Translations under genes and position numbers: made by a program
Assembly (NCBI RefSeq): GCF_001968835.1
Contig: NZ_MRDE01000063.1
Coordinates: 1-64,000 of the forward strand
Length of the DNA: 64,000 bases
Direction of reading: 5' to 3'
Origin: Tersicoccus phoenicis
GTDB taxonomy: Bacteria; Actinomycetota; Actinomycetes; Actinomycetales; Micrococcaceae
The notes under the pieces: generated by a model
Databases searched by the model: none
What the model was told of the DNA's origin: nothing
Seen by the model: only the letters and a program-made list of their open reading frames with translations
In this document: positions 1 to 64,000 of the stretch, in pieces
Layout of the letters: each line of letters opens with the position of its first letter
How positions within the stretch are numbered: position 1 is the stretch's first letter

Positions 1-287
<287 letters not shown>

Positions 288-456
288 ACACACCCCCCGG
301 GGGTGTGGTCAGAATACAAGCTCTGCTCCGCGTCCACCATGCAGCTCCCGAACCACAAACCCCTCACCCCGGAACCCGGGGCGGGCGGGAACACCAGGGA
401 AGCAACCGGACACCAGCCGGTGTCCCAACACGTCACCCCAGAAACGGGGGAATAGC
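288..456 (+). other. 23S-5S rRNA spacer
   Basis: About 170 bases separate the two rRNA genes. The spacer starts with a GC-rich inverted repeat (289-295 with 301-307, seven base pairs), which could be a processing stem at the 23S 3' end. No tRNA fold was seen. The short open frames crossing this segment have no coding character. Confidence 0.6.
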
Positions 457-575
457 GTTACGGCGGCCATAGCGTGGGGGAAACGCCCGGACCCATCCCG
501 AACCCGGAAGCTAAGACCCACTGCGCCGATGGTACTGCACTCGTGAGGGTGTGGGAGAGTAGGACACCGCCGGAC
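457..575 (+). rRNA. rrf: 5S ribosomal RNA
   Basis: The segment starts GTTACGGCGGCCATAGCG and ends GGACACCGCCGGAC, so the first and last bases form the closing helix I of 5S rRNA. The internal CCCGAACCCGGAAGCTAAG block (loop B and helix III region) is typical of actinobacterial 5S. At about 119 bases the length is normal. The ends are set by helix pairing and may be off by a base or two. Confidence 0.95.
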
Positions 576-585
576 AACCAGTAAC

Positions 586-635
586 CGGACGACCCGGGCC
601 ACCCGCAACGACGCGGAAACGGCCCGGGTCATCCG
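586..635 (+). terminator. rRNA operon terminator hairpin
   Basis: A perfect ten-base stem (GACCCGGGCC at 591-600 with GGCCCGGGTC at 621-630) is extended by four more pairs (586-589 with 632-635) across one mismatch. There is no T-run, as is usual for actinobacterial intrinsic terminators. It lies 11 bases after the 5S gene. Confidence 0.7.
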
Positions 636-730
636 ACGTTAACCGTCTCTTCGCAGCTGTAACAGCAGGGCTCGAACGCGACCGTGCGGCGCCCGTGCAC
701 CACGATGACGTAACGCCAGCATGCTGTCGG

Positions 731-760
731 ATGACTTCCGCCCGTCCGGGTCCCTACACT
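731..760 (+). promoter_or_regulatory. candidate promoter of the acetyltransferase gene
   Basis: ATGACT (731-736, four of six matches to TTGACA) and TACACT (755-760) are 18 bases apart, about 60 bases before the chosen ATG at 821. This is a motif match only. Confidence 0.45.
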
Positions 761-820
761 CCTGGTGACAGGCGGACGTGGGTGTCCGCACCGAGGCAGG
801 CATCGGCTGGAAGGGCGACC

Positions 821-1333
821 ATGGCAGGAACCATCACGCTGACCGCGCAGACCGTACCGCTGGAGCGTGAGCCCGGGGTGACGACGCGACCCGTCGAGGA
901 GGGGGACATTCCGGTTCTGGGTCAGCTGTTCTTCTCCTCCTATGCGGACAGCCGGCCCTGGACCGAGGACGAGGCGACCGCCGACGTGCGGAAGGTCTAC
1001 GCCGACGAGTTCGGCCGTTTCCTGCGGGATGCTTCGCTCGTGGTGCCGGACGGTGACGGCAGGCCCGTGGCGGCGCTGCTGGTCGTCGACGGATTCCCGG
1101 ACGCCGCGCTGCCGGATGTGCCGTTCGTGCTCGAGCTCTTCACCCATCCGGACCATCGGCGCAAGGGCTATGCCGAGGAGCTGGTCCGCCAGTCCCTGGC
1201 GAAGCTGGCCGAGGCGGGGTACGAGCAGGTCGCGCTGCGGATCAGCGAGGACAACGCAGCCGCACTCGCCCTCTACCTGACGCTGGACTTCCAGCGCTGG
1301 GATCCCGCGGCGGACGGTGACATCGACTACTGA
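821..1333 (+). CDS. GNAT family N-acetyltransferase
   Basis: A 170-residue protein with a GNAT fold. After the N-terminal strands comes the acetyl-CoA pyrophosphate loop, motif A, seen as HPDHRRKGYAEELV with R-R-K-G-Y-A at about residues 113-118, and then a C-terminal ALALYLTLDFQRW segment typical of motif B. It should transfer an acetyl group from acetyl-CoA to an amine; the substrate cannot be told. The ATG at 821 was chosen because GGAAGG lies just before it and the family begins close to this point; an in-frame ATG at 695 would add 42 low-complexity residues. It stands alone between the rRNA terminator and the convergent dnaE2 gene. Confidence 0.8.
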   Translation: MAGTITLTAQTVPLEREPGVTTRPVEEGDIPVLGQLFFSSYADSRPWTEDEATADVRKVYADEFGRFLRDASLVVPDGDGRPVAALLVVDGFPDAALPDVPFVLELFTHPDHRRKGYAEELVRQSLAKLAEAGYEQVALRISEDNAAALALYLTLDFQRWDPAADGDIDY

Positions 1334-1413
1334 GCAGCGTCGACCACCGACCGCCGCCCAGCACTGATCGGTACGGACTGCGGGTAGGCACGCGTCACGT
1401 CGGTGGGACCGGG

Positions 1414-4400
1414 TCAGTGGAAGTCACGTGAGGAGAGGCGCAGGGACAGTGGCAGCGGTTCGAGCCGGTCGGCCACCAGGTTCGTGACTCCCTCCGGGGA
1501 CCGTTCCAGCACCCCGCGGACGATCATCGCCTTCGCATCGCGCGCGGTCCGCCGGTAGCGGGTCCACACCCCGACGCTGCAGATCACGTTGAGGATGCCC
1601 GTCTCGTCCTCCAGGTTGAGGAAGGTGATGCCCTGGGCGGTCTGCGGTCGCTGCCGATGGGTGACGATCCCGCAGACCTCGACCCGCCGGCCGGGCTCCG
1701 CCCGCTGCAGGTGAGCCGCCCGGAACACGCCCCGCTCGTCCAACCGGGCCCGCAGGTGCGCGACGGGATGGTCGTCGGTGCTGAGCCCGGTCGCCCACAG
1801 GTCGTCCGCCACCGTCTCTGCCGCGGACGGCGCGTCGAACAACGGCAGCTGCAGCGGGACCGCGGTGCCCGGAAGCTGTCCGTCCCGCTCGCCGGCCGCA
1901 TGCCCGGCCTGCCAGAGCGCCTCCCGCCGGTTCAGGCCCCAGCCGGCGAAGGCGCCCGCGGTGGCCAGTGCCTCGAGCTGCTCGGTGCTCATCGTCACCC
2001 GCCGCGCCAGCTCCGTCATGTCCTGGTAAGGGCCGCCGGCGTCGCGCTCGGCCACGATCCGCGCGGCCAGGTCCTTGCCGATGCCGGTGATTCCGGCCAG
2101 GCCCAGCCGGACCGCCAACGCCCCGTCGCGCCGGTGGTCGGCCGAGGCGTCGCGAGCGTTCGGATCGAACGGGCCCACTGCCGGCTGGGTGAACGCCAGG
2201 CACGCGGCCCGGCCGCCTGATTCCCGGCCGCCTGATTCCGGACTGGCGCCGGCGGTGACGCCGTCGATGGGCTCCATCCCGGCGTCGACCCCGGACCGGG
2301 CGATGTCGGGGCGGAGGAACCGGACCCCGTGCCGGCGGGCGTCGGCCACCAGCGTGTGCGGGGAGTAGAAGCCCATGGGCTGGGCCCGCAGCAGCGACGC
2401 GGTGAACACCCCCGGGTAGTGCAGTTTGATCCAGGAACTGGCGTACACCAGCACGCCGAAGGACAGGCTGTGGCTCTCCGCGAAACCGAAGTTCGCGAAC
2501 GCCTGGATCTTGTCGTACAGGACGTCGGCGGCCTCCCCGGTGATCCCGTTGCGAGCCATGCCCGCGTACAGCTTCTCCCGCAGCGTCTCGATCTTCTCCC
2601 GGCCGCGCTTGGAGCCCATGGCCCGGCGCAGCAGGTCAGCGTCCTCGGCCGAGCAGTCACCGATCGCCATGGCCATCTGCATCACCTGCTCCTGGAACAG
2701 CGGCACCCCCAGCGTGCGTTCCAGCACCGGAACGGTCCGCTCGTGCGGGTAGGTGACCGGCTCGGCACCCGACCGACGCCGGATGTAGGGATGCACGGCT
2801 CCGCCCTGGATCGGCCCGGGCCGGATCAACGCGATCTCGATCACCAGGTCGTAGAACCGACGGGGTCGCAGCCGCGGCAACGTCCCCATCTGGGCGCGGC
2901 TCTCCACCTGGAACACCCCGATCGAATCCGCCCGGCACAGCATGTCGTAGACGGCGGCCTCCTCCCGGGGGATGGTCTCGATCGTCCACGTCTCGCCCAG
3001 GTGCGCCGCGATCGCCTCGAACGCGTACTGCAGTGCGGCGAGCATGCCCAGGCCCAGCAGGTCGAATTTGACCAGTCCCATCCATTCGCAGTCGTCCTTG
3101 TCCCACTGCAGCACTGTCCGGTCCGCCATCCGAGCGCGCTCGATCGGCACCACCTCCCCGACGGGCCGGTCGGTCAACACCATCCCCCCGGAATGGATGC
3201 CGAGGTGCCGAGGGAAGCCCAGCACCGATTCGGCCAGGTCGAGGACGTGCTCGGGGATCTCGACGTCGGCGGCCTCGCGCAGGGATCCCCACCGCTCCAC
3301 CTGCTTGGACCAGGCGTCCTGTTGCCCCGTGCTGTACCCGAGGGCCTTGGCCATGTCCCGGACGGCGTTCTTCGGCCGGTAGGTGACCACGTTGGCCACC
3401 TGCGCGGCGTTGCGCCGGCCGTACTTGCCGTAGACGTACTGAATCACCTCCTCCCGTCGGTTCGAGTCGAAGTCGACGTCGATGTCCGGCTCCTCCTGCC
3501 GCAGGCTGGACAGGAACCGCTGGAACGGCAGGTCGTAGAAGATCGAGTCGACGGCGGTGATGCCCAGCACGTAGCACACCGCCGAGTTCGCCGCGCTGCC
3601 CCGGCCCTGGCAGAGGATGCCGCGGGAGCGGGCGAACCGGACGATGTCGTGGACGATCAGGAAGTAACCCGGGAAGTCCTTGGCCTCGATCACCGCCAGC
3701 TCCGCCTCCAGCCGCTCGGTGACGGCGGCGTCCGCATCGGGGTAGACCGTCTCGGCTCCGACCTGGACCAGTTCGCGCAGCCACGACATGGGGGTGTGCC
3801 CGTCCGGGACGTCCTGGCGAGGCAGCCGTGGCCGGGCGGCGCGCAATTCGAACGCCAGTTCCTCGGCCAGCTCGACGGTCGCGGCCACGGCGCCGGGGTA
3901 GCGGGCGAACCGCCGCGCCATCTCCGTCCCGCTGCGCAGGTGGGCGCCGTCCGACCCCGGCAGCCAGCCGTCCAGCTCGTCCAGGCTGCGTCGGGCTCGC
4001 ACCGCGGCCACTGTGGTGGCCAGCGGGAACTGCTCCTCGGTCGCGTAGTGCACGGCGTTGGTGGCCACGCAGCGCAGATCCAGCCGGGCGGCCAGCCCGG
4101 CGAGCACGTCATTGTGGGTGCTGTCCGCGGGGCCGCCGTGGTCGAGGAGTTCGACGACGACGTTGCGCTGCCCGAACAACTCCACCAGGCGACGCAGTGC
4201 CGTCTCGGCCGCGGCCGGCCCGCCGTCGGTCAGGGCGCGCCGGACCGCCCCCTTGCGGCACCCGGTCAGGATCACCCAGTGCCCACCGGCGACTTCAGCC
4301 AGGGCGGCCAGGTCGTGGACCGGTCGCCCCTTCTGCGCGTCCGCGGCCAGGTGGGCGGAGGTCAGTGCCCTGGCCAGCCGGTGATAGCCCTCCTCGCCAC

Positions 4401-4875
4401 GGGCCAGGACCAACAGGTGTTCCCCGTGCGGGTCGGGCTCCCCGTTCTGCGGGCCGGGCAGGCCGAGGGAGAGCTCGGCGCCGAAGACGGTGCGCAGCCC
4501 GTGCGCCTCGGCGGCCTCGGCCATCCGCACGATCCCGTACAGACCGTCGTGGTCCGTCAGCGCCAGGGCGTTCAGTCCGAGCCGGACGGCCTCCTCGACC
4601 AGCTGTTCGGGAGAGGACGCCCCATCGAGGAAGCTGTAGCTGGAGTGGGCGTGCAGCTCGGCGTACGCCACTGCCGACCCCGCGGCCGTGGTCCTCCCGC
4701 CGAGCGGGGCCGGCGGTGTGTAGGGGCCCCGCTTGCGGGAGAAGGCCGGTCCGTCCCCGCCGTCGGGCCGCTGCCCGGCGCCGGGACGCGGGCGCAGGCT
4801 GGACCGCTGGCCGGGGCGGTCGGAGAGCGCGCGCTCGAGGTCCCGCCACGGGATCGGGGGATTACGCCACCCCAT
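1414..4875 (-). CDS. dnaE2: error-prone DNA polymerase DnaE2/ImuC
   Basis: A C-family polymerase of 1153 residues used for damage-induced translesion synthesis. The start MGWRNPPIPWRDLE is characteristic of actinobacterial DnaE2. A PHP domain follows (H75-A-H77, LTDHDGLYG), then the polymerase domain with catalytic aspartates in PDIDVDFD (D464, D466, D468), and a C-terminal OB fold (VCGIVTHRQRPQTAQG). The length slightly exceeds the usual 1050-1100 residues because of the proline-rich N-terminus and a linker holding a duplicated ESGGR. The ATG at 4875 has AAGGACGG before it. It is the last gene of the imuA-imuB-dnaE2 cassette, separated from imuB by a tandem repeat, so it is probably co-transcribed under LexA control. 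Confidence 0.95.
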   Translation of the reverse strand: MGWRNPPIPWRDLERALSDRPGQRSSLRPRPGAGQRPDGGDGPAFSRKRGPYTPPAPLGGRTTAAGSAVAYAELHAHSSYSFLDGASSPEQLVEEAVRLGLNALALTDHDGLYGIVRMAEAAEAHGLRTVFGAELSLGLPGPQNGEPDPHGEHLLVLARGEEGYHRLARALTSAHLAADAQKGRPVHDLAALAEVAGGHWVILTGCRKGAVRRALTDGGPAAAETALRRLVELFGQRNVVVELLDHGGPADSTHNDVLAGLAARLDLRCVATNAVHYATEEQFPLATTVAAVRARRSLDELDGWLPGSDGAHLRSGTEMARRFARYPGAVAATVELAEELAFELRAARPRLPRQDVPDGHTPMSWLRELVQVGAETVYPDADAAVTERLEAELAVIEAKDFPGYFLIVHDIVRFARSRGILCQGRGSAANSAVCYVLGITAVDSIFYDLPFQRFLSSLRQEEPDIDVDFDSNRREEVIQYVYGKYGRRNAAQVANVVTYRPKNAVRDMAKALGYSTGQQDAWSKQVERWGSLREAADVEIPEHVLDLAESVLGFPRHLGIHSGGMVLTDRPVGEVVPIERARMADRTVLQWDKDDCEWMGLVKFDLLGLGMLAALQYAFEAIAAHLGETWTIETIPREEAAVYDMLCRADSIGVFQVESRAQMGTLPRLRPRRFYDLVIEIALIRPGPIQGGAVHPYIRRRSGAEPVTYPHERTVPVLERTLGVPLFQEQVMQMAMAIGDCSAEDADLLRRAMGSKRGREKIETLREKLYAGMARNGITGEAADVLYDKIQAFANFGFAESHSLSFGVLVYASSWIKLHYPGVFTASLLRAQPMGFYSPHTLVADARRHGVRFLRPDIARSGVDAGMEPIDGVTAGASPESGGRESGGRAACLAFTQPAVGPFDPNARDASADHRRDGALAVRLGLAGITGIGKDLAARIVAERDAGGPYQDMTELARRVTMSTEQLEALATAGAFAGWGLNRREALWQAGHAAGERDGQLPGTAVPLQLPLFDAPSAAETVADDLWATGLSTDDHPVAHLRARLDERGVFRAAHLQRAEPGRRVEVCGIVTHRQRPQTAQGITFLNLEDETGILNVICSVGVWTRYRRTARDAKAMIVRGVLERSPEGVTNLVADRLEPLPLSLRLSSRDFH
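2210..2239. repeat. 15-bp in-frame tandem duplication inside dnaE2
   Basis: Two perfect copies of CGGCCGCCTGATTCC (2210-2224 and 2225-2239) encode ESGGR twice in the linker between the polymerase core and the C-terminal domains of DnaE2. The reading frame is kept. Confidence 0.9.
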
Positions 4876-4915
4876 GTCCGTCCTTCTTCCTTCCCCGGTC
4901 TTCCCGGTCCACGCG

Positions 4916-5030
4916 CTACCGCGTGGACCCGGCTACCGCGTGGACCCGGCTACCGCGTGGGCCCGGCTACCGCGTGGACCGGGCTACCGCGTGGACCGGG
5001 CTCGGTCGTACCGGGCTCAGTCGTACCGGG
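4916..5030. repeat. tandem repeat between imuB and dnaE2 (five 17-bp units, two 15-bp units)
   Basis: Five head-to-tail units of CTACCGCGTGGACCCGG (4916-4932, 4933-4949, 4950-4966, 4967-4983, 4984-5000) differ at one or two positions only. Two 15-bp units ending GTCGTACCGGG follow (5001-5015, 5016-5030); the last one provides the final RYD codons and stop of imuB. The array fills almost the whole gap between imuB and the ribosome binding site of dnaE2. Confidence 0.92.
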
Positions 5031-6660
5031 CCTCGGCCCACCACAGGGACCCGGTGGTGACCAGCAGCCAGGCTGCCGACGTCTCGTCGACCACCTGCAC
5101 CCGATCGACCCGCCGTTTCCGGTCGGCGTCCCACCAGCGCTGCCGCACCGGCCAGGGGCCGGCCCACGCCAGCACCGCCCGAGTCGTCCCGGCGCCGTCG
5201 GGGTCCAGCCGGTCGGGGGCAGCGGAGAGCTCCCCCCGACCACCCGCCAGCACCGGCCGGCCGGCGCCGTCGAGCAGCAGCACCGGATGCAGTCGGTCGA
5301 ACACGGTGGCCGGCGCGGGACCGGGCAGCGCGCCCGGCCAGGGCCGGGACGCCTCGGTGTGCACCGGGGTCGGCACCGCGTCTCCCCACGGCACCAGCAC
5401 GCGGCGCTCGTCCAGCAGCCGGCCGCCCCCGGTGACCGCGGTGAGCACGCCCCGGCGCCCGAGCATCGACTGGATCCGGGTCAGCCCGTGATTCACGTGC
5501 TCGTCCACCCCGGCACCCCACAACCCGTCCCCGGCCTGCCCGATGGGCTCGGTACGCTCCGGACTGAGCCGCACCCGGGCCACGGGCTGCTCGAGCCGGC
5601 CGGATGCCGGGCCCGACCCGGAGGCGACCTCGCCTTCGAGTTGCCAGCGGATCCGGTCGGTGATGTCCCCCGCGGTGAAGTGCCGGGGATGGGTCCAGGA
5701 GCGCTCCGAGGCGACCCCGTCCTCACCCGTGAGCGTCAGGTGGATCCGGGTGCACACCAACCCCGCGTCGGCCAGGGTGGAGACGGCGTCCTCGGCCGCC
5801 ACCCGGAACGCAAAGGCCACCTGATCCGCCCGCATCAGCGGTGGCTCGAATTCCGCCACCCGGTCGAAGTCCTGGGGTGGGGTGCGGGCGACCACGGTCC
5901 GAGGATCGGTCCCGGCGGCCCACCGGTGCAGCCGCACCCCGGCCGCACCGAACCGGTCCCGGACCGCGGCTGCGTCCATGGCGGCGAAGTCACCCAGGGT
6001 GTGCCGACCCAGCCGACGCAGCAGGGACACCAGGATGGTATCCGGGAGCACGCCGACGGGCAACGGGGCCAGGAACGCGGCGGAACGGCCGGCGGGGACG
6101 ATGACCAGGGGCACGTCGTCCGTGGCCCGGTCGGCGGCCTGCAGCGCCGCGAACAGGGTGTCCGCGATCCCAATCCGACCCGGGACATGAACTCCGTCCA
6201 GCACCCGCAACAGGGACCGTCCCGCTTCCTCCTCGGTGCCGTGATAGCGGCGCACTCCCCGGGCCCGCAGCGCGCAGCACCCCGGTTCGATGATCTGCAC
6301 CGCGGGGCTGACCTCCTCGAGTGCCTTGACCACCGGCTCGAACGCCTGCTGATCGGCGCCGGGTTCCCAGCCGGCGACGGCCAGGTCCGGGCACCGGGAC
6401 TGAGCGTCCCGCAGGCGTTGACCGGGCAGCACCCCCTCCCGCTCGGCCTCCGCCGAGGCCGCGGCCACGCGGCCACGATCGATGACGGCCGCCGGCCCGG
6501 AACCGGGCAGTCGGCCGGTGCCACGGGCGGACACGATCGGCCAGCGCGGGCTGAGCACCACGACCACCCGTTCGCTGCCGCCGCTGCTGCCGATGCCGGT
6601 ACGGGCCGGGTCGGTGTGATTCCAGCCGGTGCCGTGCTGTGCTGATGACGTCGAGCTCAT
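5017..6660 (-). CDS. imuB: ImuB, Y-family polymerase-like mutasome protein
   Basis: A Y-family polymerase relative of 547 residues that acts as the scaffold joining the sliding clamp, ImuA and DnaE2 in the SOS mutasome. The palm-equivalent N-terminus reads VVVVLSPRWPIVSARG, without the metal-binding Asp of active Y-family enzymes. The second acidic motif (SVDEAFLD in DinB) is IIEPGCCALR, so the protein is expected to be catalytically dead, as is known for ImuB. The C-terminal half holds the little finger and the ImuB-specific tail with RQRWWDADRKRRVDRVQV. The ATG at 6660 follows the imuA stop by one base (TGACATG) and has GGCGGGA before it; an upstream in-frame ATG at 6798 would run inside imuA. 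Confidence 0.92.
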   Translation of the reverse strand: MSSTSSAQHGTGWNHTDPARTGIGSSGGSERVVVVLSPRWPIVSARGTGRLPGSGPAAVIDRGRVAAASAEAEREGVLPGQRLRDAQSRCPDLAVAGWEPGADQQAFEPVVKALEEVSPAVQIIEPGCCALRARGVRRYHGTEEEAGRSLLRVLDGVHVPGRIGIADTLFAALQAADRATDDVPLVIVPAGRSAAFLAPLPVGVLPDTILVSLLRRLGRHTLGDFAAMDAAAVRDRFGAAGVRLHRWAAGTDPRTVVARTPPQDFDRVAEFEPPLMRADQVAFAFRVAAEDAVSTLADAGLVCTRIHLTLTGEDGVASERSWTHPRHFTAGDITDRIRWQLEGEVASGSGPASGRLEQPVARVRLSPERTEPIGQAGDGLWGAGVDEHVNHGLTRIQSMLGRRGVLTAVTGGGRLLDERRVLVPWGDAVPTPVHTEASRPWPGALPGPAPATVFDRLHPVLLLDGAGRPVLAGGRGELSAAPDRLDPDGAGTTRAVLAWAGPWPVRQRWWDADRKRRVDRVQVVDETSAAWLLVTTGSLWWAEARYD

Positions 6661-6661
6661 G

Positions 6662-7534
6662 TCATCCCGCCCGGCTGGTGCGCCGCCCCCGCGACCGGTC
6701 GAGCGGTGTGGACCGATCCGGTCCGGCCCCCACCACCGCAGTATCCGCCGACGAAGCATCCGCCGACGGGATGCCGGACATGCTCGGCATCGGATCACCC
6801 GTGCCCGGGACCAGGGTGAGTCCCGGACGAGTCGGCCCGCCCAGATCCACCTCGCCGGTGCGCCGGCGCCCTCCGGCCCGCCGATCGAGTACCTCCACGA
6901 GCAGATTCCGGCCGGTGAGGTACCCGTGCCCGGAGCCCAGCCCGGACCACCGGCTGCCGGTCACGCGCAGCGTCGTCTCGGTCTGCGGCCAGGGGTCGAG
7001 CGTGATCATCGTGGCCCGGCGCTGACGCAACCGAGCGTTCAACCGCGCGACGTCACTGCCATCGATGGACGCGGGCGGGACGGCGACCACCACGGAGAGC
7101 ACATCGATCATGGCGGCTGCGACGGCGGCCCACTGCCGTCCGGCGGAGGGCACCAGGATCAACCGCTGCAGGTCGATCCCCAGACCCGCCGCCGCCTCCG
7201 TGCCCAGGTCGGGCAGCCCGAGCACCCCGCACCAGGCGCCGTCCGCGGATGCCCGCGCCATCATGCTCAACGCCAGAGTGGTCGACCCGAGAACGGCGTA
7301 GCTGGATCCCGCGAGCAGTCCCTGCGGCAGCAGGGCCTCGAGCGCACGGGGCACGGGGAAGCGTTGAGCGGCAAGATGAACGGCCTCCAGCTGACGAATC
7401 CTCGACTTCAGCGTCGCCGTGATCGCCGACGTGGCCGCGGGGTCACGCGAGGCGCCTCTCGCCTCGAGCGGCCCCGGATCCGTTCCCGCGCTGCGGGGGC
7501 GACCCGGCGTGGACGGGGCAGCGAGAAGAGACAT
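6662..7534 (-). CDS. imuA: ImuA-type RecA-like mutasome protein
   Basis: A 290-residue protein in the position of ImuA', the accessory factor encoded before imuB. It has a RecA-like core: a degenerate P-loop region around VLGSTTLALSMMARA, then LSVVVAVPP and ARLRQRRATMITL, the arginine-rich strand typical of this family, and a disordered Ala/Ser/Asp-rich tail. It is thought to modulate RecA filaments and help recruit the polymerase. The ATG at 7534 was chosen because a promoter with an embedded LexA box ends six bases before it; the frame is open further upstream, but that would place coding sequence across the operator. imuB begins one base after its stop. Confidence 0.85.
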   Translation of the reverse strand: MSLLAAPSTPGRPRSAGTDPGPLEARGASRDPAATSAITATLKSRIRQLEAVHLAAQRFPVPRALEALLPQGLLAGSSYAVLGSTTLALSMMARASADGAWCGVLGLPDLGTEAAAGLGIDLQRLILVPSAGRQWAAVAAAMIDVLSVVVAVPPASIDGSDVARLNARLRQRRATMITLDPWPQTETTLRVTGSRWSGLGSGHGYLTGRNLLVEVLDRRAGGRRRTGEVDLGGPTRPGLTLVPGTGDPMPSMSGIPSADASSADTAVVGAGPDRSTPLDRSRGRRTSRAG

Positions 7535-7540
7535 GACCCC

Positions 7541-7569
7541 ATGTTCGAACACATGTTCGACTGTGTCAA
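7541..7569 (-). promoter_or_regulatory. imuA promoter, probably leaderless
   Basis: On the minus strand a perfect TTGACA (7569-7564) and GAACAT (7546-7541) are exactly 17 bases apart, and the ATG of imuA begins six bases after the -10 hexamer. The transcript would start at or next to the start codon. The LexA box occupies the spacer. Confidence 0.75.
7545..7560. promoter_or_regulatory. LexA (SOS) box
   Basis: TCGAACACATGTTCGA contains GAAC-N4-GTTC, the LexA box of Gram-positive bacteria and actinobacteria, and the outer TCGAAC/GTTCGA halves are perfectly palindromic. It lies between the -35 and -10 hexamers of imuA, where LexA binding would block polymerase. Induction of imuA-imuB-dnaE2 by DNA damage is inferred. 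Confidence 0.9.
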
Positions 7570-7677
7570 TCGGGCCGATGGGCCTTCGCCCGGGTGACCG
7601 TCCGGCCGGCGGAACCGGTGATGTACGCCCGGTGGAACGGCTGTGGATACGCGTCGGAGCCGACCGGGCGCTGTGGC

Positions 7678-7683
7678 TATACT
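7678..7683 (+). promoter_or_regulatory. candidate -10 element for gcvH
   Basis: TATACT lies about 35 bases before the gcvH ATG. No good -35 hexamer is seen at the right spacing. Confidence 0.5.
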
Positions 7684-7718
7684 CGACGGACCGACCCCCG
7701 GATCGAGGAAGGCGCCCC

Positions 7719-8105
7719 ATGTCCACCATCCCCGAAGAGTTCGGCTACACCGAGGAGCACGAGTGGATCTCCGCGGCGGACGAGCAGACCGTGGTGCGCG
7801 TCGGCATCACCGATTTCGCCCAGCAGGAACTCGGTGACGTCGTCTTCGTCCAGCTGCCCGACGCGGGTACCGCCATCAGCCAGGGAGAGGCGGTGGGGGA
7901 GATCGAATCGACCAAGAGTGTCAGCGAGGTGTTCGCGCCGTTGGACGGGGAGATCGTCGCGCGCAACGAGGCGCTCGAGGACGATCCGGGGCTGGTGAAC
8001 TCCGACCCGTACGGGGAGGGCTGGCTCTTCGATCTGCGGTTGGACGATCCCCAGGCCGTTGACCAGCTGCTCGATGCGGCAGGCTATCGACAACAGGTAG
8101 GCTGA
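7719..8105 (+). CDS. gcvH: glycine cleavage system H protein
   Basis: A 128-residue lipoyl carrier that shuttles the aminomethyl group of glycine between the P, T and L proteins of the glycine cleavage complex. The family start YTEEHEWI is at residues 10-17, and the lipoylated lysine is K66 in the motif EIESTKSVSEV. The C-terminus DPYGEGWLFDL is also typical. The ATG at 7719 is preceded by GAGGAAGG. No other gcv gene is in the window; as in many actinobacteria, gcvH heads a cluster with garA and ftsR, and only a few bases separate the genes, which suggests co-transcription. Confidence 0.97.
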   Translation: MSTIPEEFGYTEEHEWISAADEQTVVRVGITDFAQQELGDVVFVQLPDAGTAISQGEAVGEIESTKSVSEVFAPLDGEIVARNEALEDDPGLVNSDPYGEGWLFDLRLDDPQAVDQLLDAAGYRQQVG

Positions 8106-8112
8106 GAGCACC

Positions 8113-8637
8113 GTGCAGGGCGGAGGAGAGGGGGAACGCAGCATCGTGAACACGCCACGGGAGTCGTCGTTGGACACGACGTCGATCAACGTCGCTCCGG
8201 TCACCGGAGCGCAGCATGTGGTACCCCGGCTCAGCCCCGAGGAGCAGGCCTCCATCGAGGCGCTGCCGGGGGGGTCGGCCCTGCTCATCGCCCACCAGGG
8301 CCCCAATGCGGGGGCCCGATTCCTGCTGGATCAGTCGGTCACCACGGCGGGGCGGCATCCGAACGCCGACATCTTCCTCGATGATGTGACCGTCTCGCGG
8401 CGTCACGTCGAGTTCCGGCGGACCGATGACGGCTTCGATCTCGTCGACAGCCGCAGTCTGAACGGCACCTACGTCAACGGCGACCGGGTGGACCGGGCGA
8501 GGCTGACCTCGGGGGACGAGGTTCGGATCGGCAAATTCCGGCTCACCTTCTATCCTTCCCGGGCCGCCGCGGCTGCCGGCGCCCGAGGAGCCGGCTCGGG
8601 CCCCTCCGCCGTCGAACCGGGTCAGGGCGGATCCTGA
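8113..8637 (+). CDS. garA: FHA-domain regulator GarA/OdhI type
   Basis: A 174-residue cytoplasmic FHA protein. The C-terminal two thirds hold the FHA domain with GRHPNADIFLDDVTVSRRHVEF and SLNGTYVNGDRV, the phosphothreonine-binding loops. The N-terminal tail has the phospho-acceptor motif D21-T22-T23-S24, equivalent to the ETTS motif phosphorylated by PknB/PknG in mycobacteria. In that system GarA/OdhI inhibits 2-oxoglutarate dehydrogenase and glutamate dehydrogenase until it is phosphorylated. The GTG start at 8113 follows gcvH closely; a second in-frame GTG at 8146, after GGAGGAGAGGGGG, would shorten it by 11 residues and is equally plausible. Confidence 0.93.
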   Translation: MQGGGEGERSIVNTPRESSLDTTSINVAPVTGAQHVVPRLSPEEQASIEALPGGSALLIAHQGPNAGARFLLDQSVTTAGRHPNADIFLDDVTVSRRHVEFRRTDDGFDLVDSRSLNGTYVNGDRVDRARLTSGDEVRIGKFRLTFYPSRAAAAAGARGAGSGPSAVEPGQGGS

Positions 8638-8639
8638 GC

Positions 8640-9389
8640 GTGTCCGGTTCCGGTCCGGCATCCCGGCATCCAGCGGTTTCCGCGGCCGGGGGCGTCTCCG
8701 GTCGTGTCTTCACCATCGGTGAGGTGCTGTCCCGGCTACGCCACGATTTCGAGTCGGTGACCGCCTCCAAGGTCCGTTTTCTGGAGGAGAAGGGCCTGAT
8801 CGCCCCGCAGCGGACTCCCGCCGGCTACCGCAAGTACACGCACGCGGACATCGAACGGCTGCGGTTCATCCTCGCCCTGCAGCGGGACCGCTACCTGCCG
8901 TTGAAGGTGATCAAGGAGTACTGCGAGGCCATCGACCGTGGAGAGCGGCCGGAGAACCTGCCGGCCGGGGCGGTGAGTCCCCGGATGGTCTCGCCCCAAC
9001 TGGCCGACGACCTGTCGGTTCGTAGCCGCCGGGTGTCCGCCCTCGAGTTGCGTCGACAAGCGCAGGCGCCCAGCGAGTTGCTGCAGAAGCTGGTCAGCTT
9101 CGGGCTGATCAGCCCGGTGGACGGGTACTACAACGAGCATGACCTGGCAGTGGTGCGGTCCTGCGTCCAGCTGCAGACACACGGGATCGAGCCGCGACAC
9201 CTGCGGGCGTTCCGCGTGGCCGCGGACCGGGAACTCAGCCTCGTCGAACAGGCCATCTCGCCGTTGACGTCCCGCCGGGACACGGCATCCCGGGCCCGGG
9301 CGGCCGAGGCGGCCCGGGAACTGAGTGAGGCCTGCCTGGCGCTGCACCGCGCCCTGGTCAACGGGCGGATCGACCGACTGGACGAGTGA
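8640..9389 (+). CDS. ftsR: MerR-family regulator FtsR (Rv1828-like)
   Basis: A 249-residue MerR-type regulator. The winged helix-turn-helix runs from about residue 22 (VFTIGEVLSRL, VRFLEEKGLI, GYRKYTHADIERL). A second helical segment (PSELLQKLVSFGLISPVDGYYNEHDLAVV) resembles another winged helix, the layout of Rv1828/FtsR. In Corynebacterium the orthologue activates ftsZ. The GTG at 8640 lies two bases after the garA stop, so translation is probably coupled. Assignment rests on domain layout plus the gcvH-garA neighbourhood. A candidate inverted repeat in front of ftsZ is described at 48504-48524. Confidence 0.88.
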   Translation: MSGSGPASRHPAVSAAGGVSGRVFTIGEVLSRLRHDFESVTASKVRFLEEKGLIAPQRTPAGYRKYTHADIERLRFILALQRDRYLPLKVIKEYCEAIDRGERPENLPAGAVSPRMVSPQLADDLSVRSRRVSALELRRQAQAPSELLQKLVSFGLISPVDGYYNEHDLAVVRSCVQLQTHGIEPRHLRAFRVAADRELSLVEQAISPLTSRRDTASRARAAEAARELSEACLALHRALVNGRIDRLDE

Positions 9390-9413
9390 GTCGATGACGG
9401 GACAGGAAGCACC

Positions 9414-9929
9414 ATGATCGCCATGGAGGTGCTGGGGGTCAGGATCGAGCTGCCGGCCAACCAGCCGCTGGTCCTCCTGAAGGAGGCCCGCGGTGAGCGA
9501 CACCTGCCGATCTGGATCGGTGCTCCCGAGGCCAGCGCCATCGCGCTCGCTCAGCAGGGTATCGTCCCGCCGCGTCCCATGACGCACGACCTGATGGTCT
9601 CGGTGATCGAGGCGCTCGGCGGTGAGTTGACGCAGGTGCACATCCTCGCCGTCCGCGACGCCGTCTTCTACGCCCAGCTGGTCTTCGGTTCGGGGGCGAT
9701 CGTCTCGTCCCGCGCCTCGGACGCCATCGCCCTGGCCATCCGCCTGGACTGCCCCATCCTCTGCACCCCCGAGGTGCTCGACGACGCCGGCGTGCAGATC
9801 ACCGAGGCCGGGGAGGTCGCCGAGGGTGAGGAGGCCGGCACTGCCCGCCCGGACGAGAACGCCGAGAGCGAGCTGCGGCGGTTCCGGCAGTTCCTCGACG
9901 ACGTCGAGCCGGAGGACTTCGAGAGTTGA
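9414..9929 (+). CDS. bifunctional nuclease (DUF151) family protein
   Basis: A 171-residue protein of the BFN/DUF151 family, whose members include plant enzymes reported to cut RNA and DNA; the bacterial role is not settled. The conserved core is visible: EVLGVRIELPANQPLVLLKE, RHLPIWIGAPEASAIAL, the PMTHDLM segment and SSRASDAIALAIRLDCPI. The last 35 residues are an acidic tail. The ATG at 9414 has AGGAAG before it. It follows ftsR by 24 bases and precedes a second MerR gene, the same order as Rv1828-Rv1829-Rv1830 in Mycobacterium. Confidence 0.9.
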   Translation: MIAMEVLGVRIELPANQPLVLLKEARGERHLPIWIGAPEASAIALAQQGIVPPRPMTHDLMVSVIEALGGELTQVHILAVRDAVFYAQLVFGSGAIVSSRASDAIALAIRLDCPILCTPEVLDDAGVQITEAGEVAEGEEAGTARPDENAESELRRFRQFLDDVEPEDFES

Positions 9930-9991
9930 CCGGAGCCCCTGGCGGCCCGCATCGCGGACGACGACACGCCGCACCCGGGCGGCCCGGGTCT

Positions 9992-10020
9992 TTGACCCGT
10001 CGCACCGGGACCTCTAACGT
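9992..10020 (+). promoter_or_regulatory. candidate promoter upstream of the second merR gene
   Basis: TTGACC (9992-9997) and TAACGT (10015-10020) are 17 bases apart. The transcript would carry a leader of roughly 160 bases that includes the small upstream frame at 10145. The 260-base gap between 9930 and 10189 holds nothing else I can identify apart from the second -10 motif listed below. Confidence 0.5.
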
Positions 10021-10132
10021 CATTCTGGACAGCTCCATCGGGTCCCGTCCAGCGTCTCGCGCCGCGGTTCCCGGCGGCACCCGCGCAAAGGCCCGTCTCC
10101 GATCGGCCCGGTGCCCCGAGGACCCCGCTTGG

Positions 10133-10138
10133 TAGACT
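10133..10138 (+). promoter_or_regulatory. candidate -10 element before a leaderless small frame
   Basis: TAGACT is followed after six bases by GTG at 10145, the same spacing seen at many gene starts in this window. No -35 match is evident. Confidence 0.45.
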
Positions 10139-10144
10139 TGGCCG

Positions 10145-10174
10145 GTGCCCGCTTCCCCCCAGTGGAGCTACTGA
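10145..10174 (+). CDS. possible 9-codon upstream ORF (leader peptide)
   Basis: GTG at 10145 opens a frame of nine codons (MPASPQWSY) ending in TGA at 10172-10174. The AAGGAGGG ribosome binding site of the next gene begins two bases after this stop. With a -10 hexamer six bases before it, this could be a leaderless upstream ORF whose translation influences the MerR gene. It is too short for statistical support, so the call rests only on layout. Confidence 0.3.
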   Translation: MPASPQWSY

Positions 10175-10189
10175 TCAAGGAGGGTCCAC

Positions 10190-10777
10190 GTGAGTCCGAA
10201 AGGTGAAACCGGCGAACTGCGCCGCGCCGCTCACGATGTCCAGCCCGACGGTGCTCAGGGGTTGCTGTTCACCGAGGACCTCCCGGTCCTGGACGAGGAC
10301 GCCGGTTACCGCGGACCGACTGCCTGCAAGGCGGCGGGCATCACCTACCGGCAACTCGACTACTGGGCCCGCACCGGACTGGTCGAGCCGGCCGTGCGCT
10401 CGGCCTCGGGCTCCGGGTCGCAGCGGCTCTACGGCTTCCGCGACATCCTCGTCCTGAAGGTGGTCAAGCGGTTGCTCGACACGGGCGTCTCCCTGCAGCA
10501 GATCCGCACCGCGGTCGAGCACCTGCGTCAGCGCGGCGTGGAGGACCTGGCCCAGATCACCCTGATGAGCGACGGGGCGAGTGTGTACGAGTGCACGTCG
10601 GCCGACGAGGTGATCGACCTGGTCCAGGGGGGCCAAGGCGTGTTCGGCATCGCCGTCGGCCGCGTCTGGCGCGAGGTCGAGGGCAGCCTGGCCGAACTGC
10701 CCTCCGAGCACGCGGACCAGCAGGACTTCCCCGACGACGAGCTGAGTCGACGTCGCGCCTCCCGCCGCATCTCCTGA
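10190..10777 (+). CDS. MerR-family transcriptional regulator (Rv1830-like)
   Basis: A 195-residue regulator with the MerR DNA-binding domain at about residues 40-110 (YRGPTACKAAGITYRQLDYWARTGLVEP, then SQRLYGFRDILVLKVVKRLLDTGVSLQQIRTAVEHLR). The C-terminus lacks a recognisable metal or drug-binding domain. The GTG at 10190 is preceded by a strong AAGGAGGG at a five-base spacing. It is the last gene of the gcvH-garA-ftsR-DUF151 series. In mycobacteria the equivalent gene Rv1830 has been tied to growth and antibiotic tolerance; transferring that role here is inference. Confidence 0.9.
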   Translation: MSPKGETGELRRAAHDVQPDGAQGLLFTEDLPVLDEDAGYRGPTACKAAGITYRQLDYWARTGLVEPAVRSASGSGSQRLYGFRDILVLKVVKRLLDTGVSLQQIRTAVEHLRQRGVEDLAQITLMSDGASVYECTSADEVIDLVQGGQGVFGIAVGRVWREVEGSLAELPSEHADQQDFPDDELSRRRASRRIS

Positions 10778-10790
10778 CCGGTACCGGTCA
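10775..10790. terminator. palindrome joining two convergent stop codons
   Basis: TGACCGGTACCGGTCA is a perfect 16-base palindrome. Its first three bases are the stop codon of the MerR gene and its last three are the reverse complement of the stop codon of the convergent ParA-like gene. It may act as a bidirectional terminator or protein site, though it has no loop. Confidence 0.5.
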
Positions 10791-11654
10791 GACCAGGACC
10801 GACGGTACTGTCGCCGCGTCCGCGAACTCGGCAGGCCCCGAGCCCTCGGTGTGTCCGCGCAGGCCGGCCAGGATCGCGTCGAAGTCCCGTGCCGCGCGAC
10901 CCGCATCGGCTCCGGGCCAGTGATGCACCGCGTGCGCGGCGCCCTGGATCTGTGCCAGGACGGGCCGGTCGACCAACGCGGGCCGCAGCAGCAGCGACGT
11001 GAACATCCGCTCCATCTCCCGCAGCCGGAACACCTGCTCGGGGGAATCCTGGCGTACCCGGTTGGCGACGACGCCGGCGGTGCGCAGACCGGGTGCGTAC
11101 TCGCGTCGGAACAGGTCCAGAGCACGCAGGGTTCGCTCGGTGCCGGCGACCGAGAACAGGGCCGGTTCGGCGACCAGGAGCACGCCGGAACTGGCCGTCC
11201 ACGCGATCCGGGTCAGACCGTTGAGGGACGGCGGGCAGTCGATCAGGGCCAGGTCGTAACTCGCGGCGGCCTCCGGGTCGCGGGTGAGCAGCCGGTGCAG
11301 TCGCTGCAGGTCCCGCCGGCCGAGATCGGGCCGGTCGAAGATGCCGCTGTAGGCCGAACCGGGCACCACGTCGAGCCGGGCGGTGGTCCCCGGCACCCGG
11401 GCCCGCTGCTCCCGACTCCAGGCGCTCGCGGCGACCGCGTCGGTGAGACGCTGCCGACGGGCGTTGCGCAGCAGGTGCCCGACGTCGATGCACCGGCCTC
11501 GGCGCACGGCCAGTGCCGTCGTCGCGTCCGCGTGCGGATCGAGGTCGATCACCAGGACGCGCAGTCCCGCGTGCAGGGCCGCGGACGCCAGGCCGAGGGT
11601 GACCGTCGTCTTCCCCACGCCGCCCTTGAGGCTGGTGATGCTGACGACGTGCAC
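10788..11654 (-). CDS. ParA/MinD-family ATPase, orphan
   Basis: A deviant-Walker ATPase of 288 residues. VVSITSLKGGVGKTTVTLGLA carries the signature lysine of the ParA P-loop (KGGVGKTT), followed by VLVIDLDPHADATTAL (switch I) and LALIDCPPSLNGLT (Walker B). Proteins of this family position DNA or protein cargo by ATP-driven dimerisation on the nucleoid. No parB or centromere-like repeat is adjacent, so the cargo is unknown. The GTG at 11654 was chosen because GGAG lies six bases before it and the family starts close to the P-loop; upstream in-frame codons would add arginine-rich residues. It is divergent from pyc. Confidence 0.87.
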   Translation of the reverse strand: MHVVSITSLKGGVGKTTVTLGLASAALHAGLRVLVIDLDPHADATTALAVRRGRCIDVGHLLRNARRQRLTDAVAASAWSREQRARVPGTTARLDVVPGSAYSGIFDRPDLGRRDLQRLHRLLTRDPEAAASYDLALIDCPPSLNGLTRIAWTASSGVLLVAEPALFSVAGTERTLRALDLFRREYAPGLRTAGVVANRVRQDSPEQVFRLREMERMFTSLLLRPALVDRPVLAQIQGAAHAVHHWPGADAGRAARDFDAILAGLRGHTEGSGPAEFADAATVPSVLV

Positions 11655-11866
11655 GGGTGACTCCGCTTTCTCTCCTCGCCGGCGGTGCGCCGGCGGTGCG
11701 CCGACGGCGCGCAGGCGGTGCGCACCGCGTCTCATCATAGGGGAGGACGGCCGCCGCGTACCGGTGTGACGAGGAGCACGCCGTGCTTCCGATGCCGGCG
11801 GCTAAGGTATGAACACACCTGAGCCCGGGCGCAATGACGCGCGACCACGTAGAGGAGTGCACCCTC

Positions 11867-14800
11867 ATGTTCTCGAAGATCCTGGTGGCCAACCGCGGGG
11901 AGATCGCCATTCGGGCGTTCCGCGCCGGGTACGAGTCCGGCGCGAAGACCGTGGCGGTCTTCCCCCACGAGGATCGCAACTCGATCCACCGGCAGAAGGC
12001 AGACGAGGCCTACCTCATCGGGGCGGAGGGGCACCCGGTTCGCGCCTATCTGGACGTCGCCGAGATGATCCGGGTGGCCCGGGAGGCCGGCGCGGACGCG
12101 ATCTACCCGGGTTACGGCTTCCTCTCCGAGAACCCCGATCTGGCGCGCGCCGCGGCCGACGCCGGCATCACCTTCGTGGGCCCGCCGGCCGAGGTCCTCG
12201 AACTCGCCGGCAACAAGGTCGCCGCCCTGAAGGCCGCCAAGGCAGCGGGCATCCCGACGCTGGCCTCCAGTGAACCGAGCGCCGACCCCGAGGAACTGAT
12301 CGCCGCGGCCGAGACGATCGGCTTCCCCATCTTCGTCAAGGCCGTGGCCGGCGGGGGCGGGCGAGGCATGCGCCGGGTGGACACCCGCGACGCCCTGCCG
12401 GAGGCGCTCAGCGCGGCCATGCGGGAAGCCGACAGTGCCTTCGGCGACCCGACCGTGTTCCTCGAGCAGGCCGTGCTGCGCCCCCGGCACATCGAGGTGC
12501 AGATCCTCGCGGACGGTCACGGCAACGTCATGCACCTGTTCGAGCGGGACTGCTCGCTGCAGCGCCGGCACCAGAAGGTGATCGAGATCGCGCCGGCCCC
12601 CAACCTGGACGAGAGCATCCGGCAAGCCCTGTACCGTGACGCCGTCGCCTTCGCGAAGGCGTTGAACTATCAGAACGCCGGCACGGTCGAGTTCCTCGTC
12701 GACACCGTGGGGGAGCGCGCCGGGCAGCACGTGTTCATCGAGATGAACCCCCGCATCCAGGTCGAGCACACGGTGACCGAGGAGATCACCGACGTCGACC
12801 TGGTCCAGGCGCAGCTGCGGATCGCGTCCGGGGAGTCGCTCGCCGACCTCGGTCTGAACCAGGACGCGGTCCGCATCAACGGCGCCGCACTGCAGTGCCG
12901 GATCACCACGGAGGACCCGGCCAACGGCTTCCGGCCCGACGTCGGCCGGATCACCGGGTACCGGTCCGCCGGTGGCGCCGGGGTGCGGCTCGACGGAGGC
13001 ACCATCTACTCGGGTGCCGAGATCAGCCCCCACTTCGACTCGATGCTGGTCAAACTCACCTGCCGCGGCCGCACCTACCCCACCGCCATCGCCCGCGCCC
13101 GGCGCGCGCTCGCCGAGTTCCGGATCCGCGGCGTCTCCACCAACATCCCGTTCCTGCAGGCCGTGCTCGACGACCCGGAGTTCGTCGCCGGCAACGTCGC
13201 GACGTCGTTCATCGACGAGCGGCCGGAGCTGCTCCACGCCCGCGGGTCCGCGGACCGCGGCACCCGGCTGCTGAGCTGGCTGGCGGACGTGACCGTGAAC
13301 AAGCCGCACGGCGAGAACCCGGTGCACGCCGACCCGGCGCTCAAGCTGCCCGTCGAGCCGCCCGGGGACGCCCGCACCTCCGCCGCGCTGCCGGCCATCC
13401 CGGCCTCGGGTTCCCGTCAGCGCCTCGCCGAGCGGGGACCGGAGGGCTTCGCGGCGGATCTGCGCGCCCAGCGTGCCGTCGCCGTGACCGACACGACCTT
13501 CCGCGACGCCCATCAGTCGCTGCTGGCCACCCGCGTCCGCACCCGGGACCTGGTGGCCGCCGGACCCGCCGTCTCGGTGCTCACCCCGACACTGCTCTCG
13601 GTCGAGGCCTGGGGCGGGGCCACCTACGACGTCGCGCTCCGGTTCCTGGGCGAGGACCCGTGGGAGCGGCTGGCGAAGCTGCGCCGGGCGATCCCGAACA
13701 TCTGCCTGCAGATGCTGCTGCGCGGCCGGAACACCGTCGGGTACACGCCCTACCCGACGGAGGTGACCGACGCGTTCGTGGCGGAGGCCGCCGCGACCGG
13801 GATCGACATCTTCCGGATCTTCGACGCGCTCAACGACGTGAGCCAGATGGAGCCGGCGGTCGCCGCGGTGCGCAAGACCGGCACCGCCGTCGCCGAGGTG
13901 GCGCTGTGCTACACGGCGGACCTGCTGGACCCGGACGAGACCCTGTACACGCTGGACTACTACCTGGACCTGGCGCAGCGGATCGTCGACGCCGGTGCTC
14001 ACATCCTGGCGATCAAGGACATGGCCGGCCTGCTCCGGCCGGCGGCCGCCGCGAAGCTGGTCGGCGCCCTGCGGGACCGGTTCGACCTGCCCGTGCACCT
14101 GCACACGCACGACACCGCCGGCGGCCAGCTGGCCACCCTCCTCGCGGCCGTGGACGCCGGCGTCGACGCCGTCGACGTCGCCAGTGCCTCGATGTCCGGG
14201 ACCACCAGCCAGGTCTCGGCGTCCGCCCTGGTGGCGGCGCTCGCCCACACCGACCGGGACACCGGCCTGAACCTGGAGAACGTCAGCGCCCTGGAGCCCT
14301 ACTGGGAGGCGGTCCGCCGGGTCTACGCCCCGTTCGAGTCCGGGCTGCCCGGGCCCACCGGCCGCGTCTACCGGCACGAGATCCCCGGCGGTCAGCTCTC
14401 CAACCTCCGGCAGCAGGCCATCGCCCTCGGCCTGGGGGAGAAGTTCGAGGCCATCGAGGACATGTACACGGAGGCCAACCGGATCCTGGGCCGACTGGTC
14501 AAGGTCACCCCGTCGTCGAAGGTGGTCGGTGACCTCGCCCTCCAGCTGGTGGGGCAGGGGGTCGACCCGAGGGAATTCGAGGCGGACCCGCAGCGATTCG
14601 ACATCCCCGACTCGGTGATCCAGTTCCTCTCCGGTGAACTCGGCGACCCGCCCGGCGGCTGGCCGGAACCGTTCCGGACGAAGGCGCTCCAGGGCCGCAC
14701 CGTGAAGCCGCGGACGGAGGACATCAGCAGCGAGGACCGGGCCGCCCTGGCCGGTGACTCCGCGTCGCGCCGGTCGACCCTGAACCGGCTGCTGTTCCCC

Positions 14801-15292
14801 GGCCCGACCGACGCGTTCGCCCGCACCCGCGAACTCTACGGTGACGTGTCCGTGCTGGACACCCGCGACTACCTGTACGGGCTGCGCAGCGGAACCGAGC
14901 ACATCATCCCGCTCGAGCGGGGCGTACGACTGATCGCCAGCCTGGATGCCGTGGGCGAACCCGACGAGCGGGGCATGCGCACGGTGATGTGCACCCTGAA
15001 CGGTCAGGGCCGTCCGGTCAGCGTGCGCGACCGCACGATCGAGACGGACGTCAAGGAGGCCGAGAAGGCCGACCCGTCCAATCCGGGCCACGTCGCCGCG
15101 CCCTTCGCCGGAGCGGTGACCGTGACCGTCAACGAGGGCGACACCGTCGCCCCCGGCGGGACGGTCGCCACCATCGAGGCGATGAAGATGGAAGCGGCCA
15201 TCACGAGCCCGACCGGTGGGACGGTGTCCCGGGTCGCGCTGCAGGGCGTCGCCCAGGTGCAGGGCGGGGACCTGATCGTGGTGCTGGGATGA
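11867..15292 (+). CDS. pyc: pyruvate carboxylase
   Basis: A single-chain biotin enzyme of 1141 residues that makes oxaloacetate from pyruvate, bicarbonate and ATP. The N-terminal biotin carboxylase domain begins FSKILVANRGEIAIRAFRA and includes the ATP-grasp glycine loop KAVAGGGGRGMR. The carboxyltransferase domain begins near DTTFRDAHQS (residues about 542-551), and the C-terminal biotinyl domain carries EAMKM with the biotinylated lysine at K1107. The length is standard for the family. The ATG at 11867 follows GAGGAG by nine bases; an earlier in-frame ATG at 11834 lacks such a site. The mtr gene begins 10 bases after the stop. Confidence 0.97.
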   Translation: MFSKILVANRGEIAIRAFRAGYESGAKTVAVFPHEDRNSIHRQKADEAYLIGAEGHPVRAYLDVAEMIRVAREAGADAIYPGYGFLSENPDLARAAADAGITFVGPPAEVLELAGNKVAALKAAKAAGIPTLASSEPSADPEELIAAAETIGFPIFVKAVAGGGGRGMRRVDTRDALPEALSAAMREADSAFGDPTVFLEQAVLRPRHIEVQILADGHGNVMHLFERDCSLQRRHQKVIEIAPAPNLDESIRQALYRDAVAFAKALNYQNAGTVEFLVDTVGERAGQHVFIEMNPRIQVEHTVTEEITDVDLVQAQLRIASGESLADLGLNQDAVRINGAALQCRITTEDPANGFRPDVGRITGYRSAGGAGVRLDGGTIYSGAEISPHFDSMLVKLTCRGRTYPTAIARARRALAEFRIRGVSTNIPFLQAVLDDPEFVAGNVATSFIDERPELLHARGSADRGTRLLSWLADVTVNKPHGENPVHADPALKLPVEPPGDARTSAALPAIPASGSRQRLAERGPEGFAADLRAQRAVAVTDTTFRDAHQSLLATRVRTRDLVAAGPAVSVLTPTLLSVEAWGGATYDVALRFLGEDPWERLAKLRRAIPNICLQMLLRGRNTVGYTPYPTEVTDAFVAEAAATGIDIFRIFDALNDVSQMEPAVAAVRKTGTAVAEVALCYTADLLDPDETLYTLDYYLDLAQRIVDAGAHILAIKDMAGLLRPAAAAKLVGALRDRFDLPVHLHTHDTAGGQLATLLAAVDAGVDAVDVASASMSGTTSQVSASALVAALAHTDRDTGLNLENVSALEPYWEAVRRVYAPFESGLPGPTGRVYRHEIPGGQLSNLRQQAIALGLGEKFEAIEDMYTEANRILGRLVKVTPSSKVVGDLALQLVGQGVDPREFEADPQRFDIPDSVIQFLSGELGDPPGGWPEPFRTKALQGRTVKPRTEDISSEDRAALAGDSASRRSTLNRLLFPGPTDAFARTRELYGDVSVLDTRDYLYGLRSGTEHIIPLERGVRLIASLDAVGEPDERGMRTVMCTLNGQGRPVSVRDRTIETDVKEAEKADPSNPGHVAAPFAGAVTVTVNEGDTVAPGGTVATIEAMKMEAAITSPTGGTVSRVALQGVAQVQGGDLIVVLG

Positions 15293-15302
15293 CCGTCGTC
15301 GG

Positions 15303-16733
15303 ATGAGTTCCCACCACGACCTCGTGATCGTCGGCTCCGGTTCCGGGAACAGCATCCTGGGGCCCGAGTGGGACGGCCGGTCGGTCGCCATCGTGGAGGG
15401 CGGGACCTTCGGCGGCACCTGCCTGAATGTGGGCTGCATCCCCACGAAGATGTTCGTCTACCCCGCCGGACTGGCCGCCGTGCCGGCCGAGGCGGCGCGC
15501 CTGGGTGTCGACCTGACCCGGGACGCCGTCCACTGGCAGCGGATCCGCGACCGGATCTTCGGTCGGGTCGACGCGATCTCCGCGAACGGGCGGGCGTACC
15601 GGGACGTCGAACAGAAGAACGTCACCCTCTACGGGGAACACGCCCGGATGACGGGTCCACGCGAACTGGTCACCGATTCGGGGCGGACCGTCACCGCCGA
15701 CGCTGTGGTCATCGCCGCGGGATCCCGGCCGCGGGAGCTCCCCGTGCCGGGGGCGGCGCTGCCACAGGTGCACAGCTCGGACACCATCATGCGGATCCCG
15801 CACCCGCCCCGGCGCCTGGTGATCGTGGGCGGTGGTTACGTCGCCGCGGAGTTCGCGGCGATCTTCCACCAGATCGGTGTGGCGGTCACTCAGGTGGTCC
15901 GCGGCACGACGTTGCTCCGGGACCTGGACGAGACGATCGCGGACCGGTTCACCCGTGCCGCCCGTGACCAGTGGGACGTGCGGCTGGGCACGGAGATCAC
16001 GGCGATCGCCCCGATCGACGAGGAGCACCCCGGCACCGGACCGGTCCGGGTGTCCCTGATGGATGCCGAGGACCGGGACGCGGGACATGTGGATGCGGAT
16101 CTGGTGTTGATCGCGGTCGGCAGGATCCCCAACACGGATCGGCTGGGCGCCGGTGCGGTCGGCCTGGACCTGCACCACGACGGGCGGCTCCGGGTCGACC
16201 AGTTCCAGCGCGTGCTCGCCGCCGGCCGGCCCGCCCCCGGGGTGTGGGCGCTGGGGGACATCTGCTCCGAGTACCAGCTCAAGCACGTGGCCAACCACGA
16301 GGCCCGGGTGGTGGCACACAACCTGACCACCACCGGATCGCTGCTGGCCAGCGACCACCGGTTCGTCCCGTCCGCGGTCTTCACCCACCCGCAGCTCGCA
16401 CAGGTGGGGATGACCGAGGCGCAGGCGCGGTCCCACTGCGCCGCCGTGGGGCAGGACCTGGCGGTCGCCGTCCAGGACTACGGCAGCACGGCCTACGGGT
16501 GGGCGATGGAGGACCGGACGGGCATCGTCAAGCTGCTCGCCGAGCGCGGCACCGGCCGGATCCTCGGTGCGCACCTGCTCGGGCACGAGGCATCGATGCT
16601 GATCCAGCCGCTGGTCCAGGCCATGCACACCGGCCTGCCCGCGCACCGGATGGCCCGCGGCCAGTACTGGATCCACCCGGCCCTGACCGAGGTGGTGGAG
16701 AACGCCCTGCTCAACCTGCACACCGGCGCCTGA
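15303..16733 (+). CDS. mtr: mycothione reductase
   Basis: A flavoprotein disulfide reductase of 476 residues. The FAD-binding VIVGSGSGNSI is at the N-terminus, the redox pair C40 and C45 is in GGTCLNVGCIPTK, the NADPH-binding VIVGGGYVAAEFAAIF follows, and a C-terminal HPALTE supplies the acid-base histidine. The SGSGNS loop, with Asn where lipoamide dehydrogenases have Gly/Ala, and the IPTKMFVYPA segment are features of mycothione reductases. These keep the actinobacterial thiol mycothiol reduced, using NADPH. The start ATG is 10 bases after pyc, so the two genes may be co-transcribed. Confidence 0.9.
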   Translation: MSSHHDLVIVGSGSGNSILGPEWDGRSVAIVEGGTFGGTCLNVGCIPTKMFVYPAGLAAVPAEAARLGVDLTRDAVHWQRIRDRIFGRVDAISANGRAYRDVEQKNVTLYGEHARMTGPRELVTDSGRTVTADAVVIAAGSRPRELPVPGAALPQVHSSDTIMRIPHPPRRLVIVGGGYVAAEFAAIFHQIGVAVTQVVRGTTLLRDLDETIADRFTRAARDQWDVRLGTEITAIAPIDEEHPGTGPVRVSLMDAEDRDAGHVDADLVLIAVGRIPNTDRLGAGAVGLDLHHDGRLRVDQFQRVLAAGRPAPGVWALGDICSEYQLKHVANHEARVVAHNLTTTGSLLASDHRFVPSAVFTHPQLAQVGMTEAQARSHCAAVGQDLAVAVQDYGSTAYGWAMEDRTGIVKLLAERGTGRILGAHLLGHEASMLIQPLVQAMHTGLPAHRMARGQYWIHPALTEVVENALLNLHTGA

Positions 16734-16757
16734 CGTAGGCTCACCGCTGCCACTGGC

Positions 16758-18563
16758 TCAACGCCGCTGTGCGGCGTAGATCTCGTCGATGAGGTCGGTG
16801 AAGTCGGCGATCACCCGAGCGCGTCGCAGCTTCAATGAGGGCGTCAGGTGACCGGAGGCCTCCGTGAAGTCGGTGGGCACGACCCGGAACGCGCGAATCG
16901 ACTCCGCCCGGGACACCCGCTCGTTGGCGGCGTCGACGAGCTCCTGCACCCGGGCGACGACGACGTCGTTCCCGGCCGCGTCCGCCGCCGACATCGCGGG
17001 CAGCTGGTGCCGCTTCAACCATCCGGGCAGGGCCTCCTCGTCGAGGGTGACCAGGGCGCTGATGAACGGCCGGTGATCGCCGACGACGATGCACTGGGAG
17101 ACCAAGGAGTCGGCGCGGATCGCGTCCTCCAGCCCGCTCGGCGCGACGTTCTTCCCCCCGGAGGTCACGAGGATCTCCTTCTTCCGCCCGGTGATCCGCA
17201 GGTAACCGTCCTCGTCGAGTTCGCCGAGGTCGCCGGTGTGGAACCAGCCGTCGGAGAAGGCCTCCGCGTTCAGGTCGTCCCGGCGCCAGTAGCCGGGGGT
17301 GACGCAGACCCCGGCCGCGAGCACCTCGCCGTCCTCGGCGATCCGGATCCCGTTGCCCGGAAGTGCCGGGCCCACGGTCCCGATCTTGATCTTCTCGGGT
17401 GTGTTGACGGTCAACGGCGCCGTCGTCTCGGTCAGGCCGTAGCCCTCGAGCACGGTCACGCCCACGCCGTCGAAGAAGTGGCCGAGGCGCTCCCCGAGCG
17501 GTCCACCGCCGGAGACGGCGAAACGGACCCGGCCACCCATCGCGGTGCGTAGTTTCCCGTAGACGAGCCGGTCGAACAGGGCGTGCCGCAGCCGCAGACC
17601 CACCGGTACGGAACCGGCCTGCCGCGCCCGGGACCAGTCGATCGCGACCCGCTCGGCGGCGGCGAAGATCGTGCCGCGCCCGCCGTCCTCGGCCTTCAGC
17701 TTCGAGGCGTTGTACACCTTCTCGAAGACCCGCGGCACGACGAGGATGAAGTCGGGGCGGAAGCCCTGCAGGTCCCGCAGCAGGTTCTTCACGTCCGGGG
17801 TGTGCGCGACCACGCAGCCGGCCGAGACGGCGAGCACGGCGATGAAACGGGCGAACACGTGCGCCAGGGGCAGGAACATGATGGTCCGCGCACCCTCGTG
17901 AGCGACCGAGCCGAGCGCGGCCGAGGCGTTGTCGGCCAGCCGCACGAAGTTCCCGTGCGTGAGGATCACGCCCTTGGGCCGGCCCGTCGTCCCGGACGTG
18001 TAGATCACGGTGGCCGGGTCCTCCAGGCCGGCGGCGCTGCGGCGATCCTCCACCGTGGCGGCGGGGACGTCCCGTCCGGCGGCGATCAGCGGCGCCAGAC
18101 CGGCGTCGTCCATCACCCAGACGTCGCCCACGGCGACCAGGTCCTCGAGTTCGCGCGCCCGGTCAACCACGGCGCGGTGCCGGTCCGACTCGACGAAGAT
18201 GGCACGGGCGCCCGAATCGGTCAGATTCCACGCGACCTGGCTGGGCGCGGAGGTCTCGTACACCGGCACGGACACGGCACCGGCGAACCAGATCGCGAAG
18301 TCGACGAGGGACCACTGGTAGCTGGTCGAGGCCATGATGCCGATCCGGTCACCGGGCTGGATGCCGCTCGCGATCAGTCCGCGGGCGACCGCCGTGACCT
18401 CGGCGAGGAAGAGGGTGGCGGGCACGTCCTGCCAGGCGTCAGCGGCGCCGCGCCGGGCGAACAGTGCGGGATCGTGTGGCTTGGCGGTCTGCCGCAGCAA
18501 CAGGTCGGTGATGTTCAGGTCCGGGTCCACCTCGACCAGGGCCGGGACGACGGCTTCGCGCAC
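16758..18563 (-). CDS. fadD15: long-chain fatty acid-CoA ligase (FadD15-like)
   Basis: An adenylate-forming enzyme of 601 residues that activates long-chain fatty acids to acyl-CoA. The AMP-binding signature VIYTSGTTGRPKG is at about residues 187-198, followed by EGYGLTETTAP and GWFHTGDLGELDEDGYLRITGRKKE, the hinge and C-terminal motifs of acyl-CoA synthetases. The YGLTE variant and C-terminal SGHLTPSLKLRR match the FAA1/FadD15 group. The GTG start at 18563 has GGAG five bases before it. It is convergent with mtr and divergent from the ROK kinase. Two inverted repeats in the divergent region may be operators. Confidence 0.93.
   Translation of the reverse strand: MREAVVPALVEVDPDLNITDLLLRQTAKPHDPALFARRGAADAWQDVPATLFLAEVTAVARGLIASGIQPGDRIGIMASTSYQWSLVDFAIWFAGAVSVPVYETSAPSQVAWNLTDSGARAIFVESDRHRAVVDRARELEDLVAVGDVWVMDDAGLAPLIAAGRDVPAATVEDRRSAAGLEDPATVIYTSGTTGRPKGVILTHGNFVRLADNASAALGSVAHEGARTIMFLPLAHVFARFIAVLAVSAGCVVAHTPDVKNLLRDLQGFRPDFILVVPRVFEKVYNASKLKAEDGGRGTIFAAAERVAIDWSRARQAGSVPVGLRLRHALFDRLVYGKLRTAMGGRVRFAVSGGGPLGERLGHFFDGVGVTVLEGYGLTETTAPLTVNTPEKIKIGTVGPALPGNGIRIAEDGEVLAAGVCVTPGYWRRDDLNAEAFSDGWFHTGDLGELDEDGYLRITGRKKEILVTSGGKNVAPSGLEDAIRADSLVSQCIVVGDHRPFISALVTLDEEALPGWLKRHQLPAMSAADAAGNDVVVARVQELVDAANERVSRAESIRAFRVVPTDFTEASGHLTPSLKLRRARVIADFTDLIDEIYAAQRR
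16761..16777. terminator. hairpin at the mtr/fadD convergent junction
   Basis: ACGCCGC-TGT-GCGGCGT forms a seven-base stem with a three-base loop. It overlaps the last codons of the fadD gene and could end transcripts arriving from either side. There is no T-run. Confidence 0.45.
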
Positions 18564-18642
18564 GGGAGCTCCTTCGGCATCGTGTGCAGCACGGGTGCAA
18601 CTCGAACCGTTCCTCGCAACCGCCTGCTGGGGTCAGCATATC

Positions 18643-18685
18643 GGCCGGACGTCACTCATCCGGCCAGAAGTTACCAATGAGTAAC
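18643..18685. promoter_or_regulatory. two inverted repeats in the fadD/glucokinase divergent region
   Basis: GGCCGGA-N9-TCCGGCC (18643-18665) and GTTAC-N6-GTAAC (18670-18685) are both exact. They sit just upstream of a TATGCT hexamer on the minus strand (18640-18635) that could be the fadD -10. They look like operators for one or two dimeric repressors; the regulator is unknown. Confidence 0.45.
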
Positions 18686-18718
18686 CTCAGCCGGGTCCGT
18701 CCCCATCCGCCCACCCCC

Positions 18719-18724
18719 TACACT
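18719..18724 (+). promoter_or_regulatory. -10 element of the ROK glucokinase, leaderless layout
   Basis: TACACT ends seven bases before the ATG at 18732, so transcription would begin at or within one base of the start codon. No clear -35 hexamer. Confidence 0.6.
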
Positions 18725-18731
18725 GACGGCC

Positions 18732-19814
18732 ATGGACGATCGGTCGGTGCCGCTTCCCGGCGTCCCGTACGGGCGCGCCGGCCGTGACCGCTCCGCCCGC
18801 CGGCCACCGCAGGTGGACCGCTCACCGCGCCGGATCCCGTCCCGGCTGGCCCGTCGTTCCCTGTCGCTGGGCGTGGACATCGGTGGCACGAAGGTGGCCG
18901 CAGGGGTGGTGAACGCCGAGGGCGTGGTGATCGACCGAGCGCAGCGCGCGACGCCGGCGACCGACGCAGCTGCCGTCGAGGAGACGATCGTGGCGCTGGT
19001 TCATGAGTTCTCCGCCGCGCACCGGATCCTCTCGGTCGGCATCGGCGCGGCCGGCTGGATGGACCTGAGCGGCTCGACCGTCCTGTTCAGTCCTCACCTG
19101 GCCTGGCGCAACGAGCCGCTGCGGGCGACGCTGGAGGCTCGGCTGGGGCGACGCATCCTCGTGGTCAACGACGCGGACGCGGCCGGGTGGGGGGAGTACC
19201 GCTTCGGCGCCGGCCGGCACGTGTCCCGACTGGCGTGCATCACGCTGGGTACCGGCATCGGCGGTTCGCTGGTCCGCGACGGGCAACTGGAGCGCGGCGA
19301 GTTCGGTCTGGCCGGGGAGTTCGGCCACCAGGTCATCATGCCGGAGGGGCATCGCTGCGAGTGCGGGAACCGCGGGTGCTGGGAACAGTACGCGTCCGGC
19401 AATGCCCTCGGACGGGAGGCACGGGGCCTGGCGCGGGCAGCCTCACCGCTGGCGCACCGGCTGCTGGCGGCGGCCGGGGGCGACCCGGAGGTGATCACGG
19501 GGGCCCTGGTCACCGCGCTCGCCGTCGACGGTGACCCGGCCAGCCGGGAGCTGCTCGAGGACATGGGTCGGTGGCTGGGGATCGGGCTCGCGAACCTGTC
19601 CGCCGCGCTGGATCCGGGCCGGTTCGTGATCGGCGGCGGTCTCAGCGCCGCGGGCGACCTGCTGCTCGAACCGGCCCGCCACGCTTTCGCCCGCCACCTG
19701 ACCGGGCGCGGGTTCCGCCCGGTGGCGCCGATCGTGGCCGCGACGCTCGGCGCCGACGCCGGTCTGGTCGGTGCTGCGGACCTGGCCCGGGTCAGTGCGC
19801 GTAGCCGCCGTTGA
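18732..19814 (+). CDS. ROK family glucokinase
   Basis: A sugar kinase of 360 residues. After an unusual arginine-rich N-terminal stretch of about 44 residues comes the ATP-binding DIGGTK (49-54), the catalytic D147 in VVNDADAAGWGEY, and the ROK zinc-binding motif with C209, C211 and C216 in HRCECGNRGCWEQ. The family includes ATP-dependent glucokinases and other hexokinases, and the intact zinc motif supports an active kinase rather than a regulator. The ATG at 18732 fits a leaderless transcript; no later start codon precedes the DIGGTK strand. A second glucose kinase of the polyphosphate type is encoded at 62564. Confidence 0.87.
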   Translation: MDDRSVPLPGVPYGRAGRDRSARRPPQVDRSPRRIPSRLARRSLSLGVDIGGTKVAAGVVNAEGVVIDRAQRATPATDAAAVEETIVALVHEFSAAHRILSVGIGAAGWMDLSGSTVLFSPHLAWRNEPLRATLEARLGRRILVVNDADAAGWGEYRFGAGRHVSRLACITLGTGIGGSLVRDGQLERGEFGLAGEFGHQVIMPEGHRCECGNRGCWEQYASGNALGREARGLARAASPLAHRLLAAAGGDPEVITGALVTALAVDGDPASRELLEDMGRWLGIGLANLSAALDPGRFVIGGGLSAAGDLLLEPARHAFARHLTGRGFRPVAPIVAATLGADAGLVGAADLARVSARSRR

Positions 19815-19844
19815 GCGCTCCCCGGCCACGGCTGCTGGGCGGGC

Positions 19845-20231
19845 TCAGACCCGGGCGCCGTCGTCGTCGTCGTGTCGCTCGCGGGGCAGTCGATACGCCA
19901 GGTAGCCGGCACTGATGACGAACAACCCGGCGAGGGCCCAGGCGAACACGCTGGGTGCCGGCCGGAGGAACACGGTGACGACCAGCAGCAGACCGAGGGA
20001 GACGACGACGCCGGTCCAGGCCAGCGCCAGGGCCGGCTCGGCGGAACTGAGCGGGGCCGGTTCGGGCGGCTCGAAGTCCTCGTCCGGCTCGTCCACCACG
20101 TGGTCGCGCGGGCCGGGCGCCGGTCCGGACTCGTGGCTGGCCGGACCGGACTCATGGAACCGGCGGACCAGGTCCTGCCAGGCCGCCTCGTCGTCCGGGC
20201 GAGAGGGCTCCACCGCCCGCGGGTCGCTCAT
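19845..20231 (-). CDS. hypothetical two-helix membrane protein
   Basis: A 128-residue protein that I do not recognise. The first half is acidic and proline-rich (DEPDEDFEPPEPAPL) and probably cytoplasmic. It is followed by two predicted membrane helices (about LAWTGVVVSLGLLLVVTVFL and AWALAGLFVISAGYLAYRL) and an acidic end (HDDDDGARV). Its ATG overlaps the TGA of the upstream esterase gene as ATGA, so the two are almost surely translated as a pair. The function is unknown; the coupling suggests work at the membrane beside the esterase. Confidence 0.75.
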   Translation of the reverse strand: MSDPRAVEPSRPDDEAAWQDLVRRFHESGPASHESGPAPGPRDHVVDEPDEDFEPPEPAPLSSAEPALALAWTGVVVSLGLLLVVTVFLRPAPSVFAWALAGLFVISAGYLAYRLPRERHDDDDGARV

Positions 20232-20998
20232 CGGCTGGGCGCCGTTTCCGGGCGGACGCACGCGTCGAGGAAGCGGACCGAGGCGGTGAAGATCTGCGCG
20301 GCGTCGTTGTCCAGGGTGGCCACGTGATAGCTGTTGTGCAGGGCGATCACCTCGGGAGCGACCGGTAGGCCGGCGGTGATCGCGGTCAGGCTGCTGTCCG
20401 GGACGACCGCATCCACCGTGGACCGGAAGATCTGCACCGGGCAGTGCACCTCCGGCAGCAGCGGGTCGGTCGCCGCGAACAGCCGCGCCAGCTGGTGGGT
20501 CGCGGCGACGGGAGTGCGGGGATACGCCTCCTCGTCGACGCCGGGCGCCTTGATGTCACTGCCGATCGCGGGCAGGGACCGGCAGACGAACTTCAGCGCA
20601 CCCACCCACCGTGCGGCGGGGGAGGCGAAGGTCATCGCAGGATTGACGAGCGTCGCGCCGACGATCGGGTACTGGGCGGCCAACCGCAGGGCGAGTGTGC
20701 CGCCCATCGACAGTCCTGCCACGGCGACCCCGTCCACGTGGTCGGCGAGGTCGTGGTAGGCGGTCACCAGACTGCCGTACCACTGCTGCCAGGTGGTGCG
20801 GTTGAGGTGCTGCCAACTCGTGCCGTGTCCTTCGAGCAGGGGTACCCGGACGGCGAAACCGGCGTCGGCCAGGTGACGCGCCCACGGCAGCACGGAGGTG
20901 GGGGAGCCGGTGAACCCGTGGCTGACGACGACACCGGTGCGTTGCCGCTCACCGGAACCGGCCCGGGAGAACGCGAGGAAATCGGAGGGGGCCCGCAT
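20228..20998 (-). CDS. alpha/beta hydrolase, carboxylesterase or monoacylglycerol lipase type
   Basis: A 256-residue serine hydrolase. The oxyanion-loop VVVSHGFTGSP comes first, then the nucleophile elbow GLSMGG with S97, and a late NSYHVATLDND segment supplying the catalytic histidine; an aspartate in RSTVDAVVP completes the triad. The family resembles the small carboxylesterases of the Est30 type, acting on short esters or monoacylglycerols. The ATG at 20998 was chosen because it starts the core domain and because a CACGAT hexamer ends six bases before it; an in-frame ATG at 21121 would add 41 residues. It is divergent from plsC and coupled to a membrane protein gene. Confidence 0.85.
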   Translation of the reverse strand: MRAPSDFLAFSRAGSGERQRTGVVVSHGFTGSPTSVLPWARHLADAGFAVRVPLLEGHGTSWQHLNRTTWQQWYGSLVTAYHDLADHVDGVAVAGLSMGGTLALRLAAQYPIVGATLVNPAMTFASPAARWVGALKFVCRSLPAIGSDIKAPGVDEEAYPRTPVAATHQLARLFAATDPLLPEVHCPVQIFRSTVDAVVPDSSLTAITAGLPVAPEVIALHNSYHVATLDNDAAQIFTASVRFLDACVRPETAPSR

Positions 20999-21140
20999 GG
21001 TCCTATCGTGCCACCCCGGGCCCCGGCGCGGACGGTCCGGACCGTGGGAGCCGGCGCCGAGCGGCGACATGCCGCCGTCATCGGTCTGCGCCGATGCGGG
21101 CCGGTAGGGTGAGGGCGTCACCGGAGCGGGAGGGCTGGCC

Positions 21141-21860
21141 TTGTTCTACTGGTTCTTGAAGCATCTGGTCGTCGGTCCGCTCGTGCGCCTGGTGTTCCGG
21201 CCGTGGGTGAGCGGTCTGCGGCACGTTCCCGGCACGGGCGGCGCGATCCTGGCCAGCAATCATCTCTCGTTCTCGGACTCGGTGTTCCTTCCCGTGGTCG
21301 TGCCGCGCCCCGTCGCCTTCCTGGCCAAGCAGGAGTACTTCACCGGCACCGGGCTCAAGGGCTGGTTCACCGCCCTGTTCTTCCGCCTGATCAACCAGTT
21401 GCCGATGGACCGCTCCGGAGGCGCCGCCAGTGCCTTGTCCCTGACCGCCGCGGCGGACGTGTTGCGGGCGGGCAAGCTGCTCGGCATCTACCCGGAGGGC
21501 ACCCGCAGTCCCGACGGGCGGCTCTACCGCGGCAAGGTCGGCGTCGCCACCCTCGCCCTGGAGGCAGGGGTGCCCGTGATCCCGGTCGCCATGATCGGGA
21601 CCGACCAGGTCCAACCGATCGGTCGGATCGTCCCGCGGGTGCACCGGGTCGGCATCATCATCGGGCCCGCGCTCGATTTCCGCCGGTACCACGGGCAGCA
21701 CGAGGACCGGGACGTGCTGCGCGCCGTGACCGACGAGATCATGCTGAACCTGGCCCGGCTGTCGGGGCAGGAATCCGTGCCGGACGTGTACGCCGCGACC
21801 GTCAAGGCCGAACTCGCACGGAAGCGCTCCGGGTCCGACGACGGGACCGGGCGTGGCTGA
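21141..21860 (+). CDS. plsC: 1-acyl-sn-glycerol-3-phosphate acyltransferase
   Basis: A PlsC-family acyltransferase of 239 residues, which adds the second acyl chain to lysophosphatidic acid in phospholipid synthesis at the inner membrane. The catalytic NHLSFSD (H41, D46) and the phosphate-binding YPEGTRSPDG (E119-R122) are intact, and the N-terminus has a hydrophobic amphipathic start. The start codon appears to be TTG at 21141, with GGGAGGG nine to ten bases before it; no ATG or GTG fits the conserved N-terminus. Its place near the FadD15-like gene and DAHP synthase resembles the Rv2178c-Rv2187 region of mycobacteria. A TAGGGT hexamer at 21105-21110 may be its -10. Confidence 0.92.
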   Translation: MFYWFLKHLVVGPLVRLVFRPWVSGLRHVPGTGGAILASNHLSFSDSVFLPVVVPRPVAFLAKQEYFTGTGLKGWFTALFFRLINQLPMDRSGGAASALSLTAAADVLRAGKLLGIYPEGTRSPDGRLYRGKVGVATLALEAGVPVIPVAMIGTDQVQPIGRIVPRVHRVGIIIGPALDFRRYHGQHEDRDVLRAVTDEIMLNLARLSGQESVPDVYAATVKAELARKRSGSDDGTGRG

Positions 21861-21956
21861 CCGACCGGCCGCGGGATCGGCTGCTGCGGCCGCACCGGCT
21901 CCAGGACCTCCGGGACGGCGGAAGGACACGGTTTCCGCGCCCACTCGCACCGCCGG

Positions 21957-21962
21957 TACGCT
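21957..21962 (+). promoter_or_regulatory. -10 element of DAHP synthase gene, leaderless layout
   Basis: TACGCT ends six bases before the GTG at 21969. No good -35 hexamer. Confidence 0.55.
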
Positions 21963-21968
21963 GAGCGC

Positions 21969-23366
21969 GTGAATCTCGACGCAGCCATCCCCGGATCCCG
22001 CATGATCCCCGCGACCGGCACCCAGGAGGGTGCCGCCGCGTATCCGGGCCTGGACGCGTGGCGGTCGCTGCCGATCTCGCAGCAGCCGGACTGGCAGGAC
22101 GGCCCGGGCCTGGACGCGGCGCTGACCGAACTGTCCTCGGCGCCGCCGCTCGTGTTCGCCGGCGAGGTGGATCAGCTGCGGACCCGGCTCGCCGCCGCCG
22201 CGCAGGGCAACGCTTTCGTGCTGCAGGGCGGGGACTGCGCAGAGACCTTCGCGGGGATGACCGCGGACCGGATCAGCGCTCGCGTGCGCACCATCCTGCA
22301 GATGGCCGTCGTGCTCACCTACGGAGCCTCGCTGCCGGTGGTGAAGATGGGCCGGATGGCCGGACAGTTCGCCAAGCCGCGGTCCTCCAACGAGGAGACC
22401 CGTCACGGGGTCACCCTGCCCGCCTACCGCGGTGACATGGTCAACGGTTACGACTTCACCGAGGCGTCCCGGCGTCACGATCCGGCGCGGCTGATCCGCG
22501 CCTACCACAACGCCGCCTCGACGCTGAACCTCGTCCGGGCCTTCACCCAGGGCGGGTTCGCCGACCTGCGCGCCGTGCACGACTGGAACCGGGGTTTCGC
22601 GGCCCACCCGGCGCACGTGCGCTACGAGTCGACGGTGGCCCAGATCGACCGGGCGCTGAAGTTCATGGCCGCGTGCGGCGCGGACTTCGACGCGCTGCGC
22701 GGAGTCGAGTTCTTCGCCAGCCACGAGGCGCTCGTGCTCGAGTACGAGCGGGTGCTCACCCGGATCGACTCGCGCAGCCGGCTGCCGTACGACACCTCCG
22801 CGCACTTCGTTTGGATCGGGGAGCGGACCCGCGACCTCGACGGCGCGCACGTGGACTTCCTGTCCCGCGTGCGCAACCCCATCGGCGTCAAGCTCGGCCC
22901 CGGCACGGCGCCCGACGACGTGCTCGGCCTGATCGACCGGCTGGACCCGGAGCGGGAACCCGGACGACTGACCTTCATCACCCGGATGGGCGCCGGTCTC
23001 ATCCGCGACCGACTGCCGGACCTGGTGCGCACGGTGACCGACAGCGGGGCCACGGTGCTGTGGATCACCGACCCGATGCACGGCAACACCGTGACCTCCC
23101 CGAACGGGTACAAGACCCGGAACTTCGACGACGTGGTGGACGAGGTCCGCGGCTTCTTCGAGGTGCATCGGGAACTGGGCACCGTGCCCGGGGGCCTGCA
23201 CGTCGAGATGACCGGCGACGACGTCGCCGAGTGCCTGGGCGGCTCCGACCGGATCGACCAGGAGGCCTTCCTCACCCGGTACGAGTCGGTGTGCGACCCT
23301 CGGCTGAACCACCAGCAGTCCCTGGAGCTCGCCTTCCTCGTTGCGGAGTCCCTCGCCGGGAACTGA
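21969..23366 (+). CDS. aroG: 3-deoxy-7-phosphoheptulonate synthase, class II
   Basis: A plant-type DAHP synthase of 465 residues. It joins phosphoenolpyruvate and erythrose 4-phosphate in the first step of the shikimate pathway. Class II hallmarks are present: FVLQGGDCAETFAG with the metal-binding cysteine, VVKMGRMAGQFAKPRSS, the phosphate-binding RSSNEETRHG, and a C-terminal EMTGDDVAECLGG. The length is the family norm. The GTG at 21969 fits a leaderless transcript. It is followed by a small basic protein gene. In mycobacteria this enzyme works with a chorismate mutase encoded elsewhere, which is not in the window. Confidence 0.97.
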   Translation: MNLDAAIPGSRMIPATGTQEGAAAYPGLDAWRSLPISQQPDWQDGPGLDAALTELSSAPPLVFAGEVDQLRTRLAAAAQGNAFVLQGGDCAETFAGMTADRISARVRTILQMAVVLTYGASLPVVKMGRMAGQFAKPRSSNEETRHGVTLPAYRGDMVNGYDFTEASRRHDPARLIRAYHNAASTLNLVRAFTQGGFADLRAVHDWNRGFAAHPAHVRYESTVAQIDRALKFMAACGADFDALRGVEFFASHEALVLEYERVLTRIDSRSRLPYDTSAHFVWIGERTRDLDGAHVDFLSRVRNPIGVKLGPGTAPDDVLGLIDRLDPEREPGRLTFITRMGAGLIRDRLPDLVRTVTDSGATVLWITDPMHGNTVTSPNGYKTRNFDDVVDEVRGFFEVHRELGTVPGGLHVEMTGDDVAECLGGSDRIDQEAFLTRYESVCDPRLNHQQSLELAFLVAESLAGN

Positions 23367-23421
23367 CGCGGTAGGACGATGTCGGTGCCGGGGTCGCGGG
23401 GACCGGCCAGGTGCCGCGGAG

Positions 23422-23427
23422 TAGTAT
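23422..23427 (+). promoter_or_regulatory. candidate -10 element for the small basic protein gene
   Basis: TAGTAT lies about 57 bases before the preferred GTG start at 23484 and five bases before an alternative in-frame GTG at 23433. Confidence 0.45.
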
Positions 23428-23483
23428 TCGTCGTGGCCGCTCCGTCGGAGCTGGTCGACAGTCGGACGATCGGAAGGAGCGAC

Positions 23484-23663
23484 GTGGGACATCACGGTCG
23501 CAAGTCCTACGGTGGGGGTCACCATCGCACCAGCCCGATGGGTGGTGGGTATCTCGGGAACCCCTTGGGCGCTCACCACCGGTCGACGGGAGGCTACGGA
23601 CGTAGACGCTCCGGCCTGCTCACCCGGCTGCTGCGCATGTTCTTCGGACGCCGTCATCGCTGA
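23484..23663 (+). CDS. small Gly/His/Arg-rich basic protein
   Basis: A 59-residue protein of unknown function. It is rich in glycine, histidine and arginine (GHHGRKSYGGGHHRT, then RSTGGYGRRRSG) and ends with a short amphipathic or hydrophobic segment and a basic tip (LLTRLLRMFFGRRHR). The GTG at 23484 has a strong AAGGAG four bases before it, which is the main reason to believe it. An alternative GTG at 23433, five bases after a TAGTAT hexamer, would give 76 residues by leaderless translation. It sits between DAHP synthase and a cation exchanger. Nucleic-acid or metal binding can be imagined from the composition, but nothing shows it. Confidence 0.6.
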   Translation: MGHHGRKSYGGGHHRTSPMGGGYLGNPLGAHHRSTGGYGRRRSGLLTRLLRMFFGRRHR

Positions 23664-23732
23664 TCCCGGCGTGGTCCGCACGCTGTCCGGCGTGCTCGGT
23701 CGGGCCCGGGCGATCGTGCGGGGAGCCGCACG

Positions 23733-25025
23733 GTGACCGGACGCGCGACGTCGACCTCCGCGGTGTCCGCGGGGCGGTTGGTGCCCATCGCCGTTGCGGT
23801 GGCGCTGTTCACGCCCGCCATGGTGAGTCTGCTCTTCGGCATCGAGCTGTTGCCCATCGCCAGCGTCTTGATCTACGGCGCGGCGTTCATCGGAGCCGCG
23901 CTGCTGCTCACCTGGGGGACCGAACTGGCGCAGATCGATCTGCCGCAGGGGCTCGCGATCTCGTTTCTGGCGCTGATCGCGATCCTGCCGGAGTACGCGG
24001 TCGATCTCCTGTTCGCCTTCCAGGCCGGCACCGACCCGCAGAGCGCACCGCTCGCGCTGGCGAACATGACCGGGGCGAACCGGCTGTTGATCGGCGTCGG
24101 CTGGTCGCTGGTCGTCCTGGTGGCGGCGCTCGGATTCCGGCGCCAGAACCGGAAGAATCCCTCCGCCGGCTCACCCTTCGACTTCCGCCTCGGACGCCTC
24201 GCGACGGTGGACGTGGTCGTGCTGGGCTTGATCTCCGTCTACGCGCTCACGCTGGTCCTGCGTCCCTCTCTGACGGTGATCGACTCGGTCGTCCTGATCG
24301 GGATGTTCGCCTTCTACGTGACGCGACTGTGGCGGGCTCCGAAGGAGGAACCGGACTTCATCGGGCCACCCGCCGCGATCGCCGTGCTCCCGACCGGTGC
24401 CCGGCGGTTGGTGACCATCGCGCTCATGGTGGTGGCTGCCACGGTGATCCTGCTCTCGGCCGAGCCGTTCTCCGGCTCACTGGTCCAGTCCGGACAGGAT
24501 CTGGGTGTGGACAGCTTCCTCATGGTGCAGTGGATCGCGCCGCTGGCCACGGAGACCGCCGAGTTGATCCCGGCGTGCATCTTCGCGTGGCGACAGAGCG
24601 CCAACGAGGGGCTCGGCACCCTGCTCTCCTCCAAGATCAACCAGTGGTCGCTGTTGGTCGGAGCGGTGCCGATCGCCTTCCTGCTCGGCGGCGGTTCGCT
24701 CACGGGACTGCCGATGGACCCGCTGCAGCGGCAGGAACTCTTCCTCACCGGAGCGCAATCCATCTTCGCGATGAGCCTGCTCACCGATCTGAAGCTGACG
24801 GTGCGGGAGGCCGTGCTCATCCTGGTGCTCTTCCTCGGTGATTTCTCCGCGAGCGTGTTCCTCCCCGACGACGTCCAGACGTACACACGGTTCGGCTTCT
24901 CGGGTCTGTACCTGGTCCTGGCCGCCGTGCGGCTGGTGACCGCTCGACGGGTTCTGCCGTCGCTGGTACGCGACGGCCTGCTGATCTCACCGGTCCGGCT
25001 CGCCGAGGAGGAGCGCGCACGCTGA
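23733..25025 (+). CDS. Ca2+/cation antiporter (CaCA) superfamily membrane protein
   Basis: A membrane protein of 430 residues with about ten predicted helices. The two inverted alpha-repeats of sodium/calcium exchangers can be traced: the first with AILPEYAVDLLFAFQAGT and LANMTGANRLLIG, the second with PLATETAELIPACIFAWRQSANEGLGTLLSSKINQW. Acidic residues within helices (the Glu of LPEYA and of TETAE) fit the cation site. It should swap cations for Na+ or H+ across the cytoplasmic membrane; the ion is not known. A basic linker (RRQNRKNP) follows the first repeat. The GTG at 23733 has GGGAG before it. It converges on pknL. Confidence 0.82.
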   Translation: MTGRATSTSAVSAGRLVPIAVAVALFTPAMVSLLFGIELLPIASVLIYGAAFIGAALLLTWGTELAQIDLPQGLAISFLALIAILPEYAVDLLFAFQAGTDPQSAPLALANMTGANRLLIGVGWSLVVLVAALGFRRQNRKNPSAGSPFDFRLGRLATVDVVVLGLISVYALTLVLRPSLTVIDSVVLIGMFAFYVTRLWRAPKEEPDFIGPPAAIAVLPTGARRLVTIALMVVAATVILLSAEPFSGSLVQSGQDLGVDSFLMVQWIAPLATETAELIPACIFAWRQSANEGLGTLLSSKINQWSLLVGAVPIAFLLGGGSLTGLPMDPLQRQELFLTGAQSIFAMSLLTDLKLTVREAVLILVLFLGDFSASVFLPDDVQTYTRFGFSGLYLVLAAVRLVTARRVLPSLVRDGLLISPVRLAEEERAR

Positions 25026-25040
25026 CCGCGCGCTGCCGGC

Positions 25041-27116
25041 TCAGACCACGGTCAGCACGATCGTTGACCCCTCGGGAGCGGTGCCGCCGCCGGCCGGGTC
25101 CTGTGCCCGGACGGTGCCGAAGAACCCGCCGAGCACCTCGCGTACCTCGACCCGGAAACCCGTCGTCTCCAGCCGCCGACGCGCCTGGTCGACCTGGGTG
25201 CCGATCAGATCGGGCACCTCGACCATGCGGGGGCCCTTCGACAGGGTGAGGTTGACCGTCGACCCCCGCGGGGCCTGCCCACCGGCGGGTGCCTGCGCCG
25301 TGACCGAGCCCTCCGGCACCGTGCCACTGAACACGCGGGCGGGCGCGAGCGCGACGAGGAGCCCCGCGTCGGCCAGCCGCTGCCGCGCCTGCCGCTCCGG
25401 TGAACCGGTGACGTCGGGGACGTCCACGGGCTGGCGTCCCCGGGAGACCACGAGGTTCACGCCCGAGCCGGCCCGGCGCTGCGCGTCCGCGGCCGGCAGC
25501 TGACTGAGCACCCGGCCGGCGGCGACCGTCTCGCTCCAGGCGCCGCTGACGGTGCCGACGTCGAGTCGTGCGCCCGTGAGGGTGGCCCGGGCCTCCTCGG
25601 TCGTCCGCCCGACCACCCCGGGAACCGCATACAGTGTGGGCCCGGCCGAGACCAGCAGCGTGACCGGCTGGAACCGGCGGATCGGCGTGGCGGCGGCGGG
25701 GTCCGTGTCGATCACCGTGCCGATGGCCGCGACCTCGTCGTTGACCCGCCGTACCGTGCCGGCCAGGCCGAGTTCGGCGAGCGACCGCTCCGCCGCTGCG
25801 AGGGTGCGGGTCCGCACGTCCGGGACGGCGACGGCGACCCCGGGGCCGTAGCCGAAGAACCAGGCCAGCAACCCGGCGACGAGGGCGACGAGCAGGGCGA
25901 GCACCACCAGCAGGACGCCGCGCCGGCGGGCGTGTCCCCGGTGCAGTGAGACGGGGGCGGTGCCGCCGCGGGTCGGCCGTGGGAGGGGAGCGCCGGCGTG
26001 GCCGGGGCGGACCGTCGACGTGTCGGCCGCGGCGCGTTCGGGCGCCCCGGTAACCACGCCGGGGCCGGAGATCGCCGTGGTCGCCGCGAGGGGTCCGATC
26101 ACCTCGGTGCGGTCGCCTCCGGGAATCCCCGCGGGCATGCCGCGCGGGGGGCGGTCCGGCCGCTCCGGCAGGACCGTCCGTTCGGTGTCCCGGGCGGCGG
26201 ACGCGGCCAGTGCGGGACTCGGAGCCAGCAGACCGGCGTCGGGCGCGCTCGGGCCGGCCTGATCCAGGTCCTCGTCCGTCATGGTGCTCTGGATGTGCCG
26301 CAGTTCCTCGAGCAGGGCGTGCGCGTGCACCGGCCGGTTGTCCGGGTCGGTCGCGGCGCACCACTGCACCAGTTCGTCCAGATCCGGGGACAGGCCGGGC
26401 ACCAGCCGGGACGGCGGGGGGACCACCGAGTTGACGTGCGCGTAGGCGACCTGCACGGCGCTCGCACCGGTGAACGGCTGTCGGCCGGTGAGCAGTTCGT
26501 ACAGCAGCACGCCGACGGAGTAGAGGTCGCTGCGCGCGTCCGTCGGATCACCGAGCACCACCTCGGGGGCGATGTAGGCGACGGTGCCGAGCAGCGTGGT
26601 CGAGTTGGTCGGGGCCGTGATGGCACGGACCAGGCCGAAGTCCGCCACCTTGACCCGGCCGTCGTGCCCGATCAAAACGTTCTCCGGCTTCACGTCGCGG
26701 TGGATGAGGCCGGCGTCGTGCGCTGCCGCGAGGCCGTCGATCACGGGATCGATCAGGGCCAGAGCGTGCCGCGGTGTCAGTCGACCGCGCTGGTCGAGCA
26801 CCTGCCGGAGCGTCTGCCCGGGCACGTACTCCATCACGAGGTAGACGACGTCGTCGTCGGCCCCGCGGTCCTGCACCTGGACGACGTGAGGGTGGTTGAG
26901 GCGGGCGGCGGCCCGGGCCTCGCGGATGAACCGGTCGAGGAAGTCGGGATCAGCCGTCAGGTGGTCGGCCATCACCTTGACCGCCACCTCGCGGTCCAGG
27001 CGTCCGTCCACGGCGAGGTAGACGGTGGACATGCCTCCGCGCGCCAGCCGCTCGACGATCTCGTAGCGCTGGTCGATCACCCGGCCCACCAGCCGGTCGG
27101 GTACGCGGTGCTGCAC
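25041..27116 (-). CDS. pknL: Ser/Thr protein kinase with four PASTA domains (PknL type)
   Basis: A transmembrane kinase of 691 residues. The cytoplasmic kinase domain has the glycine loop LARGGMSTVY, K47 in VAVKVM, HRDVKPEN with catalytic D141, DFG at 159-161 and the activation loop NSTTLLGTVAYIAPE. A Pro/Ala-rich linker leads to one membrane helix at about 400-421, followed by four extracellular PASTA repeats (from residue 429 to the end), which in other kinases bind peptidoglycan fragments. The GTG start at 27116 fits a leaderless transcript. Mycobacterial PknL lacks the PASTA part, so the name rests on the neighbouring Rv2175c-like gene and prenyl synthase. Confidence 0.92.
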   Translation of the reverse strand: MQHRVPDRLVGRVIDQRYEIVERLARGGMSTVYLAVDGRLDREVAVKVMADHLTADPDFLDRFIREARAAARLNHPHVVQVQDRGADDDVVYLVMEYVPGQTLRQVLDQRGRLTPRHALALIDPVIDGLAAAHDAGLIHRDVKPENVLIGHDGRVKVADFGLVRAITAPTNSTTLLGTVAYIAPEVVLGDPTDARSDLYSVGVLLYELLTGRQPFTGASAVQVAYAHVNSVVPPPSRLVPGLSPDLDELVQWCAATDPDNRPVHAHALLEELRHIQSTMTDEDLDQAGPSAPDAGLLAPSPALAASAARDTERTVLPERPDRPPRGMPAGIPGGDRTEVIGPLAATTAISGPGVVTGAPERAAADTSTVRPGHAGAPLPRPTRGGTAPVSLHRGHARRRGVLLVVLALLVALVAGLLAWFFGYGPGVAVAVPDVRTRTLAAAERSLAELGLAGTVRRVNDEVAAIGTVIDTDPAAATPIRRFQPVTLLVSAGPTLYAVPGVVGRTTEEARATLTGARLDVGTVSGAWSETVAAGRVLSQLPAADAQRRAGSGVNLVVSRGRQPVDVPDVTGSPERQARQRLADAGLLVALAPARVFSGTVPEGSVTAQAPAGGQAPRGSTVNLTLSKGPRMVEVPDLIGTQVDQARRRLETTGFRVEVREVLGGFFGTVRAQDPAGGGTAPEGSTIVLTVV

Positions 27117-27122
27117 CCGACG

Positions 27123-27128
27123 ATCCTA
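27123..27128 (-). promoter_or_regulatory. -10 element of pknL, leaderless layout
   Basis: On the minus strand TAGGAT ends six bases before the GTG of pknL. It lies in the 111-base gap after the LysM gene, so pknL can be transcribed on its own. Confidence 0.55.
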
Positions 27129-27227
27129 CGGCGCGTGGGCGGGGCACCCCGGCGCAACACTCGCACCGGGGCGCACCACGGGTAGGTCGGGTCGGTACCG
27201 GGAACCTGCCCGGCCACGGGCCTGCGG

Positions 27228-28589
27228 TCAGCCGAACCGCTTCATGTGCGCCTTGACGCTGTTCACGTAGGCACGGGTGTCGGCGAAGAATCCGTACCGG
27301 CTGACCGATCCCTGCCCCTGGTAGTAGGAGCCGATCGCATGATCCAGGTTCGGGCTGGACCGCACCAGGGCACGGATGATGGCCACGCCGGCCGTGGCGT
27401 TGTCGTACGGATTCAGCAGGTTCAGCGGCCGGCCGACCAGTTGGGACGCCCACGTCCCGGACGAGGGGATCACCTGCATCACGCCGATGGCGTTGGCCGG
27501 GGACACGGCGGTGGCCGAGAAACCCGACTCTTGATACGCGAAAGCCATCGCCAGGGCCGGGTTCACGCCCATCGACCGCGCGGTGCTGGCGACGATCTGC
27601 TGCATCTGCGCTGGATTGGGCAACCGGGAAGCGAGCAGTGCCGCCTTGTTGCGGTTGGCATCGGCCACGACGGTCGTCGGGTAGGTGTAGTGCAGGAACG
27701 TGCTCGGCACCAGCTCCGGTGTGGCCTTCCGCGGCGTGGCGGCCGGCGTGACCGTGACCCCTCGTCCCGGGATGGTCAGCCGGCGGCCCGGGTAGATGAT
27801 GGTCGAGACGGACATCCGGTTGGCGCTCAGCAGGGCCGGCAAGGACACCCCGTGCCGGGCGGCGATCGCGCCGAGGGTGTCTCCGCTGCGGATCGTGTAC
27901 GAACCGCCGGTGGCGGTCGGACGGGCGGTGCTGACGGCCACCCGCGGGGCGGCCGAACGCAGGGCGGCCGAACCGGAGAGCCGGAGGTTCTGACCCGGAT
28001 AGATGATCGAGGTCATCGTCAGCCCGTTGGCGGTGAGCACGGACGACAGGCTCACGCCGTGCCGGGCCGCGATGGCGGACAGCGTGTCACCGGAGCGCAC
28101 GACGTACGAACCGGACCTGGTCACCGGGGTGGCAGCCGGTCGGGGTGTCGCCGGTCGAGACGCAGCAGCGGGTCGGGGGGCGGGCCGGGCCGGCGCGCTC
28201 ACCGCGCCGGTCAGGCGAAGTACCTGGCCGGGATGGATGATGCTGGCCCCGGTCAGCCGGTTGAGGGCCAGGACGGACGTCGGGTTCAGGCCGTACCGGG
28301 TCGCGATGGCCCAGACGCTGTCGCCTCGCTTGACGGTGTATCGGGCCGGCACGGCCCGGGCCGGCACCTGCAGGGCGGGGGCACCGAGCAGCGGAGTCTG
28401 AGCGCCGGCCGGTGCGTGCGCCGGTGCGGCGACGGCGGGGGCGGCGACGGCGAGCGAGGTGAGCATCACGGCCGGCACGGTGGCGGCGGTGACGGCGGCA
28501 CCGAGAACGCGGCGGCCCGGCGCGGCCGCGTGCCGAGTGGTGTCCGGTGACGCGCCGCAGGGCAGGGCGGACGAGGGGCTAGCAGACAT
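27228..28589 (-). CDS. secreted LysM protein with lytic transglycosylase domain
   Basis: A 453-residue cell wall hydrolase candidate. An N-terminal region with a signal-like hydrophobic stretch (VLGAAVTAATVPAVMLTSLAVAAPAVAA, about 28-55) leads to three LysM repeats at about 83-127, 161-205 and 230-273, which bind peptidoglycan, separated by Pro/Ala linkers. The C-terminal lysozyme-like SLT domain has the catalytic glutamate E354 in FAYQESGFSATAVSPANAIGVMQ. It should cleave or remodel the wall outside the membrane. The ATG at 28589 has GAGGTCG before it. It lies upstream of pknL on the same strand. Its leader of over 100 bases contains a long inverted repeat. Confidence 0.92.
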   Translation of the reverse strand: MSASPSSALPCGASPDTTRHAAAPGRRVLGAAVTAATVPAVMLTSLAVAAPAVAAPAHAPAGAQTPLLGAPALQVPARAVPARYTVKRGDSVWAIATRYGLNPTSVLALNRLTGASIIHPGQVLRLTGAVSAPARPAPRPAAASRPATPRPAATPVTRSGSYVVRSGDTLSAIAARHGVSLSSVLTANGLTMTSIIYPGQNLRLSGSAALRSAAPRVAVSTARPTATGGSYTIRSGDTLGAIAARHGVSLPALLSANRMSVSTIIYPGRRLTIPGRGVTVTPAATPRKATPELVPSTFLHYTYPTTVVADANRNKAALLASRLPNPAQMQQIVASTARSMGVNPALAMAFAYQESGFSATAVSPANAIGVMQVIPSSGTWASQLVGRPLNLLNPYDNATAGVAIIRALVRSSPNLDHAIGSYYQGQGSVSRYGFFADTRAYVNSVKAHMKRFG

Positions 28590-28620
28590 AGGTCGACCTC
28601 ACGGATCGTGGGCACCCCCG

Positions 28621-28672
28621 ACCGGAACCAGCCTCGCGCGCCCCCAGTCGGCGTGGTGAGGGTGGTTCCGGT
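28621..28672 (-). promoter_or_regulatory. inverted repeat in the leader of the LysM/transglycosylase gene
   Basis: ACCGGAACCA (28621-28630) and TGGTTCCGGT (28663-28672) are perfect complements around a 32-base loop, 32 bases before the start codon on the minus strand. The hairpin could be an attenuator or regulatory leader. I looked for the c-di-AMP (ydaO) riboswitch core known upstream of similar actinobacterial genes and did not see it. Confidence 0.5.
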
Positions 28673-28702
28673 GGTGAAGGTGTTGCGAATGAGACAGCTG
28701 TG

Positions 28703-28730
28703 AATGTACCCGAGATTCGCCATATCACAA
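28703..28730 (-). promoter_or_regulatory. candidate promoter of the LysM/transglycosylase gene
   Basis: On the minus strand TTGTGA (28730-28725) and TACATT (28708-28703) are 16 bases apart in a locally AT-rich stretch. The transcript would contain the inverted repeat at 28621-28672. Confidence 0.45.
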
Positions 28731-28863
28731 ACCGATCTCGTCGCTTCGGATTGTGCGGCGTGAGATATACCGTGTCGCAACCCTCAGGGCGCCCGCCTCC
28801 GACCGTCCCTCCGCAACCTGCTGATCGGAGCACTCCGACGTGGCGCGTGGGCGCCGTCCGTGG

Positions 28864-28869
28864 CACGCT
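28864..28869 (+). promoter_or_regulatory. -10-like element of the Rv2175c-like gene, leaderless layout
   Basis: CACGCT ends six bases before the GTG at 28876. It deviates from TANNNT at the first base but matches the layout of neighbouring genes. Confidence 0.4.
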
Positions 28870-28875
28870 GACACC

Positions 28876-29280
28876 GTGGACACGCATGATGCGAGCCCGA
28901 TCACGGGCACGAACGCAACGCCGGAATCCGACTCCCTGACCGACCTCGTGGGTGACTGGCTGCCCCTGCCCGACGCCGCCGAGCGACTCGATCTGCAGGT
29001 CACGAAGGTGCATCGGTTGATCGACGACGGGACCCTGCTCGCCCTCCGGGTGGGTGAGCCTCCGGTACGCAGCGTCCCGGCCGCATTCCTGACCGAGGAC
29101 GGGCCGGTGGACAGTCTGCGGGGCACGATCAGCGTGCTGCGCGACGCGGGATTCAGCGACGACGAGGCGCTGCGCTGGCTCTTCACCTTCGACGAGTCGC
29201 TGCCCGGCCGTCCGATCGACGCGCTGCGCACCGGCCGCAAGACCGAGATCCGCCGTCGGGCGCAGGCGCTCGCCTGGTGA
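28876..29280 (+). CDS. Rv2175c-like DNA-binding protein
   Basis: A 134-residue protein similar in layout to Rv2175c, a DNA-binding substrate of PknL in M. tuberculosis. The helix-turn-helix is seen in WLPLPDAAERLDLQVTKVHRLIDDGTLLALRVGEP, followed by a C-terminal helical domain (TISVLRDAGFSDDEALRWLF) and a basic end (RTGRKTEIRRRAQALAW). The N-terminal tail is rich in Thr and Ser (HDASPITGTNATPESDS), a likely site of phosphorylation. The GTG at 28876 was preferred to an in-frame ATG at 28840 because of the leaderless -10. It is near pknL and convergent with the prenyl synthase gene. Confidence 0.85.
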   Translation: MDTHDASPITGTNATPESDSLTDLVGDWLPLPDAAERLDLQVTKVHRLIDDGTLLALRVGEPPVRSVPAAFLTEDGPVDSLRGTISVLRDAGFSDDEALRWLFTFDESLPGRPIDALRTGRKTEIRRRAQALAW

Positions 29281-29307
29281 CGTCGTGGGACCGTCCGTCC
29301 GCCGAGG

Positions 29308-30411
29308 TCAGGCCTGACGACTGACCGCGCGGCCGGCCAGCTCGGTCAGGGCCGCGCGGACCGGGACCGGCGCCGGCAGCAGCCCGATCGCCGTCACCGC
29401 CCGCCGATGAAGATCCTCGATGAGCTGCTCGGTGCGGCGCAGTGCGCCGGAGTCGATCAGGATCGTGCGGAGCCGCTCGATGGTGGCCGAGTCGAGATCC
29501 GGTCTCCCGAGCTGGGCGCTGAGCCAGGCGGCCTCGTCCGCCGGCGCCTGCTGGAGGGCGAAGCCGATCAGGACGGTGCGCTTGCCCTCGCGCAGGTCGT
29601 CGCCCGCGGGCTTGCCGGTCAGCGCCGGGTCACCGAAGACGCCGAGGACGTCGTCGCGCAACTGGAACGCTTCGCCCAGGGGCAGTCCGGTCGCGCTGAG
29701 CGCGTCGATGAGGTCCGCCTCCGCGCCGGCCAGGGCGGCACCGAGCACGAGCGGACGCTCCACCGAGTACCGGGCCGACTTGTACGACGAGATGGTCCGG
29801 GCGCGGGCCACGGCTTCGGCGGGCTCCCGGCTCGGTCCGGCCACCTCCTCCAGGACGTCGAGGTACTGGCCCGTCAGCACCTGCATGCGCATCTGGTCGA
29901 ACACGAGGCGGGCGCGCGTGCCGCTCGCGGCGGCGGCACCGAGTGAGCCGAACACCTGCTCGCTGAAACTCAAGCACAGGTCGCCGGTCAGCACCGCCGC
30001 GGAGGTTCCGAAGTGGGTGCCGTCCAGGGCCCAGCCGTGCTCCGCGTGCAGGGCCTCGAATCGGCGGTGCACGCTCGGCATCGAACGGCGTGTGTCCGAC
30101 CGGTCGATGATGTCGTCGTGGATCAGGGCGGCGGTCTGGAAGAGCTCGAGCGCGACGCCGGCCTGCACGATGTCGACCGTCGCCGGGGTGTCCACGGCCG
30201 CGTGGCCCCAGTAGCACAGGGTGGCGCGCATCCGCTTTCCGCCCCGGCTCAGGCTCGCGATCGCGTCGACCAGGTGCCGACCGTCGGGGGAGATGGCGGC
30301 CAGGTTCTCGACCTCGCCGCGCAAGAACGCGGCGAGAGCGGCGTCGACGGCTGCCACGAAGGCCCGGTCGTCGGCCGGGACGGTGTGACCCGGGCGTACC
30401 GGTGCGGACAT
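29308..30411 (-). CDS. idsA: polyprenyl diphosphate synthase (IdsA-like)
   Basis: A trans-prenyltransferase of 367 residues that condenses isopentenyl diphosphate with an allylic diphosphate. The first aspartate-rich motif is D99-D-x-x-D103 in LIHDDIIDRSDTRR, with the GGKRMR substrate loop at about 57-62. The second motif is in QLRDDVLGVFGD. Small residues (A94, A95) before the first motif suggest a product of C20 or longer, but this is an inference from family rules. The ATG at 30411 has GAGGAG before it and a TAGACT hexamer at 30453-30448 as a likely -10. The gene is divergent from dinB. Confidence 0.92.
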   Translation of the reverse strand: MSAPVRPGHTVPADDRAFVAAVDAALAAFLRGEVENLAAISPDGRHLVDAIASLSRGGKRMRATLCYWGHAAVDTPATVDIVQAGVALELFQTAALIHDDIIDRSDTRRSMPSVHRRFEALHAEHGWALDGTHFGTSAAVLTGDLCLSFSEQVFGSLGAAAASGTRARLVFDQMRMQVLTGQYLDVLEEVAGPSREPAEAVARARTISSYKSARYSVERPLVLGAALAGAEADLIDALSATGLPLGEAFQLRDDVLGVFGDPALTGKPAGDDLREGKRTVLIGFALQQAPADEAAWLSAQLGRPDLDSATIERLRTILIDSGALRRTEQLIEDLHRRAVTAIGLLPAPVPVRAALTELAGRAVSRQA

Positions 30412-30447
30412 GCGGGCTCCTCGGGTCGGGGGTCTGCGGTCGGTGCC

Positions 30448-30453
30448 AGTCTA
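30448..30453 (-). promoter_or_regulatory. candidate -10 element for the prenyl synthase gene
   Basis: TAGACT on the minus strand (30453-30448), giving a leader of about 30 bases that contains the GAGGAG ribosome binding site. Confidence 0.5.
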
Positions 30454-30512
30454 GGGTCGGGTCGGCTGCCACCACGGGCACGCGGCGGCACCGGAACGTC
30501 GGTAGCGGCTCC

Positions 30513-30518
30513 TAACAT
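30513..30518 (+). promoter_or_regulatory. -10 element of dinB, leaderless layout
   Basis: TAACAT ends six bases before the GTG at 30525. No LexA box was seen in the dinB/idsA intergenic region. Confidence 0.55.
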
Positions 30519-30524
30519 GGGACT

Positions 30525-31775
30525 GTGGCGGTGCAGGAGCGAGGACGGGCGGGTGCGTCCACGCGTGGCAGCGTCATCCTGCACGTGGACATGGACGCCT
30601 TCTACGTCTCGGTCGAGGAGCTCGACGATCCGTCCCTTCGGGGCCGGGAAGTGCTGGTCGCCCACCACTCGCCACGCTCGGTGGTGCTCTCCGCGTCGTA
30701 CGAGGCCCGCGCGTACGGGGTCCGGTCGGCGATGCCGGTCGGCGCCGCCCTGCGGCTGTGCCCGCAGGTGCGGATCGTCGAACCGTCCATGGAGAAGTAC
30801 CGCCGGATGTCGACGGCGGTGATGGGGGTCTTCACCCAGATGACTGATCTGGTGGAGCAGGTCAGCGTGGACGAGGCCTTTCTCGACGTCGGTGGCGCCG
30901 TCCGCCGGCTCGGGGAGCCACTGCAGATCGGGCGGCTGTTGCGCGAGCGGATCCGCCGCGAACTCGGTCTCCCCGCGACGGTCGGCATCGCCGGTTCGAA
31001 GTTCGTCGCCAAGATCGCGTCCACCCGGGCGAAGCCCGACGGCCTGCTCGTGATCCCCGCCGAGCACACCGTGGCGTTCCTGCATTCGCTGCCGGTGACG
31101 GCGCTGTGGGGCGTGGGGGAGAAGACCCGGCGGGTGCTGGCACGGGCGGGCATCTCCACGGTGGCGCAGCTGGCAGCGACGCCGGTCGGGACGATGCGGC
31201 GAATGCTCGGTGCGACCGGCGAGCACGTCCACCGGCTCGCCTGGGGAATCGACCCCCGTCCCGTCACTCCGGTCCGGATCGAGAAAAGCATCGGTGCCGA
31301 GGAGACCTTCGCCGAGGACGTGGCGGACGATGTGCGCCTGGAGGCCGAACTGCTCCGGTTGGCGCATCGCACCGCGGCCCGGCTGCGGGGCGCGGGGCTG
31401 CGGTCCCGCACGGTGTCCCTCAAGCTCCGCTACGCCGACTTCACCACGCTCACCCGCTCGCACTCGATGGCTGAGGGTGTCGACAGCGCGGCGCGGCTGC
31501 ACGCGGTCGCCGTCGCGCTGCTTCGTGCCCTGGGACCGCGGCCGATGGCTGTTCGCCTGATCGGTCTGCGGACGGAATCGCTGACCGGGGAGACCGGGGC
31601 CGCCGAACAATTGAGCATCGATCGGCGCGAGAACAACTGGCGCCGCGCCGAACGCACCCTCGACGACGTGCACCGTCGCTTCGGTGCAGCCGCCGTCGGA
31701 CCGGCGCGACTGATGGGCGGGCAGGCACGCCCGCCGGCATCGGGAGACGGCGCGCCGAACGGACTCGGAGGGTGA
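30525..31775 (+). CDS. dinB: DNA polymerase IV
   Basis: A Y-family translesion polymerase of 416 residues. The catalytic metal ligands are present: D22 in LHVDMDAFYVSVE and D116-E117 in VSVDEAFLD. The fingers segment LSASYEARAYGVRSAMP, the thumb helix-hairpin-helix (LWGVGEKTRRVLARAGISTVAQLA) and the little finger follow. The C-terminus lacks an obvious clamp-binding QxxLF end; the last 50 residues look disordered. The start is GTG at 30525, with a possible second GTG two codons later. It is the third translesion-type polymerase gene in the window besides imuB and dnaE2, and unlike imuA it shows no SOS box. Confidence 0.94.
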   Translation: MAVQERGRAGASTRGSVILHVDMDAFYVSVEELDDPSLRGREVLVAHHSPRSVVLSASYEARAYGVRSAMPVGAALRLCPQVRIVEPSMEKYRRMSTAVMGVFTQMTDLVEQVSVDEAFLDVGGAVRRLGEPLQIGRLLRERIRRELGLPATVGIAGSKFVAKIASTRAKPDGLLVIPAEHTVAFLHSLPVTALWGVGEKTRRVLARAGISTVAQLAATPVGTMRRMLGATGEHVHRLAWGIDPRPVTPVRIEKSIGAEETFAEDVADDVRLEAELLRLAHRTAARLRGAGLRSRTVSLKLRYADFTTLTRSHSMAEGVDSAARLHAVAVALLRALGPRPMAVRLIGLRTESLTGETGAAEQLSIDRRENNWRRAERTLDDVHRRFGAAAVGPARLMGGQARPPASGDGAPNGLGG

Positions 31776-32115
31776 GGATCTCGCGGCGGAGCGACTCACC
31801 GAATGGCGCTGACGGACCCGGGCGACGACTGGTGGAGCGGATATCCCCACGGGGCGTCCGACGGCTTCCCATCGTCTTCGACGGGCCTCTATTCTGGACG
31901 TGGACACACCGTTCTGACTGCACCGCCCGACCGCGACGGCGTGGTATGGACGACTCGCCGGACCCACCCCGCGACCGCTCGATATCCGAGTGAAAACGGG
32001 AACACAAACCGTGCGAGAATCGTTCTCCAGACCAGGAGTCGGAGAGTTTTCCTCACGGGGCCCAAGCAACGGGCGCGGGGATCCTTCAGGTCGGACCGAG
32101 GGCAAGGAGGCAGTG
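31776..32115. other. 340-base intergenic region before the DUF3040 gene
   Basis: No convincing gene. A short inverted repeat GGTGAG/CTCACC (31771-31776 with 31795-31800) just at the dinB stop might be a weak terminator. A TATTCT hexamer (31890-31895) has no partner. The most interesting element is the ECF-like promoter at 31999-32024. The region is less GC-rich than its surroundings. Confidence 0.5.
31999..32024 (+). promoter_or_regulatory. candidate ECF-type (SigE/SigR-like) promoter
   Basis: GGAAC (31999-32003) and GTT (32022-32024) are 18 bases apart, matching the GGAAC/T-N18/19-GTT pattern of envelope or oxidative stress sigma factors. The leader to the DUF3040 start would be about 85 bases. 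Confidence 0.4.
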
Positions 32116-32490
32116 ATGCCACTGTCGGAGCACGAGCAGCGCCTGCTCGAGCAACTGGAACAACAGTTGCACAATGAAGATCCCAAACTGGCCAGCACGC
32201 TCGGGTCCGGAACGAATCGGTCGTTGGCCGCCCGGCACGTCGTGCTCGGTTCCCTCGTGGCCGTGATCGGCGTCCTCGTCCTGTTGTTCGGCATCTCCTC
32301 GCAGATCATCGTGCTCGGCGTCCTTGGATTCGTGATCATGGGCGGCGGCATCTACTGGGCGTCCGCACGGCACACCCGTGGCCGGCCGAACGGAGCGGGC
32401 CGCGGCGGCGACAACTCCGGTCCGCACCGCAGTGCCTTCATGACGTCGCTCGAGAATCGCTGGGACGAGCGCCGACGCGACGAGTCCTGA
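32116..32490 (+). CDS. DUF3040 family membrane protein
   Basis: A 124-residue protein. The conserved start MPLSEHEQRLLEQLEQQL is the signature of DUF3040, followed by two membrane segments (about ARHVVLGSLVAVIGVLVLLF and SQIIVLGVLGFVIMGGGIYW) and a basic, glycine-rich cytoplasmic tail. The role is unknown; the family is restricted to actinobacteria and commonly sits beside dinB and mraZ, as here. The ATG at 32116 has AAGGAGG six bases before it; the codon before it is an in-frame GTG. Confidence 0.9.
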   Translation: MPLSEHEQRLLEQLEQQLHNEDPKLASTLGSGTNRSLAARHVVLGSLVAVIGVLVLLFGISSQIIVLGVLGFVIMGGGIYWASARHTRGRPNGAGRGGDNSGPHRSAFMTSLENRWDERRRDES

Positions 32491-32571
32491 AATCGGTTCG
32501 CCAGACTCGCGTCACCAGCGTGAAGCGAGCCTGATCGTCGTACGACCGGCGCGATGTTCTCGGCGTGATGC

Positions 32572-32621
32572 GATCGTCTGACCGGCACCGCCGATAGATC
32601 GTCTGACCGGCACCGCCGATA
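32572..32621. repeat. 25-bp perfect tandem repeat
   Basis: Two identical head-to-tail units (32572-32596 and 32597-32621), each beginning GATCGTCTGACCGG and ending GCCGATA. A decayed relative beginning GATCGTCGTACGACCGGC lies about 40 bases upstream at 32533. Confidence 0.92.
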
Positions 32622-33063
32622 GACCGGCGCCCGGCGGACGCCTCGTCCTGCCTTCCCGCCGATGCCTTCCGCTGTTGCGTGGTGCCTGCTCTCCAGCGAC
32701 ACCGCCCTCTCCCAGCATCCGGTCCCGCGACACGCCCAATGTCGACGGGAAAGGAGCGCTGCATCCCGAGTGAATCGACCGGGTCGTGAGATCGGACGCG
32801 GAGTGGGGTTGCCGTCCGGCGAGCCAGTGATCCATCCTTTCCCGCCGAAAGCGCCGCCTTCTCCCGCTGAGGGCCCCCTCCATTTCCCTCCACCACCGGA
32901 TGGCGAGCGCCTGCACACCGACCGGCACGGCCGATGCCCAGCGGCGTGTCCGCGTCTCGGCTGGGCAAAGGGACGGGGTCTGTGGCGAATCACCGGCGGG
33001 GCATGTTCCGGTCGATGACGCCCGTAAACGGCCAAGCGGGCTGACAGTGGAGCACCGCCGGCG

Positions 33064-33091
33064 TTGACAGTGGTGAAGTGTGGAGTAAAGT
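33064..33091 (+). promoter_or_regulatory. mraZ promoter
   Basis: A perfect TTGACA (33064-33069) and TAAAGT (33086-33091), 16 bases apart. It is overlapped by MraZ boxes, so the first gene of the dcw cluster is probably self-repressed. Confidence 0.65.
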
Positions 33092-33115
33092 GGAGGGCAG
33101 TAGAGGATCGTGGAG
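33071..33115 (+). promoter_or_regulatory. MraZ operator boxes in 10-bp register
   Basis: TGGTG (33071), TGGAG (33081), TGGAG (33091), TAGAG (33101) and TGGAG (33111) recur exactly every ten bases, one helical turn. TGGNN repeats at this spacing are the known binding sites of the ring-shaped MraZ repressor. A further TGGAG at 33048 is out of register. Confidence 0.75.
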
Positions 33116-33134
33116 GCACGCTTGGGGGTGTGAG

Positions 33135-33566
33135 GTGTTCCTGGGAACGCATTCACCCCGTCTCGACGAGAAGGGCCGCCTCATCCTGCCGGCCAAGTTC
33201 CGCGAGGAACTGGCGGAGGGGCTGGTACTCACCCGAGGGCAGGAACGGTGCCTCTACGTGTTCAGCCAGAAGGAGTTCGAACGGGTCCACGACCAGATGC
33301 GACAAGCTCCCATCTCGTCGCGCCAGGTCCGGGACTACATCCGGGTCTTTCTCTCCGGCGCCTCCGACGAGGTGCCGGACAAGCAGGGGAGGGTGACCAT
33401 CCCTGTGGCGCTGCGTGACTACGCGGGGCTGGACCGGGAACTGGCCGTCATCGGGGCAGGGACCCGTGCCGAGATCTGGGACGCCCAGGCGTGGGGCGAG
33501 TACTTGACGGAGAAGGAGAACGCCTTCTCCGAGACCGACGAGGACGCCCTGCCGGGCATCCTCTGA
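33135..33566 (+). CDS. mraZ: transcriptional regulator MraZ
   Basis: A 143-residue protein, the normal length, with two AbrB-like swapped-hairpin domains: [25 protein letters not shown] and then [22 protein letters not shown]. Both carry the DxxGR signature. MraZ binds repeated TGGNN boxes and represses the dcw operon, including itself. The GTG at 33135 was chosen because the family begins with M-F-L-G; the frame is open further upstream but that lies over the operators. It is the first gene of the division and cell wall cluster. Confidence 0.96.
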
Positions 33567-33879
33567 GGCCGCGATGACCACCGGGACCATGCAACGCGCC
33601 GGGAGCGCTGTGGTGGGATCTCCAGCCGCCCGTCCGACCGACCTGACTCACCTTCCCCGGAGTCAGGCAGGCAAGGGCAGGCGCGGATGGGGATCCGGCT
33701 GCACCGACATCCCGGCGCGTCGCGCGCGTGCGTCCCGGTTCTTGGTCCCGCAGGATGCGATTCTTGATCAGGACATGACGACGTCGGACCTTCCCCGCTC
33801 GCGGAGCTGGTTCGACACGGCCGCGGCACGGCATCCCGGCCGCAGGGATGGTGCGCGGCACGAGGTGGGGCGAGGTGGA
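33567..33879. other. 313-base stretch between mraZ and rsmH
   Basis: The frame of rsmH is open through this stretch with ATG codons at 33574 and 33775, so part of it may code for an N-terminal extension such as that of the mycobacterial enzyme. The translation is low-complexity and unlike RsmH. No terminator or clear promoter was seen. Confidence 0.5.
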
Positions 33880-34926
33880 ATGACCGGGCAGACGCCGGCG
33901 TCGATGCGGCACACACCCGTACTGCTGAGCCGTACTCTCGACCTCCTGGCCCCCGCCCTGGCGCACGCGGGTGCGGTGGCGCTCGACGCGACCCTGGGCA
34001 TGGGCGGTCACAGCGAAGCGATGCTCTCCCGGTTCCCGCACCTGCACCTGGTCGGCGTCGACCGGGATCCGCAGGCCCTCGGGCTGGCCGGTGAACGGCT
34101 CGCCCGTTTCGGTGGGCGGGTCACGCTGATCAAAGCCGTCTACGACGAGGTTCCTGCCGTCCTGGCGCGGGCCGGCGTCGATCACCTCGACGGGGTGCTC
34201 TACGATCTCGGTGTCTCCTCCCTGCAGTTGGACGAGACCGAACGGGGCTTCGCCTACGCACACGACGCGCCGCTGGACATGCGGATGGACACCACCTCCG
34301 GCATCACCGCTCGCGAGCTGGTCAACACCGCGGACGAGGCCGACCTCGTGCGGATCATCCGCCGCTGGGGCGAGGAGAAGTTCGCGGGGCGGATCGCCCG
34401 CGCCATCGTCGCTGCCCGTACCGTGGGTGAGCTCGCGACCACCGGGCAGCTGGTGGAGGTGATCCGCTCGGCTGTGCCCGCGGCCGCCGCCCGGACCGGC
34501 GGTCACCCCGCCAAGCGAACCTTCCAGGCGCTGCGGATCGCGGTCAACGACGAACTCGACGTGCTGGAGCGGGCCATCCCCGCCGCTCTCGGTGCGCTCG
34601 ATCTGCACGGGCGGATCGTGGTCCTCTCCTACCACTCGCTCGAGGATGGGATCGCCAAGCGGGAACTGGCGGCAGCGTCGCGTTCCAGTGCGCCGCGCGG
34701 GTTCCCGGTGGAACTGCCCGAGCACCAGCCCCACTTTCGCCTGCTCACCAAGGGCACCGAGACCCCGTCCGAGCAGGAGGTCGCCGCCAACCCCCGCGCC
34801 GCCTCGGCTCGGCTTCGCGCCGCCGAACGCATCGCCGAACGCCCGGCCGCCCGCCACGCAGACCGCCACACAGGCCGCCACACGGACCGCCACACAGACC
34901 GCCGCACAGACAGGAGCGGCGCATGA
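33880..34926 (+). CDS. rsmH: 16S rRNA (cytosine(1402)-N(4))-methyltransferase
   Basis: A SAM-dependent methyltransferase of 348 residues that modifies C1402 of 16S rRNA. The family start [16 protein letters not shown], the SAM-binding [14 protein letters not shown], the FDLGVSS-like [44 protein letters not shown] and LSYHSLED are all seen. ATG 33880, with GAGGTGGGG nine bases before it, begins eight residues before the conserved core; ATG 33775 or 33574 would lengthen the N-terminus. The C-terminus ends in a repetitive His/Arg/Asp/Thr tail made by a 12-bp tandem repeat. The stop overlaps the ftsL start as ATGA. Confidence 0.93.
34852..34911 (+). repeat. 12-bp tandem repeat coding for the RsmH tail
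   Basis: Five units of CGCCACACAGAC type (34852, 34864, 34876, 34888, 34900) encode [16 protein letters not shown] and R-R-T-D. The array ends just before the AGGAG ribosome binding site of ftsL. Confidence 0.92.
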
Positions 34927-35519
34927 GTGCCGTCACCAGCCAGCCCGACGCACCCGCGGCGCCCGAGGCACGACCGGCGCGGACGGAACCTCGACGCCGC
35001 ACCGCCCTTTCGGTCGTCCCTGCCGGACCCAGCCGTCGGCGTACCCCGTTCGTGGTGTTCTGCTTCCTCGTCCTGGCGTCCGCGCTGGTAGCGGTCCTGG
35101 TCCTGAACGTCACCATGTCCGGGGGACAGTACACGCTGATCGAACTGCGTAACGAGCAGACCGCGCTGACCGAGCAGAACCAGGCGCTCACGGCCCAGGT
35201 GGAGAACAACGTGGCACCGCAGAACCTGGCCGCGAAGGCGGCGAAGGCGGGCATGGTGCCGGCGCCCGCGCCCGGGTACATCAACCTCGACCGGCTCAGC
35301 GTCTCCGGCAACCCGACCGCCGCCGTGAAGAAGGACGCACCCAAGGTGCAGATTCCCGCTCCGGCGGTCCCCGGCGCGCCGTCACCGGCGACAACGGACG
35401 CCAGGGTCGATGATGGGAAGAAGGGCGTGAAGTCGTCCGGCACGAAGGATCCGGTCCGGCCCCGACCGGTCGATCTGTACGGCGGCACCATCGAGGCGCC
35501 GCAGCAGAAGGGCCGCTGA
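34923..35519 (+). CDS. ftsL: cell division protein FtsL-like
   Basis: A 198-residue bitopic septum protein. A charged cytoplasmic N-terminus is followed by one membrane helix (about residues 42-63) and then an extracytoplasmic coiled coil ([28 protein letters not shown]) that in FtsL pairs with FtsB/DivIC and links to FtsQ and FtsI. The last 80 residues are Pro/Lys-rich, longer than in most bacteria. The identity rests on its place between rsmH and ftsI and on topology, since FtsL sequences diverge strongly. Its ATG overlaps the rsmH stop. Confidence 0.85.
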
Positions 35520-35661
35520 CCCGCCATACCCGCGACACCTTGCGGCCGGCGAGGGGCAGGGACCGGTCGCCGACTCGACCGGCGTGGCAGCACAGAGAAC
35601 GACAGAGGAACGGCACACGGCCAGTCATCCGTGAGCGCCGGTCCGCAACGATGGGACGAGC

Positions 35662-37458
35662 GTGGCAACAGGCAGGAAGACGACACCTGGACGGACTCGC
35701 GACGGAGCGGCGACTCAGGCGGTGATCGGCCGACGGCTGCGGATCGGGCTGGTCATGCTGCTGACGTTGCTCGTGTTGCTCGGCGGGAGGCTGTTCTGGG
35801 TGCAGGGCCTGGACCCGTCCGGACTGGCGCAGGCCGTCACCGCCAATCGCACCCGGGTGATCGAAATGCCCGCCACGCGCGGAGAGATCGTCGACGCCAA
35901 CGGCAACGTCCTGGCCAAGAGCGTGCAGAGCTTCAACATCACGGTGGACCAGACCCTGTTCCAGGACTACGACCGCGCGGCCGGGGACAACGGCGCGAAG
36001 GTCCGGGTGACCCGGGATGACGCCATCACTGAACTCGCCGCCGCGCTGAGCATGGACCGCGCGAAGGTGCGGACCGCCGTCACCGGAGACAAGCGCTTCA
36101 ATTACGTCGCCCGCAAGGTCAGCCCGGAGGTGCGGACCAAGGTACTCGACCTGGGCAATCCGGCCGTCTACACCGAGACCAACTCCCAGCGCGTCTACCC
36201 CTCGGGTGCCGTCGCCGGTGGCCTCGTGGGCTTCATGAGCTCCGACAACCGTGCCCTCGCGGGCCTGGAGCTGACCCAGGACAAGCAGCTGACCGGCACC
36301 GACGGTGAGCGCAAGTTCGAGATCGGCGCCAACGGCGTCCGCATCCCCAACGCCACCGCCAACGACGTTCCCGCGCGGAACGGCGACACGGTGCGGTTGA
36401 CGATCAACCAGGACATCCAGTGGGTCGCGCAGCAAGCCATCGCCAACCAGGTGGCTGCGACCAAGGCGGAATGGGGCACGGCCGTCGTCGTGGAAGTCAG
36501 CACCGGCAACCTGATCGCCGTCGCGGACTCGACCACCGTGGACCCGAACAACCCGGGTGCCACCCCGGCGGACCGACGCGGTTCGCTCGCCGTCGAGGCC
36601 GCCTACGAGCCCGGCTCCACCACCAAGATGATCACCGCGTCCGGATTGATCGAGGAGAAGAAGGCCACTCCGCTCTCGCAGTACCTGCTGCCGCCGACCT
36701 ACACCATCGACGGTCAGACGTTCTCCGACTCGTTCGAGCACGGTTACGAGCGGCGGACCCTGGCCGGCATTCTCGGCTGGTCCATGAACACCGGTACGGT
36801 GATGGCCGGCTCGCAGCTCTCGCGGGAACAGCGCTACGACTATCTGCGCCGCTTCGGCATCGGGCAGCCCCTGAACCTGCCCCTGCCCGGCACCAGCCAG
36901 GGCATCCTCGCGCCACCGGACCAGTGGGACGGCCGGCAACAGTACACGGTGCTGTTCGGTCAGGGCGTCTCGCAGACGCCGGTGCACACGGCGATGGCCT
37001 TCCAGACCATCGCGAACAACGGCATCCGACTGCAGCCGCGGCTGATCGATGCCTACATCGAACCGGACGGCACGGAGCGCAAGGTGCCGATCGCCCCCGG
37101 CACCCGCGTGGTCACGCAGGACACCGCCCGCCAGGTACAGCAGATCCTCGAGGGCGTGATCACCGACGGTGGGGCCAAGGACGCCCAGATGGAGGGCTAC
37201 CGGATCGGAGGCAAGACCGGTACCTCCGAGAACCCCGGCCCCAACGGCGGGTTCGACGGCTTCACCGCGTCCTTCGTCGGGATAGCGCCGATGGACAACC
37301 CGCAGTACGTCGTCGGCATCGTCCTGCAGAAACCGCAGGGCAACATCTACGGCATCTCCACCGCACCGGTGTTCAAGACGATCATGAGCCAGGTGCTGAA
37401 CACCTACCAGGTCCCTCCGTCGACGGGCAATCCGCCTCGCCTCCCGCTCTCCTACTGA
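35662..37458 (+). CDS. ftsI: penicillin-binding protein 3, septal transpeptidase
   Basis: A class B PBP of 598 residues that cross-links septal peptidoglycan. One N-terminal membrane helix (about residues 28-48), the pedestal domain (RGEIVDANGNVLA), and the transpeptidase domain with S319-T-T-K322, S374-M-N376 and K518-T-G520 are all intact. There are no PASTA domains. The GTG at 35662 has GGGACGAG before it and lies 142 bases after ftsL. In the septum it works with the glycosyltransferase FtsW, encoded further on. It is the target of beta-lactams. Confidence 0.95.
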   Translation: MATGRKTTPGRTRDGAATQAVIGRRLRIGLVMLLTLLVLLGGRLFWVQGLDPSGLAQAVTANRTRVIEMPATRGEIVDANGNVLAKSVQSFNITVDQTLFQDYDRAAGDNGAKVRVTRDDAITELAAALSMDRAKVRTAVTGDKRFNYVARKVSPEVRTKVLDLGNPAVYTETNSQRVYPSGAVAGGLVGFMSSDNRALAGLELTQDKQLTGTDGERKFEIGANGVRIPNATANDVPARNGDTVRLTINQDIQWVAQQAIANQVAATKAEWGTAVVVEVSTGNLIAVADSTTVDPNNPGATPADRRGSLAVEAAYEPGSTTKMITASGLIEEKKATPLSQYLLPPTYTIDGQTFSDSFEHGYERRTLAGILGWSMNTGTVMAGSQLSREQRYDYLRRFGIGQPLNLPLPGTSQGILAPPDQWDGRQQYTVLFGQGVSQTPVHTAMAFQTIANNGIRLQPRLIDAYIEPDGTERKVPIAPGTRVVTQDTARQVQQILEGVITDGGAKDAQMEGYRIGGKTGTSENPGPNGGFDGFTASFVGIAPMDNPQYVVGIVLQKPQGNIYGISTAPVFKTIMSQVLNTYQVPPSTGNPPRLPLSY

Positions 37459-37471
37459 GCGAAGAACGCGC

Positions 37472-37477
37472 TACGGT
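37472..37477 (+). promoter_or_regulatory. possible internal -10 element before murE, leaderless layout
   Basis: TACGGT ends seven bases before the ATG at 37485. No -35 match, and read-through from ftsI is also likely. Confidence 0.4.
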
Positions 37478-37484
37478 GAACAGG

Positions 37485-39286
37485 ATGCCTGCTTATCATT
37501 CCGCCTCGGACGAGGCTGCCCCCGGGGGCACGCCCGACCGTTCCCCTGGTGGTGCCTCGACCTCCACGGCGCCGCCGGCCGGTGCGGCTGCGCTCCGGCC
37601 CGCCCACCCGCGTGCCGTACCCCTGTCGGAGTTGCGTGCCCTGATCGACGCGGAGGCCGTTCCCGGTTCCGCGGGACGCGCCGACCCGGCCGTCACCGGA
37701 GTGAGTCTGAACACGTCGCAGACGCTGCCCGGGGACCTCTACGCGGCGTTGCCCGGCACGCACCGGCACGGCGGGCAGTTCATCGCGGACGCGGTCGACG
37801 CCGGCGCCGTCGCCGTGCTCACCGATCCGGACGGCGCCGCCCTGGCTGCTCGCTCCGGCGTCACCGTCCCCGTCCTGGTCCACCCGCGCCCGCGTGCGGT
37901 GGTCGGTGCGCTCTCACACCGCGTCTTCGGTCCGGCCGCGACGGACGAGGAACTGGCGCTGTACGCGGTCACCGGCACGAACGGGAAGACCACCACGACC
38001 TACCTGATCAACGGGCTGCTCGGTGCCGCCGGCGCGAGGACGGGCCTGATCGGGACCATCGAGATCCTGGCGGGGGGCACGGCCGTCCCGTCGGTGCTCA
38101 CCACGCCGGAGGCGCCGCAGGTGCATGCGCTGCTGGCCCTGATGCGGGAGCACGGAGTGAACGCGGCAGCCATGGAGGTCTCCTCGCACGCGCTGTCCTA
38201 CCACCGGGTGGACGGGATCCGGTTCGACGTCGCGGGCTTCACGAACCTGACGCAGGACCACCTCGACCTGCACGGCAGCATGTCCGAGTACTTCGCCGCG
38301 AAGGCGCAGCTGTTCACTCCCGAACACTGCCGACGCGCGGTCGTGCTCGCCGACGACCACTGGGGTCGGGCGATGGCCCACCACGCCGCGGACCGGCTCG
38401 GCGCCGACGCGGTGACCTGCCTGCTCGTGGGCGGGCCCGAGGACGGGGCACCGGGCATGGACGCCGCATCGGGCCCCGACCTGCGCGCTGTCGATCTTCC
38501 CGGTGCCCTCTGGCACGTCACCGACCTGACGCGGGACGGACTCGGCCACCGCTTCACCCTGGTCGGACCCGCCGGCGTCCGGTTGCATGCCCGGACCGGG
38601 CTGCCCGGCCGGTTCAACGTGGCCAACGCGGCCCTGGCCGTACTGATGGTGCACGCCGGAGGGATGGACCCGGCCGCGATCCAGGACCTGCTCGAGGTGC
38701 CCGACGTGCTCACCCCGCAAGTGCCCGGCCGGATGCAGGTCATCGGCACGGCGCCGCACGCCGTCGTGGACTTCGCCCACAACCCCGACGCCCTGGTCCG
38801 CGCGCTGGAGGCGACCCGTCCCGACGACGGCGGCCGGCTGCTGCTCGTCTTCGGCGCCACGGGGGACCGGGACGCCACCAAGCGGCCCCTGATGGGCCAG
38901 ATCGCGGCCCGACTGGCGGACGTGGTCATCGTCACCGACGACGACCCGCACGACGAGGACCCCGCCCGGATCAGGGCTGCCGTCCTGGCCGGCGCTCACC
39001 GGGCCGTCCATGACGAAGGGTTCAGCCGGGTCGTCGAGGAAGTGCACCCCCGTGCGGAGGCGATCCGCCGGGCGGTGGCCCTGGCCCGCCCGCAGGACAG
39101 CATCCTGGTGGCCGGCCGCGGCCACGAGGTCTGGCAGGAGGTCAAGGGCGTGAACCTGCCGCTGGACGACCGGCAGGAGTTGGCCGCCGCCCTGCGCCAG
39201 GTCGGCGACCGTGGGAATGCCCCGGTGGACGAAGCCGATCCAGCGCCCCGGGACGGTCGTCACCAGGAGGAAGGCAACACACCAGC

Positions 39287-39290
<4 letters not shown>
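37485..39290 (+). CDS. murE: UDP-MurNAc-tripeptide synthetase
   Basis: A Mur ligase of 601 residues that adds the third, diamino acid residue to UDP-MurNAc-L-Ala-D-Glu. After a Pro/Ala-rich N-terminal extension of about 45 residues, the nucleotide domain starts (SLNTSQTLPGDLYAALPGTHRHG), followed by the P-loop GTNGKTTTT and the C-terminal domain. The specificity motif reads D486-D487-P488-H489 (VTDDDPHDEDP) instead of the meso-DAP motif DNPR, which suggests L-Lys or L-Orn as substrate. The ATG at 37485 was chosen for its leaderless layout; a GTG nine bases earlier is possible. The stop overlaps murF. Confidence 0.94.
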
Positions 39291-40791
<1,501 letters not shown>

Positions 40792-40795
<4 letters not shown>

Positions 40796-41901
40796 TCGCC
40801 CTCATCCTCAGTGGCGGCCTGGCCCTGCTCTTCTCCCTGGTCGGCACGCCGCTGTTCATTCGGCTGCTCGTGCGCCGCGGCTACGGCCAGTTCATCCGGG
40901 ACGACGGGCCCACCTCGCACCACACCAAACGAGGCACGCCCACCATGGGCGGCACCGTCGTCGTCGCCGCGGTGCTGGCGAGCTATCTGATCACCCACCT
41001 CGTCGTCTTCCTGCTCAACCCGCGGACCGAGGGGCCGACCATTTCCGGTGCCCTGCTGCTGTTCCTCATGTGCGCCATGGGCGGCGTCGGGTTCCTCGAC
41101 GACGCCCTGAAGATCTCCCGGCAGCGCAGCCTTGGTCTGACCGCCGCGGCCAAACTGACCCTGCAGGGCGTGATCGGCATCGTGTTCGCGGTGCTGGCGC
41201 TGGGCTTTCCCGACGCCAACGGCGTCACGCCGGCGTCGACCGCGATCTCCTTCGTCCGCGACACGCCGCTCGACCTGGCGTTCGCCGGGCCCGCACTCGG
41301 CGTCGTGCTGTTCGTGATCTGGGCCAACCTGATCGTCACCGCGACCACCAACGGCGTGAACCTGACCGACGGTCTCGACGGGCTCGCCGCGGGGGCGTCG
41401 ATCATGGTGTTCAGCGGTTACCTGATCATGGGGTTCTGGCAGTACAACCAGAACTGCGCGTCCCCGCGGATCGCTCAGGCGGGAGCCTGCTACTCGGTGC
41501 GGGACCCGATCGACCTGGCGATGCTCGCGGCCGCGCTGATCGGCGCCCTGGTCGGCTTCCTGTGGTGGAACACCTCCCCGGCGAAGATCTTCATGGGCGA
41601 CACCGGCTCGCTCGCCCTGGGCGGCGCGGTCGCCGCGTTCGCCATCCTCTCCCGCACCGAGCTGCTGTTGATCGTCCTCGCCGGCCTGTTCGTCATCATC
41701 TCCCTGTCCGTCATCCTGCAGGTCGGATTCTTCAAGCTCACGCGCGGGCGACGGCTGTTCAAGATGGCGCCACTACAGCACCACTTCGAGCTGAAGGGCT
41801 GGGCCGAGGTGACCGTCGTGGTCCGGTTCTGGATCATCTGCGGGCTCGGTGTCGCCGTGGCCGTCGGCATCTTCTACGCCGAATGGGTGGCCCTGGCGTG
41901 A
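40792..41901 (+). CDS. mraY: phospho-N-acetylmuramoyl-pentapeptide transferase
   Basis: An integral membrane enzyme of 369 residues, about ten helices, that transfers phospho-MurNAc-pentapeptide to undecaprenyl phosphate to make lipid I. The conserved loops are present: [26 protein letters not shown], the Mg-binding [17 protein letters not shown] and [10 protein letters not shown]. The GTG at 40792 overlaps the murF stop as GTGA, and GGAGG lies 9 bases before it. The stop in turn overlaps the murD start. Confidence 0.97.
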
Positions 41902-43484
41902 GCGGGCCCGACGACACGGACGCGACTTCGCCCCGGACCGATTCTCCGCGCACACGGGCACTGCGGAGCTGGGACGCCGACTGGGCCGGGTTGCGCGTCG
42001 TCGTCGCGGGGATCGGCACGGCCGGGTTCGCTGCCGCCGACACCCTGATCGAACTCGGCGCCGCCGTCGTCGTCGTCGACGCGGCGGACACCGCCGCCAG
42101 CCGGCAGGCCGCGGACACGCTGCGCATCGTCGGTGCGCGCGATGTCCTGCTCGGTCCCGACACCGCCGGGACCCTGCCCCGGATCGATGACGCCGCGCCC
42201 GAGCTCGTCGTCGTGTCCCCGGGCTGGCGGCCCACCGCCCCGCTGCTGCGGGCCGCCGAGGCCGCGGGCGTACCCGTGTGGGGGGACACCGAGCTGGCGT
42301 GGCGCGTGACCGAGCGTGCCGGCCGGACCACGCCCGCATGGCTGGCCATCACCGGCACGAACGGCAAGACCACCACGGTGGGGATGACCGAGGCGATCCT
42401 GCAGGCGGCCGGGTTGAAGGCCGTCGCCGTCGGCAACGTCGGCACCCCCATCCTGGACGCGCTGCGGGACCCGGTCGAGTACGACGTGCTCGCCGTCGAG
42501 CTGTCCAGTTTCCAGCTGCACTACAGCCACAGCCTCTCCCCGCTCGCCAGCGTCTGCCTGAACATCGCCGAGGACCATGTCGACTGGCACGGCTCCTACG
42601 CGCAGTACCGGGCCGCGAAGGCGAAGGTCTACGCCCGCACCCGGGTCGCCTGCGTCTACAACGCCGAGCAGATCGAGACCGAGCGGATGGTCGAGGACGC
42701 CGACGTGGTCGACGGCGCTCGCGCGATCGGTTTCACCACCGGTGCTCCCGCCCTGAGCATGGTCGGCGTCGTCGACGGGCTGCTGGTGGACCGCGCCTTC
42801 GTCGCCGAGCGCCGCACCAGCGCCGCCGAACTCGCTCACGTCTCCGACATCGGCGACCTGGTGCCGCGCCACCAGGTCGCCAACGCCCTCGCCGCCGCCG
42901 CCCTGGCGCGCGCCGCGGGCGTCGAACCCGTCGCCGTGCGGGACGGCCTGCGCGCGTACCATCCCGGCGCCCACCGGATCCAGCCCGTCGCCACCTTGGA
43001 CGGCGTGCTGTGGGTGAACGATTCGAAGGCCACCAACCCGCACGCCGCCGACGCCTCGCTGGCCTCGTTCCGGCCGGTGGTCTGGATCGCCGGTGGCCTG
43101 TCCAAGGGCGTCGCCTACGACGAGCTCGTCACCCGGCACCGCGACCGTTTGCGCGCCGTCGTGCTGATCGGCGTGGACAGCGCCGACCTGCGCGCCGCGC
43201 TGGCGCGACACGCCCCCGATGTGCCGGTCATCGAGCCCGGTGCGGGCGAGACTGGACTCGGGCAGTCCGCCGGGACCGATGGCGGAACCGGCATCATGAC
43301 ACGGGCCGTGTCGGCCGCCGCCGCGGTGGCGACCGACGGGGACACCGTGCTGATGGCGCCGGCGGCCGCCTCGATGGACCAGTTCGTCTCGTACGCCGAG
43401 CGTGGTGACGCCTTCATCACGGCGGTGCGGCGATTCGCCGACGACGACGGCACGGCCGGCGGTACGACAGGCGACGCCGGCTGA
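41898..43484 (+). CDS. murD: UDP-MurNAc-L-alanine--D-glutamate ligase
   Basis: A Mur ligase of 528 residues that adds D-Glu to UDP-MurNAc-L-Ala. The Rossmann-like N-terminal domain ([22 protein letters not shown]), the P-loop [13 protein letters not shown], the VELSSFQL segment, [16 protein letters not shown] and the C-terminal [12 protein letters not shown] are typical. It is somewhat longer than the 450-residue norm because of a charged N-terminus and loops near the end. The GTG overlaps the mraY stop as GTGA. An 88-base gap to ftsW follows. Confidence 0.96.
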
Positions 43485-43572
43485 CGCACTCGCCGGTCGC
43501 GAGGTCGGTGCCGGTCGCTCGCTCGACGTACCGGCACGGCACCAGACCCGCCCGCAGACAGGAGATCAGCCC

Positions 43573-44901
43573 GTGGTCATCACGCCCCCGCGGCCGCAGG
43601 CCCCCCGCGTGGGGGCGAGCCCCGTCCGGCCCGCACCCCCGCGGGTGCCCCGGTCCACGTTCTTCCGGCTGATCGCCGGCGTCTGGGCGCGCATCGAGGA
43701 CCGCGACCAGCGCTCCGGCAACTCCAGCTACTACCTGATCCTCGGCTCGACCATCGCCCTGACCGCCGTCGGTCTGCTGATGGTGCTCTCCTCGTCCGCG
43801 GTCGAGGCCATCGCCCAGGAAGGCTCCTCGTACGCCCTGTTCCTCAAACAGGGCATGTTCGGCATCCTCGGCCTGATCGGCATGTTCGTGCTCAGTCGAC
43901 TGCCCGTCCCGGCGTTGAAAGGGCTCGCCTGGCCGGCCGTCGGGTTGGCGATATTGCTGCTGCTGGCGGTGTTCACCCCGCTGGGCTACGAGGTCAACGG
44001 GAACCGCAGCTGGCTGCGGTTCGGTGGCCTGACCGGGCAGCCGTCCGAGGCCGCCAAGTTCGCACTCTGCCTCTGGATGTCGCTGATCCTCGCCCGCAAG
44101 GGTGCGCTGCTCCGGCAACTGCACCATGCCCTGATCCCCGTGCTTCCCGTCGCGGCGCTGATTATCGGGTTGGTCGTGCTGCAGCGCGACCTCGGCACCT
44201 CGCTGCTGCTGGTGATGATCGTGATGGCGATCCTCTTCTTCGCGGGCGTACCGAAGCGGCTCTTCGTCGTCGCCGGCGTGCTCGCCGCGGCCGGCGCCGT
44301 CGCGATGGCCCTGGGCAGCGGGAACCGGATGTGTCGCATCACGGGCTGGCTCGGTGCCGGCCAGTGTGTCGGCGTCAACGACCAGGCCAACGCCGGTCTG
44401 GGGGCGCTCGCCTCGGGTGGCTGGTGGGGCCTGGGGCTCGGCCAGAGCCGGCAGAAGTGGTACTACATCCCGGAAGCCCACAACGACTTCATCTTCTCCA
44501 TCATCGGGGAGGAACTCGGCCTGGTCGGCACCCTCGTCGTGGTCTGCCTGTTCGGCATCCTCGCGATCGCCATCCTGCGCGTGATCATGCGGCACACCGA
44601 CCCGTTCGTCCGGATCACCTCCGGCGCCATCCTCACCTGGATCATCGGCCAGGCGTTTGTGAACATCGCCATGGTCACGGGCCTGCTGCCGGTGATCGGG
44701 GTGCCCCTGCCGTTCATCTCCTACGGTGGCTCGTCGTTGCTGGTGGTGCTGTGCGGTATCGGCGTCGTGCTCTCCTTCGCCCGCACCCGCCCGACGGCCC
44801 GGCGCGGTGGGCCCACCGGTTCCGGGGTGGGCCGGGTGCCACTGCTGAACGGGTTGGACCGGGGAACCGATGCCCGTGCCACCGGACGGGGCCGCGGCTG
44901 A
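43573..44901 (+). CDS. ftsW: peptidoglycan glycosyltransferase FtsW
   Basis: A SEDS-family membrane polymerase of 442 residues that makes septal glycan strands from lipid II with FtsI. About ten helices are seen; the family motifs include [68 protein letters not shown]-type periplasmic loop features, and the C-terminal [11 protein letters not shown]. The GTG at 43573 has AGGAG eight bases before it; upstream in-frame starts lie inside murD and have no such site. The position between murD and murG favours FtsW over RodA. The stop overlaps the murG start (TGATG). Confidence 0.95.
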
Positions 44902-46034
44902 TGCGTCCACCGAGCATCGTGCTGGGCGGCGGCGGCACCGCCGGGCACGTGTCACCCCTGCTGGCCATCGCCGACGCCATCCGTGCTGCCCGCCCGGAGG
45001 CGGAGCTGCTCGCCGTCGGCACGGCAGCCGGCATGGAGACCCGGCTCGTCCCCGCCGCCGGGCACCGACTGGCCACCATCGACCGGGTGCCGCTGCCACG
45101 GACGCTGTCTGGCGACCTGGCTCGGTTGCCCGTCCGGTTGGCCCGGGCGGTACGGCAGGCCGGGCAGATCCTCGACACGGCGGCCGCCGACGCCGTCCTC
45201 GGTGTCGGCGGGTACGTGTGCACCCCGCTCTACCTCGCGGCCCGCCGCCGCGGCGTGCCCATCGTCATCCACGAGGCCAACGTGACGGCCGGCCTGGCCA
45301 ATCGGGTCGGAGCCCGGTTCGCCACCGCGGTCGGTACCGCGTTCGCGCGGACCAGGCTCCCGCACGCCCGGCTCGTCGGCATGCCGATGAGCGCCACCAT
45401 CGCGGGCCTGGACCGGACCGCCGCCCGGACCGCCGCCCGCGCCCGGTTCGGCATCGCCCCGGACGCGCGGCTGCTCGCCGTCACCGGCGGGTCCTCCGGC
45501 GCCGCGTCCCTGAACCGGGCCCTGGTCGGTGCGTTGCCCGCGCTGGCCGCGGCCGGGGTGACGGTGCTGCACGTGACCGGCCGCGGCAAGCAGATCGAGT
45601 CCGCCCCCGGCGTCGCCCTGACCGGGCCGCACTACACCCAGATCGAGTACGTCGACGGCATGGCGGACCTGTACGCCGCGGCGGACCTGCTCGTCGCCCG
45701 CGCCGGCGCCGGCACCGTCAGCGAGGTCGCCGCCGTCGGCCTGCCCGCCGTCTTCGTCCCCCTGCCCCACGGCAACGGCGAGCAGGCGCTCAACGCCCGG
45801 GTCCTCGTCGACGCCGGCGCCGCCCTGCTCGTGCGCGACCACGAGTTCACGGCCGACTGGATCGGCGCCCGGGTGCCGACCCTGCTGCACGACGACGCGC
45901 GGCTCGCCGGCATGGCCGCCGCCGCTGCCGACCGCGGGATCCGCGACGCCGACCGCACCATGGCCCGGCTCGTCCTCGCCGCCGCCGACCAACACGTCGA
46001 GGGTCCGGCCGGTGCGTCCGGGGGCGCCCGGTGA
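44901..46034 (+). CDS. murG: UDP-GlcNAc--lipid I N-acetylglucosaminyltransferase
   Basis: A GT28 glycosyltransferase of 377 residues that turns lipid I into lipid II on the inner face of the membrane. The N-terminal glycine loop [11 protein letters not shown], the [26 protein letters not shown] block, the second glycine loop [12 protein letters not shown], and the UDP-GlcNAc-binding [26 protein letters not shown] with the downstream EQALNA are intact. It begins on the last base of the ftsW stop and ends with a GTGA overlap with murC. Confidence 0.96.
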
Positions 46035-47536
46035 GCGAAGCGACGAGCAGCCGGCCGGACGCGCTGGCCCGGCTGGGCCGGGTGCACCTGATCGGTATCG
46101 GGGGAGCCGGTATGTCCGCCGTCGCCCGGATCCTGTTGGCCCGCGGCGTACCGGTCAGCGGCTCCGACGCCCGCGAATCCGCCGTCGTCACGGCGCTGCG
46201 CGACCTGGGCGCGACCGTGCACCTGGGGCACGACGCCGCACACGTCGCCGGCGCCGACACGGTCGTCGTCTCCACCGCGATCCGCCCGACCAACCCCGAG
46301 CTCGCCGCGGCGCGGGCCGCCGGGCTCACCGTGCTGCACCGGTCCGAGGCGCTGGCCGCGGCCATGACGGGTACCGACGTCGTCGCCGTGGCCGGGACGC
46401 ACGGTAAGACCACCACCACGGCGATGACCACGGTCCTGCTGCGCGAGACGGGCCGCGATCCGTCTTTCGCCATCGGCGGTGACGTCTCCGCGCTCGGGGT
46501 GAATGCCGCGCACGGCGACGGCGGCGTGTTCGTCGCCGAGGCCGACGAGTCCGACGGGTCGTTCCTGAACTATCAGCCGCGCGTCGCCGTGGTCACCAAC
46601 ATCGAGCCGGACCACCTCGACCACTACGGCACCCCGGAGGCGGTGCACGCCGCCTTCGCGGACTTCACCGCCCTGCTCGGGCCCGAGGATACCCTGATCG
46701 CGTGCCGGGACGACGCCGGGTCCGCCGACCTGGCCGCCCTGGCCCGGTCCCGGGCCGGCGGCCCCACCGTGCTGACGTACGGCACCAGCCCGGCGGAGGA
46801 CCCCGGCCACGACGCCGTGATCGAGGACATCGTGCCCGCGGGTGCGGGCAGCCGCAGCCGGCTCGCCCTGCCCGGCGGAGAGCGGGCGGACCTCGTGCTG
46901 CGCGTGCCCGGGGAGCACAACGTGCGCAACGCCGTCGCGGCCCTGCTCGTCGGGGTCGCGCTCGGCGTCGGCGCGGGGGAGGGGAGTGCGGCGCTGGGCA
47001 CCTTCACCGGTGCCGGCCGCCGATTCGAGTACAAGGGCGCCTCTCCGGACGGGACGATCCGGGTCTACGACGACTACGCGCACCACCCCACCGAGGTGGC
47101 CGCCGCCCTGGCCGCCGCCCGCTCGGTGGCCGGGGCAGGCGCCGTGCACGTGATCTTCCAGCCGCACCTCTTCTCCCGCACCCGGATCTTCGCCGCCGAG
47201 TTCGCGGCGGCGCTGGCCGCCGCCGACCGCGTCACCGTGCTGGACATCTACCCGGCCCGCGAGGAACCCGAGGCCGGGGTGTCCAGCGCACTCATCACGG
47301 ACCGGTTCGCACCGGACGCCGCCGTCGCGCTCGTCCCCGACCCCGAGCATGCCGTGCTCGACGCGGCGGCCGCCGCCCGGGCGGGCGATCTGCTCCTGAC
47401 CGTCGGTGCCGGCGACGTCACCGCCCTCGGCCCGCGCCTGGTGACCGCGCTCGCGGCCGTCACCGCGTCCACTCCGACCGGGACCGCACCGGCCCCCAAC
47501 GCACCCACGAACGACCCGGAGGCCGACGATGAGTGA
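46031..47536 (+). CDS. murC: UDP-N-acetylmuramate--L-alanine ligase
   Basis: A Mur ligase of 501 residues that adds the first amino acid, L-Ala, to UDP-MurNAc. The UDP-binding [20 protein letters not shown], the P-loop [33 protein letters not shown] and [10 protein letters not shown] are all present. The GTG overlaps the murG stop as GTGA. The last 25 residues are a Pro/Thr/Ala tail that extends over the start of ftsQ by eight bases. Confidence 0.97.
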
Positions 47537-48407
47537 ACGAACCGCGCGGGAGAAGGAGCGGGCGGCCACGGGTGCCTACCGCTCCGAGATCCGGGTCGGC
47601 TCGACCGGCAGGGTCAGTCTGCTCGAACCGGAACCGCCCAGCAGCGCCGCGCTGCTCGCGGGCACTCCCGGGACGGGTGACTCGACGGTGCTCGACTTCC
47701 CGGGCGCCGACCGCCGTCGTCGACGCCGCGGCTGGGCGATCGGCGCCGCCGTCACCCTCGCCGCGGTCGCCGCGCTGATCGCGGTGCTGGTCTTCTCCCC
47801 GGTGCTCGCCCTGCGCCAGGTCAGCGTCACCGGGAACCGGCTGACCGGCACCCGGGCGGTCACCGACGCGCTCTCCTCGCTCCAGGGCATCCCGCTGCCG
47901 CAGATCACCCGCGACGAGGTGCGGAACCGGCTCGCGTCGATGCCCGCCGTCGAGGACGTGTCCGTCGAGGCGCGGCCGCCGTCGACCCTCGCCGTCACCG
48001 TGCACGAACGGGTTCCGGTCGCGGTCCTGAAGGAGCAGGACCGGTATCTGCTGATCGATCAGAACGGCACCCAGCTGGCCACCGCCACCGACCGCTCCAC
48101 CGTGTCCCTGCCGATCATCGACGGCGGCACCGCGGTCATCGGCAAGGACGTGTTCCGCGCCATCACCGCCGTGCTCGCCGCCCTGCCCGCCGACGTCCTG
48201 GCCAAGATGGAGCACGCCTCGGCGACCTCGGTCGACTCGGTGGAACTGACCCTGCAGGACGGCAAGAAGGTCGTCTGGGGCAACTCGTCGCAGCGGGAGC
48301 TCAAGGCGAAGGTGCTGGCCGCCTTGATCGCGCGGCCGCAGAACCCGGGCACCCCGGCGGTACAGACCTACGACGTCAGCACACCGTCCCGCCCCGTCAC
48401 CCGCTGA
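47529..48407 (+). CDS. ftsQ: cell division protein FtsQ
   Basis: A bitopic septum protein of 292 residues. A cytoplasmic N-terminus ends in a run of arginines (about 62-67), followed by one membrane helix (about 69-92), then the POTRA domain (VLALRQVSVTGNRLTGTRAVTDAL) and the FtsQ beta domain (RPPSTLAVTVHERVPVAVL). It links FtsL/FtsB with the rest of the divisome. The ATG overlaps the end of murC by eight bases. A 292-base gap with its own promoter-like sequences separates it from ftsZ. Confidence 0.93.
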   Translation: MSERTAREKERAATGAYRSEIRVGSTGRVSLLEPEPPSSAALLAGTPGTGDSTVLDFPGADRRRRRRGWAIGAAVTLAAVAALIAVLVFSPVLALRQVSVTGNRLTGTRAVTDALSSLQGIPLPQITRDEVRNRLASMPAVEDVSVEARPPSTLAVTVHERVPVAVLKEQDRYLLIDQNGTQLATATDRSTVSLPIIDGGTAVIGKDVFRAITAVLAALPADVLAKMEHASATSVDSVELTLQDGKKVVWGNSSQRELKAKVLAALIARPQNPGTPAVQTYDVSTPSRPVTR

Positions 48408-48491
48408 CCCGACGGGGCCATCCGAAGACACGCCGGGGACCGTGTTTGCTCCCGGCGAGCCGACCGCCTAGCGTTCTTCACGACGTCGAAC

Positions 48492-48528
48492 TTGACATAA
48501 CTCTAACCTTCAAGCTGAGGGTTAAGGT
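48492..48528 (+). promoter_or_regulatory. AT-rich promoter-like region with inverted repeat upstream of ftsZ
   Basis: A perfect TTGACA (48492-48497) is followed by an inverted repeat TAACC-N11-GGTTA (48504-48508 with 48520-48524) and a TAAGGT hexamer (48523-48528). The TTGACA to TAAGGT distance is 25 bases, too long for an ordinary promoter, so either the hexamers belong to different promoters or an activator is needed. The stretch is clearly less GC-rich than its surroundings. A site for FtsR is a guess. Confidence 0.45.
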
Positions 48529-48699
48529 CGCGGACTTCGGCTTCGTGTCGCACTCGAACCCCGTGCGAGCATGGAGGCGCGGTCGTGGCCCCCGGGCACT
48601 CCGGGCCCCTCACGCACCGGTGAGGGACACCACCGCAAGGCCAGGCATCGGACCCACGGTCCGGTACGGCGAGGAACGAACGAACAAGGGATCGAGAAC

Positions 48700-50097
48700 G
48701 TGGCAGCACCTCAGAACTACCTGGCCGTCATCAAGGTCGTCGGGATCGGCGGCGGCGGCGTCAATGCCGTCAACCGTATGATCGAGGTCGGATTGCGTGG
48801 TGTCGAATTCATCGCGATCAACACCGACGCGCAGGCCCTGCTGATGAGCGACGCCGACGTCAAGCTCGACGTCGGGCGTGAGCTGACCCGCGGTCTCGGT
48901 GCCGGTGCGGATCCCGAGGTGGGCCGCAAAGCGGCGGAGGATCACGCCGAGGAGATCGAGGAGGTGCTCAAGGGCGCCGACATGGTCTTCGTCACCGCTG
49001 GCGAGGGCGGCGGCACCGGCACCGGCGGCGCGCCGGTGGTCGCGCGCATCGCCCGCGGCCTCGGCGCCCTGACCATCGGCGTCGTGACCCGGCCGTTCAC
49101 CTTCGAGGGCCGGCGCCGGTCGAATCAGGCCGAGTCCGGCATCGACACGCTGCGCGACGAGGTCGACACGCTGATCGTGATCCCCAACGACCGGCTGCTC
49201 TCCATCAGTGACCGCAACGTCTCCATGCTCGACGCGTTCCGCTCCGCCGACCAGGTGCTGCTCTCCGGTGTCCAGGGCATCACCGACCTGATCACCACCC
49301 CCGGCCTGATCAACCTCGACTTCGCCGACGTCAAGTCGGTCATGCAGGGAGCCGGCTCGGCCCTGATGGGCATCGGCTCGGCTCGCGGCGAGGATCGCGC
49401 GGTCAAGGCCGCGGAGCTGGCCATCGCCTCGCCCCTGCTGGAGGCCTCCATCGACGGGGCCTACGGCGTCCTGCTCTCCATCCAGGGCGGCTCCGACCTC
49501 GGCCTGTTCGAGATCAACGAAGCGGCCCGCCTGGTCCAGGAAGTCGCGCACCCCGAGGCCAACATCATCTTCGGTGCGGTCATCGACGACGCCCTCGGCG
49601 ACGAGGCGCGCGTCACCGTGATCGCCGCCGGCTTCGACACCACCGACTCCGACGACGAGCGGCCCGCCACGCCGGCCTACGCCGCTGCTCAGACGGGGTC
49701 CGCCCCGTCACGTTCCGCCGGGCAGGGTGGCCCCGCCGGTCAGGGCCGGTCCTCCGTCCCGAGCCGGCCCGCTCCGTCCCGGCCCGCCTCCCGCCCGGCA
49801 GCGCCGGAGCGGCCCGCCCCGGCGGCTCCGCACGGGCAGAACGGCCACGGCCAAGGTGGGTTCAGCCAGAACGGCGCCGGAAGTGGATATCGTCATGGTA
49901 CTCAGGAGCCCGTCCCCGCCTACGCCCCCGAGGGCGTCCGTGCGTCGGAGTCCGGCTGGGAGCAGGGCACCGAGGCGGACCGTTCCTCCGGCTCGCGGAA
50001 CACCGGCTACGAGGAGTTGCCGGCCGTCGTCGAGCCCGGCTCCGGTCAGGCCGCGCGCCGCGACGACGACCTGGACGTGCCGGACTTCCTGAAGTAG
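48700..50097 (+). CDS. ftsZ: cell division protein FtsZ
   Basis: The tubulin-like GTPase of the division ring, 465 residues. The nucleotide-binding [16 protein letters not shown], the tubulin signature [13 protein letters not shown], and the T7 loop [11 protein letters not shown] are intact. After about residue 315 a disordered Pro/Ser/Gly linker of more than 120 residues leads to the conserved C-terminal peptide [10 protein letters not shown], the docking site for SepF and FtsW in actinobacteria. The GTG at 48700 has AAGGGAT before it, and the family start [12 protein letters not shown] follows directly. A 292-base leader region before it holds promoter-like sequences. Confidence 0.97.
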
Positions 50098-50104
50098 GCA
50101 GCCG

Positions 50105-50812
50105 ATGTTCCACCACCGGGAGCAGGTCGCGGCCGGCATCTGGGTCGGCTTCACCGACACAGGGGCCGGGAACCTGGCCAGCCGCCTCGGCGGCGATCCC
50201 GCCGAGGTGGCCAGGAATCGTGCCGCTCTGCTCGCGGCGATGGGAGTGCCCCACGGGTCGCTGCGCTTCATGCACCAAGTACACGGGACGGCGGTGCACC
50301 GGATCGGTCCCGCCGAGGCGCCGGGCGTGCCGGTGGCGGACGCGCTGGTCGACGGTGCGGGCACCAGTGCGCTGGCCGTCCTCGTCGCCGACTGTGTGCC
50401 GATCCTCCTGGTCGCCGAACGGTCGGACGGTTCGACGGCGGCCGCGGTGGCCCACGCCGGCCGACGCGGCGCCGCCGGCGGCATCGCCACCGCGACCGTG
50501 CGGGCTCTACAGGCCGAGGGTGGCGAACAGGTCCGCGCCTGGCTGGGCCCCGCGATCTGCGGCGCGTGTTACGAGGTGCCCGTGGACATGCAGGCGGAGG
50601 TCGAGGCCGTGCTGCCCGGCTCGGCATCGACCACGCGTGCGGGCACCCCGGGACTCGATCTCCGCGCCGGCCTCCACCGGCAGTTGCGCACCGCCGGGGT
50701 CGACGTCACGGTCGTGCCCGGCTGCACCCGGGAGAGCGAGAACCTCTTCTCCTACCGCCGCGACCCCGCCACCGGCCGGACCGCGGGCCTCGTCTGGCGC
50801 GTCCAGCCGTGA
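50105..50812 (+). CDS. pgeF: peptidoglycan editing factor PgeF (YfiH/laccase-domain family)
   Basis: A 235-residue protein of the multicopper polyphenol oxidase-like family. The three metal or active-site residues are visible in MHQVHG (His), VLVADCVPILL (Cys) and AVAHAGRRG (His). In E. coli PgeF removes wrongly incorporated L-Ser from peptidoglycan precursors; purine nucleoside activity has also been reported for relatives. The ATG at 50105 lies seven bases after ftsZ, and the stop overlaps the next gene as GTGA. The position in the dcw cluster fits the wall-related role. Confidence 0.9.
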   Translation: MFHHREQVAAGIWVGFTDTGAGNLASRLGGDPAEVARNRAALLAAMGVPHGSLRFMHQVHGTAVHRIGPAEAPGVPVADALVDGAGTSALAVLVADCVPILLVAERSDGSTAAAVAHAGRRGAAGGIATATVRALQAEGGEQVRAWLGPAICGACYEVPVDMQAEVEAVLPGSASTTRAGTPGLDLRAGLHRQLRTAGVDVTVVPGCTRESENLFSYRRDPATGRTAGLVWRVQP

Positions 50813-51591
50813 CGGCACCCCCGGAGCCGGATCCGCGCACCGAGGAGCTGCGGACCCGGCTCGCCGCCGTGGCCGAGCGCATCGACCGGGCCACCGCGGA
50901 CGCCGGTCGCTCCGACCGTCCGCAGCTGATCGTGGTGACGAAGTTCTTCCCCGTCGAGGACGTGCTGCGCCTGGCCGAGCTCGGGGTGCGCGACGTGGGC
51001 GAGAACCGGGACCAGGAGGCTTCCGCCAAGGCGGACGCTGCAGCGGCCACCCCGGCGGGCCGCGACCTGCGTTGGCACTTCATCGGCCAGTTGCAGAGCA
51101 ACAAGGCGCGCTCGGTGGTCCGCTACGCACGCAGCGTGCACTCGGTCGACCGTGTGCCGCTGGTCCACGCGCTCGGCCGGGCCGTCCTCGATCACCGTCC
51201 CGCTGAGCTCGGCCCGCTCGCCTGCTGGGTGCAGATCGACCTCGATCCGGGCGTCGACCGCGGTGCCCGATCCGCCGGGATGACGGGTACGAGCGGGGGC
51301 ACCGGCCGCGGCGGCGCGCCACCGGACCAGGTGCTGCCCCTCGCCGACGCCATTGCCGCCGCGGAGGGGCTCACCGTTGCCGGGGTGATGGCAGTCGCAC
51401 CCCGGGGTGACGACCCCGATCCCTCCTTCGCGCGCCTGGCGCAGATCGCGGCGGACCTGCGCGAGGCGCACCCCTCCGCCACCGGTATCTCGGCCGGAAT
51501 GAGCGCGGACCTGGAGAGCGCGATCGCGCACGGAACGACACACCTGCGTGTCGGATCAGATGTTCTCGGACCGCGCCCGGCCGTGGGGTAG
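50809..51591 (+). CDS. yggS: pyridoxal phosphate homeostasis protein YggS
   Basis: A single-domain, fold-type III PLP-binding protein of 260 residues. The PLP lysine is K45 in IVVTKFFPVEDV. The motifs GVRDVGENRDQEASAKA, WHFIGQLQSNKARSVV and ISAGMSADLESAIAHGTTHLRVGSDVLGPR are conserved. It buffers PLP and related metabolites in the cytoplasm. A glycine-rich insertion of about 25 residues (GMTGTSGGTGRGGAPPDQ) follows the WVQIDLDPG strand, making it longer than the 230-residue norm. It overlaps the pgeF stop and is the usual neighbour of sepF. Confidence 0.93.
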   Translation: MTAPPEPDPRTEELRTRLAAVAERIDRATADAGRSDRPQLIVVTKFFPVEDVLRLAELGVRDVGENRDQEASAKADAAAATPAGRDLRWHFIGQLQSNKARSVVRYARSVHSVDRVPLVHALGRAVLDHRPAELGPLACWVQIDLDPGVDRGARSAGMTGTSGGTGRGGAPPDQVLPLADAIAAAEGLTVAGVMAVAPRGDDPDPSFARLAQIAADLREAHPSATGISAGMSADLESAIAHGTTHLRVGSDVLGPRPAVG

Positions 51592-51594
51592 CGT
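51589..51594 (+). promoter_or_regulatory. candidate -10 element for sepF
   Basis: TAGCGT overlaps the yggS stop codon, about 42 bases before the sepF start. No -35 match. Confidence 0.35.
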
Positions 51595-51635
51595 CCTAGG
51601 CAGTAACCCACGCACGATGCACAAGGGAGATGTTC

Positions 51636-52139
51636 ATGGCCGGGACGATGCGGAAGGCAATGGTCTACCTCGGGCTTGCCGACGGCGATGAGGACTACGA
51701 CGCGCCTGCCCCGGCGCAGCGTCAGGAGACCGCCTACGCGGAGCCCCAGCGTGAGACGCGACGGGAGTCCGCCCGTCCCGTTCCCGGCAGCGACGACTAC
51801 CGTGCGCCGGTCACGCCGATCAAGCGGGCGACGTCTGCCCGCGAGGAGAGCACCGAGTTGCACCAGATCACCACGGTTCACCCGCGGTCGTACAACGATG
51901 CGAAAGTTATCGGCGAGAGCTTCCGCGACGGTATTCCCGTCATCATGAACGTCACCGACATGGGCGAGTCCGACGCCAAGCGGCTCGTCGACTTCTCTGC
52001 CGGCCTCGTCTTCGGGCTGCACGGCAGCATCGAACGAGTCACCAGCAAGGTGTTCCTGCTCACCCCGTCCTACGTGCAGGTGCTGGGCGAGGAGAAAAAG
52101 CCGCAGGACACGACCGCAGGCTTCTTCAATCAGAGCTGA
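51636..52139 (+). CDS. sepF: cell division protein SepF
   Basis: The membrane anchor and bundling factor for FtsZ, 167 residues. An N-terminal amphipathic segment ([22 protein letters not shown]) serves as membrane anchor, a charged linker follows, and the C-terminal core holds [24 protein letters not shown] and [33 protein letters not shown] 51636 was preferred over ATG 51630 because AAGGGAG then lies six bases away. In actinobacteria, which lack FtsA, SepF is the main FtsZ anchor and binds the DVPDFLK-type tail seen at the FtsZ C-terminus here. Confidence 0.96.
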
Positions 52140-52178
52140 CCGGTCGGGCGTGATCGGGCCCACCGCGGACGGAACCGG

Positions 52179-52184
52179 TAGAAT
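52179..52184 (+). promoter_or_regulatory. candidate -10 element for ylmG
   Basis: TAGAAT lies 42 bases before the ylmG GTG. No -35 match. Confidence 0.4.
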
Positions 52185-52226
52185 CCACGCGACCGGTACG
52201 CGAGCGATGAGGGATGTGCGCCTGAG

Positions 52227-52526
52227 GTGAGTTTCGTTTTCGGAGTGATCTACGTGCTCCTGTTGTTGTTCCTGCTCAGCCTCCTCATCCGTCTGATCTA
52301 CGACTGGGTGCAGATGTTCGCTCGAGGCTGGCGGCCCCAGGGCGCGGGTCTGGTGCTGGCGTCCGCGATCTACACGGTGACGGACCCGCCGGTGAAGTGG
52401 TTGCGCCGCACGATCCCGCCGTTACGGCTCGGAGCGGTCTCTCTCGACCTCGGCTTCCTCATCCTGTTGTTCGTCACGGGCATCCTGATGAGCATCGCCT
52501 CCGGCCTCGCTCTCTCGTTCTCCTGA
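52227..52526 (+). CDS. ylmG: YggT/YlmG family membrane protein
   Basis: A 99-residue membrane protein with two helices (FVFGVIYVLLLLFLLSLLIRLI and LGFLILLFVTGILMSIASGLAL) joined by the conserved TDPPVKWLRRTIPPLRLGAVSLDLG loop typical of YggT/YlmG. The exact role is unclear; the gene regularly lies between sepF and divIVA and is linked to division or envelope assembly. The start is GTG at 52227, with a weak ribosome binding site. Confidence 0.9.
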   Translation: MSFVFGVIYVLLLLFLLSLLIRLIYDWVQMFARGWRPQGAGLVLASAIYTVTDPPVKWLRRTIPPLRLGAVSLDLGFLILLFVTGILMSIASGLALSFS

Positions 52527-52724
52527 TCGGGTGCCCCCGATTCCCGTTCCCACGACGTGGAGGGTGAAACGGTCCGACGCGCCCCGGTGGACGCGATCGC
52601 TCGCGTACAGTTGGGAACACGGCCGCCGGGTCCACCGCGGTCCGGTAGGTGTGCCCCTTTCCCGGGGACGAGCGGGGGACCGGTCGACACGGGATCCGAC
52701 AATCCGACAAAGTGAGGTGACCTG

Positions 52725-53441
52725 ATGGCTCTGACGCCTGAGGACGTTGTCAACAAGCGTTTCCAGCCCACCAAGTTCCGCGAGGGCTACGACCAGGACG
52801 AGGTCGACGACTTCCTGGACGAGGTCGTCGTCGAGTTGCGCAGGCTGAACCAGGAGAACGACGAGCTGCGTCAGCGTCTGGCTCGATCCGAGGGCGCCGC
52901 CGGCGAGACCGATGCCAGCATCCGACCGACCACGGGCTCCGAGAGCCTCACCGACGACAGCGGGACGGGTACCGTCGCCGCGGAGGGGCCGTCGGCCGCC
53001 ACCGACGTCGATACCCGGACGGACACCGAGACGGGCGGCCAGGCCCCGGGGGCAGACCACACGGACACCGACACCCCGGCTCCGGTCACCTCCGCCGCCG
53101 ACGGGACGGGTGCGACCACCCCGGCCGCGGACAACGCGGCCGGCTTGCTGGCCATGGCGCAGCGGATCCACGACGAGTACGTCAACTCCGGCATCGAGCA
53201 GCGGGACAGCATCATCGCGGAGGCCCAGGGCCGGGCGGAGGCGATGATCGACGATGCCGAGCAGAAGAGCAACCGCACCCTCAGCGATCTCGAGAAGCAG
53301 AAGTCCGCCCTCGAGGACCAGGTCGAGCAGCTACGCGGTTTCGAGCGGGACTACCGCTCCCGGTTGAAGGAATACATCGAGTCCCAGCTGCGCGATCTGG
53401 AGTCGACCGGGTCCGTCGAACAACGCTCCGACACCGTCTGA
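52725..53441 (+). CDS. divIVA: DivIVA/Wag31 polar growth protein
   Basis: A coiled-coil scaffold of 238 residues that gathers at curved membrane, poles and septa. The N-terminal lipid-binding domain LTPEDVVNKRFQPTKFREGYDQDEVDDFLDEVVVEL is highly conserved. A first coiled coil follows, then a long Thr/Asp/Ala-rich linker (about residues 57-140), and a second coiled coil (GLLAMAQRIHDEYVNSGIEQRDSIIAEA and onward). ATG 52725 has AGGTGACC before it. A TACAGT hexamer at 52606-52611 may be its -10; the 198-base gap before it holds nothing else seen. Confidence 0.96.
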   Translation: MALTPEDVVNKRFQPTKFREGYDQDEVDDFLDEVVVELRRLNQENDELRQRLARSEGAAGETDASIRPTTGSESLTDDSGTGTVAAEGPSAATDVDTRTDTETGGQAPGADHTDTDTPAPVTSAADGTGATTPAADNAAGLLAMAQRIHDEYVNSGIEQRDSIIAEAQGRAEAMIDDAEQKSNRTLSDLEKQKSALEDQVEQLRGFERDYRSRLKEYIESQLRDLESTGSVEQRSDTV

Positions 53442-53622
53442 CCCGGTTTCTTCCGGTCCGGTGCTGCGGTCGACGTCAGCGCCGGGCCACCCGATCCAGA
53501 CTCACCCCGTCCGACCGGCTTACGCCCGACGCGGCCGGTGCGGGCGGCTCCCCCGCCCCGTCTCCGGCCGCGTCGGCTGCGCATCGTTGGCCGGATCCCA
53601 GCATTCGAGGAACTGCCTCATC

Positions 53623-54360
53623 ATGATCGACGGCGACGACGCCCGCCCCGCCGCTACCCCGCCGGACACCGGCACACCGCACCCGTCTCCCGCGAGCCCG
53701 GACGGACGGGCCTCGTCGGGACGCGCCGACGAACCCGCGGCGGACGCCGACGGCTCGGTGGCCGCGGCCCGGACGCACCGCTTCGGGTACGTGCTCGTCC
53801 TGCTCGGTTGTGCCGTCTTCGCTTGGCTGCTCGACCAGACCACCAAGCTGTGGGTACTCGACACGATGACCGAGGGTCAGGTCACGCCCGTCCTGCCCCC
53901 CCTGTTGCAGTGGCGCTTCTTCCGCAACTCCGGGGCGGCGTTCTCGCTGGGGGAGGGCTACACCTGGGTGTTCACGCTGATCATGATCGCGGTGGCGCTG
54001 TTCATCCTGCTCGTCCTGGTCCGGAAGGTTCGGTCCTGGTGGTGGGCGATCGGCCTGGGCCTTCTGCTCGGGGGAACGCTGGGCAATCTCACCGACCGGT
54101 TGTTCCGCGACCCGGGTTTCGGTTTCGGCGAGGTGATCGACTTCATCGCGCTGCCGAACTTCGCCATCTTCAACCTCGCCGACTCGGCGATCGTCAGCGG
54201 CGTCACCACGCTGTGTGTGCTCACCCTGATCGGCATCGGCATCTCCGGGCAACGGGAGACGACAGCACGCCGCCGGACGACCGGCACGAAGCGCACCGGT
54301 GCGGAGGAGGCAGGCCCGGAGGTGGGCGGCACCGGCGACGAGCCGGAGCCGCGTCGGTGA
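53623..54360 (+). CDS. lspA: lipoprotein signal peptidase
   Basis: An aspartic membrane protease of 245 residues that cuts the signal peptide of prolipoproteins after lipid addition. After an acidic and Pro-rich N-terminus of about 50 residues come four helices. The catalytic aspartates are in [16 protein letters not shown] and in [13 protein letters not shown], and the [12 protein letters not shown] loop is conserved. The ATG at 53623 was chosen because it begins the shortest version with all domains, but its ribosome binding site (CGAGGAA) is 12 bases away. The stop overlaps the next gene as GTGA. Confidence 0.94.
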
Positions 54361-55298
54361 GCGTGCCGGACCCGCGACCCACCCCGGTCCGGGTGCCCGC
54401 GGACGTCCGGGCCGAGCGAGCCGACGCCGTCGTCGCGGCCCTGCTGACGATCTCCCGGTCGGCGGCCGCCGCCCTGTTCGCCGGTGGTCACATCCGTCGC
54501 CGGGGCCACCCCCTGGCCAAGTCGGACCGGCTCAGCGGAGGCGAGATCATCGAGGTGACGGTCCCGGAACGGGAGGACCCGGCCCGGATCCGTGCCGAGA
54601 CCATCGACGACATGGGAATCCTCGCCGACGCCGACGACTACGTCGTGGTGGACAAGCCGCCCGGTGTCGCGGCGCACCCCTCGCCCGGCTGGGTGGGGCC
54701 CACCGTGGTCGGCGGCCTGGCCGCTGCCGGGTACCGGATCTCCACCTCCGGTGCGCCCGAGCGGGCCGGCATCGTGCACCGGCTCGACGTCGGCACGTCC
54801 GGCGTGATGGTCGTCGCCAAGACCGAACGCGCCTACACCCAGCTCAAACGGGCCTTCAAGGAGCGCACCGTCGAGAAGGTCTACCACGCCTTGGTGCAGG
54901 GGCTGCCCGACCCCATGAACGGGACCATCGACGCGCCGATCGGACGGCACCCCGGCCACGACTGGCGCTTCGCCGTGACCTCGGACGGCCGCCCGTCCGT
55001 GACCCACTACCGGACGCTCGAGGCGTTCGGTCGAGCCACCCTGCTCGAGGTGCACCTCGAGACCGGCCGCACGCACCAGATCCGGGTGCACGTCTCGGCC
55101 CTACGACACCCCTGCGTCGGGGACCTCACCTACGGCGCCGACCCGCGGTTGGCGGCCGAACTCGGCCTGACCCGCCAGTGGCTGCACGCCCGGCGCCTGG
55201 GGTTCAGGGATCCCGGCACCGGTGACGCGGTCAGCTTCGAGAGCGCCTGCGCACCGGATCTGCAGTACGCCCTGGACGCGCTCCGTGCTCGTCCCTGA
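54357..55298 (+). CDS. RluA-family rRNA/tRNA pseudouridine synthase (RluD-like)
   Basis: A 313-residue pseudouridine synthase. The S4 domain ([34 protein letters not shown]) precedes the catalytic domain with [15 protein letters not shown] and the catalytic aspartate in [16 protein letters not shown], then [12 protein letters not shown] and [23 protein letters not shown]. RluD acts on helix 69 of 23S rRNA in E. coli; the exact target here is not shown. The GTG overlaps the lspA stop, the common lspA-rluD pairing. Confidence 0.92.
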
Positions 55299-55361
55299 CC
55301 GTGCCCCTGAGCCGGCGTGGGAGTGCGCCGGCCCGCTCCGCAGCCCGGGACGGGGCACGCC

Positions 55362-55877
55362 GTGGCATCGGTGAGCTTCGGACTCAACCGCCGCCGGGTC
55401 CGCCGGCAGTACGCGACGGCGATCCTGGCGTGCGCCGCGGTTCTCGCGGCGTGCATCGTCCTCGCCCTGCTGCTCGGGGACCGGTTGGCCGGGCCCGGCC
55501 ACAGCTCGTTCCTGATCATGGCGCTCGGGACCGGGATGTTCGTCTCCGCCATCGCCCTGATCGTGCTCGCCACCCGACTCTTCGACCTGCGCAGCACGCC
55601 GGCACGGGTGACGGTGGACAGCCGCGGCATCTGGATGGGAGAGACGTACTACTCCTTCACCGACCTGCGATCCGTCGCCGTCACGCCCGCCGACCGCGGC
55701 CGGCCCCGCCGCCGGCGGCTCGTGCTCACCCCGCTCGACGAGCAACGGGTCGTCTACCGGCTCGGCGCGGCGGCGACCGACGAGACGATGGAGGCCGACT
55801 ACCGGCAGTTCGTCCAGGTGCTCACCACCGCCGTCGCCGCCCACCCCAACCTGCCACCGATCACCTTCCTGGACTGA
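55362..55877 (+). CDS. hypothetical membrane protein with PH-like tail
   Basis: A 171-residue protein I cannot name. After a basic start (GLNRRRVRRQYA) come two membrane helices (about ATAILACAAVLAACIVLALLLG and SFLIMALGTGMFVSAIALIVLA). A cytoplasmic segment follows (RVTVDSRGIWMGETYYSFTDLRSVAVTPADRGRPRRRRLVL) whose strands resemble bacterial PH-like domains. The GTG at 55362 follows GGGACGGGG; earlier in-frame GTG 55317 or later GTG 55371 are possible. It sits between the pseudouridine synthase gene and dnaE1. Confidence 0.7.
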   Translation: MASVSFGLNRRRVRRQYATAILACAAVLAACIVLALLLGDRLAGPGHSSFLIMALGTGMFVSAIALIVLATRLFDLRSTPARVTVDSRGIWMGETYYSFTDLRSVAVTPADRGRPRRRRLVLTPLDEQRVVYRLGAAATDETMEADYRQFVQVLTTAVAAHPNLPPITFLD

Positions 55878-55948
55878 CCCCGGACATCGCCGCACTGACG
55901 CGGGCGGCACGCGCGTGCCGCCACACGGACCGGTCCGGTGGCGGCCAC

Positions 55949-55954
55949 TAGACT
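55949..55954 (+). promoter_or_regulatory. -10 element of dnaE1, leaderless layout
   Basis: TAGACT ends six bases before the GTG at 55961. No clear -35 hexamer. Confidence 0.55.
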
Positions 55955-55960
55955 GGGTCG

Positions 55961-58900
55961 GTGGCATCCGGTTCCTCCTCGTCGTTCGTCCATCTCCACA
56001 ATCACACCGAGTATTCGATGCTCGATGGGGCCGCTCGCCTCGACGACCTGTTCGCCGAGGCCAGCCGTCAGCAGATGCCGGCGATCGCGACCACCGACCA
56101 CGGGTACCTCTTCGGGGCCTTCGATTTCTGGAAGAAGGCGACCGACGCCGGCATCAAGCCGATCATCGGGGTTGAGGCGTACGTCACCCCGGGCACCGCC
56201 CGGTCGGACCGGACGCGGGTGCGCTGGGGGGACGAGAGTCAGAAGAGGGACGACGTCTCGGCGTCCGGCACGTACACCCATATGACCCTGCTCAGCTACA
56301 ACAACCAGGGCATGCGCAACCTCTTCCGTGCGTCATCGATCGCGTCGCTGGACGCCGCGTACGGCAAGTATCCGCGCCTGGACCGGGAACTGCTCGAGAC
56401 CTACAGCCCCGGGCTGATCGCCACCACCGGCTGTCCCTCCGGGGAGGTGCTGACGAAGCTGCGGCTGGGCCAGTACGACGCCGCCCGCCAGGCGGCCTCC
56501 GACTACCGCGACATCTTCGGCGCGGAGAACTACTACTGCGAGGTCATGGACCACGGCCTCGAGTTCGAGCGACGCACGGTCGGCGACCTGCTGCGCCTGG
56601 CCAAGGACCTGGACCTGCCCCTGGTGGCCACCAACGACCTGCACTACACGCACGAGGAGGATGCAAAAGCGCACGAGGCGCTGCTCGCCCTCCAGTCCGG
56701 CTCCACGCTGCTCGAACCCACCTACGACGCCGGCGGCAGCCGGTTCGCGTTCAGCGGCACCGGGTTCTACCTCAAGAGCGCCGCCGAGATGCGGTCCCTG
56801 TTCACGGAACTGCCTGAGGCGTGCGACAACACCCTGCTCATCGCCGAACGCTGCGACGTCTCGTTCAACACGGGCGCGAACTACATGCCGAAGTTCCCCT
56901 GCCCGGACGGCGAGGACGAGACGTCCTGGCTGGTCAAGGAGGTCGACAGCGGTCTGGCCTACCGGTTCCCCGACGGCATCCCCGACGCGGTCCGCCAGCA
57001 GGCCGACTACGAGCTCGGCGTCATCACCCAGATGGGGTTCCCCGGCTACTTCCTCGTCGTCGCCGACTTCATCAACTGGGCCAAGAACAACGGCATCCGC
57101 GTCGGCCCCGGCCGCGGCTCCGGCGCCGGCTCCATGGTCGCCTACGCACTGCGCATCACCGACCTCGACCCGCTGCGGCACGGACTGATCTTCGAGCGGT
57201 TCCTCAACCCCGAGCGCGTCTCCATGCCCGACTTCGACGTCGACTTCGACGATCGCCGCCGCTCCGAGGTGATCCGTTACGTCACCGAGAAGTACGGTGA
57301 CGACCGGGTCGCGATGATCGTCACCTACGGCACGATCAAGACCAAGCAGGCGCTCAAGGACTCCGCCCGCGTGCTGGGTCACCCGTTCAGTATGGGGGAG
57401 CAGCTCTCGAAGGCACTCCCGCCCGCGGTGATGGCCAAGGACATCCCGCTCGCCGACATCCACGACCCGCAGGCCAAGCGGTACGGCGAGGCCGGCGAGT
57501 TCCGGGAGCTGCTGGCGGGCGACGCGGCCGCGCAGCAGGTGTTCGACACGGCGCTGGGCCTCGAGGGCCTGAAACGCCAGTGGGGCGTGCACGCCGCCGG
57601 CGTCATCATGTCCTCGGACCCGATCATCGACGTCGTCCCGATCATGCGCCGCGCCCAGGACGGCCAGGTCATCACCCAGTTCGACTACCCCACGTGCGAG
57701 GGGCTCGGGCTGATCAAGATGGACTTCCTCGGCCTGCGGAACCTGACGATCATCTCCGACGCGCTGGTGAACGTGTTGCGGAACCGGGACGTCGACCTCG
57801 ACCTGGAGACGCTCGGCGTCGACGACGCGGCCGCCTACGATCTGCTCGCCCGCGGTGACACCCTCGGGGTGTTCCAGCTCGACGGCGGTCCCATGCGCGC
57901 CCTGCTCAAGTTGATGCGCCCCGACAACTTCGAGGACATCTCCGCCGTCATCGCTCTCTACCGGCCCGGGCCGATGGGCGCCAACTCCCACACCAACTAT
58001 GCGCTGCGCAAGACCGGGGTGCAGGACATCACCCCCATCCACCCCGAGCTGGCCGAGCCGCTCGCCGACATCCTGGACACCACCTACGGCCTGATCGTGT
58101 ACCAGGAGCAGGTGATGGCCATCGCCCAGAAGGTGGCCGGCTACTCGCTCGGGCGTGCCGACATCCTGCGCCGCGCGATGGGCAAGAAGAAGAAGTCCGA
58201 GCTGGACAAGCAGTACGCCGGTTTCCACCAGGGGATGCTGGACAACGGGTACTCCGAGGCCGCGGTGAAGACCCTCTGGGACATCCTGCTGCCGTTCTCG
58301 GACTACGCGTTCAACAAGGCCCACTCCGCCGCGTATGGCTTGGTCGCGTACTGGACGGCGTACCTGAAGGCCCACTACCCGGCCGAATACATGGCCGCCC
58401 TGCTCACCAGCGTCGGTGACGACAAGGACAAGCTCGCCCTCTACCTGAACGAGTGCCGGCGGATGGGCATCACCGTGCTCCCGCCGGACGTCAACGAGTC
58501 CCTGGCCACCTTCACCCCGGTCGGCACCGGCATCCGGTTCGGCATGGCCGCCGTCCGCAACGTCGGCACCAACGTGGTCGAGGCGATGGTCGCCGCCCGC
58601 ACCGAGAAGGGCGCCTTCACGTCCTTCAACGACTTCCTCGCCAAGGTCCCCGCCTCGGTGTGCAACAAACGCACCATCGAGTCGATGATCAAGGCCGGCG
58701 CCTTCGACGGCGTCGGCGAGGCGCGCCGGGCGCTCGCCATGGTGCACGAGGAGGCGGTGGACCTCGTGATCGACCAGAAACGCAAGGAGGACGCCAACCA
58801 GTTCGACCTGTTCTCCTCGCTCGGCGGGGACGACACCGACCCCGGTTTCGCCGTGGCGATCCCCGACCTGCCCGAGTGGGAGAAGAAGGACAAACTGGCG

Positions 58901-59572
58901 TTCGAGCGGGAGATGCTCGGCCTCTACGTCTCGGACCACCCGCTCGCCGGGCTGGACAAGGTGCTCAGCGAACACGCCGACACCTCCGTCGAGGCCCTGC
59001 TGGCGGACGACTCCCGGCCCGACGGCGCGAACGTCACCATCGCCGGCATGATCACCTCCCTGTCCCGGCGGATCGCCAAAACCTCCGGCAACGCGTACGC
59101 GCGGGCGGAGATCGAGGACATGTCCGGGTCGATGGAGGTGATGTTCTTCGGCAAGGCCTACGCGCCGATCGCCAACGTGCTGGCCGAGGACCTCATCGTC
59201 GTGGTCAAGGGACGCCTGCAGCGGCGCGACGACGGCACCGTCACCGTCAGCGCCCAGGAACTGTCCGTGCCTGACCTGTCCGGCGGGGCGCACGGACCGG
59301 TGGAGATCACCCTCGCCTCCCACCGGGCGACCGAGCTGCTGCTGACCGAGATGGCCGAGGTGCTGCGCAACCACCCGGGCAGTTCGGAGGTGCGGCTCAA
59401 CCTGGTCGGCCGGTCCTCCGTGGAGGTGCTGCGGCTGCCGGTGCGGTTGCGGGTCAACCCGGACAACGCCCTGTTCGGCGACCTGAAGGTGCTCCTGGGC
59501 GCCGGGTGCTTCGAATCAGTGCCGATGGGGGCGAGTGTGCCGCAGCCACCGACGTTCGCCGGCGTCCGCTGA
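55961..59572 (+). CDS. dnaE: DNA polymerase III alpha subunit, replicative
   Basis: The C-family replicative polymerase of 1203 residues. The N-terminal PHP domain is intact (VHLHNHTEYSMLDGA, H13 and H15, IATTDHGYLFG), which in actinobacteria provides proofreading. The polymerase palm has the catalytic aspartates of MPDFDVDFDDRR (D424, D426, D428). A helix-hairpin-helix region, the clamp-binding area and an OB fold (VTIAGMITSLSRRIAKTSGNAYA) follow. The GTG at 55961 directly precedes the conserved start and fits a leaderless transcript. It is distinct from dnaE2 at 1414, which has the DnaE2-type N-terminus. Confidence 0.97.
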   Translation: MASGSSSSFVHLHNHTEYSMLDGAARLDDLFAEASRQQMPAIATTDHGYLFGAFDFWKKATDAGIKPIIGVEAYVTPGTARSDRTRVRWGDESQKRDDVSASGTYTHMTLLSYNNQGMRNLFRASSIASLDAAYGKYPRLDRELLETYSPGLIATTGCPSGEVLTKLRLGQYDAARQAASDYRDIFGAENYYCEVMDHGLEFERRTVGDLLRLAKDLDLPLVATNDLHYTHEEDAKAHEALLALQSGSTLLEPTYDAGGSRFAFSGTGFYLKSAAEMRSLFTELPEACDNTLLIAERCDVSFNTGANYMPKFPCPDGEDETSWLVKEVDSGLAYRFPDGIPDAVRQQADYELGVITQMGFPGYFLVVADFINWAKNNGIRVGPGRGSGAGSMVAYALRITDLDPLRHGLIFERFLNPERVSMPDFDVDFDDRRRSEVIRYVTEKYGDDRVAMIVTYGTIKTKQALKDSARVLGHPFSMGEQLSKALPPAVMAKDIPLADIHDPQAKRYGEAGEFRELLAGDAAAQQVFDTALGLEGLKRQWGVHAAGVIMSSDPIIDVVPIMRRAQDGQVITQFDYPTCEGLGLIKMDFLGLRNLTIISDALVNVLRNRDVDLDLETLGVDDAAAYDLLARGDTLGVFQLDGGPMRALLKLMRPDNFEDISAVIALYRPGPMGANSHTNYALRKTGVQDITPIHPELAEPLADILDTTYGLIVYQEQVMAIAQKVAGYSLGRADILRRAMGKKKKSELDKQYAGFHQGMLDNGYSEAAVKTLWDILLPFSDYAFNKAHSAAYGLVAYWTAYLKAHYPAEYMAALLTSVGDDKDKLALYLNECRRMGITVLPPDVNESLATFTPVGTGIRFGMAAVRNVGTNVVEAMVAARTEKGAFTSFNDFLAKVPASVCNKRTIESMIKAGAFDGVGEARRALAMVHEEAVDLVIDQKRKEDANQFDLFSSLGGDDTDPGFAVAIPDLPEWEKKDKLAFEREMLGLYVSDHPLAGLDKVLSEHADTSVEALLADDSRPDGANVTIAGMITSLSRRIAKTSGNAYARAEIEDMSGSMEVMFFGKAYAPIANVLAEDLIVVVKGRLQRRDDGTVTVSAQELSVPDLSGGAHGPVEITLASHRATELLLTEMAEVLRNHPGSSEVRLNLVGRSSVEVLRLPVRLRVNPDNALFGDLKVLLGAGCFESVPMGASVPQPPTFAGVR

Positions 59573-59575
59573 TCA

Positions 59576-59590
59576 CGGCGCTCGGCGCCG
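59576..59590. terminator. short hairpin at the dnaE1/flavin reductase convergent junction
   Basis: CGGCGC-TCG-GCGCCG forms a six-base stem with a three-base loop, four bases after the dnaE1 stop. It is weak and has no T-run. Confidence 0.35.
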
Positions 59591-59612
59591 GGTGCCGTCC
59601 CGGGTCCGGGGT

Positions 59613-60188
59613 TCAGATCTGGTAGTCCAGATCCCCGGCCAGGTAGTACCGGCCGGAGTGGTAGAGCAGCGGGTTCATCGGGTCCTCCCCGGTGGGGGCA
59701 CCACCGTCGACGATCCGGGCCACGACGACGGCGTTGTTGTCGAAGGGGATCCGCGCCTCGATCAGGCCCACCAGCCAGCCGCGCACTCCCCGCAGGATCG
59801 GCACTCCCTGGGGACCGAGCTCCCAGTTCTGCTCGTCGAACCGATCCCGGGTCCGCGCGAAGCGGTCCGCCAGCGGTTGGTTCGCCACGCCCAGGAAGTG
59901 CACGCCCAGGTGCGTGGCCGCCTCGACGGCGGGCCAGGAGGACGAGGTGACCGCCATGTTGAACGTCAGCCGCGGCGGCTCGGCGGACAGGGACGCGACG
60001 GACGTGGCCGTGAAACCGTACGGCACGCCGTCACGCATCGCCGTGATGATCGCGACCCCGGCCGCATGGCGCCGGAAGCCCTCCCGGAACAGGGCCTGCA
60101 GCTCCGCGTCGCTGTGCGCCGAGCCGAGGCCGTCGGACGGAGACGCGACGGGCTGGGTGCCGGTCGCGCCGGTTCCGGACGTGATCAT
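59613..60188 (-). CDS. flavin reductase family protein (FMN split barrel)
   Basis: A 191-residue protein of the flavin reductase-like group. After a disordered start of about 30 residues come FRRHAAGVAIITAMRDGVPYGFTATSVASLSAEPPRLTFNM and SSSWPAVEAATHLGVHFLG, which form the FMN-binding split barrel. Such proteins reduce FMN with NAD(P)H for partner monooxygenases; no partner is near. The ATG at 60188 has GAGGTAG before it. It is divergent from hisD. Confidence 0.88.
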   Translation of the reverse strand: MITSGTGATGTQPVASPSDGLGSAHSDAELQALFREGFRRHAAGVAIITAMRDGVPYGFTATSVASLSAEPPRLTFNMAVTSSSWPAVEAATHLGVHFLGVANQPLADRFARTRDRFDEQNWELGPQGVPILRGVRGWLVGLIEARIPFDNNAVVVARIVDGGAPTGEDPMNPLLYHSGRYYLAGDLDYQI

Positions 60189-60304
60189 CGGTCTCTACCT
60201 CGGGGTCGGGTACAACGGTCGCCGGACCGGGTCCGGCGCCTCCACGATACGCCGCGCGCAGGGGCGCGAGATTCGTTTGCGACCCCGCGTGAACGGGCCG
60301 CGAC

Positions 60305-60310
60305 TACCAT
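60305..60310 (+). promoter_or_regulatory. -10 element of hisD, leaderless layout
   Basis: TACCAT ends six bases before the GTG at 60317. No clear -35 hexamer. Confidence 0.55.
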
Positions 60311-60316
60311 GGTGGG

Positions 60317-61753
60317 GTGAACGATTCCGCCGGTCCCGCCCCCGATCTGAGCACCGTCTCGACCCGCACCGTCTCGACCAGCAGCGGCACCCGCACCGCC
60401 TCCGGTGGCGGTGATGCCGTCGCGTTCGCGGTGCAGGATCTGCGCGACTCGGAGGCCACCGGTGCACAGCTGCGCGCGATCATGCCGCGGGCCGCGGCCG
60501 TCGCCCAGGATGCCACGGCGACCGTCACCGCCCTGTTCGAGCGGTTCCGGGCCGCGCCCCTGCCGACGGTGCTCGAGGCTACGGAGCAGTTCGACGGCGT
60601 CCGTCTGGATCACCCGAGGGTGCCCGAGGAGCACCTCGACGAGGCGTTGGCGAACCTGGACCCGCGCGTGCGGCAGGCGCTCGAGACGTCGATCGACCGG
60701 GTCCGCCGGTTCGCCGAGGCGACCCGGCCCGCCGACACCGAGGTGACCATGGCCGACGGCGCCCGGGTGGCCAACCGCTGGCTGCCGGTCTCCCGGGTCG
60801 GGCTCTACGTGCCCGGGGGACTTGCCGTCTACCCGTCGTCGCTGGTGATGAACGTCGTGCCCGCCCAGGCCGCCGGCGTCGCCTCGATCGCCCTGGCCTC
60901 CCCGCCGCAGAAGGCGTTCGGCGGCCGGCCGCACCCGACGATCCTCGCCGCGGCCGCGATGCTCGGCGTCCGGGAGGTGTACGCCATGGGCGGCGCCCAG
61001 GCGGTGGCCGCGTTCGCCTGGGGACTGCCCGGCGCGGCCCGGGCCGACGGCACCACGGCGCCCCCGCTCCCGGCGGTGGACGTGGTCACCGGCCCCGGCA
61101 ACGTCTTCGTCGCGACCGCCAAGCGGCTGGTCCGGGGCCGGGTCGGCATCGACTCGGAGGCGGGTACCACGGAGATCGCGATCCTCGCCGACGAGAGCGC
61201 CGATCCCGGATTCGTCGCGGCGGACCTGATCAGCCAGGCCGAGCACGACCCGAATGCTGCCTCCGTGCTCATCACCGATTCGCCGACGCTGGTCACCGCG
61301 GTCCGTGCCGCCCTGTCCGAGTTGGTTCCGGCCACCCGGCACCGCGATCGGGTGGCCACCGCGCTCGGCGGTCCGCAGTCGGGGGCTTTGCTGGTCCGGG
61401 ACCTGGACCAGGGTATCGCCGTGTGCGACGCCTACGCCGCCGAGCACCTGGAGATTCACACCCGGGACGCGGCCGGCACGGCCGCCCGGGTCCGCAACGC
61501 GGGCGCCGTGTTCATCGGACCGTGGAGCCCGGTCAGCCTCGGCGACTACTGCGCCGGGTCGAATCACGTGCTGCCGACCATGGGCACCGCGACCTTCTCC
61601 TCGGCGCTGAACACGACCACCTTCCTCAAGGCGGTCCAGTACATCGACTACGGCCGGGACGGCCTCGCGGCGGTCGCGCCGGTCGTGCGTGCCCTCGCCG
61701 ACGCCGAGGATCTGCCGGCGCACGGGGACGCCGTGGACATCCGCTTCGCCTGA
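60317..61753 (+). CDS. hisD: histidinol dehydrogenase
   Basis: A zinc enzyme of 478 residues that performs the last two oxidation steps of histidine synthesis, from L-histidinol to L-histidine, with NAD. Motifs include RVGLYVPGGLAVYPSSLVMNVVPA, DVVTGPGNVFVATAKRLV, DSEAGTTEIAILADESADP, the zinc-ligand QAEHDPNA, SAEHLE-type AAEHLEIHT, and GDYCAGSNHVLPT. It is about 35 residues longer than usual at the N-terminus owing to a Ser/Thr/Arg-rich stretch (residues about 11-32). The GTG at 60317 fits a leaderless transcript. No other his gene follows in the window. Confidence 0.96.
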   Translation: MNDSAGPAPDLSTVSTRTVSTSSGTRTASGGGDAVAFAVQDLRDSEATGAQLRAIMPRAAAVAQDATATVTALFERFRAAPLPTVLEATEQFDGVRLDHPRVPEEHLDEALANLDPRVRQALETSIDRVRRFAEATRPADTEVTMADGARVANRWLPVSRVGLYVPGGLAVYPSSLVMNVVPAQAAGVASIALASPPQKAFGGRPHPTILAAAAMLGVREVYAMGGAQAVAAFAWGLPGAARADGTTAPPLPAVDVVTGPGNVFVATAKRLVRGRVGIDSEAGTTEIAILADESADPGFVAADLISQAEHDPNAASVLITDSPTLVTAVRAALSELVPATRHRDRVATALGGPQSGALLVRDLDQGIAVCDAYAAEHLEIHTRDAAGTAARVRNAGAVFIGPWSPVSLGDYCAGSNHVLPTMGTATFSSALNTTTFLKAVQYIDYGRDGLAAVAPVVRALADAEDLPAHGDAVDIRFA

Positions 61754-61797
61754 GCGCACCGACGACCGGCAGCAGCCGACTTCCAGTCGAGGCGCAG

Positions 61798-61843
61798 CCA
61801 CTAGATGTAGGGCCTTCTCTTGGGAAAGGCACTACATGTGGTG
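61798..61843 (+). promoter_or_regulatory. pair of NrdR boxes
   Basis: CACTAGATGTAG (61799-61810) and CACTACATGTGGTG (61830-61843) resemble the NrdR box ACACTATATATAGTGT. Their ACTA cores (61800 and 61831) are 31 bases apart, three helical turns, the spacing seen for paired NrdR boxes. They flank or overlap the promoter of nrdR, so autorepression is likely. Confidence 0.75.
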
Positions 61844-61849
61844 TATATT
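61820..61849 (+). promoter_or_regulatory. nrdR promoter
   Basis: TTGGGA (61820-61825) and TATATT (61844-61849) are 18 bases apart. The second NrdR box fills the spacer. Confidence 0.6.
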
Positions 61850-61889
61850 CGCATCGAGTCCATGACGGTCGAGAGCGGGGAGGTGTCGG

Positions 61890-62477
61890 ATGAACTGCCC
61901 GTTCTGCCGCTCGGCCGATTCCCGGGTCGTCGATTCGCGGATCGTCGACGACGGTGCCTCGATCCGGCGGCGTCGGCTGTGTTCGAACTGCGGCAAGCGG
62001 TTCTCGACGCTGGAGACCACCAGCCTCACCGTGCTCAAGCGTTCGGGCGTGGCCGAGCCGTTCAGCCGCAACAAGGTGATCGCCGGGGTGCGCAAGGCGT
62101 GTCAGGGCCGGCCGGTCACGGAGGACGACCTGGCGATGCTCGCCCAGGAGGTCGAGGAGTCGATCCGCGCCGCGGGGGTCGCCGAGATCGACGCGCACGA
62201 CGTCGGGCTGGCCATCCTGCGCCCGCTGCAGCGCCTCGACGTCATCGCCTATCTGCGGTTCGCGAGCGTCTACCAGAGCTTCGAGAGCCTGGAGGACTTC
62301 GAGCAAGCGATCTCGTTGCTGCGTCACGAGGCGGATGTCGCCGCCGGCCAGACGCATTTCGACCACGCACTCGCCGGCGTCGGCCTACCCGAGCTGGACG
62401 AGCCGGCGCCGCCGGCCAGGAAGCCGCGGAAGCGGCGCACGTCGGCCAGCGGGGCCGACCAGGGCGGATTGTTCTAG
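61890..62477 (+). CDS. nrdR: transcriptional repressor NrdR
   Basis: A 195-residue regulator of ribonucleotide reductase genes. The zinc ribbon has CPFC at residues 3-6 and [10 protein letters not shown] further on, followed by the ATP-cone domain ([23 protein letters not shown] to [18 protein letters not shown]) that senses ATP/dATP. The C-terminus carries an extra Pro/Lys/Arg-rich tail of about 35 residues compared with the 150-residue norm. ATG 61890 has GGGGAGG six to seven bases before it. No ribonucleotide reductase gene is in the window; the gene lies alone between hisD and ppgK. Confidence 0.96.
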
Positions 62478-62490
62478 CCCTCACCACACG

Positions 62491-62530
62491 CCGGTGGTGG
62501 CCGCGGAGGGGAAGCCACGGCCACCACCGG
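62491..62530. terminator. strong hairpin between nrdR and ppgK
   Basis: CCGGTGGTGGCCG (62491-62503) pairs perfectly with CGGCCACCACCGG (62518-62530) across a 14-base loop. Placed between convergent genes, it can serve both directions. There is no T-run. Confidence 0.75.
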
Positions 62531-62563
62531 ACTCCACGCGACGCGTGACCGACCGCGACCCCG

Positions 62564-63484
62564 TCAGCCCTTCTTGGCTCTCTTCTTCGTGTAGTCGAAC
62601 CGCAGCGCGGCGTGCAGCGCGGCGCCGACGATGCCGGCGTTGTTCTTCAGCGTGGCCGGCACGATCTTCGTCTGCAGGTCCAGCTGCGGGAGGAAGTCCT
62701 CGCTGCGCTTGGAGATGCCGCCGCCGACGATGAACAGCTCGGGGGAGAAGAGGAACTCCACGTGCGAGAAGTACCGCTGCAAGCGGGGCACGTACTCCTC
62801 CCAGCTCAGGCCGTCCCGCTCCCGCGCGGTCGCCGACGCCCGGCTCTCGGCGTCGTACCCGTCGATCTCCAGGTGACCGAGTTCGGCGTTCGGCACGAGT
62901 TTGCCGTCCATGATGTAGGCGGACCCGATGCCGGTGCCCAGGGTGATCACCAGTACGACGCCGAGCTGGCCCTTGCCGGCGCCGTACTGGGCCTCGGCCA
63001 GGCCCGCGCCGTCGGCGTCGTTGAGCACCTCGACGGGCCGTTTGAGCCGCTCGGTCAACAGTCCGTCCACGTCCGTGCCGATCCAGCTGTGGTCGACGTT
63101 CGCCGCGGACCGGGCCACGCCGTTCTTGATGATCGCGGGAAAGGTGACGCCGACCGGGGCGTCCGGCTCGGGCCCCTCGGGCCGGTTCGTCAGTTCGGTC
63201 ACGACCTCGGTGACGACGTCGGCCACGGCCTCCGGGGTGGACGGGCTCGGCGTCGGGATGCGGAAGCGCTCACCGATGAGCTTGCCCTTGGCCAGGTCGA
63301 CGATGCCGCCCTTGATTCCGGTGCCGCCGATGTCCACACCGATCACCGGCCCCTGGAACCGGTGGTGGCTGGGCGCGGCCGCCGCACGCGCGGCGTCCCT
63401 CTCGGTCTTCGCCGCCCGCTTGCCGGCCTCCTTGATCGCCTTGTCGACGTCCTCGTCGTTGTGCTGGGACACCTCATGCTCCAT
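62564..63484 (-). CDS. ppgK: polyphosphate glucokinase
   Basis: A ROK-fold kinase of 306 residues that phosphorylates glucose with polyphosphate or ATP. The ATP/polyP loop is in VIGVDIGGTGIKGGIVDL, and the catalytic LNDADGAGLAEAQYGAGKG and GTGIGSAYIMDGKLVPNAELGH follow. It lacks the ROK zinc cysteines, as known PPGK enzymes do. A charged Ala/Lys-rich N-terminus of about 40 residues precedes the core. ATG 63484 was chosen; a GTG four codons later (63472) has a better ribosome binding site (GGAG). Convergent with nrdR. Confidence 0.93.
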   Translation of the reverse strand: MEHEVSQHNDEDVDKAIKEAGKRAAKTERDAARAAAAPSHHRFQGPVIGVDIGGTGIKGGIVDLAKGKLIGERFRIPTPSPSTPEAVADVVTEVVTELTNRPEGPEPDAPVGVTFPAIIKNGVARSAANVDHSWIGTDVDGLLTERLKRPVEVLNDADGAGLAEAQYGAGKGQLGVVLVITLGTGIGSAYIMDGKLVPNAELGHLEIDGYDAESRASATARERDGLSWEEYVPRLQRYFSHVEFLFSPELFIVGGGISKRSEDFLPQLDLQTKIVPATLKNNAGIVGAALHAALRFDYTKKRAKKG

Positions 63485-63588
63485 CGGTCGGGTGCGGCAG
63501 TGGTGCCGACCTGGGGGCCGGCGTGTCCTCCCCATCATGCCTGCTCGGCACGATCCAGGCGATCCGGCTGCGGGAGCCGTGTCGTCGG

Positions 63589-64000
63589 TCAGGAGAGGGT
63601 GAGGATGTCGGCCCCGGTGTCGGTGACGACGAGGGTGTGCTCGAACTGGGCGCTGCGACGACGGTCCTTCGTCACCACGGTCCAGTCGTCGTCCCACATG
63701 TCCCACGCGATGGTGCCGAGGGTGAGCATCGGTTCGATGGTGAACACCAGGCCTGGCTCGAGCACCCGGTCGTAGGAGGGAGCCGCGTCGTAGTGCGGGA
63801 TGATCAGGCCGCTGTGGAAGGCCTCTCCGACACCGTGCCCGGTGAAGTCGCGGACGACGCCGTAGCCGAAGCGGCGGGCGTACGACTCGATCGCCCTGCC
63901 GATCACGTTGATCTGGCGCCCCGGCTTGACCACCGTGATGGCGCGCCGCAGGGCCGCCTCGGTCCGCTCCACCAGCAGCCGGGACTCCTCGTCCACGTCG
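63589..64000 (-). CDS. map: methionine aminopeptidase type I (partial)
   Basis: The C-terminal 136 residues of a metalloprotease that removes the initiator methionine; the gene continues beyond the window edge. The metal ligand and substrate histidines are in [15 protein letters not shown], and the metal-ligand glutamates are in VFTIEPMLT and [14 protein letters not shown]. The N-terminal metal aspartates are outside the window. It lies upstream of ppgK on the same strand, separated by 104 bases. Confidence 0.93.

Follow-up and report, generated by a model that had tools for sequence, protein, structure and literature searches.

A small Gly/His/Arg-rich open reading frame beside a CAX-type exchanger gene in an extra segment of the Tersicoccus phoenicis genome

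The segment between the DAHP synthase and kinase genes

The DNA analyzed here (the window) comprises 64,000 nucleotides of contig NZ_MRDE01000063.1 from Tersicoccus phoenicis, a species originally recovered in a clean room for spacecraft. An rRNA region occupies positions 1-575, where the 3' end of a 23S gene precedes 5S rRNA. The features discussed below lie between the genes for DAHP synthase and a Ser/Thr kinase:

23367..25040, no strand assigned: extra segment of 1674 bp between the two genes, from gap measurement
23433..23483, plus strand: in-frame 17-codon extension beginning at GTG 23433, a possible but weak leaderless start
23472..23479, plus strand: GGAAGGAG, a Shine-Dalgarno-like site that contains AAGGAG, 4 nt before GTG 23484
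23484 (GTG)..23663 (TGA), plus strand: small ORF of 59 aa from the ORF listing, Gly/Arg/His-rich, with no family match
23490..23600, plus strand: three His-His repeats (HHGRKSYGGG, HHRTSPMGGGY and HHRSTGGYG)
23613..23654, plus strand: C-terminal helix predicted by AlphaFold2 (residues 44-57), Leu/Arg-rich, block pLDDT 74 and 68
23733..25025, plus strand: CAX-type cation exchanger of 430 aa, Pfam Na_Ca_ex (PF01699, E 4.8e-18; PDB chain 4kpp_A, E 2.8e-69)

A first-pass annotation of this DNA had described a 59-residue frame of unusual Gly/His/Arg composition downstream of DAHP synthase, and both observations are confirmed here: the small protein contains 15 Gly, 11 Arg and 7 His, with a predicted pI of 12.0. 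The context given at that time included neither the exchanger downstream nor the absence of the segment from relatives. The exchanger, whose PDB match 4kpp we take to be an archaeal H+/Ca2+ exchanger, starts 69 nt downstream of the small ORF on the same strand, no terminator-like site was found between them, and together the ORF and the exchanger gene fill the 1674-bp gap.

Gene order in relatives runs from an acyltransferase through DAHP synthase to a convergent Ser/Thr kinase gene. The closely related Tersicoccus solisilvae, whose DAHP synthase shares 94% identity with the window's, has only 54 bp between DAHP synthase and the kinase, and a second congener (G015) has 120 bp. In a survey of the best 80 of 579 confirmed loci, 77 of which were measurable, the gap was at most 175 bp in 75 of the 77; 69 of these lay between 0 and 175, and six were negative, reflecting either overlap or a stop walk that ran past a weakly aligned kinase end. 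The two larger gaps measured 691 in L075, which may be kinase sequence because the kinase alignment stops there at residue 286, and 614 in L079. In the latter locus, from a Micrococcales MAG, a frame within the gap (about 4390-5005) resembles by eye a LysE-type membrane transporter, so that a transporter gene may stand between DAHP synthase and the kinase here as well. Another locus, L054 (WNZI01000048.1), is titled Vibrio cholerae strain 35D and shows an Arthrobacter-like DAHP synthase in Micrococcaceae gene order; this assembly is probably mislabelled or contaminated.

At E up to 1e-5 the exchanger was found in none of the 80 loci, two of which (L015 and L039) end 62 and 283 bases after the DAHP synthase match. 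Matches at E up to 1e-30 occurred in 7 of 197 family genomes, the T. phoenicis genome included. Elsewhere the best matches reach 48-50% identity, too distant to name a closer donor among the genomes searched, where the family of genome G225 is represented by G225 alone; the 28 plasmid records with an exchanger match all fell below 60% identity, and a plasmid copy was likewise set aside as a close relative. No repeats at both ends of the segment appeared in the repeat listing. Among the loci examined, then, the segment of about 1.6 kb is found only in the T. phoenicis lineage, and the simplest account would be that it was gained rather than lost.

Coding evidence for the small ORF

Two in-frame starts lie upstream of GTG 23484, namely GTG 23433 and ATG 23379, which would extend the protein to 76 and 94 residues, respectively. 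The first-pass annotation had named GTG 23433 as an alternative, leaderless start. The in-frame GTG stands, but its leaderless use appears weak: its basis is a TAGTAT at 23422-23427, five bases before the GTG and recognized by eye, and a scan of 23200-25100 returned no sigma-70 site.

That annotation had also taken an AAGGAG at ideal distance as an argument for translation. The motif is present, within GGAAGGAG, and a ribosome site of the kind expected of a protein-coding gene precedes the frame; the distance, however, is not ideal, a 4-nt spacer being slightly short against the usual optimum. Within the window GGAAGGAG-N3-8-RTG occurs once, against 0.28 expected, and at least one occurrence was obtained in 26 of 100 shuffles. 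The shorter AAGGAG-N3-8-RTG is found six times versus 2.3 expected, with six or more in 4 of 100 shuffles. Apart from the one before the small ORF, three of these sites stand ahead of frames that carry a Pfam domain (MerR, DUF3040 and AMP-binding), so that such sites often mark starts in the window; one of the remaining two is inside the AMP-binding frame. The argument for translation thus gains from the ribosome site and from the His-His repeats described below, and loses from codon usage.

It is quite possible that the ORF is spurious, that is, a chance frame in a G+C-rich spacer which is either untranslated or translated without use, leaving the exchanger as the sole gene of the segment. 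The length of the ORF is what such a frame would be expected to have: when the 366-bp stretch was shuffled 1000 times with its dinucleotides preserved, 52.5% of the resulting sequences contained a closed ORF of 59 aa or longer (10.8% one of 94 aa or longer), and length therefore carries no weight. Same-strand frames of 64 and 74 aa moreover overlap the small ORF. Codon usage points the same way, since the native usage and high GC3 that a protein-coding gene should possess are both lacking. G+C is nearly even over codon positions 1, 2 and 3 of the small ORF (0.695, 0.61 and 0.712), as against 0.71, 0.482 and 0.938 in DAHP synthase and 0.672, 0.46 and 0.90 in the exchanger; its GC3 of 0.712 compares with 0.90 for the exchanger, 0.94 for DAHP synthase, 0.89 for MerR and 0.84 for DUF3040. 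The synonymous-codon score of -0.05 lies under all 256 windows of 59 codons taken from seven genes, a value that a quarter (25%) of the off-frame windows attain. The comparison is to some extent circular, since six of the seven control genes also served to train the score and are favoured by it; genes from outside the training also score above the small ORF (exchanger 0.244, MerR 0.237, DUF3040 0.089). The controls for codon usage were DUF3040, MerR and large genes, other conserved short frames having been dropped because, judged by position, most of them appeared to be shadows of larger genes.

A chance frame is harder to reconcile with GGAAGGAG at the start and with the three His-His repeats, which show synonymous variation, the His pairs being encoded by three different codon pairs (CATCAC, CACCAT and CACCAC). 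At least three HH pairs were obtained in 0.49% of 20,000 composition shuffles of the small protein, and three copies of the full repeat motif, which was chosen post hoc, in none of 20,000. Nowhere else in the window, read in all six frames, does a stop-free stretch of 59 aa contain three HH. Self-similarity as a whole is marginal, with 19 of 400 shuffles matching the gapped self-alignment score. In our view the repeats speak with moderate strength for the protein having been under selection, but codon usage counterbalances them. Repeats and codon usage could both be accounted for by a gene that is young or foreign, and equally by noncoding DNA in which a repeat arose by chance. The coding evidence is accordingly mixed, and we place the likelihood that the small ORF is translated at about one half.

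The collections searched yielded no homolog of the small protein, as a spurious frame would predict. At E up to 1 there was no match in Pfam or among PDB sequences for the 59-aa form, nor in NCBIfam or PHROGs for the 59- and 76-aa forms. The plasmids and phages searched contained no relative, and none of 169 pattern matches in viral contigs was confirmed. Neither congener gave a match to the protein at E up to 0.01. When the DNA of 23367-23732 was compared with the three Tersicoccus genomes, only short matches, taken as chance, were obtained besides the stretch itself; they span 30-43 bases, with a best E of 0.0065. The small protein had matches at E up to 0.01 in 8 of 197 genomes sampled from the family and 18 of 394 sampled from the class, or, with its own genome excluded, 7 of 196 and 17 of 393, corresponding to 23 distinct loci. 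These were rejected as relatives: their alignments are partial, and none is a small ORF that shares both ends (for one of the 23, L123, the alignment read is at a different place from the listed match). The best of them, L118 (E 5.4e-5), lies within a frame of 243 aa, of which 47 residues align at 49%. Another, L128, carries two HH pairs and aligns at 52% over 31 residues; its frame is Cys/Arg-rich and 96 aa long, and an exchanger is present in the same genome (G459), on a separate contig. We take this match as probably due to chance, and the weak matches in the sampled class genomes in general look like chance.

Leaders of the exchanger genes

The position of the small ORF directly upstream of the exchanger would also suit a leader ORF, whose translation matters rather than its peptide, with ribosomes controlling the exchanger through coupling or attenuation. 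Consistent with this, the ribosome site of the exchanger falls within a GTGCGG-GGAG-CCGCAC hairpin (23716-23731) in the predicted fold, and an RNA of regulatory appearance precedes the exchanger in 10 of 26 other loci. We nevertheless consider a leader ORF improbable: the window's leader folds no more stably than shuffles (z -0.21; 0.40 for the part before the ORF), it has no Rfam match, and 59 aa is long for a leader. The 26 loci include three near-duplicate pairs (L095/L096, L098/L100 and L102/L103) and one locus, L117, with about 370 bases upstream; none has a small-ORF-like frame upstream on the exchanger's strand.

The leader shared by the ten loci contains GCGAAGGGGAGTAGYTCC, GTCGACAT and GAGACCTTCGGC, with variation at individual bases, and occurs in one exchanger locus of each of the three Tersicoccus genomes. 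Its positions are:

L095, 1322-1439: structured leader RNA
L096, about 2350-2519, minus strand: structured leader RNA
L097, 1265-1410: structured leader RNA
Seven further exchanger loci: structured leader RNA

RNAalifold predicts 29 pairs from eight of the leaders, and for 10 of these pairs one or more sequences differ at both partners. Rfam gave no match at E up to 0.5 in ten scanned sources, among them the three Tersicoccus leaders, and RF00080, the Mn2+ riboswitch, matched the three Tersicoccus genomes only below threshold and at other places (at most 23.6 bits). A covariance model built from the same eight leaders (R1) was run against 248 genomes of the order and had matches with E no higher than 0.001 in 31, one being the T. 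phoenicis genome itself, whose leader copy is in the model. When 20 of the new loci were scanned, five matched RF00080 at the right place with 19.5-23.5 bits, against a cut-off of 45; three other Rfam matches were to microRNA families and were taken as chance. Several proteins downstream of R1 loci presumably belong with GDT1/UPF0016, MntP or TerC, which they resemble by eye. From these sub-threshold matches and downstream proteins, the leader is therefore most likely a form of the known yybP-ykoY Mn2+ riboswitch that falls under the Rfam threshold, and no new class.

The window's own exchanger seems to be without this riboswitch because its leader does not match R1: with filters off the model scores 4.2 bits there, one of 22 similar or lower matches in 501 bases, and its best match in the whole window (14.1 bits, E 0.33) lies away from the leader. 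No yybP-ykoY aptamer was found upstream of this exchanger. Judged from its leader, the gene thus appears not to share the regulator that precedes the genome's other exchanger copy (L097). It could be argued that a Mn2+ riboswitch has decayed at about 23410-23475, with the small ORF standing behind its remains; GGAGTAGT at 23418 is followed about 35 nt on by GTCGACA, which by eye is near the spacing in L095. The covariance-model scores disfavour any riboswitch here, however, and all-against-all blastn at E up to 1e-3 links the stretch to no exchanger leader, leaving decay a very improbable origin.

Interpretation and comparison with known systems

The best reading of the locus is a two-gene unit, comprising the small ORF and the exchanger, that lies between DAHP synthase and the kinase gene only in T. 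phoenicis among the loci examined. The small ORF would be its first gene and would be co-transcribed with the exchanger. Its ribosome site would then drive translation of a 59-aa protein of pI 12. We put forward tentatively, at slightly below an even chance, that the small ORF encodes a translated, species-restricted orphan protein; a species-restricted cationic protein on the one hand, and an untranslated or leader ORF on the other, stand about level.

AlphaFold2, run on the single sequence, returned a poor model with one helix (mean pLDDT 58.6), from which the protein may combine a flexible portion rich in Gly, His and Arg with a helix of cationic character at the C-terminus. The Leu/Arg-rich composition of the helix suggests a cationic surface-binding element, one that might bind polyanions or a membrane face, and the His pairs might weakly bind divalent metal; the protein could then act as an accessory of the exchanger. 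Binding of metal or nucleic acid, as raised in the first-pass annotation, is a guess from composition, and we consider the proposed action as a whole (polyanion or membrane-face binding, weak metal binding, a role as exchanger accessory) unlikely. More speculative still, and highly improbable, is the idea that the small protein is a new regulator, binding metal or polyanions, which came in together with the gained exchanger or arose beside it and took the place of the Mn2+ riboswitch; an RNA sensor, apparently in control of the resident exchanger copy, would then have a protein-level replacement here.

The accessible text of PMC5374230 and PMC12403811 makes no mention of the small ORF or of transcript or peptide data for it; that of the latter, a paper on T. 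phoenicis dormancy, has no mention of RNA-seq and mentions proteomics only in the reference list. Should the small ORF be translated, it would exemplify cleanly a small gene that is specific to one species and lies beside an ion exchanger in a sharply bounded segment, a useful test of the ways in which orphan small genes become attached to transporters. Should it not be, a good ribosome-site sequence in a G+C-rich spacer is insufficient evidence for a gene.

Among known systems, the CAX/CaCA exchangers (PF01699; PDB 4kpp) include the downstream gene as a clear member through its Na_Ca_ex domain, and the small ORF lies outside that family. With the Hpn-type histidine-rich metal-storage proteins the small protein shares a size of about 60 residues and the presence of His pairs. 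Hpn is nearly half His, whereas the small protein is very Arg-rich and at 12% His (7 of 59) falls well short of the very high content of an Hpn-like metal protein. Like taxonomically restricted (orphan) small bacterial ORFs, the small ORF is short, so far confined to one species, unusual in composition and atypical in its codons; unlike them, it has a strong ribosome-site sequence, lies in a sharply bounded extra segment and is accompanied by one partner gene. It is plausibly a species-specific small gene of an ordinary kind.
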